This document shows, piece by piece, positions 1-48,821 of a stretch of DNA of 48,821 nt. The stretch comes from Bacteroidales bacterium (GTDB lineage Bacteria > Bacteroidota > Bacteroidia > Bacteroidales > Bacteroidaceae): assembly GCA_012729225.1 (NCBI GenBank), contig JAAYDO010000112.1, positions 1-48,821 of the forward strand, written 5' to 3'. Made by a program: the position numbers and the translations under genes. Position 1 is the stretch's first letter; each line of letters begins with the position of its first letter. The notes below the pieces were generated by a model. It was not told the DNA's origin and made no database searches. It worked only from the letters and a program-made list of their open reading frames with translations.

Positions 1-91
1 TCTTTGTTGCGTTTTATATTGCATGTTGTAAAGATACGAAAACTTTACGACATAACGAAGCCCTGGCTTGAGAAAGTCGGGGCTTTGATAT

Positions 92-122
92 AAAAAAAGG
101 ATGTGCCTATTTTGACACACCC
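92..122 (-). terminator. Terminator after the DUF5606 gene
   Basis: Read on the minus strand, GGGTGTG (116-122) pairs with CACATCC (99-105), with one mismatch and a 10-base loop, and seven T follow (92-98). It lies 66 bases past the stop of the DUF5606 gene, as expected for an intrinsic terminator. Confidence 0.65.
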
Positions 123-187
123 TCTTGTGATGTGATGAAGCAAGATGCTGGATGATGGATTCATCATCATTGATCTTTCATCGCTCT

Positions 188-634
188 TTATGCCTCCGTG
201 CTTTCTTCAGCCTTCTCTTCTTCAGCCTCAGTTGTCTCATCCTTGAAGTCTGTAATGCCGTTCTCCACAAGGATATTGTACCAAGAGAGGACTTTGCGCA
301 TGTCTGATACACGCACTCTGTCTGTGTCGTAGTTGGGCAGAACCTTGGTGAAGAAAGCGATGATGTCTTCTTGATCGGCCTTCTTTGGTGAGAGATCTAC
401 TGCCTTACCATCGTAGTTGGTCTTGATGGAATCAAGTACGTTTGCGAGTGGAATCTCGCTATCGTCATTGGTATAGATGGAGATGTCGCCAAGTGACACC
501 ACACGCTCTGCTCCGAAGGCTGGCATGCGCTTCTTCTGAGCGTCGATAGTTTCGACAATGAGGCTTTTGTTGCCTCTGGAGATAAGCTGATAAAGTCCTG
601 GCTTACCTGAGATGGCTAAGATTTTTTTGATCAT
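188..634 (-). CDS. DUF5606 domain protein
   Basis: This 148-residue cytosolic protein matches the Bacteroidetes-restricted DUF5606 family as I recall it. The N-terminus MIKKILAISGKPGLYQLIS is the recognisable part. The middle contains ERVVSLGDISIYT and a helical segment ending KVLSWYNIL. The last 20 residues are almost all Glu, Ala and Thr and are probably disordered. No catalytic motif, signal peptide or membrane segment is visible. Molecular function is unknown. It has its own terminator downstream, and about 150 bases separate it from coaE, so it may form its own transcription unit. Confidence 0.8.
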   Translation of the reverse strand: MIKKILAISGKPGLYQLISRGNKSLIVETIDAQKKRMPAFGAERVVSLGDISIYTNDDSEIPLANVLDSIKTNYDGKAVDLSPKKADQEDIIAFFTKVLPNYDTDRVRVSDMRKVLSWYNILVENGITDFKDETTEAEEEKAEESTEA

Positions 635-784
635 AGTGTGTTGTTGTTTAGTAATCGTTTATAGATAAAGTAGTAGTAAATAATGAGGAACGAATCATGA
701 ATGTCTGAATTGTCCTTTATCTATGAGAGGAGAACCAATGATAGACCTTTCTATGGGACATATCAGATGATGGCTTCTCACTCC

Positions 785-1378
785 TCATTCTTCACTTTTC
801 GTTTGCTTTAATTTCTTTAGAATCAAGTCTATTTGCTCGTTAAGGTCTTCTCTGCCATCGTTGAAGATGCAAAAGTCTGCTCGCTGACGTTTCTCTTCTT
901 CATCCATCTGTTGAGCCATGCGCGTTTTGATTTGCTCGGGTGTGGCATTGTCGCGTTGGACGGCACGCTGAAGTCGAAGAGAATAGGGCGCATAGACTTC
1001 AATGGTATAATCTACCGTGTCTTGAAATCCTGTCTCGAAGAGGAGTGCACACTCCTGTGCTACGATGGGGGCTGTTTGTTGGGCAGCCCACAGGGCGAAG
1101 TCTTGTTTAACCACAGGATGCACTATGTCTCCCACACGCTTGGCATGGGTGGCAGAGGCAAAGAGGTAGTGAGCAATGAAGGGCTTGTTAAGTTGATTCC
1201 CTTGGTAGGCTTCTTCTCCTATGAGCAGACTAAGTTCCTTACGGATGATGGGGCTTTCGGTCATGAGACGTTTTGCCTCGTCATCGCAGTGGTAGACAGG
1301 GATGCCTCTATGCTTGAGCAACTGGCAGATATAACTTTTGCCACTTCCGATTCCTCCTGTGATGCCTATTCTTGTCAT
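785..1378 (-). CDS. coaE: Dephospho-CoA kinase
   Basis: CoaE phosphorylates the 3'-hydroxyl of dephospho-CoA with ATP, the last step of coenzyme A synthesis, in the cytosol. The Walker A motif GGIGSGKS is at residues 8-15. VYHCDDEAKRL and the segment HPVVKQDFALW are typical of the family. Length is 197 residues, normal for CoaE. The reading frame is open for 31 more residues upstream, but the start at 1378 is preferred: it places the P-loop where the family has it, and its ATG overlaps the TGA of the upstream ybbR-like gene in an ATGA of four bases, which suggests translational coupling. Confidence 0.95.
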   Translation of the reverse strand: MTRIGITGGIGSGKSYICQLLKHRGIPVYHCDDEAKRLMTESPIIRKELSLLIGEEAYQGNQLNKPFIAHYLFASATHAKRVGDIVHPVVKQDFALWAAQQTAPIVAQECALLFETGFQDTVDYTIEVYAPYSLRLQRAVQRDNATPEQIKTRMAQQMDEEEKRQRADFCIFNDGREDLNEQIDLILKKLKQTKSEE

Positions 1379-2355
1379 TCGGTGCTCTGCTCTATGACGT
1401 ATTCTACCGAGGCGGGAGAAATGCGGACGTTGCGTATGTTGGCAGGCTTCTGTCGCACATGCACACGGCATCGCTTGTTGTCGCTTCGGGTCTCGTTGTA
1501 ATCAACTACGAGCAGGAAGTCGTCGGCAGAGATATTGTCATATAATGTGGAACTGACAAGGAAGGTGACGGTGGCCCTGAGCGGGAAGGTGCGGATAATC
1601 TTGTTGGATGGCACGTTCTCGCTGTAAAGGGGCACTTGTAATGTCTTGTCAGTGAATATATCGACACACACACGCACATCAATAGAATCAGGAATGGCTT
1701 TTGCACCACGTGGCACGAGAAGTGCCATACGGGTTTCGAGCGTATCTTCAAGATTTGTGAAGGTGGCGTTTTCGGTCTTGATGGAGTTGATGGTACCATA
1801 AACATGCTGTGGAGCATAAATATCAACCGAGTCGGGAGTGAAGATTGTTCCGCACTCATAACGCCCTGATGTAGTACTGACATGTCCGTTGAAGACTACA
1901 GGCACACGCTTGTGCTGACCATTGGAGTAGTACACTTCAATCTTACTGGGCGAGGTCGCCTTGAAGGTCATGCCTTGTGGCTTGACGTGCATGACGGCAC
2001 GTCGGAGCGTATTTGTCTCGATAACGAGGCGGCCTGACTTTTGATTGATTTCCTTGAAACTAATAGTGAGCTCATGATTATCATTTTTCATGAACTTATA
2101 GTAGAAGGCATTCCATCCCTTGCTTGTATAAGTGACGCTCACCTCAGAGGGCATGTTGCTGGTATAGACCACATTCTCTGGCAGGTCAATGACTTTAAGA
2201 GGGTAAGTGAGAGTGACCTCGGCTGCTTCCTGAATACTCTGCATGAACCAAAAGATGATGGAGATACCAAGGAAGATGAGGAACACAGGAAAGTCGCGGT
2301 TGAGTTTAATCAATCGCAACCTTCTTAGTACGACTTTGAAAAAGCCAATGGACAT
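1375..2355 (-). CDS. YbbR-like domain protein
   Basis: This 326-residue protein has a basic N-terminus, one membrane segment at residues about 22-39 (VFLIFLGISIIFWFM) and then an extracytoplasmic part rich in beta strands that resembles YbbR repeats. In Firmicutes the related CdaR regulates the c-di-AMP cyclase CdaA. No cyclase gene is visible here, so that role cannot be carried over. It sits 29 bases after yajC and overlaps coaE by four bases, so the three genes (and probably nusB) are one operon. This order is common in Bacteroidales. Function here is unproven. Confidence 0.75.
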   Translation of the reverse strand: MSIGFFKVVLRRLRLIKLNRDFPVFLIFLGISIIFWFMQSIQEAAEVTLTYPLKVIDLPENVVYTSNMPSEVSVTYTSKGWNAFYYKFMKNDNHELTISFKEINQKSGRLVIETNTLRRAVMHVKPQGMTFKATSPSKIEVYYSNGQHKRVPVVFNGHVSTTSGRYECGTIFTPDSVDIYAPQHVYGTINSIKTENATFTNLEDTLETRMALLVPRGAKAIPDSIDVRVCVDIFTDKTLQVPLYSENVPSNKIIRTFPLRATVTFLVSSTLYDNISADDFLLVVDYNETRSDNKRCRVHVRQKPANIRNVRISPASVEYVIEQSTE

Positions 2356-2384
2356 ATCTGGAGAAATGAGGCTTGACTACTGTT

Positions 2385-2702
2385 TTATTGCTGTTGTGGC
2401 TGACCACCTTCTGCATAAACATAGTTGCGGTCAATCTGCACGCATACGCCTTTAGCAATCTCGATGGTGAGGTATGACTCGCCTTCGTTGAGTGATTTGA
2501 TAGTGCCGTGGATGCCACTTGCCGTGATGATTTTACTGCCAATAGCGAGGCTCTTGCGGAAATTCTCAATTTCCTTCTGGCGCTTCCGCTGTGGACGGAT
2601 CATGAAGAAATAAACAATGGCGAACATAGCAACGATCATGATGATCATGCTCCAGTCGAAACCGCCTTTAGCGGCTTGCGCTGCTTGAAGAAATGTAAAC
2701 AT
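2385..2702 (-). CDS. yajC: Preprotein translocase subunit YajC
   Basis: YajC is the small inner-membrane accessory protein of the SecDF-YajC complex. The 105 residues show a single hydrophobic segment at about 18-35, followed by the diagnostic IRPQRKRQKE at the cytosolic face. A small beta domain follows, containing GSKIITASGIHGTI, where the family usually has GD.VvT.gGi.G.i. The tail GGQPQQQ is low complexity. It lies 51 bases downstream of nusB and 29 bases upstream of the ybbR-like gene on the same strand, consistent with co-transcription. Confidence 0.95.
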   Translation of the reverse strand: MFTFLQAAQAAKGGFDWSMIIMIVAMFAIVYFFMIRPQRKRQKEIENFRKSLAIGSKIITASGIHGTIKSLNEGESYLTIEIAKGVCVQIDRNYVYAEGGQPQQQ

Positions 2703-2753
2703 AATTATATTATAGTATTAATAGTATTAATGCTTTTTTGAAAAATTTGAGGA

Positions 2754-3680
2754 CTATTCCTTGGCAATGATTCCTTCATTCTTGAGTTTCTTTGCCACAG
2801 AGTCGATAATGCCATTCACATAGCCTGCACTCTTAGGAGTGCTGTACCATTTGGCAATCTCCACATACTCATTGATGGTGACAGAAATAGGAATCTGAGG
2901 GAAACTGATCAACTCTGCTACAGCAATCTGCATGATGATGACATCCATATAGGCGAGACGGCTAAAATCCCAGTTCTTGACAGAACGACCGATGAGTGAG
3001 CGGTAGTATTCATCATTCATAATCGTGCGACGGAAGAGGCGAGTGGCATACTCTTGGTCTTCTGTGTCGCGATATTCTGGCATGAGTTCCTGATTAGCAC
3101 CATTCTCTGGAGCAAAACGCTTGATGGTCTTGAGCACGAAGGTATCAACCACTTCTCGGTCATCATTCCAGTAGAGGCTCTGTTCCTCGAGGATGTCGTC
3201 AATGCGCTCATCTTTCATAATGATATTCTTATATATCTTACGCCAGAGTTCACGGTCATCATCATAGGTGACTTCCTCCTGTGCCATGTATTCAGCATAA
3301 TATTCGCTGGCCACAATGTCTGCATAAAGCTTCTTGATATAATCTATATCATTGCTCCAGGATTTCTTCTTGTTGGCAACAAACTCTTGCAACTGCTTGT
3401 TCTGTTCCACTTGTGTGGCAAACTGGTTGTCGGCAAAACGGTGACTGACCTCTTCATCTATGTGAGCCACACGATTCATTTTTTCCTGATGCTCCACTTG
3501 ATCGAAAGCGTAGCGAGACACGGCAACAATGAGCAACAGCATATAGCTGTAGAGATCATACGCTTTGGAAAGGCTGAAGAGAAGTTCTTTCTCTGCTGTC
3601 CCAATGTCTTTGCCGCCATTCTGATAGTAGGCATAAATAAGTTGAACAATTTTCAAACGGATAAGTGTTCGGTTAATCAT
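2754..3680 (-). CDS. nusB: Transcription antitermination factor NusB (long form)
   Basis: NusB joins NusE (S10) in antitermination complexes that support rRNA transcription. The C-terminal third carries the NusB fold, with DWDFSRLAYMDVIIMQIAVAEL-type spacing interrupted here by KNWDFSRLAYMD, then FPQIPISVTINEYVEIAKWY and the ending SAGYVNGIIDSVAKKL, which are family hallmarks. The protein has 308 residues against about 140 in E. coli. The extra N-terminal half, with MINRTLIRLKIVQLIYAYYQ at the start, is the long form found in Bacteroidetes. It is probably the first gene of the operon that continues into yajC, ybbR-like and coaE. Confidence 0.93.
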   Translation of the reverse strand: MINRTLIRLKIVQLIYAYYQNGGKDIGTAEKELLFSLSKAYDLYSYMLLLIVAVSRYAFDQVEHQEKMNRVAHIDEEVSHRFADNQFATQVEQNKQLQEFVANKKKSWSNDIDYIKKLYADIVASEYYAEYMAQEEVTYDDDRELWRKIYKNIIMKDERIDDILEEQSLYWNDDREVVDTFVLKTIKRFAPENGANQELMPEYRDTEDQEYATRLFRRTIMNDEYYRSLIGRSVKNWDFSRLAYMDVIIMQIAVAELISFPQIPISVTINEYVEIAKWYSTPKSAGYVNGIIDSVAKKLKNEGIIAKE

Positions 3681-3922
3681 AAAGCAAAAAACTCCTTTTT
3701 TGTTTGTTTGTTTTTGTTGTTGAGAAAACGTTGTGTGTTTCCAATTATTTGGTTTATATTCATTGTGTGTGCAAATGTAGTGATTTTCTTTTGAAAAAAT
3801 ATGGTTTTGAGAGAATGATTACTGTTTTTTGAAAAAAAAGCCCTGAAATCTTGTGTAAAAGAAAAAAAAGTAACAAATTTGTAATTGATTTATAATTCAA
3901 AATTAATAAACCAAAGAATTTT

Positions 3923-4324
3923 ATGGGTGATACAGACAAAGACTTAGTTTACTCTGAGAGTGTCAAGGCGGGCAAGCGCATCTATTATTTTGATGTGAAG
4001 CAGAGCAGAAATGGTGATAAATACATTGCCATTACGGAGAGTAAGAAGATTAATGAGGGCACGGCAGAAAGTCCTCGCTTTGTGTTTGAGAAGCACAAAC
4101 TGTTTCTCTACAAGGAGGATTATGAGAAGTTTGTAGAAGCGTTGGGCAGGACACTTGATGTGGCTAATGGTAATGCCCCTGTGGTGGCTTCTGCTGAGGA
4201 TGCTTCAGATGTTCAGGCTTCTGCTACTCAGACTTCTGATGCGCCAGTTCTGTCTGATGAGGCTGTTGAAGATGAGAAGGCGGAGAAGAAGAGTTTCCTT
4301 GATAAGGTGAAGAATATATTCTAA
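3923..4324 (+). CDS. DUF3276 / PUR-alpha-like protein
   Basis: The 133 residues match the DUF3276 family, whose Bacteroidetes members form a PUR-alpha-like single-strand nucleic-acid-binding fold (family knowledge). Visible marks are VYSESVKAGKRIYYFDVK, GDKYIAITESKK and the segment HKLFLYKEDYEKFVEAL. Residues about 90-120 are a low-complexity Ala/Ser/Asp/Glu linker. The C-terminus KKSFLDKVKNIF is a basic amphipathic end. It is monocistronic: nusB diverges upstream and a strong terminator follows 20 bases after the stop. The DNA or RNA target is unknown. Confidence 0.85.
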   Translation: MGDTDKDLVYSESVKAGKRIYYFDVKQSRNGDKYIAITESKKINEGTAESPRFVFEKHKLFLYKEDYEKFVEALGRTLDVANGNAPVVASAEDASDVQASATQTSDAPVLSDEAVEDEKAEKKSFLDKVKNIF

Positions 4325-4344
4325 TATTTATATAAAGTGAAAAG

Positions 4345-4406
4345 AGGTTTTCCTGCCATCTGAGTGTATGAGATATGCATGGATATGGTGGAAAACCTAC
4401 TTTTTT
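4345..4406 (+). terminator. Terminator after the DUF3276 gene
   Basis: AGGTTTTCC (4345-4353) pairs perfectly with GGAAAACCT (4390-4398). The stem extends inward through TGCCAT and ATGG(T)G, and a run of T follows at 4401-4406. Confidence 0.7.
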
Positions 4407-4438
4407 AGTGGATTGATATGTCTTTTCGTCGAAAATGC

Positions 4439-4469
4439 TTGGGTGTTTTTGGCGAAAGTTGTAACTTTG
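4439..4469 (+). promoter_or_regulatory. Promoter of rplY
   Basis: TTG at 4439-4441, a 20-base spacer and TAACTTTG at 4462-4469 match the Bacteroidetes -33/-7 promoter (TTTG, TAnnTTTG). It predicts a 5' leader of about 120 bases before the rplY start at 4597. I found no clear riboswitch or L25 autoregulatory fold in that leader. Confidence 0.65.
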
Positions 4470-4596
4470 CACCGCTTTTTTGGGCAACACATTTGCTTCA
4501 CTCTAACATGGTGGGCTTCGTGTGATGGCGAATTAAGCGCTATATGGGGACGATAATCGTTCCAATACAACTTAATTTATAGTAACACAACTAAAA

Positions 4597-5196
4597 ATGA
4601 AAGAAATTACACTTAATGCACAGACTCGCGCAGAGTTTGGCAAGAAGGCCAACAAGGTTCTTCGCAAGGAGGGTATGATCCCTGCAGTATTCTATGGTGT
4701 TGAGAAGGACGAGAAAGGTCTTCCTGTATCTAAGGCTATCAAGATCTCAGAGAAAGAACTTGCCAAGCTTCTTTACACTCCAAACGTTTACATCGTGAAC
4801 CTCATTGTGGATGGCACTCCTGTAAAGGCTATCTTGAAAGACCTCCAGAGCGACTATGTAACAGATCGTCCTGTACACGTAGATTTCTATCAGATCACAG
4901 AGGACAAGCCTGTTGTATTTGAGATTCCAGTGAAACTCAATGGTCTTGCTGAAGGTGTGCGCGCCGGTGGTAAGTTGGCTCTCAACGTTCGTAAGTTGGC
5001 TGTGAAGGCTCTCTACACTCAGTTCCCTGACACTCTCGACATCGACGTGACAAGCCTCGGTCTTGGCAAGTCAATGAAGGTTGCTGCTCTCTCTTACGAA
5101 GGTCTTGAGATCATCACTTCTAAGGAGGTGGTAGTATGTGCTGTACGCATGACTCGTGCTGCTCGTGCTGCTGCAAGCGAGGCTGCTGCACAGTAA
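4597..5196 (+). CDS. rplY: 50S ribosomal protein L25/Ctc
   Basis: L25 of the long CTC type binds 5S rRNA in the large ribosomal subunit. The 199 residues begin MKEITLNAQTRAEFGKKANK, where the family has R...GK.aarrLR..G.iPaV.YG, here ending KEGMIPAVFYGVEK. The middle SDYVTDRPVHVDFYQIT is diagnostic. The C-terminal beta domain (residues about 100-185) is the TL5/CTC extension, ending in an Ala/Arg-rich tail (TRAARAAASEAAAQ). Codon use is strongly biased, as in a highly expressed gene. It has its own promoter upstream and a terminator downstream. Confidence 0.96.
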   Translation: MKEITLNAQTRAEFGKKANKVLRKEGMIPAVFYGVEKDEKGLPVSKAIKISEKELAKLLYTPNVYIVNLIVDGTPVKAILKDLQSDYVTDRPVHVDFYQITEDKPVVFEIPVKLNGLAEGVRAGGKLALNVRKLAVKALYTQFPDTLDIDVTSLGLGKSMKVAALSYEGLEIITSKEVVVCAVRMTRAARAAASEAAAQ

Positions 5197-5222
5197 TCCT
5201 TTTACAGGAAAAAGAATTCTAT

Positions 5223-5269
5223 GAGGGTGTATCAATGACCTTAACGGTCAGGGGTACACTCTTTTTTTA
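5223..5269 (+). terminator. Terminator after rplY
   Basis: The outer stem is GTGTA (5227-5231) with TACAC (5255-5259), the inner stem TGACC (5236-5240) with GGTCA (5246-5250). A run of T follows from 5262. It is placed 26 bases after the rplY stop. Confidence 0.7.
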
Positions 5270-5332
5270 CTTGTGAATATGTGGTTTTTTGATTTATTTC
5301 GGACTTGCAAGTCTGAAACGACAGATAATAGT

Positions 5333-5896
5333 ATGAAATATTTGATAGTGGGACTCGGAAACATAGGTGATGAGTATGCAGGCACTCGCCACAACATCGG
5401 CTTCCGAAATGTGGAGGCTTTTGCCAAGGCGCAAGGAGCGGAATGGATGGACAAGCGATATGGGGCGATTGCCCGCACAAGAGTGAAGAATGCTGAAATC
5501 ATTTTGTTGAAGCCCTCCACCTATATGAACCTTTCTGGTCAGGCTGTGCGCTACTGGGTTCAGCAGGAGAAGATTCCGATGGAAAACATTCTGGTGATAG
5601 TGGATGATTTAAGTCTGCCAGTGGGTAAGGTGAGAATGAGGGGCAATGGTAGTGCAGGTGGACACAATGGGTTGAAGAATATTGAGTCTTGTATGATGAC
5701 ACAAAACTATGCGCGTATCAAGTTTGGCATAGGCAATGACTATCCTAAGGGCGCACAGGCAGACTTTGTGCTGGGACAGTTTAGTGAAGAAGACAACAAG
5801 GTTATAGAAGAGAGAGTTGAGTATGTAGGTGAGATGATCAAGAGTTTCTGCTTGCAGGGATTGGATCGCACCATGAATCTATATAATAAGAAATGA
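5333..5896 (+). CDS. pth: Peptidyl-tRNA hydrolase
   Basis: Pth cleaves peptidyl-tRNA released from stalled ribosomes and recycles the tRNA. The start at 5333 gives 187 residues and puts the catalytic histidine at residue 20 in TRHNIGF, exactly as in E. coli Pth. N10 in GLGNIG, the YMNLSGQAV segment and [14 protein letters not shown], with its catalytic aspartate, are all present. [12 protein letters not shown] forms the glycine-rich loop. The frame stays open 20 residues further upstream, but that extension has no family counterpart. The stop is one base before the ATG of the S4 gene, so the two are co-translated. Confidence 0.96.
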
Positions 5897-5897
5897 G

Positions 5898-6323
5898 ATG
5901 GAGGCACGATTGGACAAATGGCTCTGGGCGGCTCGCATCTTCAAGACGCGCTCAATAGCTGCTGATGCCTGTAAGAACGGACGCGTCATGATGGGTGGTG
6001 TGAAGCAGAAGGCTTCTAAGATGATTAAGGAAGGCGATGTGGTAGAGGTACGCAAACCTCCCATCACCTATAGTTTCAAAGTGTTGAAGGCTATACAGAA
6101 TAGAGTGGGGGCAAAATTGGTGCCAGAGGTGTTGGAGAATGTGACGACCAAGGAGCAGATGGAACTTCTTGAGATGAACCGTATCAGTGGATTTGTGGGC
6201 AGAGCCCGAGGCACTGGACGTCCGACCAAGAAGGATCGTCGTGATTTGGATGACTTTATCCAGCCCGCTTTCTTTGGCGACTTCGATTTTGATTGGGATG
6301 ATGACGACGAGGAGGATGAATAG
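5898..6323 (+). CDS. S4-domain RNA-binding protein (Hsp15/HslR family)
   Basis: The protein has 141 residues. The S4 domain is N-terminal (residues 1-60): RLDKWLWAARIFKTRSIA, then GRVMMGGVKQKASKMIKEGDVVEV. Relatives of E. coli Hsp15 bind 50S subunits carrying stranded nascent chains. The middle segment GRPTKKDRRDLDDF is the usual Hsp15 basic stretch. The C-terminus is extremely acidic (about 12 Asp/Glu in the last 15). Pairing with pth one base upstream fits a shared role in rescuing stalled 50S complexes. The exact substrate is inferred from the family. Confidence 0.88.
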   Translation: MEARLDKWLWAARIFKTRSIAADACKNGRVMMGGVKQKASKMIKEGDVVEVRKPPITYSFKVLKAIQNRVGAKLVPEVLENVTTKEQMELLEMNRISGFVGRARGTGRPTKKDRRDLDDFIQPAFFGDFDFDWDDDDEEDE

Positions 6324-6567
6324 TTTGTGATTTTGCTCATGTGTCGTTTTGAACATGCTTCACCTTCTCTGTTTTCAGACCGAAATTCACGGGAAATTTA
6401 TATGTAATTCACCTTCTGTGGAAGAGGGAATAAAAAAGTCTAATAAATTTTGTCGCTGAGCCATTATTCTTGGACAGCGAACGATGTTCACGTGCCTTCT
6501 AGACTTCTGTATATATTATTCATATACAACGACTTGTGCTTGTTGAAGAGATGAATGCTTATGAAAG
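6324..6567. other. Gene-free stretch after the S4 gene
   Basis: The first part of the 845-base convergent gap between the S4 gene and pepT. No coding region is convincing. A direct repeat TTCACCTTCT occurs twice (about 6360 and 6410), and TCGCTG/CAGCGA form a small inverted repeat near 6455-6481. Neither has a known role. Confidence 0.5.
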
Positions 6568-6745
6568 AAAAACGCACGCATGGTTCGATGGTCATCGAAC
6601 CATTGTTCATTGGCACTTGAAGCATTGTTCATAGACCTTTGAACCTTTGTTCGTTGGAGCATGAAGAATGCTTTGATTATTTGAGGTGTCAAGTGACATG
6701 GAATTTCCACGATTATTTCCTCTCAAACGCATGCTTTTATTTACC
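6568..6745 (-). repeat. Dispersed intergenic element, copy A
   Basis: Read on the minus strand the element begins GGTAAATAAAAGCA (6732-6745). It continues through a leader with a short hairpin (TGGAA/TTCCA), then three 22-base units at 6636-6657, 6614-6635 and 6592-6613, and ends ...TGCGTTTTT (6568-6576). Units have the form CCAACGAA, six variable bases, TTCAATGA or a close variant. It resembles the copies at 33311, 39739 and 48702. It sits between the convergent S4 and pepT genes. Confidence 0.85.
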
Positions 6746-6837
6746 CTCTTCAATAATGCTGATGGGGTGATTGCCTTGTTGGATTCACGTGGGTGCATAA
6801 TAAGCCTGTGAAGAACTGATTGCTTGTTGAATCAAAA

Positions 6838-6940
6838 AACGAAGTGTACTTCATTGGGCTTTGAAGTACACTTCGTTGGTTTTTAAGGTACACTTCGTTG
6901 AATTTTGAAGTACACTTCATTGAACTTTGAGGTACACACA
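6838..6940 (-). repeat. Tandem 22-bp array with a GTGTAC core
   Basis: About four and a half copies of a 21-23-base unit. On the minus strand the unit reads CCAACGAA, then GTGTAC, then TTCAAA plus two bases. GAAGTGTACTTC inside each unit is a near-perfect dyad. Length, flanks and orientation match the 22-base units of copy A 100 bases away, but the central six bases differ. No spacers of unique sequence separate the units, so it is not a CRISPR array. Confidence 0.85.
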
Positions 6941-7168
6941 CTTTGCATGTGGAGTTCATATCGCTTGTGTGGCGAGCCTCAAGGTGGTAGATGTTCTGCG
7001 GTATCACCTTTTTTTTGCTCTGCCTGCCTTGACCCACTCCAATGTTTGTTATAGCAAACAACGGATAGGAATTGCCACACAATTCATTTATAAGATGAAA
7101 TCATCCATCAAACCTAATGTGAGTGAGGCGGGTTTGTGTTGCATGAGAAGATGCAAGTTGTTTTGAGG
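6941..7168. other. Gene-free stretch before the pepT 3' end
   Basis: No gene is supported. TTGCAT/ATGCAA (7139-7156) can form a 6-base-pair hairpin just beyond the pepT stop on the minus strand, without a T run. Confidence 0.4.
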
Positions 7169-8392
7169 CTATTTGCCCAGCCTCTGTTCGGCAATCTTGC
7201 AGATATTGACCACGGTCATCATGGCTTTCTCAAGGCTTTGCACAGGGCAGAACTCGTGAGGACCGTGGAAGTTGAGACCGCCTGCAAAGATATTGGGGCA
7301 GGGAAGACCCATGAAGGAGAGCTGTGCTCCGTCTGTTCCTCCTCGAATGGCTCTCACCTTTGGTGTCATGCCTGCTTCGGTTATGGCTTCTTTGGCAATG
7401 TCTATAATGTACATCATAGGCTCAATCTTCTCTCGCATGTTGTAGTATTGGTCATTCATGTTGAGCGTGATGATGTTGCCATACTTCTCGTTGAGTTCTT
7501 GCACCACCTCAAACATCTCGTTCTTTCTACTCTCGAAGTATTCGCGGTCGTGGTCGCGTATGATGAAAGAGAGCTGTGCCTTCTCACAACCGCCACTGAT
7601 GCTGGTGAGGTGGAAGAAGCCTTCATAGCCTTCAGTGGTTTCTGGAGTCTCGTTGGCTGGAAGCATGTTCACGAGTTCGGCAGCAATGCGGCCAGCATTC
7701 AGCATCTTGTCTTTGGCATAGCCGGGATGGACGGAACGCCCGTTGATAGTGATTTTGGCTGAGGCCGCGTTGAAGTTCTCAAACTCAATTTCACCAATCT
7801 CACTGCCATCCATCGTATAGGCAAAGTCGCAACCGAATTTCTCCACATTGAAATGGTGTGCGCCCAGACCGATCTCTTCATCAGGGTTGAAGCCGATGCG
7901 TATCTTTCCGTGTTTGATTTCTGGGTGTGCTTGCAGATAGACCATTGCTTGTACGATTTCTGCCACTCCTGCTTTGTCGTCAGCCCCTAAAAGGGTGGTG
8001 CCGTCGGTCACAATGAGGTCTTCGCCCTTGTGGTCGAGCAGTTCGGGAAACTTGGATGGTGAAGTGATGATGTTCTCTGAAAGAATGATGTCCCCTCCGT
8101 CATAGTTTTCCACGATGCGTGGTCTCACATCCTTTCCCGAAGCATCAGGGCTTGTATCCATGTGGGCAATGAATCCGATGGCGGGCACTTCCTTATCGGT
8201 GTTGGATGGTAGAGTGGCATAGAGGTAGCCCAACTCGTCGAGTTCCACATCTTGAAGTCCTTCGGCGATGAGTTCTTCTTTGAGATGTTGGGCAAAGACT
8301 CTTTGTTTTTCTGTGGAAGGTGTCACGCCAGTCTCTTCGGAAGATTGTGTGTCGAAGGCGACGTAACTTAAAAATCTTTCAGTAATATTCAT
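7169..8392 (-). CDS. pepT: Peptidase T (tripeptidase)
   Basis: PepT removes the N-terminal residue from tripeptides in the cytosol, using two zinc ions (M20B family). In its 407 residues, the first metal site is [11 protein letters not shown] with H77 and catalytic D79. The bridging aspartate is in [13 protein letters not shown] (D139), and the catalytic and metal glutamates are E172/E173 in [13 protein letters not shown]. Further family marks are [19 protein letters not shown] and [19 protein letters not shown]. Length is usual for PepT. It is transcribed alone and diverges from the polysaccharide locus, sharing about 210 bases of intergenic DNA with it. Confidence 0.96.
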
Positions 8393-8518
8393 ATAATTCT
8401 AACGATTATGTGCTCTTGTTTGTTGTTGGCAAAGCCTGTTGAGGACATGCTTTACTCTTTCTGAATGCGAAATTAGCGAAAAACTTTGTAAGTATGCTGT
8501 TTATCCATGAATTATTGC

Positions 8519-8526
8519 TAACTTTG
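8519..8526 (+). promoter_or_regulatory. Candidate -7 box for polysaccharide block 1
   Basis: TAACTTTG matches the Bacteroidetes -7 consensus TAnnTTTG. The -33 element is weak: CTG rather than TTG, at 8497-8499 with a 19-base spacer. It would give a leader of about 70 bases before the first gene. Confidence 0.4.
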
Positions 8527-8560
8527 TTCGAATTTTATAATTTTTAGTATAATAATTGTG

Positions 8561-8579
8561 AAAGATAATCGTTATCTTT
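8561..8579 (+). promoter_or_regulatory. Hairpin in the polysaccharide leader
   Basis: AAAGATAA (8561-8568) and TTATCTTT (8572-8579) form a perfect 8-base-pair stem with a three-base loop, 25 bases before the first start codon and downstream of the predicted promoter. It could be an operator or a 5' UTR structure. It is AT-rich, so it may have no function. Confidence 0.35.
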
Positions 8580-8604
8580 AATAACAAAGAATAAACTAAC
8601 GCAG

Positions 8605-9222
8605 ATGATACTTGACCAAGAGAAAGAGCCTGAGAACATAGATGGCATGAATGGATTTGAGAGGGGTGTGAAGCGTGTGGGAGATGTTGTAGGGGCAATC
8701 ACCCTACTGATTGTGTTGTCTCCTCTCTTCCTATACATATATATAAGACAAAAGATGGATGCTTCAGGTCCTGCCGTGTACAGCCAAGAGCGCATAGGGA
8801 AGGACGGCAAGCCATTTAGGATATTCAAGTTTCGCACAATGGTGGTGGATGCTGAAAAGGATGGCATCCCTCAATTGGAACAGAAGGACGACCCTCGCTT
8901 GACCGAATTTGGCAAGGTGTTGCGTCGTTGTCATCTGGATGAACTGCCACAGATATGGAATGTGTTGAAGGGCGACATGTCTTTTGTGGGATACCGCCCC
9001 GAGAGACAGTTCTTTATCGATCAGATCATGGAGCGCAATCCAGACTATCAGTTGCTTTATCAGTCTCTGCCAGGCATCACGTCGCCTGCCACGATAGAGA
9101 ACGGCTATACCGACACGATGGAAAAGATGCTCAAGCGTCTGGATATGGATCTGGATTACCTGAGAAACCGAAACTTGTTGCTTGATGCCAAAATCATAAT
9201 TAAAACAGTGTTTAATATCTAA
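8605..9222 (+). CDS. Monotopic sugar-phosphate transferase (PglC-like)
   Basis: Phosphoglycosyl transferases of this type move a sugar-1-phosphate from a UDP-sugar to undecaprenyl phosphate and start a polysaccharide repeat unit at the inner face of the membrane. The protein has 205 residues with one hydrophobic re-entrant segment at about 31-46. The family signature then follows: ERIGKDGKPFRIFKFRTM, DDPRLTEFGKVLRR and LDELPQIWNVLKGDMSFVGYRPERQ. The catalytic Asp-Glu pair is D112-E113. It is the minimal PglC-size form, without the N-terminal membrane bundle seen in the enzyme at 29204. It heads the polysaccharide operon, 20 bases before the SLBB gene. The sugar cannot be told from the sequence. 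Confidence 0.92.
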   Translation: MILDQEKEPENIDGMNGFERGVKRVGDVVGAITLLIVLSPLFLYIYIRQKMDASGPAVYSQERIGKDGKPFRIFKFRTMVVDAEKDGIPQLEQKDDPRLTEFGKVLRRCHLDELPQIWNVLKGDMSFVGYRPERQFFIDQIMERNPDYQLLYQSLPGITSPATIENGYTDTMEKMLKRLDMDLDYLRNRNLLLDAKIIIKTVFNI

Positions 9223-9241
9223 ATCTTAATATCATAGAATC

Positions 9242-11806
9242 ATGAAGATGACTCTCGCGAAGAAGTTTGTGTTTATTTTGGGACTTTTTCTCTCTGCCTT
9301 GCCTGCTTTCTCCCAGTCGATGACTGATGAGCAGGTGGTTCGTTTTGTGCAGCAAGAGCAGGAGAAGGGCTCTAATCAGCAACAGATTGTGACGAGACTC
9401 CTCCAGAGAGGTGTGACCACAGAGCAATTACGCAGAATCAGAAAGAGATATCAGGCGGAAAGCCAAAACCTTGGTGCTTTAGATCTGACAGGACAGACAG
9501 ATGGTAAGTCTCCGTCAAGAATACGTGAGGATAGGCAGAGACAGGGCGAGCAGAATCAGATGAGAAACCAGTATATGATTCAGTCGCAGATGCGTGCACA
9601 GAACCGCAACTATGGTACGATCAAGGAGCGTACAGATGCCTTGAATGGAGAAATTGGTTTTCTGGACATAGACTCTCTCATCTATTATCAGAAATATTTC
9701 AAGAATGAGGATGCTAACCAGGTGTTTGGTCGCAATATTTTCAATAACCAGATGCTCACCTTCCAGCCCAATATGAATATGGCTACTCCTGCCAACTACC
9801 GATTGGGTGCAGGGGATGATGTGGTGATAGATGTGTGGGGGGCTTCTCAGGAAACTTTCACTGAGACCATCTCTCCTGATGGAATGGTGGTGATTCAGGG
9901 TGTAGGCCCTTGCAAGATTGGGGGCATGAGCGTGACAGAGGCGACTTCTTACCTTCGTTCTCGCTTGGGACAGTTCTATTCAGGCTCAAGCATTTCCTTG
10001 TCTGTGGGCAGCACACGTAGCATTCAGGTGCAGGTGATGGGCGAGGTGAATGTGCCGGGAACTTATACGGTCAGTTCTCTATCTACAGCCTTCAATGCTC
10101 TCTACGCAGCAGGCGGAATCAATGATATTGGTACTCTTCGTGACATCAAGGTGTATCGTCAGGGTCGTGTTATCTCAACTATTGATGTGTATGACTATAT
10201 TATTAATGGAAATTCTCGTGGAGATGTGCGTCTGAACGATAATGACATTATCGTGGTAGGTCCATACGATGCCCTTGTGGAGGTGCGTGGAAAGGTGAAG
10301 CGTCCGATGTTCTATGAAATGAAAAAGAATGAGAGTCTCTCAACCTTGTTGAGTTATACAGGTGGTTTTACTGGAGATGCCTATAAGAAGAGTATCCGTG
10401 TGACCAGAAAGAATGGCGCAGAATATTCTATACATACAGTGGGCGAATTTGATTGGAGCAACTTTGACATGTCGGATGGAGATTCTATCACCGTGGATAG
10501 TGTTGTGCCAAGATACTCTAATATGATAGAGGTGAGAGGAGCAGTGTTCCATGCAGGCATGTATGAGTTGGGTGGGAACATCAGTTCGGTGCGCGATCTT
10601 GTCAATGCTGCAGAAGGACTGCGTGAGGATGCCTTCACCAATCGTGCGGTCATGCACAGACTGAAGGAAGACTTCACACTTGAGGTTGTGTCTGTGGACA
10701 TCAATGGCATCATGAATGGTTCGGTAGCAGATATTCCATTGCGCAAGGGTGACGTGCTCTTCATTCCAAGCAAACAGGAGATGAGGGGAGATCAGACGCT
10801 GACCATCACTGGCGAGGTGAACTACCCTGGTGTGTATGTGTATGCAGAAAACACAACAGTGGAGGATCTCGTGCTTCAGGCAGGTGGCTTGACCAATGCG
10901 GCTTCTACTGTCAAGGTGGATGTGTATAGGCGAATAGATGATCCACGAGCTTTGGTGGACGATGAGAGTCTGACAGAAACCTTCTCTTTTGCACTGAAGG
11001 ATGGCTTTGTGGTGGATGGTGAACAGGGATTTGTGTTGCAACCTTATGATCAGGTGGCTGTGCGCAAGAGTCCTTCTTATGCAATCCAGCAGAATGTCTC
11101 CATTGCAGGTTCTGTCAATTTTGCAGGCAACTATGCCATGATAAAAAAGAACTATCGCCTGAGCGACTTGGTGAAGGATGCTGGTGGTCTCAGTTCTTTA
11201 GGTTATGCCAAAGGAGCACGTTTGGAGCGTCGTATGACAGAGGAGGAACGCCAGCAGCAAGAGGCTTCGCTGAGAGCATCGCAGATTGCTCTCTATGAAC
11301 AGTCCTTGCTGGAAGACAATAAGAACTTTAATATGGAACGTGCTGATACCCTGTTGTTGATGAAACTGGATGTGGGTACAACTTTCCCTGTTTCGATAGA
11401 CCTTGAGAAGGCCATCAGCAATCCTGGATGCGAGGAGGATATTGTGTTGAGAGAGGGGGATAGGCTGATTGTGCCAAAGTATTCTTCTATTGTGAAGGTG
11501 AGTGGTGATGTGATGTATCCTATCTCCATGAACTACAAGAAGGGTGAATCGCTCAAGTATTATATCAAACGTGCTGGTGGTTACGGCGACAACGCTCGTA
11601 AGTCTCGTGTGTATGCCATTTACATGAATGGTGCGGTAGAGTTGTTGAGCCATTCAAGCAACAAGGCCGTTCAACCTGGATGTACGATTGTGGTGCCATC
11701 TAAGAAGTCTAAGAACAAGATGACAACGGCAGAATACGCTGCAATGGGTACTTCTGCAGCATCTATTGCGACCATGATGGTGACTATTGCCAACATTCTC
11801 AAATAA
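9242..11806 (+). CDS. Large polysaccharide export protein with six SLBB repeats
   Basis: This is a Wza-type export protein of 854 residues, more than twice Wza length. A signal peptide spans about 1-24 (LFLSALPAFSQS); no lipobox cysteine is seen. Residues about 28-75 are a Gln-rich helical region. A polysaccharide-export domain follows at about 185-260 (GAGDDVVIDVWG, ISPDGMVVIQGVG). Six SLBB-like repeats then start near 260 (VQVMGEVNVPGTY), 345 (VEVRGKVKRPMFY), 428 (IEVRGAVFHAGMY), 519 (LTITGEVNYPGVY), 618 (VSIAGSVNFAGNY) and 751 (VKVSGDVMYPIS). A hydrophobic C-terminal helix (AAMGTSAASIATMMVTIANIL) may cross the outer membrane. It probably forms the periplasm-spanning channel for the polymer. 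Confidence 0.92.
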   Translation: MKMTLAKKFVFILGLFLSALPAFSQSMTDEQVVRFVQQEQEKGSNQQQIVTRLLQRGVTTEQLRRIRKRYQAESQNLGALDLTGQTDGKSPSRIREDRQRQGEQNQMRNQYMIQSQMRAQNRNYGTIKERTDALNGEIGFLDIDSLIYYQKYFKNEDANQVFGRNIFNNQMLTFQPNMNMATPANYRLGAGDDVVIDVWGASQETFTETISPDGMVVIQGVGPCKIGGMSVTEATSYLRSRLGQFYSGSSISLSVGSTRSIQVQVMGEVNVPGTYTVSSLSTAFNALYAAGGINDIGTLRDIKVYRQGRVISTIDVYDYIINGNSRGDVRLNDNDIIVVGPYDALVEVRGKVKRPMFYEMKKNESLSTLLSYTGGFTGDAYKKSIRVTRKNGAEYSIHTVGEFDWSNFDMSDGDSITVDSVVPRYSNMIEVRGAVFHAGMYELGGNISSVRDLVNAAEGLREDAFTNRAVMHRLKEDFTLEVVSVDINGIMNGSVADIPLRKGDVLFIPSKQEMRGDQTLTITGEVNYPGVYVYAENTTVEDLVLQAGGLTNAASTVKVDVYRRIDDPRALVDDESLTETFSFALKDGFVVDGEQGFVLQPYDQVAVRKSPSYAIQQNVSIAGSVNFAGNYAMIKKNYRLSDLVKDAGGLSSLGYAKGARLERRMTEEERQQQEASLRASQIALYEQSLLEDNKNFNMERADTLLLMKLDVGTTFPVSIDLEKAISNPGCEEDIVLREGDRLIVPKYSSIVKVSGDVMYPISMNYKKGESLKYYIKRAGGYGDNARKSRVYAIYMNGAVELLSHSSNKAVQPGCTIVVPSKKSKNKMTTAEYAAMGTSAASIATMMVTIANILK

Positions 11807-11814
11807 CAAATGAC

Positions 11815-12954
11815 ATGAAGGTGATGACCGAACAAAAGAAGAAATATGACTTTCTGATTGTAGGAACAGGACTGTTTGGAGCAGTGTCGGCTTATCTTCT
11901 GAAGAAGAGAGGCTTCTCCATTCTTCTGATAGATAAGCGTGACCATATTGGTGGAAATGTCTATACCCAAAAGGTGAAAGGCATCAATGTGCATCAGTAT
12001 GGCGCACATATCTTCCATACGAGCAACAAGAAGGTGTGGGATTTCGTGAACGGTTTTGTGGAGTTCAATCGTTACACTAATTCACCTGTGGCTAATTATA
12101 AGGGTAAACTCTATAACCTTCCCTTCAATATGAACACATTCTATCAGATGTGGGGAGTGACAACTCCTGAAGAGGCGAGGGAAAAGATAGAAGAACAGAG
12201 AAAGGAATGCTGTATTGAAAGCCCAAAGAATCTGGAGGAACAGGCTATATGCTTGATTGGTAAAGACATCTATGAGACACTAATCAAGGGCTATACCCAG
12301 AAGCAATGGGGCAGAAAATGCACGGAACTTCCTGCCTTCATCATCAAGCGTCTGCCAGTGCGCTTTGTGTTTGACAATAACTATTTCAATGACACTTATC
12401 AGGGTATCCCTAAGGGTGGATACACCGTTCTTATAGAGAAGATGATAGAGGGGTGTGAGGTGAAGCTTGGTGTGGACTATCTTGCGCAGAAAGAAGATTT
12501 TGATGCGCTTGCAGATCGAGTCATCTATACGGGTGAGATAGACCGCTATTTTGGTTATCAATATGGTCATCTGCAGTATAGAACCGTTTCTTTTGAGACG
12601 GAAATACTGGAGAGTGTGGCCAACTATCAAGGCAATGCTGTTGTGAACTATACGGACGCTGAGACTCCCTACACACGTGTCATTGAACATAAGCACTTTG
12701 AACTGTTTGGTCAGGAGGTGGAAGATTGTCCAGATACCATCATCTCACGTGAATACAGCAAGGAGTGGCAACCAGGTGATGAACCATACTACCCAGTGAA
12801 TGATGAGCAGAACTCTCAATTGTATGAGCAATATAAAGTTCTTGCCGACGCTCAGGAAAAGGTCATCTTTGGTGGTCGCTTGGCAGAGTATAAGTATTAT
12901 GACATGCACAAGGTGATTGAGAGAGCGATGGAAATGATGAAAACAATTGACTGA
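11815..12954 (+). CDS. glf: UDP-galactopyranose mutase
   Basis: Glf converts UDP-galactopyranose to UDP-galactofuranose, using reduced FAD. The 379 residues begin with the FAD-binding fingerprint FLIVGTGLFGAVSAYLLKK, followed by LLIDKRDHIGGN. The family segments YGAHIFHTSNKKVWDFV, IKGYTQKQWGRKCTELP and IPKGGYTVLIEKMI are intact. The ending has VIFGGRLAEYKYYDMHKVI, where the catalytic arginine region lies. It starts eight bases after the SLBB stop, in the same operon. Its presence implies galactofuranose in the product of this locus, unless galactofuranose is used elsewhere in the cell. Confidence 0.96.
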   Translation: MKVMTEQKKKYDFLIVGTGLFGAVSAYLLKKRGFSILLIDKRDHIGGNVYTQKVKGINVHQYGAHIFHTSNKKVWDFVNGFVEFNRYTNSPVANYKGKLYNLPFNMNTFYQMWGVTTPEEAREKIEEQRKECCIESPKNLEEQAICLIGKDIYETLIKGYTQKQWGRKCTELPAFIIKRLPVRFVFDNNYFNDTYQGIPKGGYTVLIEKMIEGCEVKLGVDYLAQKEDFDALADRVIYTGEIDRYFGYQYGHLQYRTVSFETEILESVANYQGNAVVNYTDAETPYTRVIEHKHFELFGQEVEDCPDTIISREYSKEWQPGDEPYYPVNDEQNSQLYEQYKVLADAQEKVIFGGRLAEYKYYDMHKVIERAMEMMKTID

Positions 12955-12977
12955 TGGAATAGAATAATGTGTTGTTT

Positions 12978-14075
12978 ATGACTAGAGTGTTGTTTATATC
13001 TCAATACCTCAATCGAAATGGAACAGAAGCATTTATGATGAATGTTTTTAGAGGAATTGACCATAGTCAGTTTCAAGTGGATTTTTTGTTATATTCATGG
13101 AATGAAACAGACTATAGTCGAGAGGTTGAGAAAATGGGTGGGCGAATTTATCGAGTTCCTAGTAGAAGACAGTCTCCTTTCAAATGGTATCATTCTTTGA
13201 ATGAGTTTTTCAAAAAACATGCTTCTGAGTATCAAGCCATTCATTTTTGTGGAAATAGCCTTACCTCTATCGCTCCTATCTGGTTTGCATATAGGTATCA
13301 TATTCCTGTTAGAATCGTTCATGCACATAGTTCCTCTGCTCGAGGTTTGCATAATAGATTACTTCATTGTCTGAAAAGAAAGATAGCTTATCAGATTTCT
13401 ACTCATCATTTGGCATGTTCAAAATTGGCTGCTCAGTGGTTTTTTGGAAAAGAGGATTCAGTGATCATTCGAAATGGTATTGATATTGAGAGATATTCTT
13501 ATGATGAAAAAAGACGCAAGCAATGTAGAAACATGTTGAGCATAGGGTCTGATGAGGTTGTTATTGGACATGTGGGACGTTTTACATCTGAGAAGAATCA
13601 CCTATTTATAATTGATGTCTTTTCTGAATTTCATAAGAAACATGGTCAATCGAAACTAATGTTAGTTGGGATTGGTGAACTTCAGGAGGACATGAAGCGT
13701 AAGGTGGATGAGATGAATTTAGCAGACCAAGTGCTGTTTATGGGTGAGCGTTCTGATGTGAACTTGCTGATGCAGGGTATGGATCTGTTTTTGATGCCTT
13801 CTGTGTTCGAGGGTCTTCCTTTTGTTCTTGTTGAAGCGCAGGCTGCTGGTCTACCATGTCTTATTTCCGATGTGATTAGTAAAGATGTTTGTATCACAGA
13901 TCAAATTCATTATCGATCTCTAAAAGACTCAACCGATTTGTGGGCAGATACAATAGATGGAATTATATCTAATTCAGTCCGTCATAAGACCGATGAAGAA
14001 ATGATTCAATCCGAATATTCAATAAAAACGTCAATGGATTATATACAATCTATTTACAATCAATCTATAGTATGA
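12978..14075 (+). CDS. Glycosyltransferase, GT4 family (first of three)
   Basis: A cytosolic GT-B glycosyltransferase of 365 residues from the ATG at 12978; a GTG at 12969 would add three residues. The N-terminal domain has FISQYLNRNGTEAFMMNV, where relatives have a Gly-rich acceptor loop. The C-terminal nucleotide-sugar domain has VIGHVGRFTSEKNHLFIIDVF and MPSVFEGLPFVLVEAQAAGLPC, with the E-x7-E motif. From here to about 15.2 kb the DNA is visibly more AT-rich than the genes before it, a usual sign of exchanged capsule genes. The last bases overlap the next start in an ATGA. Donor and acceptor are unknown. Confidence 0.88.
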   Translation: MTRVLFISQYLNRNGTEAFMMNVFRGIDHSQFQVDFLLYSWNETDYSREVEKMGGRIYRVPSRRQSPFKWYHSLNEFFKKHASEYQAIHFCGNSLTSIAPIWFAYRYHIPVRIVHAHSSSARGLHNRLLHCLKRKIAYQISTHHLACSKLAAQWFFGKEDSVIIRNGIDIERYSYDEKRRKQCRNMLSIGSDEVVIGHVGRFTSEKNHLFIIDVFSEFHKKHGQSKLMLVGIGELQEDMKRKVDEMNLADQVLFMGERSDVNLLMQGMDLFLMPSVFEGLPFVLVEAQAAGLPCLISDVISKDVCITDQIHYRSLKDSTDLWADTIDGIISNSVRHKTDEEMIQSEYSIKTSMDYIQSIYNQSIV

Positions 14076-15208
14076 AAATTGCTATAAACTGTATTTTTTG
14101 CCAACCTCGGGGAGGTGGTATCAAAGAATATATATATAATATCGTCAATGCGTTGAGCAGAATCGATCATGAGAATCAATACATTCTTTACGTATTGAAG
14201 GATTGTATGGATTATGCTCGTCAAATGCTCCCTGACGTTCCAAATATGCGGATCAAGCCGATTCCTTATGATTCGTCTAAATTGTCAGTTATCAAGCGCA
14301 GTCTCTTCTCTCAGCTGTTCTGGTCAACCGAGGAAAAGGTGGAGCAATTTGATATTTTCCATTCTCCATTCTTTCATTCACCTCATTTCCAACATGCAAA
14401 AGTGTTGATTACAGTCCATGACTTAAGATTTTGCCGTTATCCTTCGACCTATACGCTTCTTCGCTATCTCTTTTTACGAGAGGCTGTTAAGAGGTCTATT
14501 AAACATGCAGATTCTATCATTTCCATTTCTTCTTTCACAAAAAAAGAAATTGTGGATGTGTATGGTATAGAAGATCGCAAGGTGCAGGTGGTTCATGAAG
14601 CAATCAATCGAGAAGATTTCTCATTGGAAAAAATCAAGAACTATCAGGTAGAGGAACAAGCCCAGTCTTTAGTGAATACACGTTTCATTCTTTCTGTGGG
14701 TCATATCGAACCACGAAAGAACTATGAGCGTTTATTGCAGGCTTTTTCACAATTAAAGAAAAGGCCAGAGACTAGTGACGTGAAATTAGTGATTGTAGGC
14801 AAGAAAGGTCATCATTATAAGAATGTATTGGCACAGATGGAGAATACTCCCGATGTTCATTACATGAATTTTGTGTCTCGTGAACTCTTGTTATGGCTTT
14901 ATAAAAATGCATCTTTGTTTGCGTTCCCATCCTTCTATGAAGGTTTTGGCTTCCCTCCACTAGAAGCGGCTTGTTTTGGCACAATCTCTGCGGTGGCTAA
15001 TATTTCATCCATACCAGAGATTTGTGGAGATAGTGCATTGTATTTTGATCCTTTTAGTGTGGAAGATATGGAATCAGCCCTCTACAGATGTCTTTGCGAC
15101 GGCGGTTTAATTGCAAAGCTGAAGCAATCGCTTATTCCCAATTTGGACCGATTCTCGTGGGATAGAAATGCTCGTCAAACATTAGAAACATATCAATCAT
15201 TACAATGA
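14072..15208 (+). CDS. Glycosyltransferase, GT4 family (second of three)
   Basis: 378 residues, GT-B fold. The start MKIAINCIFCQPRGGGIKEY shows the glycine-rich loop of RfbU/WbdB-like mannosyltransferases. FDIFHSPFFHSPH and VLITVHDLRFCRYP are typical of that subgroup. The donor-binding half carries ILSVGHIEPRKNYERLLQAF and FAFPSFYEGFGFPPLEAACFG, with the E-x7-E motif. It overlaps the gene before and the gene after by four bases each (ATGA), so all three transferases are translationally coupled. A mannosyl or related hexosyl transfer is a guess from the subgroup. Confidence 0.9.
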   Translation: MKIAINCIFCQPRGGGIKEYIYNIVNALSRIDHENQYILYVLKDCMDYARQMLPDVPNMRIKPIPYDSSKLSVIKRSLFSQLFWSTEEKVEQFDIFHSPFFHSPHFQHAKVLITVHDLRFCRYPSTYTLLRYLFLREAVKRSIKHADSIISISSFTKKEIVDVYGIEDRKVQVVHEAINREDFSLEKIKNYQVEEQAQSLVNTRFILSVGHIEPRKNYERLLQAFSQLKKRPETSDVKLVIVGKKGHHYKNVLAQMENTPDVHYMNFVSRELLLWLYKNASLFAFPSFYEGFGFPPLEAACFGTISAVANISSIPEICGDSALYFDPFSVEDMESALYRCLCDGGLIAKLKQSLIPNLDRFSWDRNARQTLETYQSLQ

Positions 15209-16332
15209 AGAGATTATTGTTAATTGTAAATGAGGACAGATTTTTCCTGAGTCATCGTCAAGAAATAGCTCTGATGGCCAAGAAGGAAGGTTTTGATGTA
15301 ACAGTCGTTTGTAAAGACACTGGACGATCTGATGAGGTGAGAAATTTGGGACTTTCAATGATCGAATTGCCCATCAATCCAACAGGAACCAATCTGAAGG
15401 AAGAATTCTCTACACTTCTATTTTTGAAGAGGCTCTACGCTGAACAAAAACCGGATATAGTTCATCATGTTGGATTGAAGAACATCCTATGGGGTGGCAT
15501 TGCTGCAAAACTCAACAAGATACCAGGAGTGGTTAATGCAGTTTGTGGCTTAGGCGTCTTGTTTGCTGGAGAGGAACCATCTTTGAAGGCTCGTGCTGTC
15601 ATGAAAGTGATGTCATGGAGTAACAAGGGAATGAACATCTCAGAGATCTTCCAAAACAATGATGACATGTCTCTTTTCAAAGCAGAAGGAGTGGTGACCG
15701 AATCACAATGTGATTTTATCAAGGGTTCAGGAGTCAATCTGGATAACTATCATTATATGCCAGAGCCAACAGAAGGAAAGATAAAGGTCCTTTTCACAGG
15801 TCGCATGGTGAAGGAGAAGGGCGTTATTACCCTCATTGAAGCAGCAGAGAAGCTTCGTTCGGAGTTCACCGACAAGGTAGAGTTCCTGTTGTGTGGCGAC
15901 CTCTCCTGCAATCCTGATGCCATCAAGCGAGACGAATTGTTGGCTCGTTGTGATGGCGGCTATATTCAGTGGCTTGGATTCCGCAGAGATGTATTGGATT
16001 TGTTGTTGGCTTCCCATGTCATGGCGTTCCCTAGTTTTTATCGAGAGGGCGTTCCTTTGTCTCTGATAGAAGCTTGTGCTGTTGGTCGTCCAATTGTCAC
16101 ATGCGACTCTGTTGGCTGTCGTGACACAGTTGATGATGGAGTCAATGGATTCTTGATTTCTCCTCGTGACAGCGATGCCCTGGCCGAAAAACTCAAAATC
16201 CTCTTCTTAGATAAGGCTTTACGAGACTCTATGGGAAGAAAAGGACGCAAAAAAGCGGAGCGAGAATTCTCAATCCAAATGGTTGTCGACAAACATATGA
16301 ATATATATAGTCGTTTATCAGGAGAAGCCTAA
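15205..16332 (+). CDS. Glycosyltransferase, GT4 family (third of three)
   Basis: 375 residues, GT-B fold, resembling PglA/CapM-type transferases that add the second sugar to an undecaprenyl-linked HexNAc. Marks are FFLSHRQEIALMAKKEGFDV near the start, DIVHHVGLKNILWGGIAAK, VLFTGRMVKEKGVITLIEAA and FPSFYREGVPLSLIEACAVG with the E-x7-E motif. It is the last gene of block 1. Only 16 bases separate its stop from that of the convergent WecA/MraY-like gene. If the PglA comparison holds, it acts right after the initiating enzyme. Confidence 0.9.
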   Translation: MKRLLLIVNEDRFFLSHRQEIALMAKKEGFDVTVVCKDTGRSDEVRNLGLSMIELPINPTGTNLKEEFSTLLFLKRLYAEQKPDIVHHVGLKNILWGGIAAKLNKIPGVVNAVCGLGVLFAGEEPSLKARAVMKVMSWSNKGMNISEIFQNNDDMSLFKAEGVVTESQCDFIKGSGVNLDNYHYMPEPTEGKIKVLFTGRMVKEKGVITLIEAAEKLRSEFTDKVEFLLCGDLSCNPDAIKRDELLARCDGGYIQWLGFRRDVLDLLLASHVMAFPSFYREGVPLSLIEACAVGRPIVTCDSVGCRDTVDDGVNGFLISPRDSDALAEKLKILFLDKALRDSMGRKGRKKAEREFSIQMVVDKHMNIYSRLSGEA

Positions 16333-16348
16333 AAGTTTCTTCTCTTTT

Positions 16349-17437
16349 TTAGTTGATTCCTGGCTTGAGTTTTGCTACGGTCCAAATGAAGATTCCGTAA
16401 ATGACGATGTCAAGCAGGACAATATAAGTCATTGGAATAGCTCCAACGTATAAACCATAATTAATAAAACAGATGGAAACAAAGAGTATGAGGATGACAT
16501 ATAGCGCCTGATGCATGTCTAGCCCCATCTGCATGATATAATGATGGATGTGTGTCTTGTCTGCCTCAAACATCTCCTTGCCATTGAACTTTCGCTGCAG
16601 TGCCACTCTGACTACGTCAATACATGGAAGAAACACTAGAGTGAATGAAATCAAAATAGAATCGTCTCTATATGGGAATCCGTTAGGCTCATTAGACATT
16701 TGATATTTGATAGCTAGGTAGGCAATGACATATCCCAAGAAGAGGCTGCCCGAATCGCCCATGAAGGTCTTCAGTCTACCCACCTTTCCATACATGTTGA
16801 AGATGAAGAAAGCGAGTATGGCTCCTGCCAAACTGGTACTGATAATACAGAACAGAAGTGCATGTATTTGATAGTAGAGGTATGCGAATGACGCTAGGAT
16901 GAGAAAGGCCAAGCCTGAAGCAAGTCCGTCAATTCCGTCAATCAGATTCATCGCATTGACAATTAGCAGGATGACAAAAACCGTGAGCGGGTAGCTGATC
17001 CAAATAGAGATTTCATGCACGCCAAACAATCCATGCAAGTCACTAATCATGAGGTTGCAGAGTGGGAAGAGTAGGGCTGCAATTGTTTGAACAATAAACT
17101 TATGCGTGGCCTTCATTCCCTTCAAATCGTCATAGATACCAATAAGATATATCATGATAGCTCCGACAATCATCATGATACGTGATATTCCAATTTCGAA
17201 TTCACCTTCTAGAAACTGTTGTCTGATCAGCAGTGTCACGATGGCACCAAATGCTAGTGATGGTAAGAACAGGGTTCCACCTAGTCTTGGAATATTGTAT
17301 TTATGAACTTTTCGGGCATTAGGAAGGTCGTATATCCCATTCTCATTACATAGTTTTACCACAAGAGGCGTACAGACCAGTGAGAACACCAGACTGATGG
17401 CAAAGGCTGTAACGATATAGATATATAATTTTGTCAT
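16349..17437 (-). CDS. WecA/MraY-like polyprenyl-phosphate HexNAc-1-phosphate transferase
   Basis: A polytopic membrane enzyme of 362 residues with about ten hydrophobic segments. It transfers a HexNAc-1-phosphate to undecaprenyl phosphate. Family motifs are KVHKYNIPRLGG, YDDLKGMKATHKF (the Asp-Asp pair), NLIDGIDGLASG, FMGDSGSLFLGYV and the cytosolic histidines in DKTHIHHYIMQMG. It most resembles WecA/TagO rather than the peptidoglycan MraY. It is the only minus-strand gene inside the locus. This means a second type of initiating enzyme beside the PglC-like protein at 8605. It may serve another glycan such as O-antigen or protein glycosylation. Confidence 0.92.
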   Translation of the reverse strand: MTKLYIYIVTAFAISLVFSLVCTPLVVKLCNENGIYDLPNARKVHKYNIPRLGGTLFLPSLAFGAIVTLLIRQQFLEGEFEIGISRIMMIVGAIMIYLIGIYDDLKGMKATHKFIVQTIAALLFPLCNLMISDLHGLFGVHEISIWISYPLTVFVILLIVNAMNLIDGIDGLASGLAFLILASFAYLYYQIHALLFCIISTSLAGAILAFFIFNMYGKVGRLKTFMGDSGSLFLGYVIAYLAIKYQMSNEPNGFPYRDDSILISFTLVFLPCIDVVRVALQRKFNGKEMFEADKTHIHHYIMQMGLDMHQALYVILILFVSICFINYGLYVGAIPMTYIVLLDIVIYGIFIWTVAKLKPGIN

Positions 17438-17491
17438 TTGAATTGGCTTTGTGTTTTTAATAACGTGAATAATTGGTATTTATTGTGAAAA

Positions 17492-17547
17492 CATGCTAAA
17501 AAATCTCTTGTTTTATTTTTCTTGTGTTTTTTTACTTTCCTAGCATG
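17492..17547. promoter_or_regulatory. Inverted repeat CATGCTA/TAGCATG between divergent genes
   Basis: CATGCTA (17492-17498) and TAGCATG (17541-17547) face each other across a T-rich 42-base interval, between the divergent WecA-like and epimerase genes. It ends six bases before the -33 element of the epimerase promoter, so it could be an operator. It is too short for the known invertible capsule promoters. Confidence 0.3.
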
Positions 17548-17553
17548 AGAAAC

Positions 17554-17584
17554 TTGCATGTTCGGAAAAAGAATATTACCTTTG
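17554..17584 (+). promoter_or_regulatory. Promoter of polysaccharide block 2
   Basis: TTG at 17554-17556, a 20-base spacer and TACCTTTG at 17577-17584 fit the Bacteroidetes consensus. The leader to the start at 17654 would be about 65 bases. Confidence 0.65.
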
Positions 17585-17653
17585 CAAATAAAAAATACAC
17601 TTTATTAAATCTATATCCTTCCTATAGCTATTAGAAGGAATGTGAGTTGTTTT

Positions 17654-18736
17654 ATGGTGAATTATAATATCAAACTAGAGGAAAAGACAATCTTTATCAC
17701 TGGTGTGGCTGGCTTCATCGGCTCTAACCTGGCGACGAGATTGCTTCGTGATGTCGAGAAAGTGAAGGTGGTCGGTCTTGACATCTTGAATGATTACTAT
17801 GATGTAGAGATTAAGAGAGAACGACTTCGCCAGATTGATGAATTGAAACGTGATTTTGTCTTCATTCAAGGAGATGTGTCAGATAAGGTGATTATTGAGC
17901 GTATCTTTGGAGAGTACAAGCCATCAATTGTGGTTAATTTGGCCGCTCAAGCAGGAGTACGCTATTCTATCGCCAATCCTGAAGCCTACATCATGTCCAA
18001 TCTTATAGGCTTCTTCAATATATTGGAGTCTTGCAGACATTCCTATGACCATATAGATGGTGATTATGCCGGTGTTGAGCATCTTGTATATGCATCCTCA
18101 TCCAGTGTGTATGGAGCTAACTCAAAAGTTCCTTATTCAACAGATGACAAGGTGGATAATCCCGTCAGTCTCTATGCTGCCACGAAAAAGAGTGATGAGT
18201 TGATGGCACATGCCTATTCAAAACTGTATAATATCCCTTCTACAGGACTTCGTTTCTTCACGGTGTATGGTCCTGCTGGTCGTCCGGATATGGCTTACTT
18301 TGGATTTACTAATAAGCTCAGAGAAGGAAAGACGATTCAGATCTTTAATAATGGAAATTGTCAGCGAGATTTCACTTATATAGATGACATTGTGGAAGGA
18401 GTGGTACGTGTGCTTCAACACTCACCAGAAAGAAAAACAGGTGAGGATGGGTTGCCAGTTCCACCATATAAACTCTATAATATAGGAAACAGCACACCTG
18501 TTAACCTCCTGGATTTTGTGACGATTCTTCAGGAAGAACTCGTAGAAGCGAAAGTGTTACCTGCTGATTATGACTTCGAGGCTCACAAGGAGCTTGTTCC
18601 TATGCAGCCAGGAGATGTTCCCGTCACTTATGCAGACACCACACCTCTTGAGAGAGATTTTGGCTATAAGCCAAGCACAAGTCTTCGGACAGGCATCAAG
18701 GTTTTTGCGCAATGGTACAAGCAGTATTACGGATAA
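17654..18736 (+). CDS. UDP-glucuronate 4-epimerase-like (extended SDR)
   Basis: An NAD-dependent sugar epimerase of 360 residues from the ATG at 17654. A GTG at 17642 is possible but lies only two bases from the AAGGA-like site. The NAD fingerprint TGVAGFIG is at 16-23. VYASSSSVYG holds the catalytic serine region, and the Y-x3-K pair is Y174/K178 in SLYAATKK. The segment LRFFTVYGPAGRPDMAYFGF and RDFTYIDDIVEGVVRVL are typical of UDP-GlcA 4-epimerases. It would supply UDP-galacturonate. It opens block 2. A GalE-like or 4,6-dehydratase activity is less likely but not excluded. Confidence 0.85.
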   Translation: MVNYNIKLEEKTIFITGVAGFIGSNLATRLLRDVEKVKVVGLDILNDYYDVEIKRERLRQIDELKRDFVFIQGDVSDKVIIERIFGEYKPSIVVNLAAQAGVRYSIANPEAYIMSNLIGFFNILESCRHSYDHIDGDYAGVEHLVYASSSSVYGANSKVPYSTDDKVDNPVSLYAATKKSDELMAHAYSKLYNIPSTGLRFFTVYGPAGRPDMAYFGFTNKLREGKTIQIFNNGNCQRDFTYIDDIVEGVVRVLQHSPERKTGEDGLPVPPYKLYNIGNSTPVNLLDFVTILQEELVEAKVLPADYDFEAHKELVPMQPGDVPVTYADTTPLERDFGYKPSTSLRTGIKVFAQWYKQYYG

Positions 18737-18846
18737 CCAATGCAATACATGGATTATCTCATTGTCATTGCGTCAGCCTGAATTAGTAAAGAAATAATGA
18801 ATGGAGATGACAATAATCATCTCTTGCGTTTCGTTATAGAAATCAT

Positions 18847-19911
18847 ATGGAAGAAAATAATCAAGAAAAGTCTCGTATAGACATTAAGCGAATTTTACAT
18901 ACACTTTTCAAAAGAAAAAAGCTGTTCATAAGTGTGTGGATTATTACCTTTGTATTATCATGTGTGTGGATTCTTCCGCAACCAAGATATTACACCACAA
19001 CGGTTTCTGTGGCTCCAGAGTCTGCTGACTCAAAGGGTGTGGGTGGATTAGCATCGCTTGCCTCCAATTTTGGATTGAATTTGGATAACGGAACAGCAGA
19101 TGCCATCAATCCGTTGCTCTATCCTGATTTGTTCTCTTCCACTCAGTTCATTGTGAGCCTGTTGGATATTCAGGTGGAGACTTTGGATGGAGAGGTAAAG
19201 ACTGATTATTACACTTACCTGAAGGATTATCAGAAGAAAAACGTTCTGTTGGAGCCTGTTGCCCTTGCATTGGAATGGGTGTCCTCTTTCTTCAAGACAG
19301 AGGGACCTGAGATACCAAGGCTAGATGGCCAACGTTTCAACCCATTCCACCTTTCTAAAGAGGATGGAGAGATCATTCGCAAGGTACAAGGTAGCATAGA
19401 ATGTACTTATAGCAGAACCACTGATGTTGTGACGATTTCTGTGACAGATCAGGATCCTCTTGCATCAGCCTTGTTGGCAGATAGTGTCAAAGAGCATCTT
19501 CAGGATTATATCACAGAATACCGTACCAAGAAGGCACGTCTGGACTATGAACACTACAAGAAGTTGAAGGACGATGCCAAAGCTTCTTTCGAGAAAGCAA
19601 GACAAACTTATTCTGTATATGCAGATAGACACCAAGGAGCTTTCTTGCAAGATGTCACTACCAAGAAGTCCAACTTAGAGCAAGATATGGAGATGCAGTA
19701 TCAGTTGTATTCTGCGATGGCTACACGTGAGCAGGCTGCATTGGCAGATCTTCAGGCAAAGACTCCTGTATTCACCACGTTGACTAATGCCACTGTTCCA
19801 GAAAAGCCTGCAGGACCTAAGCGTATAATTTTCGTGACAGTCATGATGTTCTTGACGACAGTTGGTACTATTGTCTATTTGTTCAGAAAAGAGTTAAAAG
19901 AGTGGTTCTAA
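18847..19911 (+). CDS. Polysaccharide chain-length determinant (Wzz family)
   Basis: A co-polymerase of 354 residues with membrane segments at about 28-46 (LFISVWIITFVLSCVWILP) and about 328-346 (RIIFVTVMMFLTTVGTIVYLF). A periplasmic helical part lies between, with predicted coiled coil at about 230-290. The proline-rich PEKPAGPKR before the second segment is the family signature. There is no cytosolic tyrosine kinase domain and no separate kinase in the window. Members set the length of polymers made by Wzy. It follows the epimerase by 110 bases and precedes the flippase by three. Confidence 0.9.
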   Translation: MEENNQEKSRIDIKRILHTLFKRKKLFISVWIITFVLSCVWILPQPRYYTTTVSVAPESADSKGVGGLASLASNFGLNLDNGTADAINPLLYPDLFSSTQFIVSLLDIQVETLDGEVKTDYYTYLKDYQKKNVLLEPVALALEWVSSFFKTEGPEIPRLDGQRFNPFHLSKEDGEIIRKVQGSIECTYSRTTDVVTISVTDQDPLASALLADSVKEHLQDYITEYRTKKARLDYEHYKKLKDDAKASFEKARQTYSVYADRHQGAFLQDVTTKKSNLEQDMEMQYQLYSAMATREQAALADLQAKTPVFTTLTNATVPEKPAGPKRIIFVTVMMFLTTVGTIVYLFRKELKEWF

Positions 19912-19914
19912 CGA

Positions 19915-21150
19915 ATGAACAACATGACCCTCGAAAAACATAATAGACAAATCCTCATTTTGTACGTGGCAACACTCGCTGGAGTGGTGATGGGAATGCT
20001 GGCTTCTATCGTGAACACACGTTTCCTCTCCACCGAGGAGTATGGCGATGTGAGATACGTACAGAATATAATTAATTTCGTAGCAACTCTATTGCTGTTT
20101 GGCTATTTTCTGTCAGGTGCAAGACTGATGGCTTTGTCCGAAGATCAGATTTATGGTAGAAGGGTAAAGGGCGCAATGGTCGTCATCCTTACTATTGTAT
20201 GTTTAGCTTTGAGTCTATCGATGCCTATATGCTATTTCCTGCATATGAACAAGCCTACAGTTGCCATGCTGTTTTTGGTCTCCATGCCTGTTTGTTTTTA
20301 TCCTCTCTTTTTGAATTATATCGATCAGACTACTCAGGGAGACAATCAAATGGGAAGATTGGCATTAGCTCGAGTCTTGCCTTATATTGTGTATATTCCG
20401 TTGGCATATTACCTTTATTCCACCTTTGGCGCAACATCCACCAGAATGGTGCTGTTGCAATGGGGCATCTACACAGTTATATATATAGGTATTATCATCT
20501 CTACAAAACCTCTGTTCCGTCAGATTGGCTCTGTATGGAAAAGTTTGAATGACGAGAATAAGCGTTATGGTATTCAGCTCTATATTGGCTCATTGGTGAT
20601 GGTGGCTACAAACTACTTGGCGGGTATCTCCTTAGGATATTTCAACGCAGACAACAAGGAAGTGGGTTTCTACACGTTGGCATTGACGGTCACAGCTCCG
20701 TTGGCAGCATTGCCGACCATCGTGGGAGCGACCTTCTTCCGAAAATTTGCTACTCAGCCATGCATCCCTTCTAAGGTGATCTGGTCAACGGTGCTGATGA
20801 CAATTGTCACCTGTGTGTGCTTTTTGTTACTCATTCAGCCAGTAGTGGAATACCTCTATACCGATAGATATGCTGTTGTGGGTACTTATGCATCCTACCT
20901 TTCCGTTGGATTTTGTATTCATGGTCTGGGAGATATGTTCAATAGATACCTCTGTTCTCATGGACAAGGAGTGTCCGTACGCAATGCTAGTATCGCCAAT
21001 GGAATCTTCAAGATGTTGGGATATGTGGTTCTGGTTGCGCTCTTCAACACCAATGGAGCGATCGCCACAACAATCATTTGCGACGTGGTATATTTTGCTT
21101 TCTTGGTATATTATTATTTGAGATTTGTGAAAAATGGAGAGAATGGATAA
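19915..21150 (+). CDS. Polysaccharide flippase (Wzx-like)
   Basis: A membrane protein of 411 residues with about 12 hydrophobic segments, of the MOP polysaccharide transporter family. The N-terminal segment GMLASIVNTRFLSTEEYGDVRYVQNI is the recognisable flippase opening. It should move undecaprenyl-linked repeat units to the periplasmic face. An alternative start is the ATG at 19924. The 3' end overlaps the next reading frame by 17 bases. Substrate specificity cannot be read from the sequence. Confidence 0.88.
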   Translation: MNNMTLEKHNRQILILYVATLAGVVMGMLASIVNTRFLSTEEYGDVRYVQNIINFVATLLLFGYFLSGARLMALSEDQIYGRRVKGAMVVILTIVCLALSLSMPICYFLHMNKPTVAMLFLVSMPVCFYPLFLNYIDQTTQGDNQMGRLALARVLPYIVYIPLAYYLYSTFGATSTRMVLLQWGIYTVIYIGIIISTKPLFRQIGSVWKSLNDENKRYGIQLYIGSLVMVATNYLAGISLGYFNADNKEVGFYTLALTVTAPLAALPTIVGATFFRKFATQPCIPSKVIWSTVLMTIVTCVCFLLLIQPVVEYLYTDRYAVVGTYASYLSVGFCIHGLGDMFNRYLCSHGQGVSVRNASIANGIFKMLGYVVLVALFNTNGAIATTIICDVVYFAFLVYYYLRFVKNGENG

Positions 21151-22150
21151 ATATCAGTTAGTAGTATTTGGTGACCAGTGGGATGTGTATCAAGTTTCTT
21201 ATCGGGAATTGATAGACAATCCGCATGTCATCTGCATCCCGACATGTAGGCCGAATGGATTATTAGGTGTTATCCAGCGTTTTCAATTCAATCCAAGACT
21301 CAATCGGCTGATCAATATTCCATGCAAGTCCATGTGGAACCCTTATTACCTAAGGAATCTACAGGGCGAAAAGGTCTGTTTCTTGATCATGGAATACTGG
21401 CTTCGTCTGGAGAGTGGAATCCATTTATTTCCATTCCTTCGTGCTCATTATCCCCAAGCAAAGATTGTCTGTTTCACTCAGGACATGATGGACACCATCA
21501 AGGATCATTACACCCTTCGTCCATTTGATGTTCAGTATGTGAAACAATATGTCGATCTGTTTGTGAGCTACGATACCAATGACGCAAAGACCTATCAGGT
21601 TGATTATCATCCCACGGTGTTCTCTCCCTTGGAAAAGACGCTCGGTACAGAGCGAAAATTGTATGATCTCTATTTCTTGGGACGTGATAAAGGACGGCTG
21701 AAAATACTCCTGTCTATCTGTCAGGAGGCGAAGACACGAGGACTGAAATGTCATTTCGTGATGTTGGAGATACCGGCAGAGGATAGGGTAGAGTGTGAAG
21801 GCATAGTTTATGCCGATGCTCCTATTCCCTATGAGGAGAATCTGAGGCTTTGTACTCAGAGCAAATGCGTGATTGAACTCCTTCAGCAGAATGCTTCAGG
21901 TCCCACCTACAGAACGTGGGAGGCGATTTCCCTCAACGTGAAATTGCTGACCAACAATCAGAGCATCAAGACCTCCCAGATATATGATCCGAGATACATC
22001 TCTGTTTTTCAGAACACGGATGACCTAGATTGGAGTTTTGTGGAAAGCGAACCCGCATTTACTCAACAGAATCCTTTCCAAGAAAAGATCAGACCAGAGT
22101 CGCTAGTGAGATTCATCGAAGAGAAACTACAAATACAGATCAATAGATAA
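21134..22150 (+). CDS. Unrecognised GT-B-like protein of the polysaccharide locus
   Basis: A soluble protein of 338 residues that I do not recognise as a named family. It has a Rossmann-like second half: DLYFLGRDKGRLKILLSIC, then LKCHFVMLEIP, then YEENLRLCTQSKCVIELLQQ, and TYRTWEAISLNVKLLTNN, which mimics the donor-site end of GT-B enzymes. The first half has VCFLIMEYWLRLESG and KIVCFTQDMMDTIKDHY. No signal peptide or membrane segment. It overlaps the flippase by 17 bases and shares one base with the EpsG gene, so it is tightly coupled to both. A glycosyltransferase is the best inference; a sugar-modifying role is possible. Confidence 0.6.
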   Translation: MERMDKYQLVVFGDQWDVYQVSYRELIDNPHVICIPTCRPNGLLGVIQRFQFNPRLNRLINIPCKSMWNPYYLRNLQGEKVCFLIMEYWLRLESGIHLFPFLRAHYPQAKIVCFTQDMMDTIKDHYTLRPFDVQYVKQYVDLFVSYDTNDAKTYQVDYHPTVFSPLEKTLGTERKLYDLYFLGRDKGRLKILLSICQEAKTRGLKCHFVMLEIPAEDRVECEGIVYADAPIPYEENLRLCTQSKCVIELLQQNASGPTYRTWEAISLNVKLLTNNQSIKTSQIYDPRYISVFQNTDDLDWSFVESEPAFTQQNPFQEKIRPESLVRFIEEKLQIQINR

Positions 22151-23364
22151 TGAGCGTCGTATACCTTATATTCATCATTCTGACGGCATATTTCTCTTAT
22201 CGTTACGACCGAATAGAAGAATATGATAGCCACAAGCAGCATCGTTTGTGGCTCATGTGCATCTATCTCATCTGTATCTCGGGATTCAGCTATGGTTTGG
22301 GGGGTGACAAATTCACCTATATGGAGGAGTTTGAGCTTTACCCAGATCGCTGGAATGATGTGGGTGATTTCATCTGGATACAGTTCATGATGAAGGGTCA
22401 GATGCCGCTGTGGACACTTGCCAATATCTTGGCAAAGGTTGTCTTTGGCTCCTTCAATGCGGTACAATTTATACAGAGCACCGCCATCAACATATCCATC
22501 TGTTATTTGGTCAGCAAATATACGCATCGCTATTTTCTGTTCCTGCTGATCTATTTCTTTACCCTGCAATACTTCATCTTCAATACAGAGGTGATGCGCG
22601 AGGGCTTTGCGCTCAGCTTCGTCCTTCTGGGCATGCATGGGTGGATGAATGGCAAAAAATGGCTGTTCTTTGTCATGCTTCCAATTGGTATATTATTTCA
22701 CATTTCTGCAGCCGTGGCTGTGGTATTTCCATTTGCCAAGTTTAAGTTGTCATGGAAGATGCTCGGCATTGCTTTTGCGTTGTCATTTGCTATTTGGTTC
22801 TTGAGTGACATTTTGTTAGGACGAGTCATGATGGCATTGCTGGGAGGGATGGGATCGCTCGTGGAGAAAATCATTTTCTATTCCATCCAGGCTAGTACGA
22901 TATTTGGTTTTTTGCGTTCCGCTATCACCTATCTCATATTCCCGTTCGTCATCATGTACAGTGTGATGCAGAATGAAAAGGATGAGGACAGAAGCAAGAA
23001 GTTTAGTAGAATGATTTCGTACATGTTGTTACTTGGTGTCTTGGCAAGTTCTTTTGCTGGTTTTTCCAGACTATACAACTATGTTAGAGTATTCTACCTC
23101 ATCTTATTTGCTGATTTCATTTATACCATGTTTAGAGAAAAAAAACATTTGATTATCAGATTAGGAACTTTCTGTGGAACGGTATTCCTTGTCTTCTTGC
23201 AATACATGATTCCTTACAAGACCACTAACACTTACTATTACGATTACTTCTATCCTTATACAAGTATTCTGGAAAAGAGTAAGGATGTGTATATCCGAGA
23301 GGTAGCCCACTCGGAAGCTGTTATGGCAGAGGAGAGCGATAATAATGTGCGAGAAATTAAATGA
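22150..23364 (+). CDS. EpsG/Wzy-like polysaccharide polymerase
   Basis: A membrane protein of 404 residues with ten or more hydrophobic segments, in the EpsG-type polymerase group. The opening VYLIFIILTAYFSYRYD and the early loop SGFSYGLGGDKFTYMEEFE, corresponding to the family's R-x-x-GtD-Y-x-Y region, support the call. FNTEVMREGFALSFVLLGMH contains the conserved arginine-containing motif after a hydrophobic stretch. It should join repeat units in the periplasm. It is the last gene of block 2 and a strong hairpin follows 14 bases after the stop. Confidence 0.82.
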   Translation: MSVVYLIFIILTAYFSYRYDRIEEYDSHKQHRLWLMCIYLICISGFSYGLGGDKFTYMEEFELYPDRWNDVGDFIWIQFMMKGQMPLWTLANILAKVVFGSFNAVQFIQSTAINISICYLVSKYTHRYFLFLLIYFFTLQYFIFNTEVMREGFALSFVLLGMHGWMNGKKWLFFVMLPIGILFHISAAVAVVFPFAKFKLSWKMLGIAFALSFAIWFLSDILLGRVMMALLGGMGSLVEKIIFYSIQASTIFGFLRSAITYLIFPFVIMYSVMQNEKDEDRSKKFSRMISYMLLLGVLASSFAGFSRLYNYVRVFYLILFADFIYTMFREKKHLIIRLGTFCGTVFLVFLQYMIPYKTTNTYYYDYFYPYTSILEKSKDVYIREVAHSEAVMAEESDNNVREIK

Positions 23365-23377
23365 TGTACACATACCA

Positions 23378-23415
23378 AACGAGGTGAACTATTACGACTC
23401 ACCTCGTTCCGTTTC
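23378..23415 (+). terminator. Terminator of polysaccharide block 2
   Basis: AACGAGGTGA (23378-23387) pairs perfectly with TCACCTCGTT (23399-23408) across an 11-base loop, followed by CCGTTTCTTT. The stem also works for transcripts arriving from the minus strand. Confidence 0.6.
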
Positions 23416-23496
23416 TTTAGCTTCTACCTCAAGGTAATATGTCTTGATCTTCACACTTCTGTCTGCCTTGACTACCTCCGGCAGCGGGGCAACCAT
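23392..23496 (-). CDS. Possible 34-residue ORF or gene remnant
   Basis: A minus-strand frame of 34 codons starts MVAPLPEVVKADRSV and ends EVEAKETERGES. Its amino-acid make-up looks protein-like, but no ribosome binding site, promoter or family is evident, and its end overlaps the terminator stem of block 2. It could be a small gene or the 3' remnant of a deleted gene. Confidence 0.2.
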   Translation of the reverse strand: MVAPLPEVVKADRSVKIKTYYLEVEAKETERGES

Positions 23497-23927
23497 ACTA
23501 AAAGTGAGGAGTTTACAGTGATTTTTTATAACTTACAACTTTTTACTTTTTAGTATTTAGTAGGGTAGCACATACCTGCTCACATGGGTAGGAGTAATAT
23601 ATATTATCCCAAATCGATTTTCTGCTAATAATGAATTTCCGCCAACTTGAGCACAGTACATACACCTATAGGGGATTTTGTACACATCTCATGATCAGCC
23701 ACCATATGGTTGGAAACTAAAAACTATGCGGTATTTACTCACGAACCATATAGTATGTGAGAAAATCGAATACGAATTTGTGAAAAAACGGAAAAGGACA
23801 ACTCGTGGCCGCCCTTTCACGTTATCCATTTCTCTTTGTTATGTTCTGTGTCTTGTACAACATCAGACAGTTCTTGATGTGGTACTTGAGTATATTCCAT
23901 CGGTGTGTTAGTGAATGCCCAAGTGTA
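23497..23927. other. Decayed gene-free stretch with a possible transposase fragment
   Basis: No intact gene. The plus strand at about 23735-23830 encodes KKRKRTTRGRPFTLS, which resembles the DNA-binding start of IS5-like transposases. After a frame change near 23820, a sequence containing FVMFCVLYNIRQFLMW follows. The similarity is only by eye. ACCATATGGT near 23701 is a perfect palindrome. Confidence 0.25.
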
Positions 23928-24359
23928 CTAATATTTCCTGAAGTGCAATCTGTATTGCTCGTTCCTCAGGATGAGATTGCTATGCGAGTTCTGCTCGACA
24001 GCGAAGTGGTCCTCGAGACCTTGGATGCCGAAAGGGATAAGGATGGATGGATCGTTGATGGGGATGAGTTCGTCTTTGGTGATGGTTTTTGATGGCTCTT
24101 TGATGGTCAGTTGTTCGTCTGAGTAGTCGAATCGGAAGAAGATCTTGAGGTTGTTGTTGTCGATGTCGCGCACCAACAGGAGGTTGCTTTCCACAGCCCA
24201 ATAGATGTAGCTGGCGGACATGTCGGTGATGCCTTCTGTGGCAAGGGTGTCTATCTGACGAAACTGCCAGTTGCCATCTAAAGGGCCACTGCTCGCCTGT
24301 TCTAACTCACAACCGGTGAGGATGATACAGGATAATATGATATAGAGAATCTTTTTCAT
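23928..24359 (-). CDS. Lipocalin-like lipoprotein
   Basis: A 143-residue lipoprotein. The signal sequence ends in the lipobox LTGC with the lipidated cysteine at residue 17. The mature part, GPLDGNWQFRQIDTL at the start and then alternating strands (IYWAVESNLLLVRD, NLKIFFRFDYSD, LRNEQYRLHFRKY), looks like the small lipocalin-like beta barrels common in Bacteroidetes. The start overlaps the wzi-like stop by four bases (ATGA), so the two are made together. A role in anchoring or assembling surface polysaccharide is inferred from that coupling only. Confidence 0.7.
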   Translation of the reverse strand: MKKILYIILSCIILTGCELEQASSGPLDGNWQFRQIDTLATEGITDMSASYIYWAVESNLLLVRDIDNNNLKIFFRFDYSDEQLTIKEPSKTITKDELIPINDPSILIPFGIQGLEDHFAVEQNSHSNLILRNEQYRLHFRKY

Positions 24360-25927
24360 GTTCTTTTGGGAAAAGGCTCAAGCTTGGAGAGTTTGAGAAC
24401 GGGTTTTCTTAGCCACTTGAGGGTGATGGCAGCTCCAGTGTTGTTGCCCATGAGTTCTCCTCGGTCAAAGCCGAAGGCAACTCCGATGTGGAGACCAGAG
24501 AGAATCTGGTGGGCGTTGTAGTCAGCCTCAATGCCCAGACTCACGTTGCGCTTGGGGTTGATGTAGGGGAAGTCATATCGTCCAAGACCCTCTTGCCATG
24601 ATCCGCGCACACGATAGTGGAGGTCGGCTGTGGGTTGTCCTGAGAAGCCGATATGCCATGCCACGAAACGGTTGCACTGGAAGTCGAGTTTGTGGTCGTC
24701 GTTGTAGATAAGGGAACGGTAGAGTGGGTTGCCGAGGGTCTGTCCCCAGTGTTGCCATCCGGGCTCCAAGAAGTTGTTGTAGTAGTTGTCCACACCACCG
24801 ATATGGTCGGTGATGATATTGTTTCTGTCAGAATAGATAGGACCGCTCTGGTATTTTGTGTAGACGTATTCGACCACAGCATCGCTGATCCAGCGGAAGT
24901 GCTTGAGGTGTACGTCGGTTCCGAGCATGATGTCCTTGAGCGGATAGAGGAGATAACGGCTCTTCTTTCGTTTGATGACACCATCCTCAAGACCATATCC
25001 GTCGTAGTCGAGATGGAACATGGCTGAGTGGTCCTCAAAGAAATGATCGGCATAGAGTCCGAACTTGGCGACTTTGGTGTCGTAGTTGATGCGAGCCACC
25101 CAACTGCCCAACATATTACCCTCGTTGTTTTGGATGGCGCCATCCTTGACGTCTGTTCCACCTCCGATGAAGGCATGCCAGAAGGCGATAGGACCTCGTC
25201 TGTTCTTGGTCTCTGTGTAGCCAGTGAGGGCATATTCATAGTGCGTAGCACCAAACTGAGAGGCAATCTCAAGACCAAATTCCACACGAAGAGGTTTCTC
25301 TTTCTTGCCGATTCTGAAATATCCAGACTTGGTGTGCATGAGGGCATTGAGATTGTAGTCTCCATAACCTTTGGCAAAGTCCTCTTGGAAATGATTGTCT
25401 GTATATACTCCAAAAGCGAAATGTCCCTTGAAGGAGATGAAGCCCCTTGTGTAGGGTATTTCCCAATAGTCGGGCATGGCAAGTCTCATCTCTGGGTAGG
25501 GGCGAGCGTTGATGCCGTAGGTCTGCGAACCACTGCTGAGTTCGTTGTTCTTAAGTTGCATAGGTTGCTGTTTCTGACCAATGGTGAGCATTCCTTTCAA
25601 CCAACGGACATCTGCATACAGTTGTTGTACGAAGAAAGTGCTGGTGTGGTTGGTTGCTACAACAAGGTCTGCCCCATAGCCAATATCCCATTTACGTGTG
25701 GAATCATTGTTCACACTACGGAAAACTCCTCCTCGAAGATAGCCAGAGTTTCTTTCAATGGAAGGAAGGCCATATTTGTTGGCAGTTAGCCATAAGGGGG
25801 CGTGATCTCCATCAGACAGCGCACCTTGCATTTCAACAGAACAAGAAATGCCCTCACTCAGTTTTGGTGACTGAGCAAAGGCATTGATAGTTATAGTTAA
25901 TAAAGATGTCAATAAGACTCTTTTCAT
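24356..25927 (-). CDS. Capsule assembly protein, Wzi family
   Basis: An outer-membrane beta barrel of 523 residues with a signal peptide cleaved near residue 18 (TINAFAQ). The opening EMQGALSDGDHAPLWLTANKYGL and the following SGYLRGGVF, with long alternating amphipathic strands to the end, match the Bacteroidetes capsule assembly Wzi group. In E. coli Wzi helps attach group 1 capsule to the surface. It lies beside the polysaccharide locus but on the other strand, separated by the decayed stretch. It probably binds or organises the exported polymer. Confidence 0.87.
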   Translation of the reverse strand: MKRVLLTSLLTITINAFAQSPKLSEGISCSVEMQGALSDGDHAPLWLTANKYGLPSIERNSGYLRGGVFRSVNNDSTRKWDIGYGADLVVATNHTSTFFVQQLYADVRWLKGMLTIGQKQQPMQLKNNELSSGSQTYGINARPYPEMRLAMPDYWEIPYTRGFISFKGHFAFGVYTDNHFQEDFAKGYGDYNLNALMHTKSGYFRIGKKEKPLRVEFGLEIASQFGATHYEYALTGYTETKNRRGPIAFWHAFIGGGTDVKDGAIQNNEGNMLGSWVARINYDTKVAKFGLYADHFFEDHSAMFHLDYDGYGLEDGVIKRKKSRYLLYPLKDIMLGTDVHLKHFRWISDAVVEYVYTKYQSGPIYSDRNNIITDHIGGVDNYYNNFLEPGWQHWGQTLGNPLYRSLIYNDDHKLDFQCNRFVAWHIGFSGQPTADLHYRVRGSWQEGLGRYDFPYINPKRNVSLGIEADYNAHQILSGLHIGVAFGFDRGELMGNNTGAAITLKWLRKPVLKLSKLEPFPKRT

Positions 25928-25948
25928 AACGTTGGGTTATGAGAGCCC

Positions 25949-27469
25949 TTACTTAGCAAAAGCAACGGCACGTGTTTCACGGATGACAGTGATTTTCACC
26001 TGTCCTGGATAGGTCATCTCATCCTGGATTTTCTTGGCTATATCAGCACTGAGAGCATCAATTTCCTTGTCTGAAATCTTGTCCGCACCCACGATGACAC
26101 GAAGTTCACGACCAGCCTGAATAGCATATGTCTTGGTCACGCCTGGATAACTTGCCGCAAGGTTCTCAAGGTCATTAAGGCGCTTCAAGTAAGCCTCTAC
26201 AATCTCTCTTCGAGCACCTGGACGAGCACCACTGATAGCATCACAAACCTGAACGATTGGTGCTAAGAGAGTGTTCATTTCCATCTCGTCGTGGTGAGCG
26301 CCAATGGCATTGCAGATGTCTGGTTTCTCCTTATATTTCTCTGCAATCTGAGCACCATAGAGAGCATGTGGAACTTCCAACTGCTCATCTGGCACTTTGC
26401 CAATATCGTGCAAGAGACCTGCTCTGCGTGCCTTCTTCGGATTAAGTCCCAACTCAGCTGCCATGACAGCACAGAGGTTGGCTGTTTCGCGTGCGTGCTG
26501 GAGCAAGTTCTGGCCATAAGAAGAACGGTATTTCATCTTACCCACAATGCGTACGAGTTCAGGGTGAAGCCCATGAACACCGAGGTCGATGCAAGTACGT
26601 TTACCAGTCTCTACAATCTCGTCTTCCACTTGCTTTTTCACCTTTGCCACCACTTCCTCAATGCGTGCTGGATGAATGCGTCCGTCGGCAACCAGTTGGT
26701 GAAGTGCCAGTCGGCAGATTTCACGCCTCACTGGATCAAAGGCACTGATGACAATCGCCTCTGGAGTATCGTCCACCACAATTTCTGTACCTGTGGCTGC
26801 TTCCAAAGCACGGATGTTGCGACCTTCACGACCAATCACTCTACCTTTCACCTCATCAGAGTCTATATGGAACACGCTGACAGAATTCTCTACAGCAGTT
26901 TCACTTGCTACGCGCTGAATAGACTGGATGACAATTTTCTTAGCCTCTTTGTTGGCAGTCATCTTAGCCTCATCCATTATCTCATTGATATACTGCTGAG
27001 CCTGTGTCTTTGCCTCGTCTTTAAGTGACTCGATGAGTGATTCACGAGCCTCCTCGGTGGTCAGTCCAGAGATAATCTCCAGTTTGGCGCGCTGATCATT
27101 GATGAGCACATCAAGCTTCTCCTTCTGCTTGTTGAGGCTGATTCGCTGAGATTCCACCTCGTTTTGCTTCTTCTGGATGTCTTCATTCTGCTGATTCAGG
27201 GAGAGTTCACGCTGCTTCAGCTTGTTTTCGTAAGACTGCATCTTCTGATTGCGCTGATTGGCTTCTTTCTCAAACTCAGACTTTCTGTTGAGGAATTTCT
27301 CCTTCAGTTCAAGTTGTTTCTTCTCTTTGAGAGCCTCTGCCTCAATCCGTGCCTCTTTGATAATCTGATTGTATCTCTGCTTGATGATGTAGCGGAAGAG
27401 GATGAATCCTAACACACCACCCAGAATCAGACAGCCTACGGCAATGATTATTTCTACTATTGTATCCAT
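25949..27469 (-). CDS. rny: Ribonuclease Y
   Basis: RNase Y is a membrane-anchored endoribonuclease that starts mRNA decay. The 506 residues show the usual order: membrane helix at about 5-27, a long Glu/Lys/Gln-rich coiled coil to about 190, a KH domain ([21 protein letters not shown]), then the HD domain with metal-binding HDIGK after ARRAGLL and the segment [12 protein letters not shown]. The conserved C-terminus [15 protein letters not shown] is intact. Length is normal. It is downstream of zapA on the same strand, with a 190-base gap that holds a candidate structured RNA. Confidence 0.96.
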
Positions 27470-27499
27470 TTAATGTTTTTGTTGTTTTGTTGGGGTTAC

Positions 27500-27655
27500 A
27501 CAATAATATAATAAGACACAAATCAAGTCTCCACATCTGTAAATTCATGTGAACGCCTGAAATTGTGCCTTAAGTCTCGCTATATAAGATACAGTTCATT
27601 CAGAGAAGAGGGCTTTCTTGCCTTTGTTTTGTCTGAATGGTGGAAAACTGTGGTC
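27500..27655 (-). ncRNA. Candidate 6S-like RNA between zapA and rny
   Basis: The minus-strand transcript would start just after the zapA stop. CATTCAGA (27632-27639 complement) pairs perfectly over 8 bases with TCTGAATG (27597-27604 complement), with a GGC/GCC hairpin inside the loop. An outer stem CCACA/TGTGG joins 27649-27653 with 27531-27535. Past it, AGAC/GTCT followed by T-rich sequence may end transcription near 27500. In gammaproteobacteria the 6S gene ssrS lies directly after zapA, and this position is the main reason for the name. Boundaries are approximate; it could also be a plain intercistronic structure. Confidence 0.4.
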
Positions 27656-27658
27656 TTT

Positions 27659-27952
27659 CTATTTGACTCCGAGCGATTCGATTTCTTTTTCAATATCATG
27701 CATCATATCTGTGTATGGCTGATTGTCAGCCTTTTCAGCAGTCTTTATTGCCTCCACAGATGTGTTGAGCATAGCCATCACGTAATAGTACTTTTCGTTA
27801 GGCAATGTGGGGTAAAGTTCTCGCAATCTTTGTATGCGTCGTTGAATGCTTACTGCCGCATCACGATACACCTTTTCCTCTTCTGGGGTTGAGACCTGAA
27901 GGGGAAGCGATATGCCTTCAATTGTTACGTTTACGTTTAGTTTGTTTGCCAT
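27659..27952 (-). CDS. zapA: Cell division protein ZapA
   Basis: ZapA bundles FtsZ filaments in the division ring. The 97 residues start MANKLNVNVTIEGISLPLQV, the usual small beta-sheet N-terminus. They continue with EEEKVYRDAAVSIQRRIQRLRELYP, where the family has E...yr.aa..in, and end in a helix that dimerises. Length is normal. It follows a 103-residue coiled-coil gene by 68 bases and is followed by the candidate RNA and rny. Confidence 0.88.
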   Translation of the reverse strand: MANKLNVNVTIEGISLPLQVSTPEEEKVYRDAAVSIQRRIQRLRELYPTLPNEKYYYVMAMLNTSVEAIKTAEKADNQPYTDMMHDIEKEIESLGVK

Positions 27953-28020
27953 TACTGATGTACTATTGTACTATCGTTTGCTTATAAGCTAAATCCCTGG
28001 TTAGGTAAGATGCCTATTTT

Positions 28021-28332
28021 CTAATTGCTTCCTTCTGAATCAGAGGATAGCATGCCGATACACTTGTTGATTTCTCGAACCAATCGGGTGATTCTTGTCT
28101 TTGAATCCTTCAAGTCGGAATCGCTGACTTCAATCATCTTGGCCAATTTCAAATTGTTGTAATCACTCTTGCTTTGTGACAGTTCAGCCTTGAGCGTTTT
28201 GATTTCTTCGTCCTTGCCTTCCATCTCTGCGTAGAGGTCGGCATTTTCCTTTTGGAGCACACGAAATTGAGCGATGACTTGACGTACTTTCGCTTCAAAT
28301 TTCTTCATTGACTGTCTTTCTTCTGCTGTCAT
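28021..28332 (-). CDS. Small coiled-coil protein upstream of zapA
   Basis: A 103-residue cytosolic protein, not a named family I can assign. Residues about 8-65 are a regular coiled coil (RVLQKENADLYAEMEGKDEE and onward, heptads rich in Leu, Lys and Glu). The last 35 residues contain TRITRLVREINKCIGML. Bacteroidales often carry such a gene before zapA (recollection, not searched). By position and shape it could be a ZapB-like bridge protein for ZapA. It has its own Bacteroidetes-type promoter. Confidence 0.7.
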   Translation of the reverse strand: MTAEERQSMKKFEAKVRQVIAQFRVLQKENADLYAEMEGKDEEIKTLKAELSQSKSDYNNLKLAKMIEVSDSDLKDSKTRITRLVREINKCIGMLSSDSEGSN

Positions 28333-28379
28333 TTGGTTGATTGTGTGCGCTAAATGTTGGATGAAACAACAATTTTATG

Positions 28380-28410
28380 CAAATTTATGCAATAGATGTG
28401 ACTTTTCCAA
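28380..28410 (-). promoter_or_regulatory. Promoter of the coiled-coil/zapA operon
   Basis: On the minus strand, TTG (28408-28410), a 20-base spacer and TAAATTTG (28380-28387) fit the consensus. The leader to the start at 28332 is about 40 bases. Confidence 0.65.
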
Positions 28411-28494
28411 CCCTTTGGGTGTTTTTTTCTCCTTTGTGGATGAAAAAGTTGAGGGGAAACGGGTGTTTAGCCTGTTTCTTGGTCTTTTAAGTCC

Positions 28495-29139
28495 TTATTT
28501 CTTCATTTTTGCTTCAGCCTGTGCCACTTCCTCTTGTGAGGGGGTGGGCTCTTTCTTGGCCAAAGTGATGAGGTTATACACATACTCCTGAATCCATGCT
28601 TCACTGAATCCGAGCATCTGCTGATAACGGCGCACCGAGAAGACTGACTTTCTGATGCCTTCATCGTCCCATGTGTCTTTTGTAAGGATGTCGTGAACGG
28701 TGCTGTTGGTCACCTTCTTCACCATCTTCTTCATGAAGCCTGGGATGCGGAATTTCCATTTCAGCAGATTGCCCATCAGCATCATGGTCTCCTGCGTGAA
28801 CCCTTGGAAGGCAAAGAGGTATTTGCTCACATCATTCTGGTTTCGGCATCCTTTCTTGATGCTTAGGTCAATCTCCTTAAAAAAGGTGTCGCTTATTCCG
28901 TAGAGGTCTTGAAGCATTTTTGCACAAGCCTTCTTCTCTCCTAAGCCCAGTTTGTTATTGACGGTCGCCACATGAAGGGTTCTTTTGAATGTGAGCAGGT
29001 CGGGCAGGGCAGCAAGATTGGAAATGCCAAGATTAGCTGCCAGCACACTTTGGAAGTAAACGCGGATGAGCGTCATGAAGTCTTCCATTCCTCCCACATT
29101 CTCCTTCTTCTTCTTCTTGAAAATATTTAAGAATTCCAT
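28495..29139 (-). CDS. Conserved-looking protein of unknown function
   Basis: 214 residues, soluble, largely helical, with a run of lysines after the start (MEFLNIFKKKKKENVGG). I do not recognise the family. Notable segments are YFQSVLAANLGISNLAALPD, LGLGEKKACAKMLQDLYGI, a middle with GFTQETMMLMGNLLKW, and VFSVRRYQQMLGFSEAWIQEY. The C-terminus is acidic and Ala-rich. It follows the polytopic sugar-phosphate transferase by 64 bases on the same strand and may share its transcript. A basic N-terminus could attach it to the membrane. No function is claimed. Confidence 0.65.
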   Translation of the reverse strand: MEFLNIFKKKKKENVGGMEDFMTLIRVYFQSVLAANLGISNLAALPDLLTFKRTLHVATVNNKLGLGEKKACAKMLQDLYGISDTFFKEIDLSIKKGCRNQNDVSKYLFAFQGFTQETMMLMGNLLKWKFRIPGFMKKMVKKVTNSTVHDILTKDTWDDEGIRKSVFSVRRYQQMLGFSEAWIQEYVYNLITLAKKEPTPSQEEVAQAEAKMKK

Positions 29140-29203
29140 TTGTTTTTTATGTATAATGTATTAAGTTTGAACGATTGAATGTTGCCTGAAAGCAGGCTGA
29201 TAT

Positions 29204-30604
29204 TTAGTAAGCATTGCCTTGCTCTTTGCCAAACATGTTGGTGATTGTCTTGAGGATAATCTTGATGTCGAGCAGGAAAGACCACTTCTCGATGTATTCT
29301 ATGTCTTTCTTCACCCGCCCTTCCATTTGGTCAATGTAGCGTGTCTCTCCGCGGAAGCCAGTCACTTGGGCAAGACCTGTGATGCCTGGCTTTGCAAAGT
29401 GGCGAACCATGAAGTGGTTGATGAGTTTTGAGTACTCATTCGTGTGCTTCAGCATGTGTGGACGTGGCCCTACTACCGACATGTCGCCGAGGAACACATT
29501 GATGAATTGTGGCAATTCGTCTATGTTCATCTTGCGCATGAAGTCGCCAAATGGAAACTTGCGAGGGTCGTCTTTAGTAGCCTGAATCTCGTCTGCGTCG
29601 CTATTGACCTTCATAGAGCGGAACTTGATGCACTTGAAAACTTTACCGTCCAGCCCGGTTCTTTCTTGCACGAAGAAGATAGAGCCTTCAGGAGATTGTA
29701 TCTTGATGAAGATGGCGACTAATATCAATATCCAAGGGAATATCAGCACGAGAACAAGAAAAGAGAATATAATGTCGAATGCTCTTTTTATGACTTTGTT
29801 TTTGTGATTTCTGAGAGGTTCTTCTCTACGTGCAATCACAGGGATGTCTTCCACGAAAGAAATGGACATGTTGCCTCTGAACACATCAATGCCTGGGATG
29901 TAATAGAAGCGAATCAAGCGATTGTCGCAGAATTTGCTAATCATATTGATGGTGTCATGTTGCTCTTTCGGAAAATAGCCATAAATCTCATTGACCTCTG
30001 GGTGGTTGGTCAGCCATCCATACACATCGCCTGTTCCGCCCAGTCTCTTTGCTTTCATCCCCTCATTGTTGCAGTCTCCATCGTAGAATGTGCCTATGAT
30101 ATTATATCCGTAGGCAGGTGTGCTGGTGATTTCAAACAGTTGATTGACAGTCTGCTCATTGCCTATCAAGACAATGTTCTTCATGTTTTTCTTGTTGGCT
30201 CTCACGCGCATGATAATCTTTCTAAGGATGATGCGCTCGGCTGAGAGAAGAATTGTGTAGAAGAATATGGAGTAGAAAAGGAATGTGCGAGGAAAGTTTG
30301 TGTAGGGCCGAGATGCAAAAAAGATGAGAGAAACGAAAAGCAACATCATGAAGCATGTGGTAGCAACACGAGTGATGATAGCTTCGAATCTGACCAGTCT
30401 GAGCTGTACAACAGAAGGGAAGAAGAAATGGCTGGTGGAAAATCCCAGTATGTAGATGAGGACCAGCCAAGGCAGGTTCTTGATTTCAGCAACAGATTCT
30501 GGATCCACATGGTACATCAGGTGATAGAATCCAATGACGAAGGCTGTCAATATGATTGTATCTATAGTAAATACGCTATATTTGAGACTTTTTTCTGTTC
30601 CCAT
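29204..30604 (-). CDS. Polytopic undecaprenyl-phosphate sugar phosphotransferase (WcaJ/WbaP-like)
   Basis: A 466-residue enzyme that starts a polysaccharide by moving a hexose-1-phosphate onto undecaprenyl phosphate. Four or five N-terminal membrane segments (to about residue 130) are followed by a nucleotide-binding-like domain (IVLIGNEQTVNQLFEI). A further membrane segment and the catalytic C-terminal third come next: RTGLDGKVFKCIKFRSM, MRKMNIDELPQFINVF, GDMSVVGPRPHM, with the Asp-Glu pair in DELPQ. The frame extends to a TTG at 30628, but the ATG at 30604 is preferred. It lies 6 kb from the main locus and is a third initiating-type enzyme. Confidence 0.9.
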   Translation of the reverse strand: MGTEKSLKYSVFTIDTIILTAFVIGFYHLMYHVDPESVAEIKNLPWLVLIYILGFSTSHFFFPSVVQLRLVRFEAIITRVATTCFMMLLFVSLIFFASRPYTNFPRTFLFYSIFFYTILLSAERIILRKIIMRVRANKKNMKNIVLIGNEQTVNQLFEITSTPAYGYNIIGTFYDGDCNNEGMKAKRLGGTGDVYGWLTNHPEVNEIYGYFPKEQHDTINMISKFCDNRLIRFYYIPGIDVFRGNMSISFVEDIPVIARREEPLRNHKNKVIKRAFDIIFSFLVLVLIFPWILILVAIFIKIQSPEGSIFFVQERTGLDGKVFKCIKFRSMKVNSDADEIQATKDDPRKFPFGDFMRKMNIDELPQFINVFLGDMSVVGPRPHMLKHTNEYSKLINHFMVRHFAKPGITGLAQVTGFRGETRYIDQMEGRVKKDIEYIEKWSFLLDIKIILKTITNMFGKEQGNAY

Positions 30605-30735
30605 AGTTATATATATAGTTCTTAGCAAAGATGCTTCTTCTCTTTTGTCGAAGGACTCTCTCCGCTGAAGACCTGCGCTTGTCTGTTTTTACAATAATGT
30701 TCCTGAAAAAACATCTTGTTGAAGATGATTTTTTG

Positions 30736-30743
30736 CAAAGATA
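30736..30743 (-). promoter_or_regulatory. Candidate -7 box of the polytopic transferase
   Basis: TATCTTTG on the minus strand matches TAnnTTTG. A TTG lies 17 bases upstream rather than the usual 19-20, so the match is imperfect. The leader would be about 125 bases. Confidence 0.4.
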
Positions 30744-31343
30744 CGTAAAAATAGTAATATCAAAAACATTTTGAGGATATTTTACGCATTAATGGTGACT
30801 TATTTTGCAAATGCCTTCTTCCTTATCTTTAGTTTGGTGTGAGTTCAGAGGATTTGGAATCAGATAGGCGCACTTCACAGACTGACCATTTTTTGCATTG
30901 ACGCATGGCTTTAGGGGTGACATGCGGCATGAAGCAGGTGTGCCCCAATATCCCTATTGGCAGTCTCTGGTCGTGTAGTGTTTTTTTCTGGGCAGAAACT
31001 TAACATTTCTCTCTTTTTCTTCTCGAAGGCATATCGAAGGCTTGTCGAAGGCTTGTCGAAGGAAAAACGGTTTTCTTTTCATGGAGGATTTTTCCGTGAA
31101 AGGACAGAATGGAGGATGCTGTTTCTGTAAAAACATTCTTCCGCAGAAAAAATCATTTTTCTTTTCCTTTCTTTTCTTGTTCTCGGGATCTCCCTTGCCT
31201 GCTCATTGCGCCATCTTTGTTTTAAGGTTCTTTTCGCCATCAACTGTATTTTCAGAATGGTAGAACGTGGCAGTTTGGGAAAAGCAGGGGTTCTGTATCA
31301 CATTTATTTTATGTAAATAGTTTCTAAAGTTAAAAAATATATC
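30744..31343. other. Gene-free stretch between divergent genes
   Basis: No gene is supported in about 600 bases. It holds an 11-base tandem repeat (see 31023-31062). T-rich and A-rich tracts flank it. I see no clear riboswitch. Confidence 0.5.
31023..31062 (+). repeat. 11-bp tandem repeat (TCGAAGGCTTG)
   Basis: Starts of TCGAAGG at 31023, 31034, 31045 and 31056 give three full 11-base units and one partial. The period is close to one helical turn. One more TCGAAGG occurs alone near 30648. Confidence 0.75.
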
Positions 31344-31351
31344 TATCTTTG
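31344..31351 (+). promoter_or_regulatory. -7 box of upp
   Basis: TATCTTTG matches TAnnTTTG, about 60 bases before the upp start. The -33 element is weak (TTT without G at the right distance). Confidence 0.5.
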
Positions 31352-31410
31352 CATCGTAAATAGAAGAAAGATAAGAAAGAAAAGAATCAAGGTTATAGAA
31401 TAAGAATCAA

Positions 31411-32073
31411 ATGAAAGTCATAAACTTTTCCGAACAGAACACGATTATCAACCAGTTTATTGCTGAAATGCGTGATGTAGAGGTGCAGAAGGATCGTGCA
31501 CGTTTCCGATTTAATTTGTCAAGAGTAGGTCAGATGATGGCTTATGAGATTAGCAAGACATTGGATTATTCACAGAAGACAATCCAGACTCCTCTTGCCA
31601 AAGCGCAGGCTTCAACACCCGACAACAAGCTGGTGCTTTCCACCATCTTCCGTGCAGGTATTCTTTTTCATCAGGGCTTTCTTGACGTGTTTGACCGCGC
31701 GGAGAATGCCTTTGTGTCGGCATTCCGTTTCTGTAGAGACCAGAAAACTCAGGAGGTGGATGTGAAGGTGGAATATCTTGCCTCGCCCGACCTGACAGAC
31801 AAGACTTTGATCTTGGTGGACCCTATGTTGGCAACTGGTGGTAGTTTTGAAATGTGCTACCGTGCGCTTTGCACCCAGGGTACACCAGCCCACGTGCATT
31901 TCTGCAGCGTGGTTGCAGCGCAGAAAGGAGTGGATCATCTGAAAAGAATCTTTGCTGATGACGACCGTGTAACCTTGTGGTGTGCAGTCATAGACCCAGA
32001 GCTCAACGAGCGCAGTTATATTGTGCCAGGATTGGGCGATGCTGGCGACCTTGCATTTGGCGAAAAACTATAG
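31411..32073 (+). CDS. upp: Uracil phosphoribosyltransferase
   Basis: Upp makes UMP from uracil and PRPP in pyrimidine salvage. The 220 residues contain the PRPP-binding loop VDPMLATGGS at 136-145 and an N-terminal TRxG-like stretch with ARFRFNLSRVGQMMAYEIS. They end YIVPGLGDAGDLAFGEKL, matching the uracil-binding YIVPGLGDaGDR.fGT of the family. In that ending the usual Arg-Tyr/Phe is replaced by Leu-Ala, a mild divergence also seen in Bacteroidales as far as I recall. Length is near normal. It is followed after 116 bases by the CNNM gene. Confidence 0.9.
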   Translation: MKVINFSEQNTIINQFIAEMRDVEVQKDRARFRFNLSRVGQMMAYEISKTLDYSQKTIQTPLAKAQASTPDNKLVLSTIFRAGILFHQGFLDVFDRAENAFVSAFRFCRDQKTQEVDVKVEYLASPDLTDKTLILVDPMLATGGSFEMCYRALCTQGTPAHVHFCSVVAAQKGVDHLKRIFADDDRVTLWCAVIDPELNERSYIVPGLGDAGDLAFGEKL

Positions 32074-32094
32074 TATCAACCAATTGAAATAGAT

Positions 32095-32205
32095 ATGGAC
32101 GCAGACAGTTATCCGGCGGAAAACAGTGGCCGCCTTACAAATTCTGTAGCAGAAAACATGAAAGACGATAAGCAGAAAGGGGTGAAGGCATGGATGCTCA
32201 GATAA
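32095..32205 (+). CDS. Possible 36-residue leader ORF
   Basis: A frame starting MDADSYPAENSGRL and ending KAWMLR lies between upp and the CNNM gene and overlaps the CNNM start by 16 bases in another frame. It fills the gap neatly, which would allow translational coupling. No ribosome binding site or family is visible. Confidence 0.2.
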   Translation: MDADSYPAENSGRLTNSVAENMKDDKQKGVKAWMLR

Positions 32206-33269
32206 CTCTCCTCATCACCTACATGCTGTTGTCGTTGATTATCTCAGCATTTTGTTCAGTGCTTGAGGCAACCATTCTTTCAACGCCCATGTCCTATGTA
32301 ACCACTCTTGAGACCCAAGGTGTCAGAGGGTGGCGGCGTCTGAAGCAGTATAAGACCAATATTGACCGTCCTATCTCTGCTATCTTAATTGTCAATACAA
32401 TAGCCAATACAGTAGGTGCTTCTCTTGTGGGTTCGCAGGCTGCAGGCTATGCCACAACCCACTATGGAGCAACAGAAGATGCCAGTTTCTTTGTTGGTGT
32501 CGTGTCTGGCTTGTTCACTTTGCTGATTCTAGTCTTTTCCGAGATTGTGCCTAAGACCATCGGATCAACCTATTGGCGCAAACTTGCTTTGCCTGCAAGC
32601 CGCATTATACATCTTTATATTATAATGACATACCTGCTCGTGATTCTGTTGGAGAAAATCACTCATGTGGTAGGTAGGTCTTCTGGCCAGGAGTCTGTCA
32701 CCCGTGATGAGGTGGCTGCAATGGTTACAGTGGGTACAGAAGAGGGTGTTCTTGAGAAGAAGGAGAACCGTATGATTCAGAACCTGCTGAAACTTGACAG
32801 TGTGGCTGCTCATGAGATCATGACGCCAAGTGTGGTGGTGGCTATGGCTGAAGAAGGTATGACATTGCAGGAGTTCTATCATGACGAGGACTTCAAGAAC
32901 TTCTCTCGTATTCCTGTTTATAAGGGAGAAGAGAGTGATTATATCACAGGCTACGTGCTTCGTCAGGAAATTCTGGAGCGTTTGGCAGAGGATAAATTTG
33001 ATGCCAAACTCGGTGATTTGGCACGCCCCATCCTGTCTTTCTCCGAAGAAGAGGATGTTTCAACCATCTGGGAAAAACTGCTTGAGAAGAAAGAGCATAT
33101 CTCTATCATCATAGATGAATATGGCACACTTCGTGGAATTGTCACGCTTGAAGACGTGATTGAGACAATGCTTGGTTTTGAGATTGTGGATGAAAAAGAC
33201 GAGGTGGTGGATATGCAGGAACTTGCCAAGGCTCAATGGAAGCAGATGCAGAAGGAACAGCATAAGTGA
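32190..33269 (+). CDS. CNNM/CorC-type membrane transporter
   Basis: 359 residues. The N-terminal DUF21/CNNM membrane domain has four hydrophobic segments, with family marks SAFCSVLEATILS near residue 20 and ILIVNTIANTVGASL. EIVPKTIGSTYWRKLALP ends the domain. A CBS pair follows at about 200-330 (MTPSVVVAMAEEGMTLQEF, FSRIPVYKGEESDYITGYV, IIDEYGTLRGIVTLEDVIE). The usual C-terminal CorC/HlyC domain is absent, only about 25 residues remaining. Relatives transport or regulate magnesium or sodium. A dispersed element (copy B) begins 40 bases after its stop. Confidence 0.9.
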   Translation: MDAQITLLITYMLLSLIISAFCSVLEATILSTPMSYVTTLETQGVRGWRRLKQYKTNIDRPISAILIVNTIANTVGASLVGSQAAGYATTHYGATEDASFFVGVVSGLFTLLILVFSEIVPKTIGSTYWRKLALPASRIIHLYIIMTYLLVILLEKITHVVGRSSGQESVTRDEVAAMVTVGTEEGVLEKKENRMIQNLLKLDSVAAHEIMTPSVVVAMAEEGMTLQEFYHDEDFKNFSRIPVYKGEESDYITGYVLRQEILERLAEDKFDAKLGDLARPILSFSEEEDVSTIWEKLLEKKEHISIIIDEYGTLRGIVTLEDVIETMLGFEIVDEKDEVVDMQELAKAQWKQMQKEQHK

Positions 33270-33310
33270 CTTGAGTCCGGTGATTTGCAATTCTCTGTAT
33301 GATTGGGGTG

Positions 33311-33509
33311 GGCGAATAAGAGGATGTGTGGGCGAGGATGAAATGGTGGGGAATTCCCTTCAAATTTCACCTCACATGATGGAAGCATTCTTCATGTTCC
33401 AACGCACAATGCTTCAATGGCAAACGAACAATTGTTCAATGACCAACGCACAATGCTTCAAGTGCCAATGCACAATTGTTCGATGACCAACGTACCATGT
33501 GTGCGTTTT
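33311..33509 (+). repeat. Dispersed intergenic element, copy B
   Basis: Between convergent CNNM and DciA-like genes. The 5' end (GCGAATAAGAGGATG) is degenerate compared with GGTAAATAAAAGCA in the other copies. The leader palindrome GGGAATTCCC occupies the hairpin place. Four 22-base units are exactly spaced at 33399, 33421, 33443 and 33465, then the ending ...TGTGCGTTTT at 33509. The second unit holds the perfect palindrome GAACAATTGTTC. Confidence 0.88.
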
Positions 33510-33832
33510 GCCCTTATCAGCATGTGGCTCTCTTATGACTTGTAACATGCTGTTTCTGAAAGGATATGGCAGTGTTGATGGACATCCCTGAACTTCTTTT
33601 TCTCTCTTGGCAAGTAGTTCATCCATATGACTTGATGAAGTTGTTTTGCCGTTCTTCCAAAGGCTGAAAAACGCAGGTGGTTTTTCAGCGGATGTGGGTG
33701 ATAATTTTAAAGTGCATGGCTGAGAAAAGAAAGGAAAGAGCATGGCCGAAAAGATGCACAAGCAGTTTGCATGCCGTTTTCCCGCATTCGGAGTTCTTTG
33801 AACTCACGTGATAGTTCGTCTGGAGGAAGGGA
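33510..33832. other. Gene-free stretch with perfect hairpins
   Basis: GCTGAAAAAC (33663-33672) pairs perfectly with GTTTTTCAGC (33680-33689), loop 7; this may end transcripts from both strands. GAGTTC/GAACTC (33791-33805) forms a second hairpin with a three-base loop 30 bases past the DciA-like stop. No gene is supported. Confidence 0.55.
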
Positions 33833-34123
33833 CTAATAGCAATACACATCTTCAATCACCTGTGCACCTACATATTCATTCAGTTTTCTGGCAATGGAGC
33901 GATGCTCCATCATGAGGTTCTGTTTGACTGCTGGCGAAGTGATTTGCACGTTCAATGTTTGATTCTTGATGAAAATGTCACCAGTGTAACGCTGAATGCT
34001 TGCTCCCATCACAATAGCCCATGCCTGCACAATCTTGTACTGATTGTAGGGTGTTTCAATGCCATTCATGCGCATGAACTGGTGAATGACATCGCCCACT
34101 TGTTCTGTGTTCTTCTTTCTCAT
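33833..34123 (-). CDS. DUF721 / DciA-like protein
   Basis: A 96-residue basic protein of the DUF721 family, which includes DciA, the ancestral loader of the replicative helicase in many bacteria. Visible are GDVIHQFMRMNGIE, IVQAWAIVMGASIQRYTG (the family W..v.G..i...t) and LNVQITSPAVKQNLMMEHR. The ATG at 34123 is preferred over a TTG at 34132 because AAAGGAGG lies just upstream and the ATG overlaps the recF stop in an ATGA. Coupling to recF fits a replication or repair role. Confidence 0.85.
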   Translation of the reverse strand: MRKKNTEQVGDVIHQFMRMNGIETPYNQYKIVQAWAIVMGASIQRYTGDIFIKNQTLNVQITSPAVKQNLMMEHRSIARKLNEYVGAQVIEDVYCY

Positions 34124-35211
34124 TGGATGCAACCTCCTTTCACTGTGAAAATCTTGTAGTAGCCTTGGGTTCTCTCCAGTATTTTGTCGAGATTCTCTCG
34201 GTTGGTGTCTGTGATGAAGATTTGGCCAAAAGCATCGCTCGACACTATATTGACAATCTGTTCCACTCTTCTTGCGTCCAACTTGTCAAAGATGTCGTCC
34301 AGCAAGAGTAGGGGTGTTGTCTTGCTTCCTGTTCTTTTCAGGAAATCGAATTGTGCCAGTTTCAGAGCAATCATATAGGTCTTGTTCTGTCCTTGCGAGC
34401 CTTCTTTCTTGATGGGGTAGCCATCCAGCAACATGCCTAATTCGTCCTTGTGTATGCCATGGAGAGAATAGCCCATGATGCGGTCTTTGGCTCGATCTCG
34501 CTGAATGACATCAAGCAGGCATCCTCTTTGACAGTGGCTGACATAGTTGAGCGACACGCTTTCGTTGCCTTGTGAGATGCGCTCGTAGAAGTTCTGAAAC
34601 ACGGGTATGAATTCCTCGATGAAGGTTTTCCGCTTCATGTAGATGCGTTCGCCATGCTCAGCCATCATCTCTTCAAATAGAGCGATAGTCTCCTCTTCTG
34701 GCTCCATCTCTGCCTTGAGCAGGGCATTTCTTTGTTGAAGTGCTTTGTTGTAGAAAGCAAGGTCCTCCATGTATTGAGGGTCGTATTGAGAGATGACAAT
34801 GTCCATCAGTCGTCTTCTTTCCTCGCTGCCTCCATTGATGATTGCAGAGTCGTTGGGCGAAGCAATGATGAGTGGCAGCAGCCCGATATGTTCTGTGAGT
34901 CGCTTATATTCCTTTTTGTTTCGCTTCACATGCTTTTTCTGGTGAGGCTTCATGCCAATGGAGATGTCCTCTTCCACTCCATTCACGTCGTAGCATCCCT
35001 GCACCATCATCATCTCCTCTCCATGTCGAATGTTCATGGAGTCTATAGAGTTGGTGGCGCTTTTGGTGATGGAGAGAAAGTGGATGGCGTCAAGCACATT
35101 TGTTTTGCCTTCTCCATTGTGACCCACAAAGCAATTTATCTTGGGAGAGAACTCCAAATCGGCATCAATGATATTTCTATAATTGAGTATGTTCAGTCTT
35201 TTCAGAATCAT
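34120..35211 (-). CDS. recF: DNA replication/repair protein RecF
   Basis: RecF is an SMC-like ATPase that helps load RecA at gaps with RecO and RecR. From the ATG at 35211 it has 363 residues, usual length. The Walker A motif GHNGEGKT is at 30-37. The signature SQGQNKT-like stretch (EGSQGQNKTYMIALKLAQ) and Walker B LLLLDDIFDKLD follow late in the protein, as in the family. The frame extends six codons to a TTG, but the ATG is preferred. The -7 box of its promoter sits only four bases upstream of the ATG. Confidence 0.95.
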   Translation of the reverse strand: MILKRLNILNYRNIIDADLEFSPKINCFVGHNGEGKTNVLDAIHFLSITKSATNSIDSMNIRHGEEMMMVQGCYDVNGVEEDISIGMKPHQKKHVKRNKKEYKRLTEHIGLLPLIIASPNDSAIINGGSEERRRLMDIVISQYDPQYMEDLAFYNKALQQRNALLKAEMEPEEETIALFEEMMAEHGERIYMKRKTFIEEFIPVFQNFYERISQGNESVSLNYVSHCQRGCLLDVIQRDRAKDRIMGYSLHGIHKDELGMLLDGYPIKKEGSQGQNKTYMIALKLAQFDFLKRTGSKTTPLLLLDDIFDKLDARRVEQIVNIVSSDAFGQIFITDTNRENLDKILERTQGYYKIFTVKGGCIQ

Positions 35212-35215
35212 GCTA

Positions 35216-35246
35216 CAAAGATACTGCAAATCGTTGAGAAGACAAA
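35216..35246 (-). promoter_or_regulatory. Promoter of recF, at the start codon
   Basis: Minus strand: TTTG (35243-35246), 19-base spacer, TATCTTTG (35216-35223), a full match to the Bacteroidetes consensus. Four bases separate the box from the ATG, so the transcript would have almost no 5' leader. Confidence 0.7.
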
Positions 35247-35370
35247 AAAACAGGGAGGAGTTTTTATATTTTTGTGTTTTTGAGATTTGAAACCGATTGT
35301 AAAGAGGATAAAATTTGTGGTCGCACTGTTTTTTTCTTGAAAAAAGAAGGTCACATCATTTTTTTTACTT

Positions 35371-35378
35371 ACTTTTGC
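35371..35378 (+). promoter_or_regulatory. -7 box of tRNA-Gly
   Basis: TACTTTTG fits TAnnTTTG, 24 bases before the tRNA. No TTG is found at the usual -33 distance. Confidence 0.4.
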
Positions 35379-35401
35379 ATTGAAATAAGTATTCAACACA
35401 T

Positions 35402-35474
35402 GCGGTAGTGGCTCAGTTGGTAGAGCATTGGCTTCCCAAGCCGAGGGTCGCGGGTTCGAGTCCCGTCTGCCGCT
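35402..35474 (+). tRNA. tRNA-Gly (anticodon CCC)
   Basis: A 73-base cloverleaf. Acceptor stem GCGGTAG/CTGCCGC with one G-U pair, D arm GCTC/GAGC, anticodon stem TTGGC/GCCGA with loop TTCCCAA (anticodon CCC), T arm GCGGG-TTCGAGT-CCCGT, discriminator T. No CCA is encoded. Confidence 0.95.
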
Positions 35475-35488
35475 CTAAAGTAAATTAA

Positions 35489-35520
35489 GAGGGCATTTCT
35501 TTAGGGGAATGCCCTTGCTT
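35489..35520 (+). terminator. Terminator of tRNA-Gly overlapping the antiporter frame
   Basis: GAGGGCATT (35489-35497) pairs with AATGCCCTT (35508-35516, one G-T pair) over a 10-base loop, 15 bases after the tRNA. The T run is poor (TTGCTT). The stem contains the first ATG of the downstream frame. Confidence 0.55.
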
Positions 35521-35541
35521 AAAGATAGGAGGGCACGTGCT

Positions 35542-36924
35542 ATGCTATTAATGACATTGATTATTGTTGCCGTTTTGCTGACAGGCTTTGTGCTGACGAG
35601 CACAGAACAGATGCATCATATTAATCGCTCGACAGTTGCGATCGTGTGTGGTGTGATTGCGTGGGTCATCTACATGCTCAATGCTGGGGATTTCGTTCCA
35701 CTCATGCATGGAGATGAATACAGGGAGTTCTTGGATGGAAATGTCTCTACCAGCGATAGCCTCAAATATTTTGTGGCAGGCAATGTAGTCTTGAAGTATA
35801 TCAGCGAGGCGTGTTCTGTCATCCTGTTCCTGATTGCAACCAACACGATTGTAGAGGTGCTTCACAACAATGGTGTCTTCGATTCGTTGATTGAGTGGCT
35901 TCGCATGCGTAATAGCCGCTTGTTCTTGTGGGTAATATCTCTATTGACATTTGCAATATCAGCCAATGTGGATAACATTACCACTGTAGTGCTGATGATG
36001 AGCATTATCTCGCAGGTGGTGCGCAATCACCATCAACGTGTGATTTACGCATGCTCCATCTTTATTTCTGCTTGTATGGGTGGATGTTTCACTGCAATTG
36101 GTGACATGACCTCTGTCATGTTGTGGGTGCGTGGTGTCATCACTCCTTCTGCCTATGCCGCAGGTCTGTTCTTGCCTGCCTTTGTGAGCATGTGTGTGTT
36201 CAATGTGCTGATAGGCTTGAAGCTTCGTGGTCGTGTGGAGATTTTCTCTGCTCTCTCACGTTATGATGGTGATGATTCCTTCTTGTCGGCTTGGCAAAAG
36301 GTGCTTCTGCTGATTTTGGGTATTGCAGGTCTGTGGTTCATACCATCTTTCAACTACATCACAAAACTGCCTCCATTCCTTGGTTCTTTTTCTGTCTTAG
36401 CTTTGATATGGGCTGTGGAGGGCATCTTCAATCTGGAAAGAAATGGCAATGTACTCTTGGTGCAGCGTCATTATTTCAGAAATGCGGAGTTCATTGGTAT
36501 GAGAATGGTGCTTTACTTCATAGGTATTTCATTGGCTATAGGCGCTTTTGCGGAATGTGGCGCACTCGATTTCGTTGGCAATTGGCTGGAGAAAACAGTG
36601 AACAATGTATATATATATGGTGTGATAGTAGGTGTTTTGTCTTCAGTGCTCGACAATGTGCCCTTGATGATGGCAGGCATGAATCTGTTCCAGGTTGATG
36701 CTGTGGCGGGTTCCACCTCAGAATTTGTGCAGAACGGCATCTATTGGCAACTGCTCTCTTATTGCTGTGCCTGTGGTGGTAGCCTTCTGTTTGTGGGTTC
36801 TATGGCAGGGCAGGCTGTGCTGGAGGTTGAGAGCATCCGCTTCAAATGGTATATTCGTCACTACCTCTGGCGTGCCTTGATTGCATGGATTGTAGGTCTT
36901 GGCGTATTCTGGCTGACGCACTAA
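35542..36924 (+). CDS. NhaD-like Na+/H+ antiporter
   Basis: An inner-membrane protein of the IT/NhaD superfamily with about 12 hydrophobic segments, exchanging sodium for protons. Marks are FLIATNTIVEVLHNNGVFD, FAISANVDNITTVVLMMSII, GGCFTAIGDMTSVMLWVRG and, near the end, VLSSVLDNVPLMMAGM; the repeated D-N-x-T/P elements are typical of NhaD. The frame begins at 35509, but that ATG is inside the tRNA terminator stem. AGGAGGG at 35527-35533 places the real start at 35542, giving 460 residues. Confidence 0.87.
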   Translation: MLLMTLIIVAVLLTGFVLTSTEQMHHINRSTVAIVCGVIAWVIYMLNAGDFVPLMHGDEYREFLDGNVSTSDSLKYFVAGNVVLKYISEACSVILFLIATNTIVEVLHNNGVFDSLIEWLRMRNSRLFLWVISLLTFAISANVDNITTVVLMMSIISQVVRNHHQRVIYACSIFISACMGGCFTAIGDMTSVMLWVRGVITPSAYAAGLFLPAFVSMCVFNVLIGLKLRGRVEIFSALSRYDGDDSFLSAWQKVLLLILGIAGLWFIPSFNYITKLPPFLGSFSVLALIWAVEGIFNLERNGNVLLVQRHYFRNAEFIGMRMVLYFIGISLAIGAFAECGALDFVGNWLEKTVNNVYIYGVIVGVLSSVLDNVPLMMAGMNLFQVDAVAGSTSEFVQNGIYWQLLSYCCACGGSLLFVGSMAGQAVLEVESIRFKWYIRHYLWRALIAWIVGLGVFWLTH

Positions 36925-36986
36925 TTGCAGGCAACACATCTTTATAGATATGTAGAGAGAATAGGTATAAAAAGAGAACATCAAAT

Positions 36987-37964
36987 ATGGGAAAGATCAA
37001 TTGCATAGGTATATTAACATCGGGTGGCGATTCTCCTGGTATGAATGCAGCTATTCGTTCTGTCACTCGTACTGCTATCTGTAAGGGTTTTAGAGTGAAA
37101 GGCATTTATCGTGGTTATGAAGGTCTGGTGAATGATGAAATAAAGGAGTTTACCACGGAAAGTGTCAGCAACATCATTGGTCGTGGTGGCACGATCTTGA
37201 AGACTGCTCGCAGCAAGTCGTTCATGACCCCAGAGGGACGTAAAAAGGCTTATGATATTCTTCAGCAGGAAGGTATTGATGCTTTGGTTGTGATTGGTGG
37301 AAACGGGTCAATAACAGGTGCTCATATCTTTGCCACAGAGTTTGACGTGCCTTGCATCGGTTTGCCGGGGACAATTGACAATGATCTCTATGGCACGGAC
37401 TTAACGATAGGTTATGACACCACACTTAATACCATAGTGGAGTGTGTGGATAAGATTCGTGACACGGCTAATTCTCATGAGCGCATCTTTTTTGTAGAAG
37501 TGATGGGTCGTGACGCAGGCTTCTTGGCTCAGTATAGTGCTATAGCCAGTGGTGCTGAAGCTGCTATCATTCCGGAAGATGATACTGATGCAGACCAGTT
37601 GGAGCATTTCATTGGCCGAGGCATCCGCAAGAGCAAGAACTCAAGCATTGTGATTGTGAGTGAGAGTCCAAAGTGTGGTGCCATGTTCTATGCTGATCGG
37701 GTGAAGAAGGAATACCCCCAGTATGATGTGCGTGTGTCTATTCTCGGCCACGTGCAACGTGGTGGTTCTCCATCTGCTCGCGATCGTATTCTGGCCAGCC
37801 GACTGGGTGCAGGAGTGATTGACGCAATCCTTGATGGTCAGCGCAATGTGATGATTGGTATCCGCCATGATCAGGTGGTCTATGTGCCATTCTCTGATGC
37901 TGTTCGCTCGGACAAGGCTATGGACAAGAGTTTGATCAAGGTGCTTGATGAGTTGTCAATTTAA
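36987..37964 (+). CDS. pfkA: ATP-dependent 6-phosphofructokinase
   Basis: PfkA phosphorylates fructose 6-phosphate in glycolysis. The 325 residues contain [12 protein letters not shown] at 13-24, [12 protein letters not shown] (ATP site; the family usually has GGDGS, here GGNGS) and PGTIDND at 127-133 with the catalytic aspartate. [20 protein letters not shown], binding fructose 6-phosphate, is also present. GNGS in place of GDGS occurs in group A enzymes and still fits ATP use. It is followed after 19 bases by the MiaA-like gene. Confidence 0.95.
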
Positions 37965-37983
37965 GAGTGGACGGTCTGTTTAT

Positions 37984-38739
37984 ATGAATAACCTGCTCAC
38001 TATATTAGGTCCTACGGCGTGTGGCAAGACTCGTTTTGCAGCCCAGTTAGCCTATGAGATGGATGCTGAGATTATCAGTGCGGATAGCCGTCAGGTCTAT
38101 CGTGGCATGGACATAGGTACGGGCAAGGATTTGGCAGACTATCATGTGAAGGACAAGGATATTCCTTATCATTTGATAGACGTTGCTGATGCGGGCACTC
38201 GCTATAATGTGTATGAGTGGCAGAGAGGTTTTCTTGATGCTTATGCCGACATCACGAGTAGGGGCAGAACGCCTATCCTTTGTGGTGGAACAGGCATGTA
38301 TATAGAAAGTGTGATTAAGGGGTATGAGTTTGACGGGCGTGCTTTTCCGCCTTTCCGCTCCTTGATTATTGGTCTTGACATAGATCGGGAAGAGCGTAGA
38401 GAGAAAATCAGCCGCCGGCTTCGTGCTCGTTTGGACGAGGGAATGGTGGAGGAAGTCAAGGGGCTTATAGATAGGGGAGTGTCCACAGAGAGGCTCATCC
38501 GCTATGGCTTGGAGTATAAATACCTCACCCTCTATCTTATGGGTGAGTTGAAATATGAAGAGATGGTGTCCCTTCTGGAGATAGCCATCCATCAGTTTGC
38601 CAAGCGTCAGATGACGTGGTTCCGTGGCATGGAGGAGCGTCGAGGCATTCAAATCCATTGGATGAGTGTGGCGATGCCCGTGGAGGAGCGTATTGAACAA
38701 GTGAAAGAATTATGGCAGAAGCAAATCGTATTGGAATAA
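37984..38739 (+). CDS. Short MiaA-like tRNA dimethylallyltransferase
   Basis: MiaA adds an isopentenyl group to A37 of tRNAs reading UNN codons. From the ATG at 37984 this protein has 251 residues, against about 300-316 usual. Present are the P-loop GPTACGKT, SADSRQVYRGMDIGTGK, GGTGMYIESVIKGYEF and the end FAKRQMTWFRGMEERRG. Missing is the middle insert that normally runs from LPxADxxxR through IHPNDxQRxxRALEV; only about 12 residues bridge the gap. The lost part is the helical insert that grips tRNA. It may be a second, specialised paralogue or act on another substrate. An upstream ATG at 37945 is less likely. Confidence 0.8.
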   Translation: MNNLLTILGPTACGKTRFAAQLAYEMDAEIISADSRQVYRGMDIGTGKDLADYHVKDKDIPYHLIDVADAGTRYNVYEWQRGFLDAYADITSRGRTPILCGGTGMYIESVIKGYEFDGRAFPPFRSLIIGLDIDREERREKISRRLRARLDEGMVEEVKGLIDRGVSTERLIRYGLEYKYLTLYLMGELKYEEMVSLLEIAIHQFAKRQMTWFRGMEERRGIQIHWMSVAMPVEERIEQVKELWQKQIVLE

Positions 38740-39656
38740 TATATAATCCTCATTCAGGTTTTGACCATTCGCAAAAGCGATGGGAACTGATTCGAAAATA
38801 CATGGAGCAAAAGGGAGTGCAGTATGACTTCCTTCAGTCAGAGTCGCCTGAGTCAGTGAGCCGTTTGGCTAAGATGATGTGCGAAAATGGTTATCACACC
38901 ATTGTGGTTGTGGGAGGAGATGGCTCTCTCAACCGTACTGTCAATGCTGTGATGGAGCATGAGGAGATGCTTCCTGAAGACTTTGCCCTTGCTGTGATTC
39001 CTAATGGCATTGGCAATGATTTTGCCCATTTTTGGGGACTCTCCGTTGATGATTACAAACAAGCCATTGATGGTATTATAGCTCATAATGTGAGAAGGAT
39101 TGATGTGGGATGTTGCACTTACCAGGACGACAAGATTCCCCAGCGTCGTTACTTCTTGAACTGCATCAATATAGGCTTGGGGGCTCGTGTGATAAAGAAT
39201 ACCAATGAGGCGACTCAAATAACAGGTTCTCGTCGCCTATCTGTCATTCCTGCCTTGACAAGCCGCGTGTTTGAGCGCATGCAGTATCATCTTTCGCTGA
39301 AGATAGATACGGAAGAAATATCCGACACCTTCATGTCTGTATGTATAGGCAATTGCCATGGCTATGGACAAACTCCCAATGCTGTGCCATATAATGGACT
39401 TCTGGATATATCTCTTATCACTCGTCCTCGTTGGTGGCAATTGTTTGAGGGTTTTTGGCTATTGGGAAAAGGACGTTTCCTTAACTATAAAAATGTGCAC
39501 CCTTACCGTGCCCGAAAAGTAAAGATCACTGATGTGGACAAGGCTTTGGTGTCGCTTGATGGTGTGGTATTGCGCTCTAAGAATCCAGAGCCTATGCGAG
39601 TGGAAATCAAGCAAGATGCACTTAATTTCATAGTACCAGTAGTGCATCCGTTTTAG
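38712..39656 (+). CDS. Diacylglycerol/lipid kinase family protein
   Basis: A cytosolic kinase of 314 residues in the DagK/YegS/sphingosine kinase family. The nucleotide loop GGDGS is at 68-72, preceded by IIYNPHSG at the N-terminus. IPNGIGNDFAHFWGL is the family's second motif (usually PxGTxNDfAr), and SVCIGNCHGYGQTPNAVPYNG the third. It overlaps the MiaA-like gene by 28 bases, so the two are co-translated. Diacylglycerol as substrate is probable, not shown. Confidence 0.88.
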   Translation: MAEANRIGIIYNPHSGFDHSQKRWELIRKYMEQKGVQYDFLQSESPESVSRLAKMMCENGYHTIVVVGGDGSLNRTVNAVMEHEEMLPEDFALAVIPNGIGNDFAHFWGLSVDDYKQAIDGIIAHNVRRIDVGCCTYQDDKIPQRRYFLNCINIGLGARVIKNTNEATQITGSRRLSVIPALTSRVFERMQYHLSLKIDTEEISDTFMSVCIGNCHGYGQTPNAVPYNGLLDISLITRPRWWQLFEGFWLLGKGRFLNYKNVHPYRARKVKITDVDKALVSLDGVVLRSKNPEPMRVEIKQDALNFIVPVVHPF

Positions 39657-39738
39657 AACATGGGTTCAATAAGTTCACATGGAATAATAAACGTGGGTTG
39701 GAAGAATTTACCACTCCCTTCCTCTATTCTAGGGAGAG

Positions 39739-39893
39739 GGTAAATAAAAGCACATGTGCGCAAGGATAAAATGGCAGGGGAATCCTGCCATTTTGCATCT
39801 CGCATGCCCGAAGTGTTCTTCATGCCTCAACGAACCATTGTTCAATGGCCTACGAACAATGGTGTGATGACCAACGAACAATGGTGCGTTTTT
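39739..39893 (+). repeat. Dispersed intergenic element, copy C
   Basis: Between the convergent lipid kinase and Crp/Fnr genes. It starts GGTAAATAAAAGCA and has a perfect 11-base-pair leader hairpin, AAAATGGCAGG (39768-39778) with CCTGCCATTTT (39784-39794). Two full 22-base units follow at 39827 and 39849, then a final partial unit at 39871 ending TGCGTTTTT. Confidence 0.9.
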
Positions 39894-40202
39894 GACCTCA
39901 CAGGCATGGTGCTCTGTGGTCTCTATAAATCGTTGTGCTTGAAGAAGATATGTGGATTATTGGATGCAGGGATAACATCGCTCGCATTCTTGCAAGAGTC
40001 GTCATACGACAAAATGTGCCATCATCTTTTCTTCTTTCTTGCACTGTAGGCAAATACCCTTTGAATTATTCATGATTTTGGCAAAAAATAAAAGGGAAAA
40101 GGTATGATTGAAAAGATACATCAACCATCGAAGCCTACTTTTTTATCTTCAGAATTTGTCTGACTCACGTTGAAAAGGGGAAGCGAATGGATAAAGGTCT
40201 CC
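39894..40202. other. Gene-free stretch after copy C
   Basis: The first 25 bases (to GGCATGGTGCTCT) resemble the sequence after copy B (AGCATGTGGCTCT), so the element may reach about 39915. The rest holds no supported gene. GGATAA/TTATCC (40189-40208) is a hairpin overlapping the stop of the Crp/Fnr gene. Confidence 0.45.
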
Positions 40203-40907
40203 TTATCCTATTTTGTTGATTCTTTCCAGATTATCTCCATCAATGATTTTGATTTTCTTTCCGTCGATGGCAATAATCTTTTCTTGTGCAAAGGCAGAGA
40301 GGGTGCGGATAGCATTGGATGTGGTCATGTTCGACATGTTGGCGAGGTCTTCTCTGGAGAGATAGATGGACAACGTTGCTCCGTCTTCTTCCAGACCGTA
40401 GTTGTCTCGCAAGAAGATGAGTGATTCAGCCAAGCGTCCACGTATGTGCTTTTGAGTGAGGTTCACCGTGCGCTGGTCTGATCTCGCCACTTCTATAGCC
40501 AGTTGCCGAATGAAGAAAAGAGCCAGCTGGTTGTTTTTCATCATCCATCTTTCCAGTATCTCCACGGGAATGAGACAAACGGTGCTGGCTTCAAATGCAG
40601 CGGCAGAGGTCACATAATTTTGATTGGCAAAATAAGCACGATAGCCAAAGTATTCCACAGGCTTGATCACACGTACAATCTGTGTTCTTCCTCCAATGCC
40701 GTCTTTATAGACCTTGACCTTTCCGCTGATGAGGCAATGAAACATCTCAGGCACTTCACCTTCCCGATAAAGTGTCTCGTTCTTCTTGAAATGCTGAATG
40801 TAGAGATTGTCCTTCAGTTCCTCTTGCTGCTCGGGGGTGAGCATCTGCATGATATCCTTTAGGCTGTTCACAGCATTGGTCAGCACAGCCGAATCTTTTT
40901 TTCTCAT
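40203..40907 (-). CDS. Crp/Fnr-family transcription regulator
   Basis: 234 residues from the ATG at 40907. The cyclic-nucleotide-binding-like beta roll spans about 35-150 (FKKNETLYREGEVPEMFHCL, ISGKVKVYKDG), with no cysteine cluster for an Fe-S centre. The winged helix is at about 170-225 (YLSREDLANMSNMTTSNAIRTLSAF). The frame is open to an ATG at 40928, but the -7 box of the promoter ends one base before that codon, so transcription probably starts after it. Its promoter is back-to-back with that of the glycogen operon. The ligand is unknown. Confidence 0.88.
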   Translation of the reverse strand: MRKKDSAVLTNAVNSLKDIMQMLTPEQQEELKDNLYIQHFKKNETLYREGEVPEMFHCLISGKVKVYKDGIGGRTQIVRVIKPVEYFGYRAYFANQNYVTSAAAFEASTVCLIPVEILERWMMKNNQLALFFIRQLAIEVARSDQRTVNLTQKHIRGRLAESLIFLRDNYGLEEDGATLSIYLSREDLANMSNMTTSNAIRTLSAFAQEKIIAIDGKKIKIIDGDNLERINKIG

Positions 40908-40929
40908 TGCTTCAAAAGCTTTTGTCATG

Positions 40930-40960
40930 CAAAGATACGTACTCCTTATAAAATAAGCAA
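40930..40960 (-). promoter_or_regulatory. Promoter of the Crp/Fnr gene
   Basis: Minus strand: TTG (40958-40960), 20-base spacer, TATCTTTG (40930-40937). With a start at 40907 the leader is about 15 bases. Confidence 0.7.
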
Positions 40961-41051
40961 GGGAAAGGGCTCTTTTTTATGCTATTCAACATGTTTTTGT
41001 TTGTTGCCTCGCTTGCATTGTTACTTTTTTTTAAAAAAAAGGACGTAAAGG

Positions 41052-41082
41052 TTGTTTACACGAAAAAAAGTCCTTAAATTTG
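41052..41082 (+). promoter_or_regulatory. Promoter of the glycogen operon
   Basis: TTG (41052-41054), 20-base spacer, TAAATTTG (41075-41082). Just upstream, eight T followed by eight A form a symmetric tract. Leader to the start is about 55 bases. Confidence 0.65.
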
Positions 41083-41140
41083 AAAACCTATATTATTAAA
41101 CATAGCAATCATACCTTTAAAAGAAGATCTTAAACACTCT

Positions 41141-43084
41141 ATGAGTTATTTATATTTTGATAAACCCCTGTTGGCAAATCTGCAGGAATCTCTTCCGAAG
41201 GAGATTTTGCGGACCAACCGATCGGGTGCGTATTCCTGCTCCACCATATTGGATTGCAATACGCGCAAGTATCACGGACTATTGGTTGTTCCTGTCAAAG
41301 ACCTTGATGATGACAATCACGTGCTGCTCTCATCGCTCGATGAGACAGTGATACAGCATGGTGCTCAGTTCAATCTGGGACTTCACAAGTATTCGGGCAA
41401 TGTGTTTAGTCCTAATGGGCATAAATATGTCCGCTCTTATGCTTGGGAAAAAGTGCCTACTACCATCTATCGTGTGGGCGGTGTGATTCTGCAGAAAGAG
41501 AAGGTCTTCCAGCATTTTGAGAACAGAATACTCATTCGCTACACATTGCTTGATGCCCATTCTCCCACAACGCTCCGCCTGCGTCCCTTCCTCGCTTTCA
41601 GAAGTGTGAAGGAGTGCACGCACGAGAATGGGGTGGCAAGTCAGCACTATGATGTGATTGACAACGGCATTAAGACTCGCATGTATCCTCATTATCCAGA
41701 ACTCATGATGCAACTCAACAAGAAGAATGAGTTTGTGTTTGAGCCTGCGTGGTATCGTGGCATAGAATATCAGAAGGAGCAGGAACTGGGCTATGAGTAC
41801 AAAGAAGACCTCTATGTGCCAGGCTATTTCGAGTTCAACATCAAGAAGGGCGAGAGCGTTGTGTTCTCAGCAGGATTGAACGAACTCGGAACATCCCAAC
41901 TCAAGAAAATCTTTGATCATGAGATGGATGTGCATGTGCCTCGCACCAGTTTCTATTCTTGTCTGATCAATGCAGCCCATCAGTTTCACTACGAGCGAGA
42001 TGGTGAAACGTATATCATTGCTGGTTATCCTTGGTTCAAGTGCCGTGTGCGTGACATGTTTATCTCTCTTCCGGGCTTGACCCTTGCCATTGATGAGGTG
42101 GAGTACTATGAGAAAGTGATGAAGACAGCAGTGAAGGGCTTGCGGGACTTCATGGACAACAGGAAGTCTGACATCATGATTCGTGAAATAGAAAAGCCTG
42201 ATGTGCTTCTTTGGGCTATTTGGTGCATTCAGCAATACGCCCGACTCGTGGATGCAGAGACAGCAGTAAAGAAATATGGAGAGTTGGTGCATCAGATGGT
42301 GGATTTTATCCGTGAAGACAAACACCCAAACCTCTCCCTCCATGACAATGGACTGCTCTTTACCAATGGGCGCACACAAGCAGTCACTTGGATGAACTCG
42401 GAAGTGAATGGGCATCCTGTTGTGCCTCGTTCTGGTTATGTGGTTGAGATAAATGCACTTTGGTATAACGCACTCCATTTCTTGGCTGAAATCCTCACAT
42501 CTCAAGATTGTTCGACCGAGGCCGATGTATATACAGGTTTGGCTGAAAAGACAGGCGACTCTTTCAAGAGCACCTTCCTCAATCATCATGGTTATTTGCT
42601 TGACTATGTGGATCAAGACTATATCTCTTGGTCTGTTAGACCCAATATGCTCATTGCAACCTCTCTTGAGTATAGCCCACTCACTACTCCTGAAAAGAAG
42701 AAGATTTTTGATATATGCACAAAGGAATTGCTCACACCAAAGGGCATGCGCTCCCTCTCACCCAAGTCTGGTGGATATAACCCAATCTATGCAGGCTGTC
42801 AGGCTCAGCGTGACGCTGCCTACCATCAAGGCACAGTGTGGCCTTGGCTGTCAGGCTTCTATCTTGAGACGTGCCTCAAGATCTATAAGCGTAGCGGACT
42901 CTCATGGGTGGATCGCTGCTTCTTGGGCTTTGAGGAAGAAATGAATTATCATTGCATCGGAACTCTTCCCGAACTCTTTGATGGCAACCCACCGTTTAGT
43001 GGAAGAGGTGCAGTTTCCTTTGCGGTGAATGTAGCCTCTGTCTTGCGCATCTTTAAGGTGCTATCTAAATTCTATAATTATTAA
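41141..43084 (+). CDS. Glycogen debranching enzyme (amylo-alpha-1,6-glucosidase type)
   Basis: 647 residues, cytosolic. An N-terminal beta domain (RTNRSGAYSCSTILDCNTRKYHGLL, split over the family's N-terminal region) is followed by the (alpha/alpha)6 catalytic domain of GH133. That domain has GYPWFKCRVRDMFISLPGL, VTWMNSEVNGHPVVPRSGY, GTVWPWLSGFYLE and LPELFDGNPPF. It hydrolyses alpha-1,6 branches of glycogen. It is the first gene of a three-gene operon with a glycogen-synthase-like transferase 15 bases later and GH57 after that, a set seen in Bacteroides and relatives. Confidence 0.93.
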   Translation: MSYLYFDKPLLANLQESLPKEILRTNRSGAYSCSTILDCNTRKYHGLLVVPVKDLDDDNHVLLSSLDETVIQHGAQFNLGLHKYSGNVFSPNGHKYVRSYAWEKVPTTIYRVGGVILQKEKVFQHFENRILIRYTLLDAHSPTTLRLRPFLAFRSVKECTHENGVASQHYDVIDNGIKTRMYPHYPELMMQLNKKNEFVFEPAWYRGIEYQKEQELGYEYKEDLYVPGYFEFNIKKGESVVFSAGLNELGTSQLKKIFDHEMDVHVPRTSFYSCLINAAHQFHYERDGETYIIAGYPWFKCRVRDMFISLPGLTLAIDEVEYYEKVMKTAVKGLRDFMDNRKSDIMIREIEKPDVLLWAIWCIQQYARLVDAETAVKKYGELVHQMVDFIREDKHPNLSLHDNGLLFTNGRTQAVTWMNSEVNGHPVVPRSGYVVEINALWYNALHFLAEILTSQDCSTEADVYTGLAEKTGDSFKSTFLNHHGYLLDYVDQDYISWSVRPNMLIATSLEYSPLTTPEKKKIFDICTKELLTPKGMRSLSPKSGGYNPIYAGCQAQRDAAYHQGTVWPWLSGFYLETCLKIYKRSGLSWVDRCFLGFEEEMNYHCIGTLPELFDGNPPFSGRGAVSFAVNVASVLRIFKVLSKFYNY

Positions 43085-43099
43085 AGGAAGACAAAGCGT

Positions 43100-44377
43100 A
43101 TGAAAGTATTAATGTTTGGCTGGGAATTCCCTCCTAAGATTTATGGCGGACTGGCAGTGGCATCCTACGGTATCACCAAAGGAATGATAGACGGGCAGCC
43201 CGATGCGCAAATCACCTTCTGTCTTCCTAAGCCTTGCGGAGAAGAGGAACGTTTCCTCCGCATCATTGGCATGAATCAAGTGCCAATCGTTTATCGTGAT
43301 CACAACTATGATTATGTGAAGAATCGTCTTCCTGACTATATGACACCAGAGGAATACTACCATTTCCGCGATCATATCTATGCAGACTTCTCTTATATGA
43401 ATGTCAATGATATGGGTTGCATGGAGTTTGCTGGTGGCTATCCTGAAAATCTGCATGATGAAATCAACAACTTCTCCATCATTGCAGGTGTGGTGGCACG
43501 CTCAGATCGGTTTGACATCATTCATGCCCACGACTGGCTTACCTACCCAGCAGGTGTGCACGCTAAGATGGTAAGCGGTAAGCCACTCTGCATTCATGTG
43601 CATGCCACAGACTTCGATCGTTCACGTGGTAAGGTTAATCCCACAGTGTATTCTATAGAGAAGAATGGCATGGATCATGCAGACTGCATCATGTGTGTGT
43701 CTGAACTTACTCGCCAAACTGTCATTCGTGAGTATCACCAAGACCCTAGCAAGTGCTTTGCTGTGCACAATGCTGTTTACCCTCTTCCACAAGAGTATCT
43801 TGACATTCCTCGTGTGGATCATGGCAAGGAGAAGGTGGTCACCTTCCTCGGTCGCATCACTATGCAGAAGGGACCGGAATATTTTATGGAGGCAGCCGAC
43901 TTGGTGTGCAAACGTTCCAAGAACATCCGCTTCTGCTTTGCAGGGTCTGGTGACAAGTATTGGGAGATGGTTGATCTGGCAGCGGCAAAGGGTATAGCCG
44001 ACCGTGTGCACTTCCCTGGCTTCCAGCGAGGCAAGCAGGTGTATGAGTGCTATAAGGCAAGTGATGTTTTTGTCATGCCGTCTGTGTCAGAGCCGTTTGG
44101 TATTGCGCCTCTTGAGGCCATGCAGTGCGGAACACCTTCCATTATCTCCAAGCAGTCGGGATGTGGAGAGATACTCGACAAGGTCATCAAGGTTGATTAT
44201 TGGGACATCAATGCTATGGCAGACGCCATATACTCTCTCTGCACCAATGAGGGGCTTCACAAATATCTGCAAGAGGAAGGGCTCAAGGAGGTGGCTGAAA
44301 TTACTTGGGAGAAAGTGGGACACCGCATCCGCAAACTCTATGACCAGTGCGTCTATCACGGAGGATTCATTCATTAA
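43100..44377 (+). CDS. Glycogen-synthase-like glycosyltransferase
   Basis: A GT-B enzyme of 425 residues. The start LMFGWEFPPKIYGGLAVASYGITKG is the acceptor loop of starch/glycogen synthases. FDIIHAHDWLTYPAG follows, then TFLGRITMQKGPEYFMEAA and the donor-site end MPSVSEPFGIAPLEAMQCGTP with the E-x7-E motif. The N-terminal half is closer to archaeal-type synthases than to E. coli GlgA. Placed between debranching enzyme and GH57, it should extend alpha-1,4-glucan chains from a nucleotide glucose. Confidence 0.9.
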   Translation: MKVLMFGWEFPPKIYGGLAVASYGITKGMIDGQPDAQITFCLPKPCGEEERFLRIIGMNQVPIVYRDHNYDYVKNRLPDYMTPEEYYHFRDHIYADFSYMNVNDMGCMEFAGGYPENLHDEINNFSIIAGVVARSDRFDIIHAHDWLTYPAGVHAKMVSGKPLCIHVHATDFDRSRGKVNPTVYSIEKNGMDHADCIMCVSELTRQTVIREYHQDPSKCFAVHNAVYPLPQEYLDIPRVDHGKEKVVTFLGRITMQKGPEYFMEAADLVCKRSKNIRFCFAGSGDKYWEMVDLAAAKGIADRVHFPGFQRGKQVYECYKASDVFVMPSVSEPFGIAPLEAMQCGTPSIISKQSGCGEILDKVIKVDYWDINAMADAIYSLCTNEGLHKYLQEEGLKEVAEITWEKVGHRIRKLYDQCVYHGGFIH

Positions 44378-44404
44378 ATCGAACTTAAATAACAGAAACT
44401 ATAT

Positions 44405-45832
44405 ATGAAGAAGATTTGCCTGTATTTTGAGATACATCAGATAGTCCATCTCAAGCGTTACCGTTTCTTCGATATCGGTCGCGACCACTACTACTACGAT
44501 GATTTCGAGAACGAGCGTTCTATTACCGACATTGCCGAACGAAGTTATGTGCCTGCATTGCAGACTCTCCTCCAGATGTGTAAGGATAATTCTGCTTTTA
44601 GGGTAGCCTTCTCACTCTCAGGTGTAGGGCTTGAGCAGTTGGAATTTCATGCGCCACAGGTGATAGACCTCTTGCAGGAACTCAACTCTACAGGCCAGGT
44701 GGAGTTTCTCTGCGAACCTTATAGTCATGGTCTTTCATCCCTTGCAAACGAGGAAAGTTTTGCTGCTGAGGTGAAGCACATGAGCGATACCATCAAGAAT
44801 ATGTTTGGCAAGCGTCCTAAGGTGTTCCGCAACTCATCACTCATCTACAATGATGATATAGGTGCGCAGGTAGCAGCAATGGGATTCAAGGGAATCCTCA
44901 CGGAAGGTGCAAAACAGGTGCTTGGATGGAAATCCCCACATTATATATATAATTGTGCAAGTGACCCACGCCTTAAACTTCTTATGCGTGATATTAAACT
45001 TTCAGAGGATATCATGGAGCGTTTCTCCCATCAAGACTGGTCTGAGTTCCCGCTCTTTGCCGACAAGTGGCTTGATTGGGTGGCCGAAACACCAGAAGGG
45101 GAGGATGTCATCAATATCTTTGGAGAATTGGTCACTTTCGGTATCCTTCAACCTCTGTCAAGCAACATCCTTGAGTTCCTCAAGGCAATCCCTGCTTTGG
45201 CAAAGGAGCGTGGCATAGGTTTCGCTCTTCCGTCAGAACTCTGTTCGGAGAAGAGTGTGGGAAGCATTGATGTGCCTTACAACATCTCTTGGGTGGACGA
45301 GGAGCGCGACACATCTTGCTGGTTGGGCAATGTCATGCAGCGTGAGGCATTCAACAAACTCTACAGTGTGGCAGATCGTGTTCGTGTGTGTGGCGACCGT
45401 CGCATTCAGATGGACTGGGATAGTCTGCAAGCATCCAACAATTTCCGCTTCATGACCACCAAGCCTGGCTATCAGTATCGAGGCATCTACGACAGTCCTT
45501 ACGATGCCTTCACCAACTATATGAACATCTTGGGTGACTTCATCTCTCGTGTCAATAACCTCTATGGAGGTGCTGACAATGAAGAGATTGATGGTCTCAT
45601 CACAGTCATTAAGAATCAAGGGGACGAACTTGCAGCAAAGGACAAGGAAATAGAACGTTTGCGAAAGAAACTTGAGAAACTCAATCCTTCTGCTGTCAAG
45701 GAAGAATCTTCAGAAAAGGAAGAGCCAAAGAAAAAGCCTGCAAAGAAAGCAACCCCTAAAAAAGAATCATCAAAGGTGGCATCTTCAGCCGGCAAGCCAG
45801 CGTCTAAGAAAACCTCTACGAAGAAAAAATAG
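44405..45832 (+). CDS. GH57 alpha-glucan-active enzyme with a lysine-rich tail
   Basis: 475 residues. The GH57 barrel covers about 1-400: LYFEIHQIVHLKRYRFFDIG carries the first motif (HQ), FLCEPYSHGLSSL the second. The catalytic glutamate is E167 in GILTEG. Relatives are alpha-amylases, 4-alpha-glucanotransferases or branching enzymes. From about 400 a short coiled coil (GDELAAKDKEIERLRKKLEK) leads into roughly 50 residues of Lys, Ala, Ser and Pro (KKKPAKKATPKKES and onward), like a histone H1 tail. That tail is unusual for GH57 and could bind the anionic cell surface, nucleic acid or a partner. Confidence 0.92.
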   Translation: MKKICLYFEIHQIVHLKRYRFFDIGRDHYYYDDFENERSITDIAERSYVPALQTLLQMCKDNSAFRVAFSLSGVGLEQLEFHAPQVIDLLQELNSTGQVEFLCEPYSHGLSSLANEESFAAEVKHMSDTIKNMFGKRPKVFRNSSLIYNDDIGAQVAAMGFKGILTEGAKQVLGWKSPHYIYNCASDPRLKLLMRDIKLSEDIMERFSHQDWSEFPLFADKWLDWVAETPEGEDVINIFGELVTFGILQPLSSNILEFLKAIPALAKERGIGFALPSELCSEKSVGSIDVPYNISWVDEERDTSCWLGNVMQREAFNKLYSVADRVRVCGDRRIQMDWDSLQASNNFRFMTTKPGYQYRGIYDSPYDAFTNYMNILGDFISRVNNLYGGADNEEIDGLITVIKNQGDELAAKDKEIERLRKKLEKLNPSAVKEESSEKEEPKKKPAKKATPKKESSKVASSAGKPASKKTSTKKK

Positions 45833-45896
45833 AACTCCTGTTTTCATGTAAGAATAGATACAGTTCTCTGGCATACTTTAAGAATGTCACAACCAC

Positions 45897-45938
45897 ATGT
45901 GGGATTGTCTTCAAATAGGCAATCCCACATTCTTTATT
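45897..45938 (+). terminator. Terminator of the glycogen operon
   Basis: CATGTGGGATTG-region stem: ATGTGGGATTG (45897-45907) pairs perfectly with CAATCCCACAT (45920-45930), loop 12, followed by TCTTTATT. It lies 65 bases after the GH57 stop. Confidence 0.75.
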
Positions 45939-45939
45939 G

Positions 45940-46123
45940 TGGAATATCTCTATTAATGTGAGTATGATGGATTCAGATGATGAAACAGTTGCTTTCAATA
46001 GTTGGTAACTTTCAATCACATCTCATATCCGCAACCTCTACGAGCAAGAAGATTGTTGTGCCATAAAGAGGAGAAAGCGAATTCATGCCTCGAAATCTTG
46101 AAATGTTTTTATAACAACAAAAG
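45940..46123. other. Gene-free stretch between convergent genes
   Basis: About 180 bases between the two terminators with no gene, repeat or clear regulatory site. The whole gap from 45833 to 46198 is accounted for by the terminators at each side. Confidence 0.5.
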
Positions 46124-46180
46124 TCCGAATTATCTGTTGTGAATCCATTGACTCATACAAGATAACTCGGATTTTTTCTT
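46124..46180 (-). terminator. Terminator of the GH2 gene (works both ways)
   Basis: TCCGAATTATCT (46124-46135) pairs with AGATAACTCGGA (46160-46171), one mismatch. TTTTTT follows on the plus strand and ACTTTTGTTG on the minus strand. It lies 28 bases past the GH2 stop. Confidence 0.65.
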
Positions 46181-46198
46181 CTGCTATAAAGCCTATTG

Positions 46199-48493
46199 TT
46201 ACTTTACTTTCACAACGGAACGGGCTGGTTTCTTAACCTTATCAGAAACCGCAGAGACGATAGCCTCGCCAGCCTTCTTGCCACTACGTACCACGATAAG
46301 TGCGCGACCTTTGTAAGTGGTCACCTTTGGCGATGTTTTAGGCTCGAGGTCGCGGAGATTAGCCGTGGCTGCAGACAGGAGTGTGGCCTTTCCCTCTACA
46401 GTCACCGTAACAGGAATAGAAGCATCGGGCACGAACTGTCCATCCTTGTCCACCACCTCAAGAGTAAGATAAGCAAGATCCTCTCCATTGGCCAAAATGT
46501 GCTTTCGGTCGGCAACAAGGCGTAGGGATGCAGGCTCTCCACTGGTCTGAAGGATGCGCTCCTGCATTTCCTTGTCGTTCGTATCGAGCGAAACGGCACG
46601 TAACGTACCTGGCTGGTAAGGCAAGGAGATGACAGCCTTGTACTGCGTATCAAAGCTTACTGCCTTTTCTGCCACCATCTTTCCATTGAGGTAGAGCCTA
46701 ACCTTTGGAGCCTTGGTGTAGATCTCCACCTCTATGTTCTTTCCCTCATGACCGCTCCAGTTCCACGATTCCCAAGTAGGCCATGTGGACCACATAGTCT
46801 CGCTGATGTGACCGTTGTAGTAATAGTCGGGCTCTCGCACAGATAGATAGAGGTCTGGACTGCCTTCGGGAGTATTCCACAGCATGCTTCGATAGTGCGA
46901 GATAGGCTTGCGCCAGCCCGTCACATCCACATCTCCACAGTAAGCACCGTGGTAAGGGAAATGCTCTGCTTGCCAACTCTCCTGACGAGGTTCACCCTCA
47001 TAGTGATACATTCCAATTCCTGATTCTCCAAGATAGTCAAGTCCTGTCCACACCATATCTCCAATGATGTAGGGATGCTCCATGGTGTGCTTCCAGTTGG
47101 AAAAGGCATTGCGCGGATAACTTTCAGTCTGCCATATCACGCGCTCTGGGCAACGCTTGTGGTCGCCCTCAGCCTTGTGTATCATGTAATTGTAGCCTAC
47201 AATGTCGAGCACAGCGGCATGAGGATCAAAAATATCCCAATCGCTGTCCCAGGCACAGAGAGCCTCGGTGACGGGACGTGTGTTGTCAAGAGCCGTGATG
47301 ACATTCTTAAACTTCTGTGCTGTATGAATAACACGTATCTCCTTGCGCTCGATGATTTCATTTCCTATGCTGTAGGAGATGATGCTCGGATGATTGCGGT
47401 CACGAAGTACCATGGCGGTCAGGTCCTCGGTGTAGCAAGAGTCGATGACGAGGTGATAGTCATATGGGTTTTTCTCAGTGTACCATCCGTCGAACGACTC
47501 ATCAACCACCATCATTCCTATGCTGTCGCAGGCATCGAGCATGGCTCGTGTCTGTGGATTGTGTGAGGTGCGGATAAGGTTAAAGCCAGCCTCCTTCATC
47601 AGTTTCACCTTACGTATCTCCGCAGCATCGAAAGCCATAGCTCCTATCACGCCATTATCGTGATGCACGCAGGCTCCGTTGATGAGAGTGGGTTGTCCAT
47701 TGAGCAGGAAACCTCGCTGGGCATCATACTCGATGGTTCTGACACCGTGCTTCACCTTCATCTCGCCCACCTGAATGTCGTAGAGTGCGGGATGTTTGGG
47801 CGACCACAGGTTCACATTGCGGAGCATACGCACCTCATCGTGCTTGTCGGCATAGGTGATACGTACGGCAGCAGAATCTGCGTGTGAACCATCGGAAGAG
47901 ATTCCATACACTTTTTCAGTACGGACAAATAGTTTCTGAGGGTCATCCATCTTGTTCTCGTCGTAAGTTTCGAGCCACACGTGACGATAGATGCCCGAAC
48001 CGCTATACCATCGGCAGTTAGGTTGCTGACTGTTGTTGACGCGCACGGCAATGGTATTGGTGCCTTCTGTTATATAGGAGGTAATATTGATCTTGAATGG
48101 AGTGTAGCCATAAGCATGCGTGCCTGCTTGCTTACCGTTCACATACACAGTGCAGTTTTCATACACTCCTTCGAAATGCAGCCATAGTGATTGGCTGGCG
48201 CTAACCCTAAGGTCTTTGCCTTCGACTTGTTTGCGATACCAGCCGATGCCTCCTGGGAAATAGCCACCACCCCATCTAGTGGCGGCATCTGCCTTCGGAG
48301 CGTGGTAGATGTCCCAATCGTGAGGTAGATTCACACGTTGCCATTGCGAATCATCGAATGTTGAATGTTGAGCACCAGAAACATCCTGCTCCAAGAATCG
48401 CCAGCCGAAGTTGAAATTCTGCTGGCGGCTTTGTCCGAATAGGGAGGTGGACATCAAAGACCATACTCCCAATGATAATAAAAGTTGTTTCAT
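46199..48493 (-). CDS. Secreted GH2 glycosidase (beta-galactosidase-like)
   Basis: 764 residues with a signal peptide (MKQLLLSLGVWSLMSTSLFG). Sugar-binding domain at about 25-170 (RVNLPHDWDIYHAPKAD), short Ig-like domain, then the TIM barrel (IRTSHNPQTRAMLDACDSIG). The acid/base glutamate lies in SYSIGNEIIE near residue 378 and the nucleophile in MVWTGLDYLGESGIG near 490. A DUF4982-like domain follows (WNWSGHEGKNIEVEIYTKAP) and a C-terminal Ig-like beta domain (ILANGEDLAYLTLEVVDKDG). It would act in the periplasm or at the surface on plant or host glycans. No SusC/SusD pair is in view, though one may lie past the window. Substrate could also be beta-glucuronide or beta-mannoside. Confidence 0.9.
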   Translation of the reverse strand: MKQLLLSLGVWSLMSTSLFGQSRQQNFNFGWRFLEQDVSGAQHSTFDDSQWQRVNLPHDWDIYHAPKADAATRWGGGYFPGGIGWYRKQVEGKDLRVSASQSLWLHFEGVYENCTVYVNGKQAGTHAYGYTPFKINITSYITEGTNTIAVRVNNSQQPNCRWYSGSGIYRHVWLETYDENKMDDPQKLFVRTEKVYGISSDGSHADSAAVRITYADKHDEVRMLRNVNLWSPKHPALYDIQVGEMKVKHGVRTIEYDAQRGFLLNGQPTLINGACVHHDNGVIGAMAFDAAEIRKVKLMKEAGFNLIRTSHNPQTRAMLDACDSIGMMVVDESFDGWYTEKNPYDYHLVIDSCYTEDLTAMVLRDRNHPSIISYSIGNEIIERKEIRVIHTAQKFKNVITALDNTRPVTEALCAWDSDWDIFDPHAAVLDIVGYNYMIHKAEGDHKRCPERVIWQTESYPRNAFSNWKHTMEHPYIIGDMVWTGLDYLGESGIGMYHYEGEPRQESWQAEHFPYHGAYCGDVDVTGWRKPISHYRSMLWNTPEGSPDLYLSVREPDYYYNGHISETMWSTWPTWESWNWSGHEGKNIEVEIYTKAPKVRLYLNGKMVAEKAVSFDTQYKAVISLPYQPGTLRAVSLDTNDKEMQERILQTSGEPASLRLVADRKHILANGEDLAYLTLEVVDKDGQFVPDASIPVTVTVEGKATLLSAATANLRDLEPKTSPKVTTYKGRALIVVRSGKKAGEAIVSAVSDKVKKPARSVVKVK

Positions 48494-48519
48494 GTATTAA
48501 AAAAATAAAAAAGAAGGTA

Positions 48520-48551
48520 CAAATATATTGAAAATTATGATGATGACCAAA
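48520..48551 (-). promoter_or_regulatory. Promoter of the GH2 gene
   Basis: Minus strand: TTTG (48548-48551), 20-base spacer, TATATTTG (48520-48527). This is a full match to the Bacteroidetes consensus, with a leader of about 20 bases. Confidence 0.75.
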
Positions 48552-48701
48552 TTTGCAAACGATAAAGATGCTTGTTACAGTAGTAAAAGCGGAAAAATAA
48601 AGGAAAACGACCTGTGGTGCATTGTGATTGAAGACTGCTACATGTGTAAATAATGTAAGTTCGGATGAATTCATCACACCTTATCTGATATGATTTAGAA
48701 A

Positions 48702-48821
48702 GGTAAATAAAAGCAGGTGCGTATGAGGATGAAATAGAGGGATTTACCGACCATTTGACATGTCGCTTGATTGAGGAATTTCTCATGCTCCAACGAACAA
48801 TGTTGCGATGACCAACGAACA
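48702..48821 (+). repeat. Dispersed intergenic element, copy D (cut by window end)
   Basis: Begins GGTAAATAAAAGCA, followed by GTGCGTATGAGGATGAAAT as in copy B. The first 22-base unit lies near the window end and the second is truncated. It lies upstream of the GH2 gene; the gene on its other side is outside the window. Confidence 0.85.

Follow-up and report, generated by a model that had tools for sequence, protein, structure and literature searches.

Intergenic repeats in the 48,821-nucleotide contig analysed here (the window) are identified as copies of a MITE-type non-autonomous transposon with IS982-type ends, which holds a minisatellite of 22-nt units and is dispersed through the genome of one uncultured gut bacterium (G000; congeners are numbered likewise). 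The explanation regarded as very probable is that transposases of the IS982 family (IS195-like), recognising its common ends, ACGTGAGTTCGA, would move this gene-less MITE of ~500 bp in trans, that it would have spread as a finished module, minisatellite included, to about 130 places, and that copies would survive most often at convergent-gene junctions, where harm is least. The array has also diverged less than the transposon that carries it, which, as read from sequence, hints that the array itself may have a function.

Extent, ends and insertion of the element

A first-pass annotation of the window had described four copies (A-D) built to a shared plan; their positions and plan were confirmed, and its picture of a dispersed, non-coding family is supported. 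The boundaries it drew were too narrow. When copies were aligned with 200-300 bp of flank, similarity extended both ways and stopped at terminal inverted repeats (TIRs), AACGTGAGTTCGACGAA on the left and its complement on the right; copy C begins 48 nt earlier and finishes 277 nt later than had been proposed. The 14-base sequence GGTAAATAAAAGCA, taken for the start, matches exactly in three copies (A, C and D) and has decayed in the fourth (B) as reported, but is internal, and the tail sequence taken for the end, which reads TGCGTTTTT in A and C and TGCGTTTTG in B, does not end the element; the similarity noticed ~20 bases past B and C was only the first ~20 bases of the tail. TRF recovers the 22-nt tandem arrays at 6597-6657, 33399-33499 and 39845-39886. 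The features of the window are as follows.

39691..40170, plus strand: copy C, whole element, 480 bp (profile 2-502 of 502, 484 bits)
39691-39706 (plus) and 40155-40170 (minus): TIR pattern matches of copy C, two mismatches each
39691..39706, plus strand: left terminal inverted repeat of copy C, 3 mismatches to ACGTGAGTTCGACGAA
39707..39809, plus strand: leader of copy C, with hairpin AAAATGGCAGG-loop-CCTGCCATTTT at about 39768-39795
39810..39893, plus strand: array of copy C, 12-nt imperfect inverted repeats and 10-nt spacers, one unit below the modal form
39894..40154, plus strand: tail of copy C
40155..40170, minus strand: right terminal inverted repeat of copy C, 3 mismatches
38712-39656 (plus) and 40203-40928 (minus): neighbours of copy C, a lipid kinase gene and a CRP/FNR-type regulator gene (names from NCBIfam)
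33269..33809, plus strand: copy B, whole element, left end weak (5/16 mismatches), right TIR 33794-33809
6312..6792, minus strand: copy A, left TIR near 6792 (5 mismatches), right TIR not recognisable; its tail reaches the end of gene 5898-6323
48654..48821, plus strand: copy D, cut by the contig end inside the array
45957..46024, minus strand: right-end fragment of a fifth copy (model 431-501, E 5e-7)

The element is ~480-540 bp long: 15 of 17 near-full copies measure 479-543 bp and the other two 458 and 324 bp. This lies within the 50-1000 bp of bacterial MITEs, which are likewise non-coding, as the element is according to the ORF list of the window. Both ends are within 5/16 mismatches of the TIR in 8/17 near-full copies, and at least one end has 6 or more mismatches in the remaining nine. 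Target duplications are present in a minority, two copies having perfect ones (TGTCTTA on both sides of C202:8752, 7/7; TAAACATA on both sides of C212:38275, 8/8), two near-perfect ones (6/7 and 5/6) and 13 none.

Empty sites are found in relatives. The convergent kinase and CRP-FNR pair that flanks copy C is conserved across the genus, with a match in 41/44 congeners, and only 14-47 bp separate the flanking-gene matches in ten of them (G003, G016, G010, G017, G057, G024, G056, G006, G022 and G049) compared with ~560 in G000; these ten are the shortest gaps with both matches reaching the gene ends, the rest being longer, partly from matches that stop short (251 bp in G014). Among named relatives (uncultured Bacteroidaceae, Prevotellaceae and Bacteroidales records, many from ruminants) the convergent pair is retained at 35/44 loci, and the gap is at most 97 bp in 31/35 compared with 546 in G000, five of the 35 values being negative (overlaps, or stops placed wrongly). 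The four longer gaps (171, 224, 228 and 672 bp) contain no leader or tail match, one of them including masked N. Similarly, at the Hsp15/PepT junction, which holds copy A, the matches are 28-323 bp apart in 16 congeners and ~850 bp apart in G000. Two further observations were made at the kinase locus. In L220, the kinase and CRP genes are separated by extra sequence that resembles, by eye, a gene for a small nucleotidyltransferase; a T-rich run there is preceded by a hairpin whose two arms are TIR-like (GCGTGAGTTCAAC...GTTGAACTCACGC). A relative of the Bacteroidales lipid kinase, at 59% identity, is present in L226; this record bears the label Roseburia sp. and is perhaps a mislabelled MAG.

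The TIR pattern (up to 2 mismatches) occurs at 126 places in the genome, against 24 for a reversed control. Two of the sequences with a TIR at both ends are broken IS copies, at C183:2340-2912 and C131:207-926, whose coding pieces match NF033520 (transpos_IS982) with E 1.5e-14 and 2e-10, under the curated cut-off. A partner IS with the same ends is present in the genome, with only broken transposase genes found, and the search for an intact IS982 gene returned three fragments, all under that cut-off. Many TIR matches, ~110 bp short of a contig end, run by eye into what look like the starts or ends of an IS, so intact copies may be unassembled. When the tail half of the element was compared with the IS, the common stretch was just 24-31 nt, at the end, and the shared interior of an IS982-type MITE arising by deletion was not seen there, which does not bear out descent by deletion from this IS. 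By eye, loci L034 and L050 possibly belong to another MITE family with the same TIR and a different interior.

According to a review, IS982-family ends begin with AC, and the target duplications of IS195 and IS1187 are 8 and 7 bp (PMC7335449). IS195 is the former ISPg3 (PMC5771137), whose TIR differs from that of the element at one of 12 positions (PMC4596501, Table 2); the family filing conflicts, since ISPg3 is placed under IS5 in PMC4596501 and IS195 under IS982 in PMC7335449. IS195 and IS1187 are autonomous ~1-kb insertion sequences with a transposase, whereas the element carries no gene. We infer that an IS982 transposase would move the element.

Copy number, host range and genomic position

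A profile scan of this genome and its relatives had been suggested in the first-pass annotation, together with an estimate of one copy per 12 kb. Queried with copy C, blastn returned 95 aligned pieces (E up to 10), with 40 of 172 candidates scored, and a profile built from nine full copies, run over 227,623 fetched bases, found 57 loci. The leader was also modelled, by sequence only, on 38 copies that include the four of the window; this model gave 141 matches at E up to 0.01 among 150 scored candidates, 111 of them below 1e-6; without 11 antisense echoes and 2 split matches, these represent 128 distinct places. The family therefore has more than 100 dispersed copies and is not a matter of a few, but its density is one per ~22 kb of the 2.89-Mb assembly (88.8% complete). 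The window copies score 74.6-101.5 bits, which holds by construction because all four are in the model, and the next sense-strand match in the window has E 0.36. In 20 contigs picked by number alone (130,640 bases, 18,876 masked N) the profile finds three copies.

Meanwhile, the leader model yielded only five marginal matches (E 0.002-0.007) and nothing convincing in 44 congeners, one per species, under stricter filters that lose weak matches, and the family appears confined to this genome. Two blastn searches of the congeners agree, except for array-only matches in G047 and flank matches in G014 and G022. An exact scan of the contigs of 84,980 species with one degenerate two-unit pattern gave no hit (the genome of origin was possibly left out), nor did a scan of viral contigs with another array pattern. 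Searches of the open-licence PMC literature yielded no description of an element like this from Prevotella or its relatives.

Copies favour junctions between convergent genes. Gene context was called with a simple codon score rather than a gene finder for 49 profile loci (8/57, at or below 90 bits, were dropped), of which 17 lacked a gene call on one side and stayed unclassed. The 32 classed copies comprise 17 between convergent genes, 13 between tandem and 2 between divergent genes, compared with 12, 85 and 13 among 110 background junctions that include the copy-bearing ones of the window (17/32 vs 12/110 convergent, Fisher p=1.6e-6).

Such a preference would also suit a family of RNAs, regulatory or structural, that does not move, such as bidirectional terminators at convergent ends, and some folding is present: it is better than in shuffles for the leader hairpin and for most arrays, moderately so for the arrays (z -1.2 to -3.9) and with z -2.3 on the plus and -4.1 on the minus strand for the hairpin region of copy C (39720-39800). 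Against this, RNAalifold gave no consensus structure for the copies, covariation in the leader hairpin is weak (29 both-side cells vs 20.7 +/- 3.7 in shuffles, 6/500 of which reach 29) and between the arms of array units none was found, a simple scan of copy C gave no terminator-like or promoter-like site, and the sole Rfam match above gathering score in the window is a tRNA. The TIRs, the two perfect target duplications and the empty sites mark insertion, and an RNA family in place of a transposon is considered very unlikely.

The distinction drawn earlier from REP and CRISPR designs also stands. Units abut without CRISPR-type spacers, and array lengths change in 22-nt steps. REP/BIME-type palindromes moved by a RAYT (Y1 transposase) would share with the element its palindrome-like units, its intergenic position and its confinement to one species among those searched, but no Y1_Tnp match was found in the 88.8% complete G000 assembly, and the Y1 gene of G019, although only 1.3 kb away from an array, has other repeats on its two sides (by eye). 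Y1 elements are not known to have TIRs or target duplications, and a RAYT origin was rejected as scarcely credible.

Array structure and divergence

Each unit of the array is a 12-nt imperfect inverted repeat, GAACAATGGTTC, followed by a 10-nt spacer. A conserved GAAGCATTCTTC precedes the array in phase and looks like a 'unit 0', followed in the modal form by four units. Leader and tail anchors lie 58/59, 80/81, 102/103 or 124 apart in every one of the 39 copies that could be measured (10/49 arrays were not measurable), and with 40 further copies 74/79 arrays fall on 22-nt steps, give or take one base, the five off-phase lengths being read as a misplaced anchor. Among 301 inner units, a count that includes those five arrays, 134 have the form GAA-N6-TTC and 60 GAAC-N4-GTTC, and in units 1-3 the values for the core positions GAACAAT..T.C range from 0.80 to 1.0. 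GAAC-N4-GTTC presumably resembles the LexA/DinR box of Gram-positive bacteria. A second 22-nt array, GAAGTACACTTCATTGAACTTT x 4.4, lies at 6841-6937 in the window, ~50 bp outside copy A; it has the GAA-N6-TTC design in common with the element and a different sequence, and folds strongly on both strands (z -4.9 and -7.0).

Divergence was assessed in 40 copies hand-picked from the leader-model list of 128 places, none of which had entered the profile or the consensus, although a few were also matched by the tail query or by the copy A region; since they were drawn from the leader list, selection of copies by their array was avoided. Mean identity to the earlier consensus is 0.853 for the array, compared with 0.665 for the leader, 0.663-0.727 for the tail and ~0.75 for the ends, and the array is nearer the consensus than the leader in 40/40 copies and than the first part of the tail in 34/34. 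Aligner bias was rejected as the source of this difference: simulated copies give 0.68-0.71 for the array and 0.67-0.71 for the leader, and in simulated neutral copies at 30-34% divergence the two agree within 0.02. Homogenisation within arrays was likewise rejected, since in 41 four-unit arrays different units are no more alike within a copy (0.696) than across copies (0.692), while units at the same position across copies reach 0.768.

Comparison of 37 well-covered copies (666 pairs) showed hardly any correlation between array and flank identity (0.16). Old pairs, with flanks at 0.45-0.6, still have arrays at 0.76-0.80. In the 15 youngest pairs (flanks 0.75-0.9) the array is about equal, at 0.81-0.84, with no gap, and this equality does not bear out constraint on each copy after insertion. 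The array looks constrained or exchanged between copies; constraint in the source element, constraint after insertion and exchange between dispersed copies may each explain it. Mean pairwise flank identity among the 37 copies is 0.578, and this high divergence, in an element found in none of the 44 congeners, is a counterpoint to the MITE explanation.

Two accounts of why the array has changed less were weighed, both conditional on what would have acted on it. Plasmid iterons offer a comparison, being likewise tandem ~22-bp protein sites on one helical face if the array binds a protein; one array of the element, queried with blastn, had no match among 72,556 plasmid records and none among phages. 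The array could be a phased protein-binding array, with 12-bp inverted sites near GAAC-N4-GTTC two helical turns apart, that was selected after insertion, such that the MITE would now be a host feature, for example a barrier or a nucleoid-protein site at gene ends. The excess of array identity over leader and first tail part, its absence from the neutral simulation, the lack of homogenisation, the conserved core of units 1-3 and the standalone 21-nt arrays with the same core in G019 and G047 would all agree with binding. However, array and flanks are alike in the youngest pairs, unit turnover or exchange between copies could mimic constraint, unit arms do not covary, the putative binder corresponds to no known protein, and the G019 and G047 arrays were sought for their likeness. 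A selected binding array is accordingly rated as rather unlikely, and its fuller version, in which a putative dimeric DNA-binding protein would have its sites seeded by the MITE at about 130 places of one species, preferentially gene ends, with each array selected while the rest of the transposon decays, as more doubtful still.

Alternatively, the constraint could act on the transposon, the array being required for transposition, as sites for the transposase or a host factor, such that copies lacking it would not spread, and passive afterwards. All 40 copies from the leader list reach into the array, and in the youngest pairs array and flanks diverge about equally; BrickBuilt of Porphyromonas gingivalis, too, has no leader-to-tail form lacking repeats (PMC4596501). 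Against this, the 0.76-0.80 identity of the array in old pairs exceeds what decay after insertion would leave of a passive sequence, unless the flanks of the source elements had already diverged greatly. A transposition requirement is rated as possible, though less likely than not. Whichever of these would account for the array, an IS982-type MITE with an internal minisatellite remains the preferred explanation of the family.

Related repeats and known systems

Arrays of similar units occur elsewhere in the genus. Standalone arrays with core GAACAATTATTC / GAACAATTGTTC and period 21, lacking leader and tail, were found in G019 and G047 by a search for likeness to the array of the element, some of them directly after stop codons; with looser arrays in G048 and G050 the total is 4/45 genomes, and a reversed-pattern control gave 0. 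The standalone arrays consist of roughly four palindrome-like units of 21 nt, and in many cases a stop codon stands immediately before them (L099, L103, L106, L108, L109, L111, L112 and L119 in G019; L082 and L084 in G047; partly by eye). In an unbiased sample of G000, tandem repeats of period at least 10 fall on multiples of 11 in 18/22 rows, or 10/14 without MITE arrays, whereas those of the ten-congener sample (273,716 bases, 12,149 masked N; L279-L298) mostly have period 21-24 with a peak at 23 (17/32 rows). Since standalone arrays and repeats with a period of ~22 nt occur across congeners, the MITE may have captured its array from a class of repeats that spans the genus. The periods seen in G000 are 11, 22, 33, 44 and 66 (TRF score at least 50; L259-L278 and the window), and the clustering in the genus perhaps reflects two helical turns; 50 kb of E. 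coli held only two tandem repeats, of periods 96 and 303. In the Hsp15/PepT region, different 22-23-nt arrays are present by species in G054, G003, G007, G045 and G059 (L189, L185, L187, L171 and L173), some being near-perfect palindromes, e.g. AGTACCTCCTAGGAGGTACTGG.

The first-pass annotation had taken the design as matching none known, and in this it was mistaken: a MITE-type transposon with an internal minisatellite is already described as BrickBuilt in P. gingivalis (PMC4596501). BrickBuilt has a leader, a tandem minisatellite and a tail, is intergenic and host-restricted, and is without transposase remnant, all as in the element, the comparison being one of plan and not of DNA. It differs in its 23-nt units, in its TIR (GAGACCTTTGCA, nearest to ISPg1/ISPg9, which are filed under IS5) and in copy number, with 19 copies in ATCC 33277 compared with ~130 here. 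Two other P. gingivalis elements in Table 2 of the same paper match the ends instead: MITE239 has the same left end as the element and MITE700 has the right end TCGAACTCACGT, but both are said there not to encompass mini- or microsatellites. MITECca01 of Cardinium cOegib also has IS982-family ends, high copy number (169), mostly intergenic positions and lineage-specific distribution, but is ~240 bp long and derived from ISCca4, and the word 'tandem' is absent from the text (PMC9769881). BrickBuilt and the Cardinium IS982-type MITE are the closest known kinds; the plan is known from BrickBuilt, and what is new is its IS982-type ends and an array that diverges less than its carrier.

The data indicate that the BrickBuilt plan is not a one-species oddity, as it is found here on IS982-type ends, in a different lineage of Bacteroidales and in far more copies. 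Copies can break assemblies, and the contig of the window ends inside one. Furthermore, the genome offers about 130 natural replicates for asking why a minisatellite rides inside a MITE, and the lower divergence of the array, whose reason we can so far only infer, can be examined in them as a binding array, a transposition requirement or an effect of recombination.
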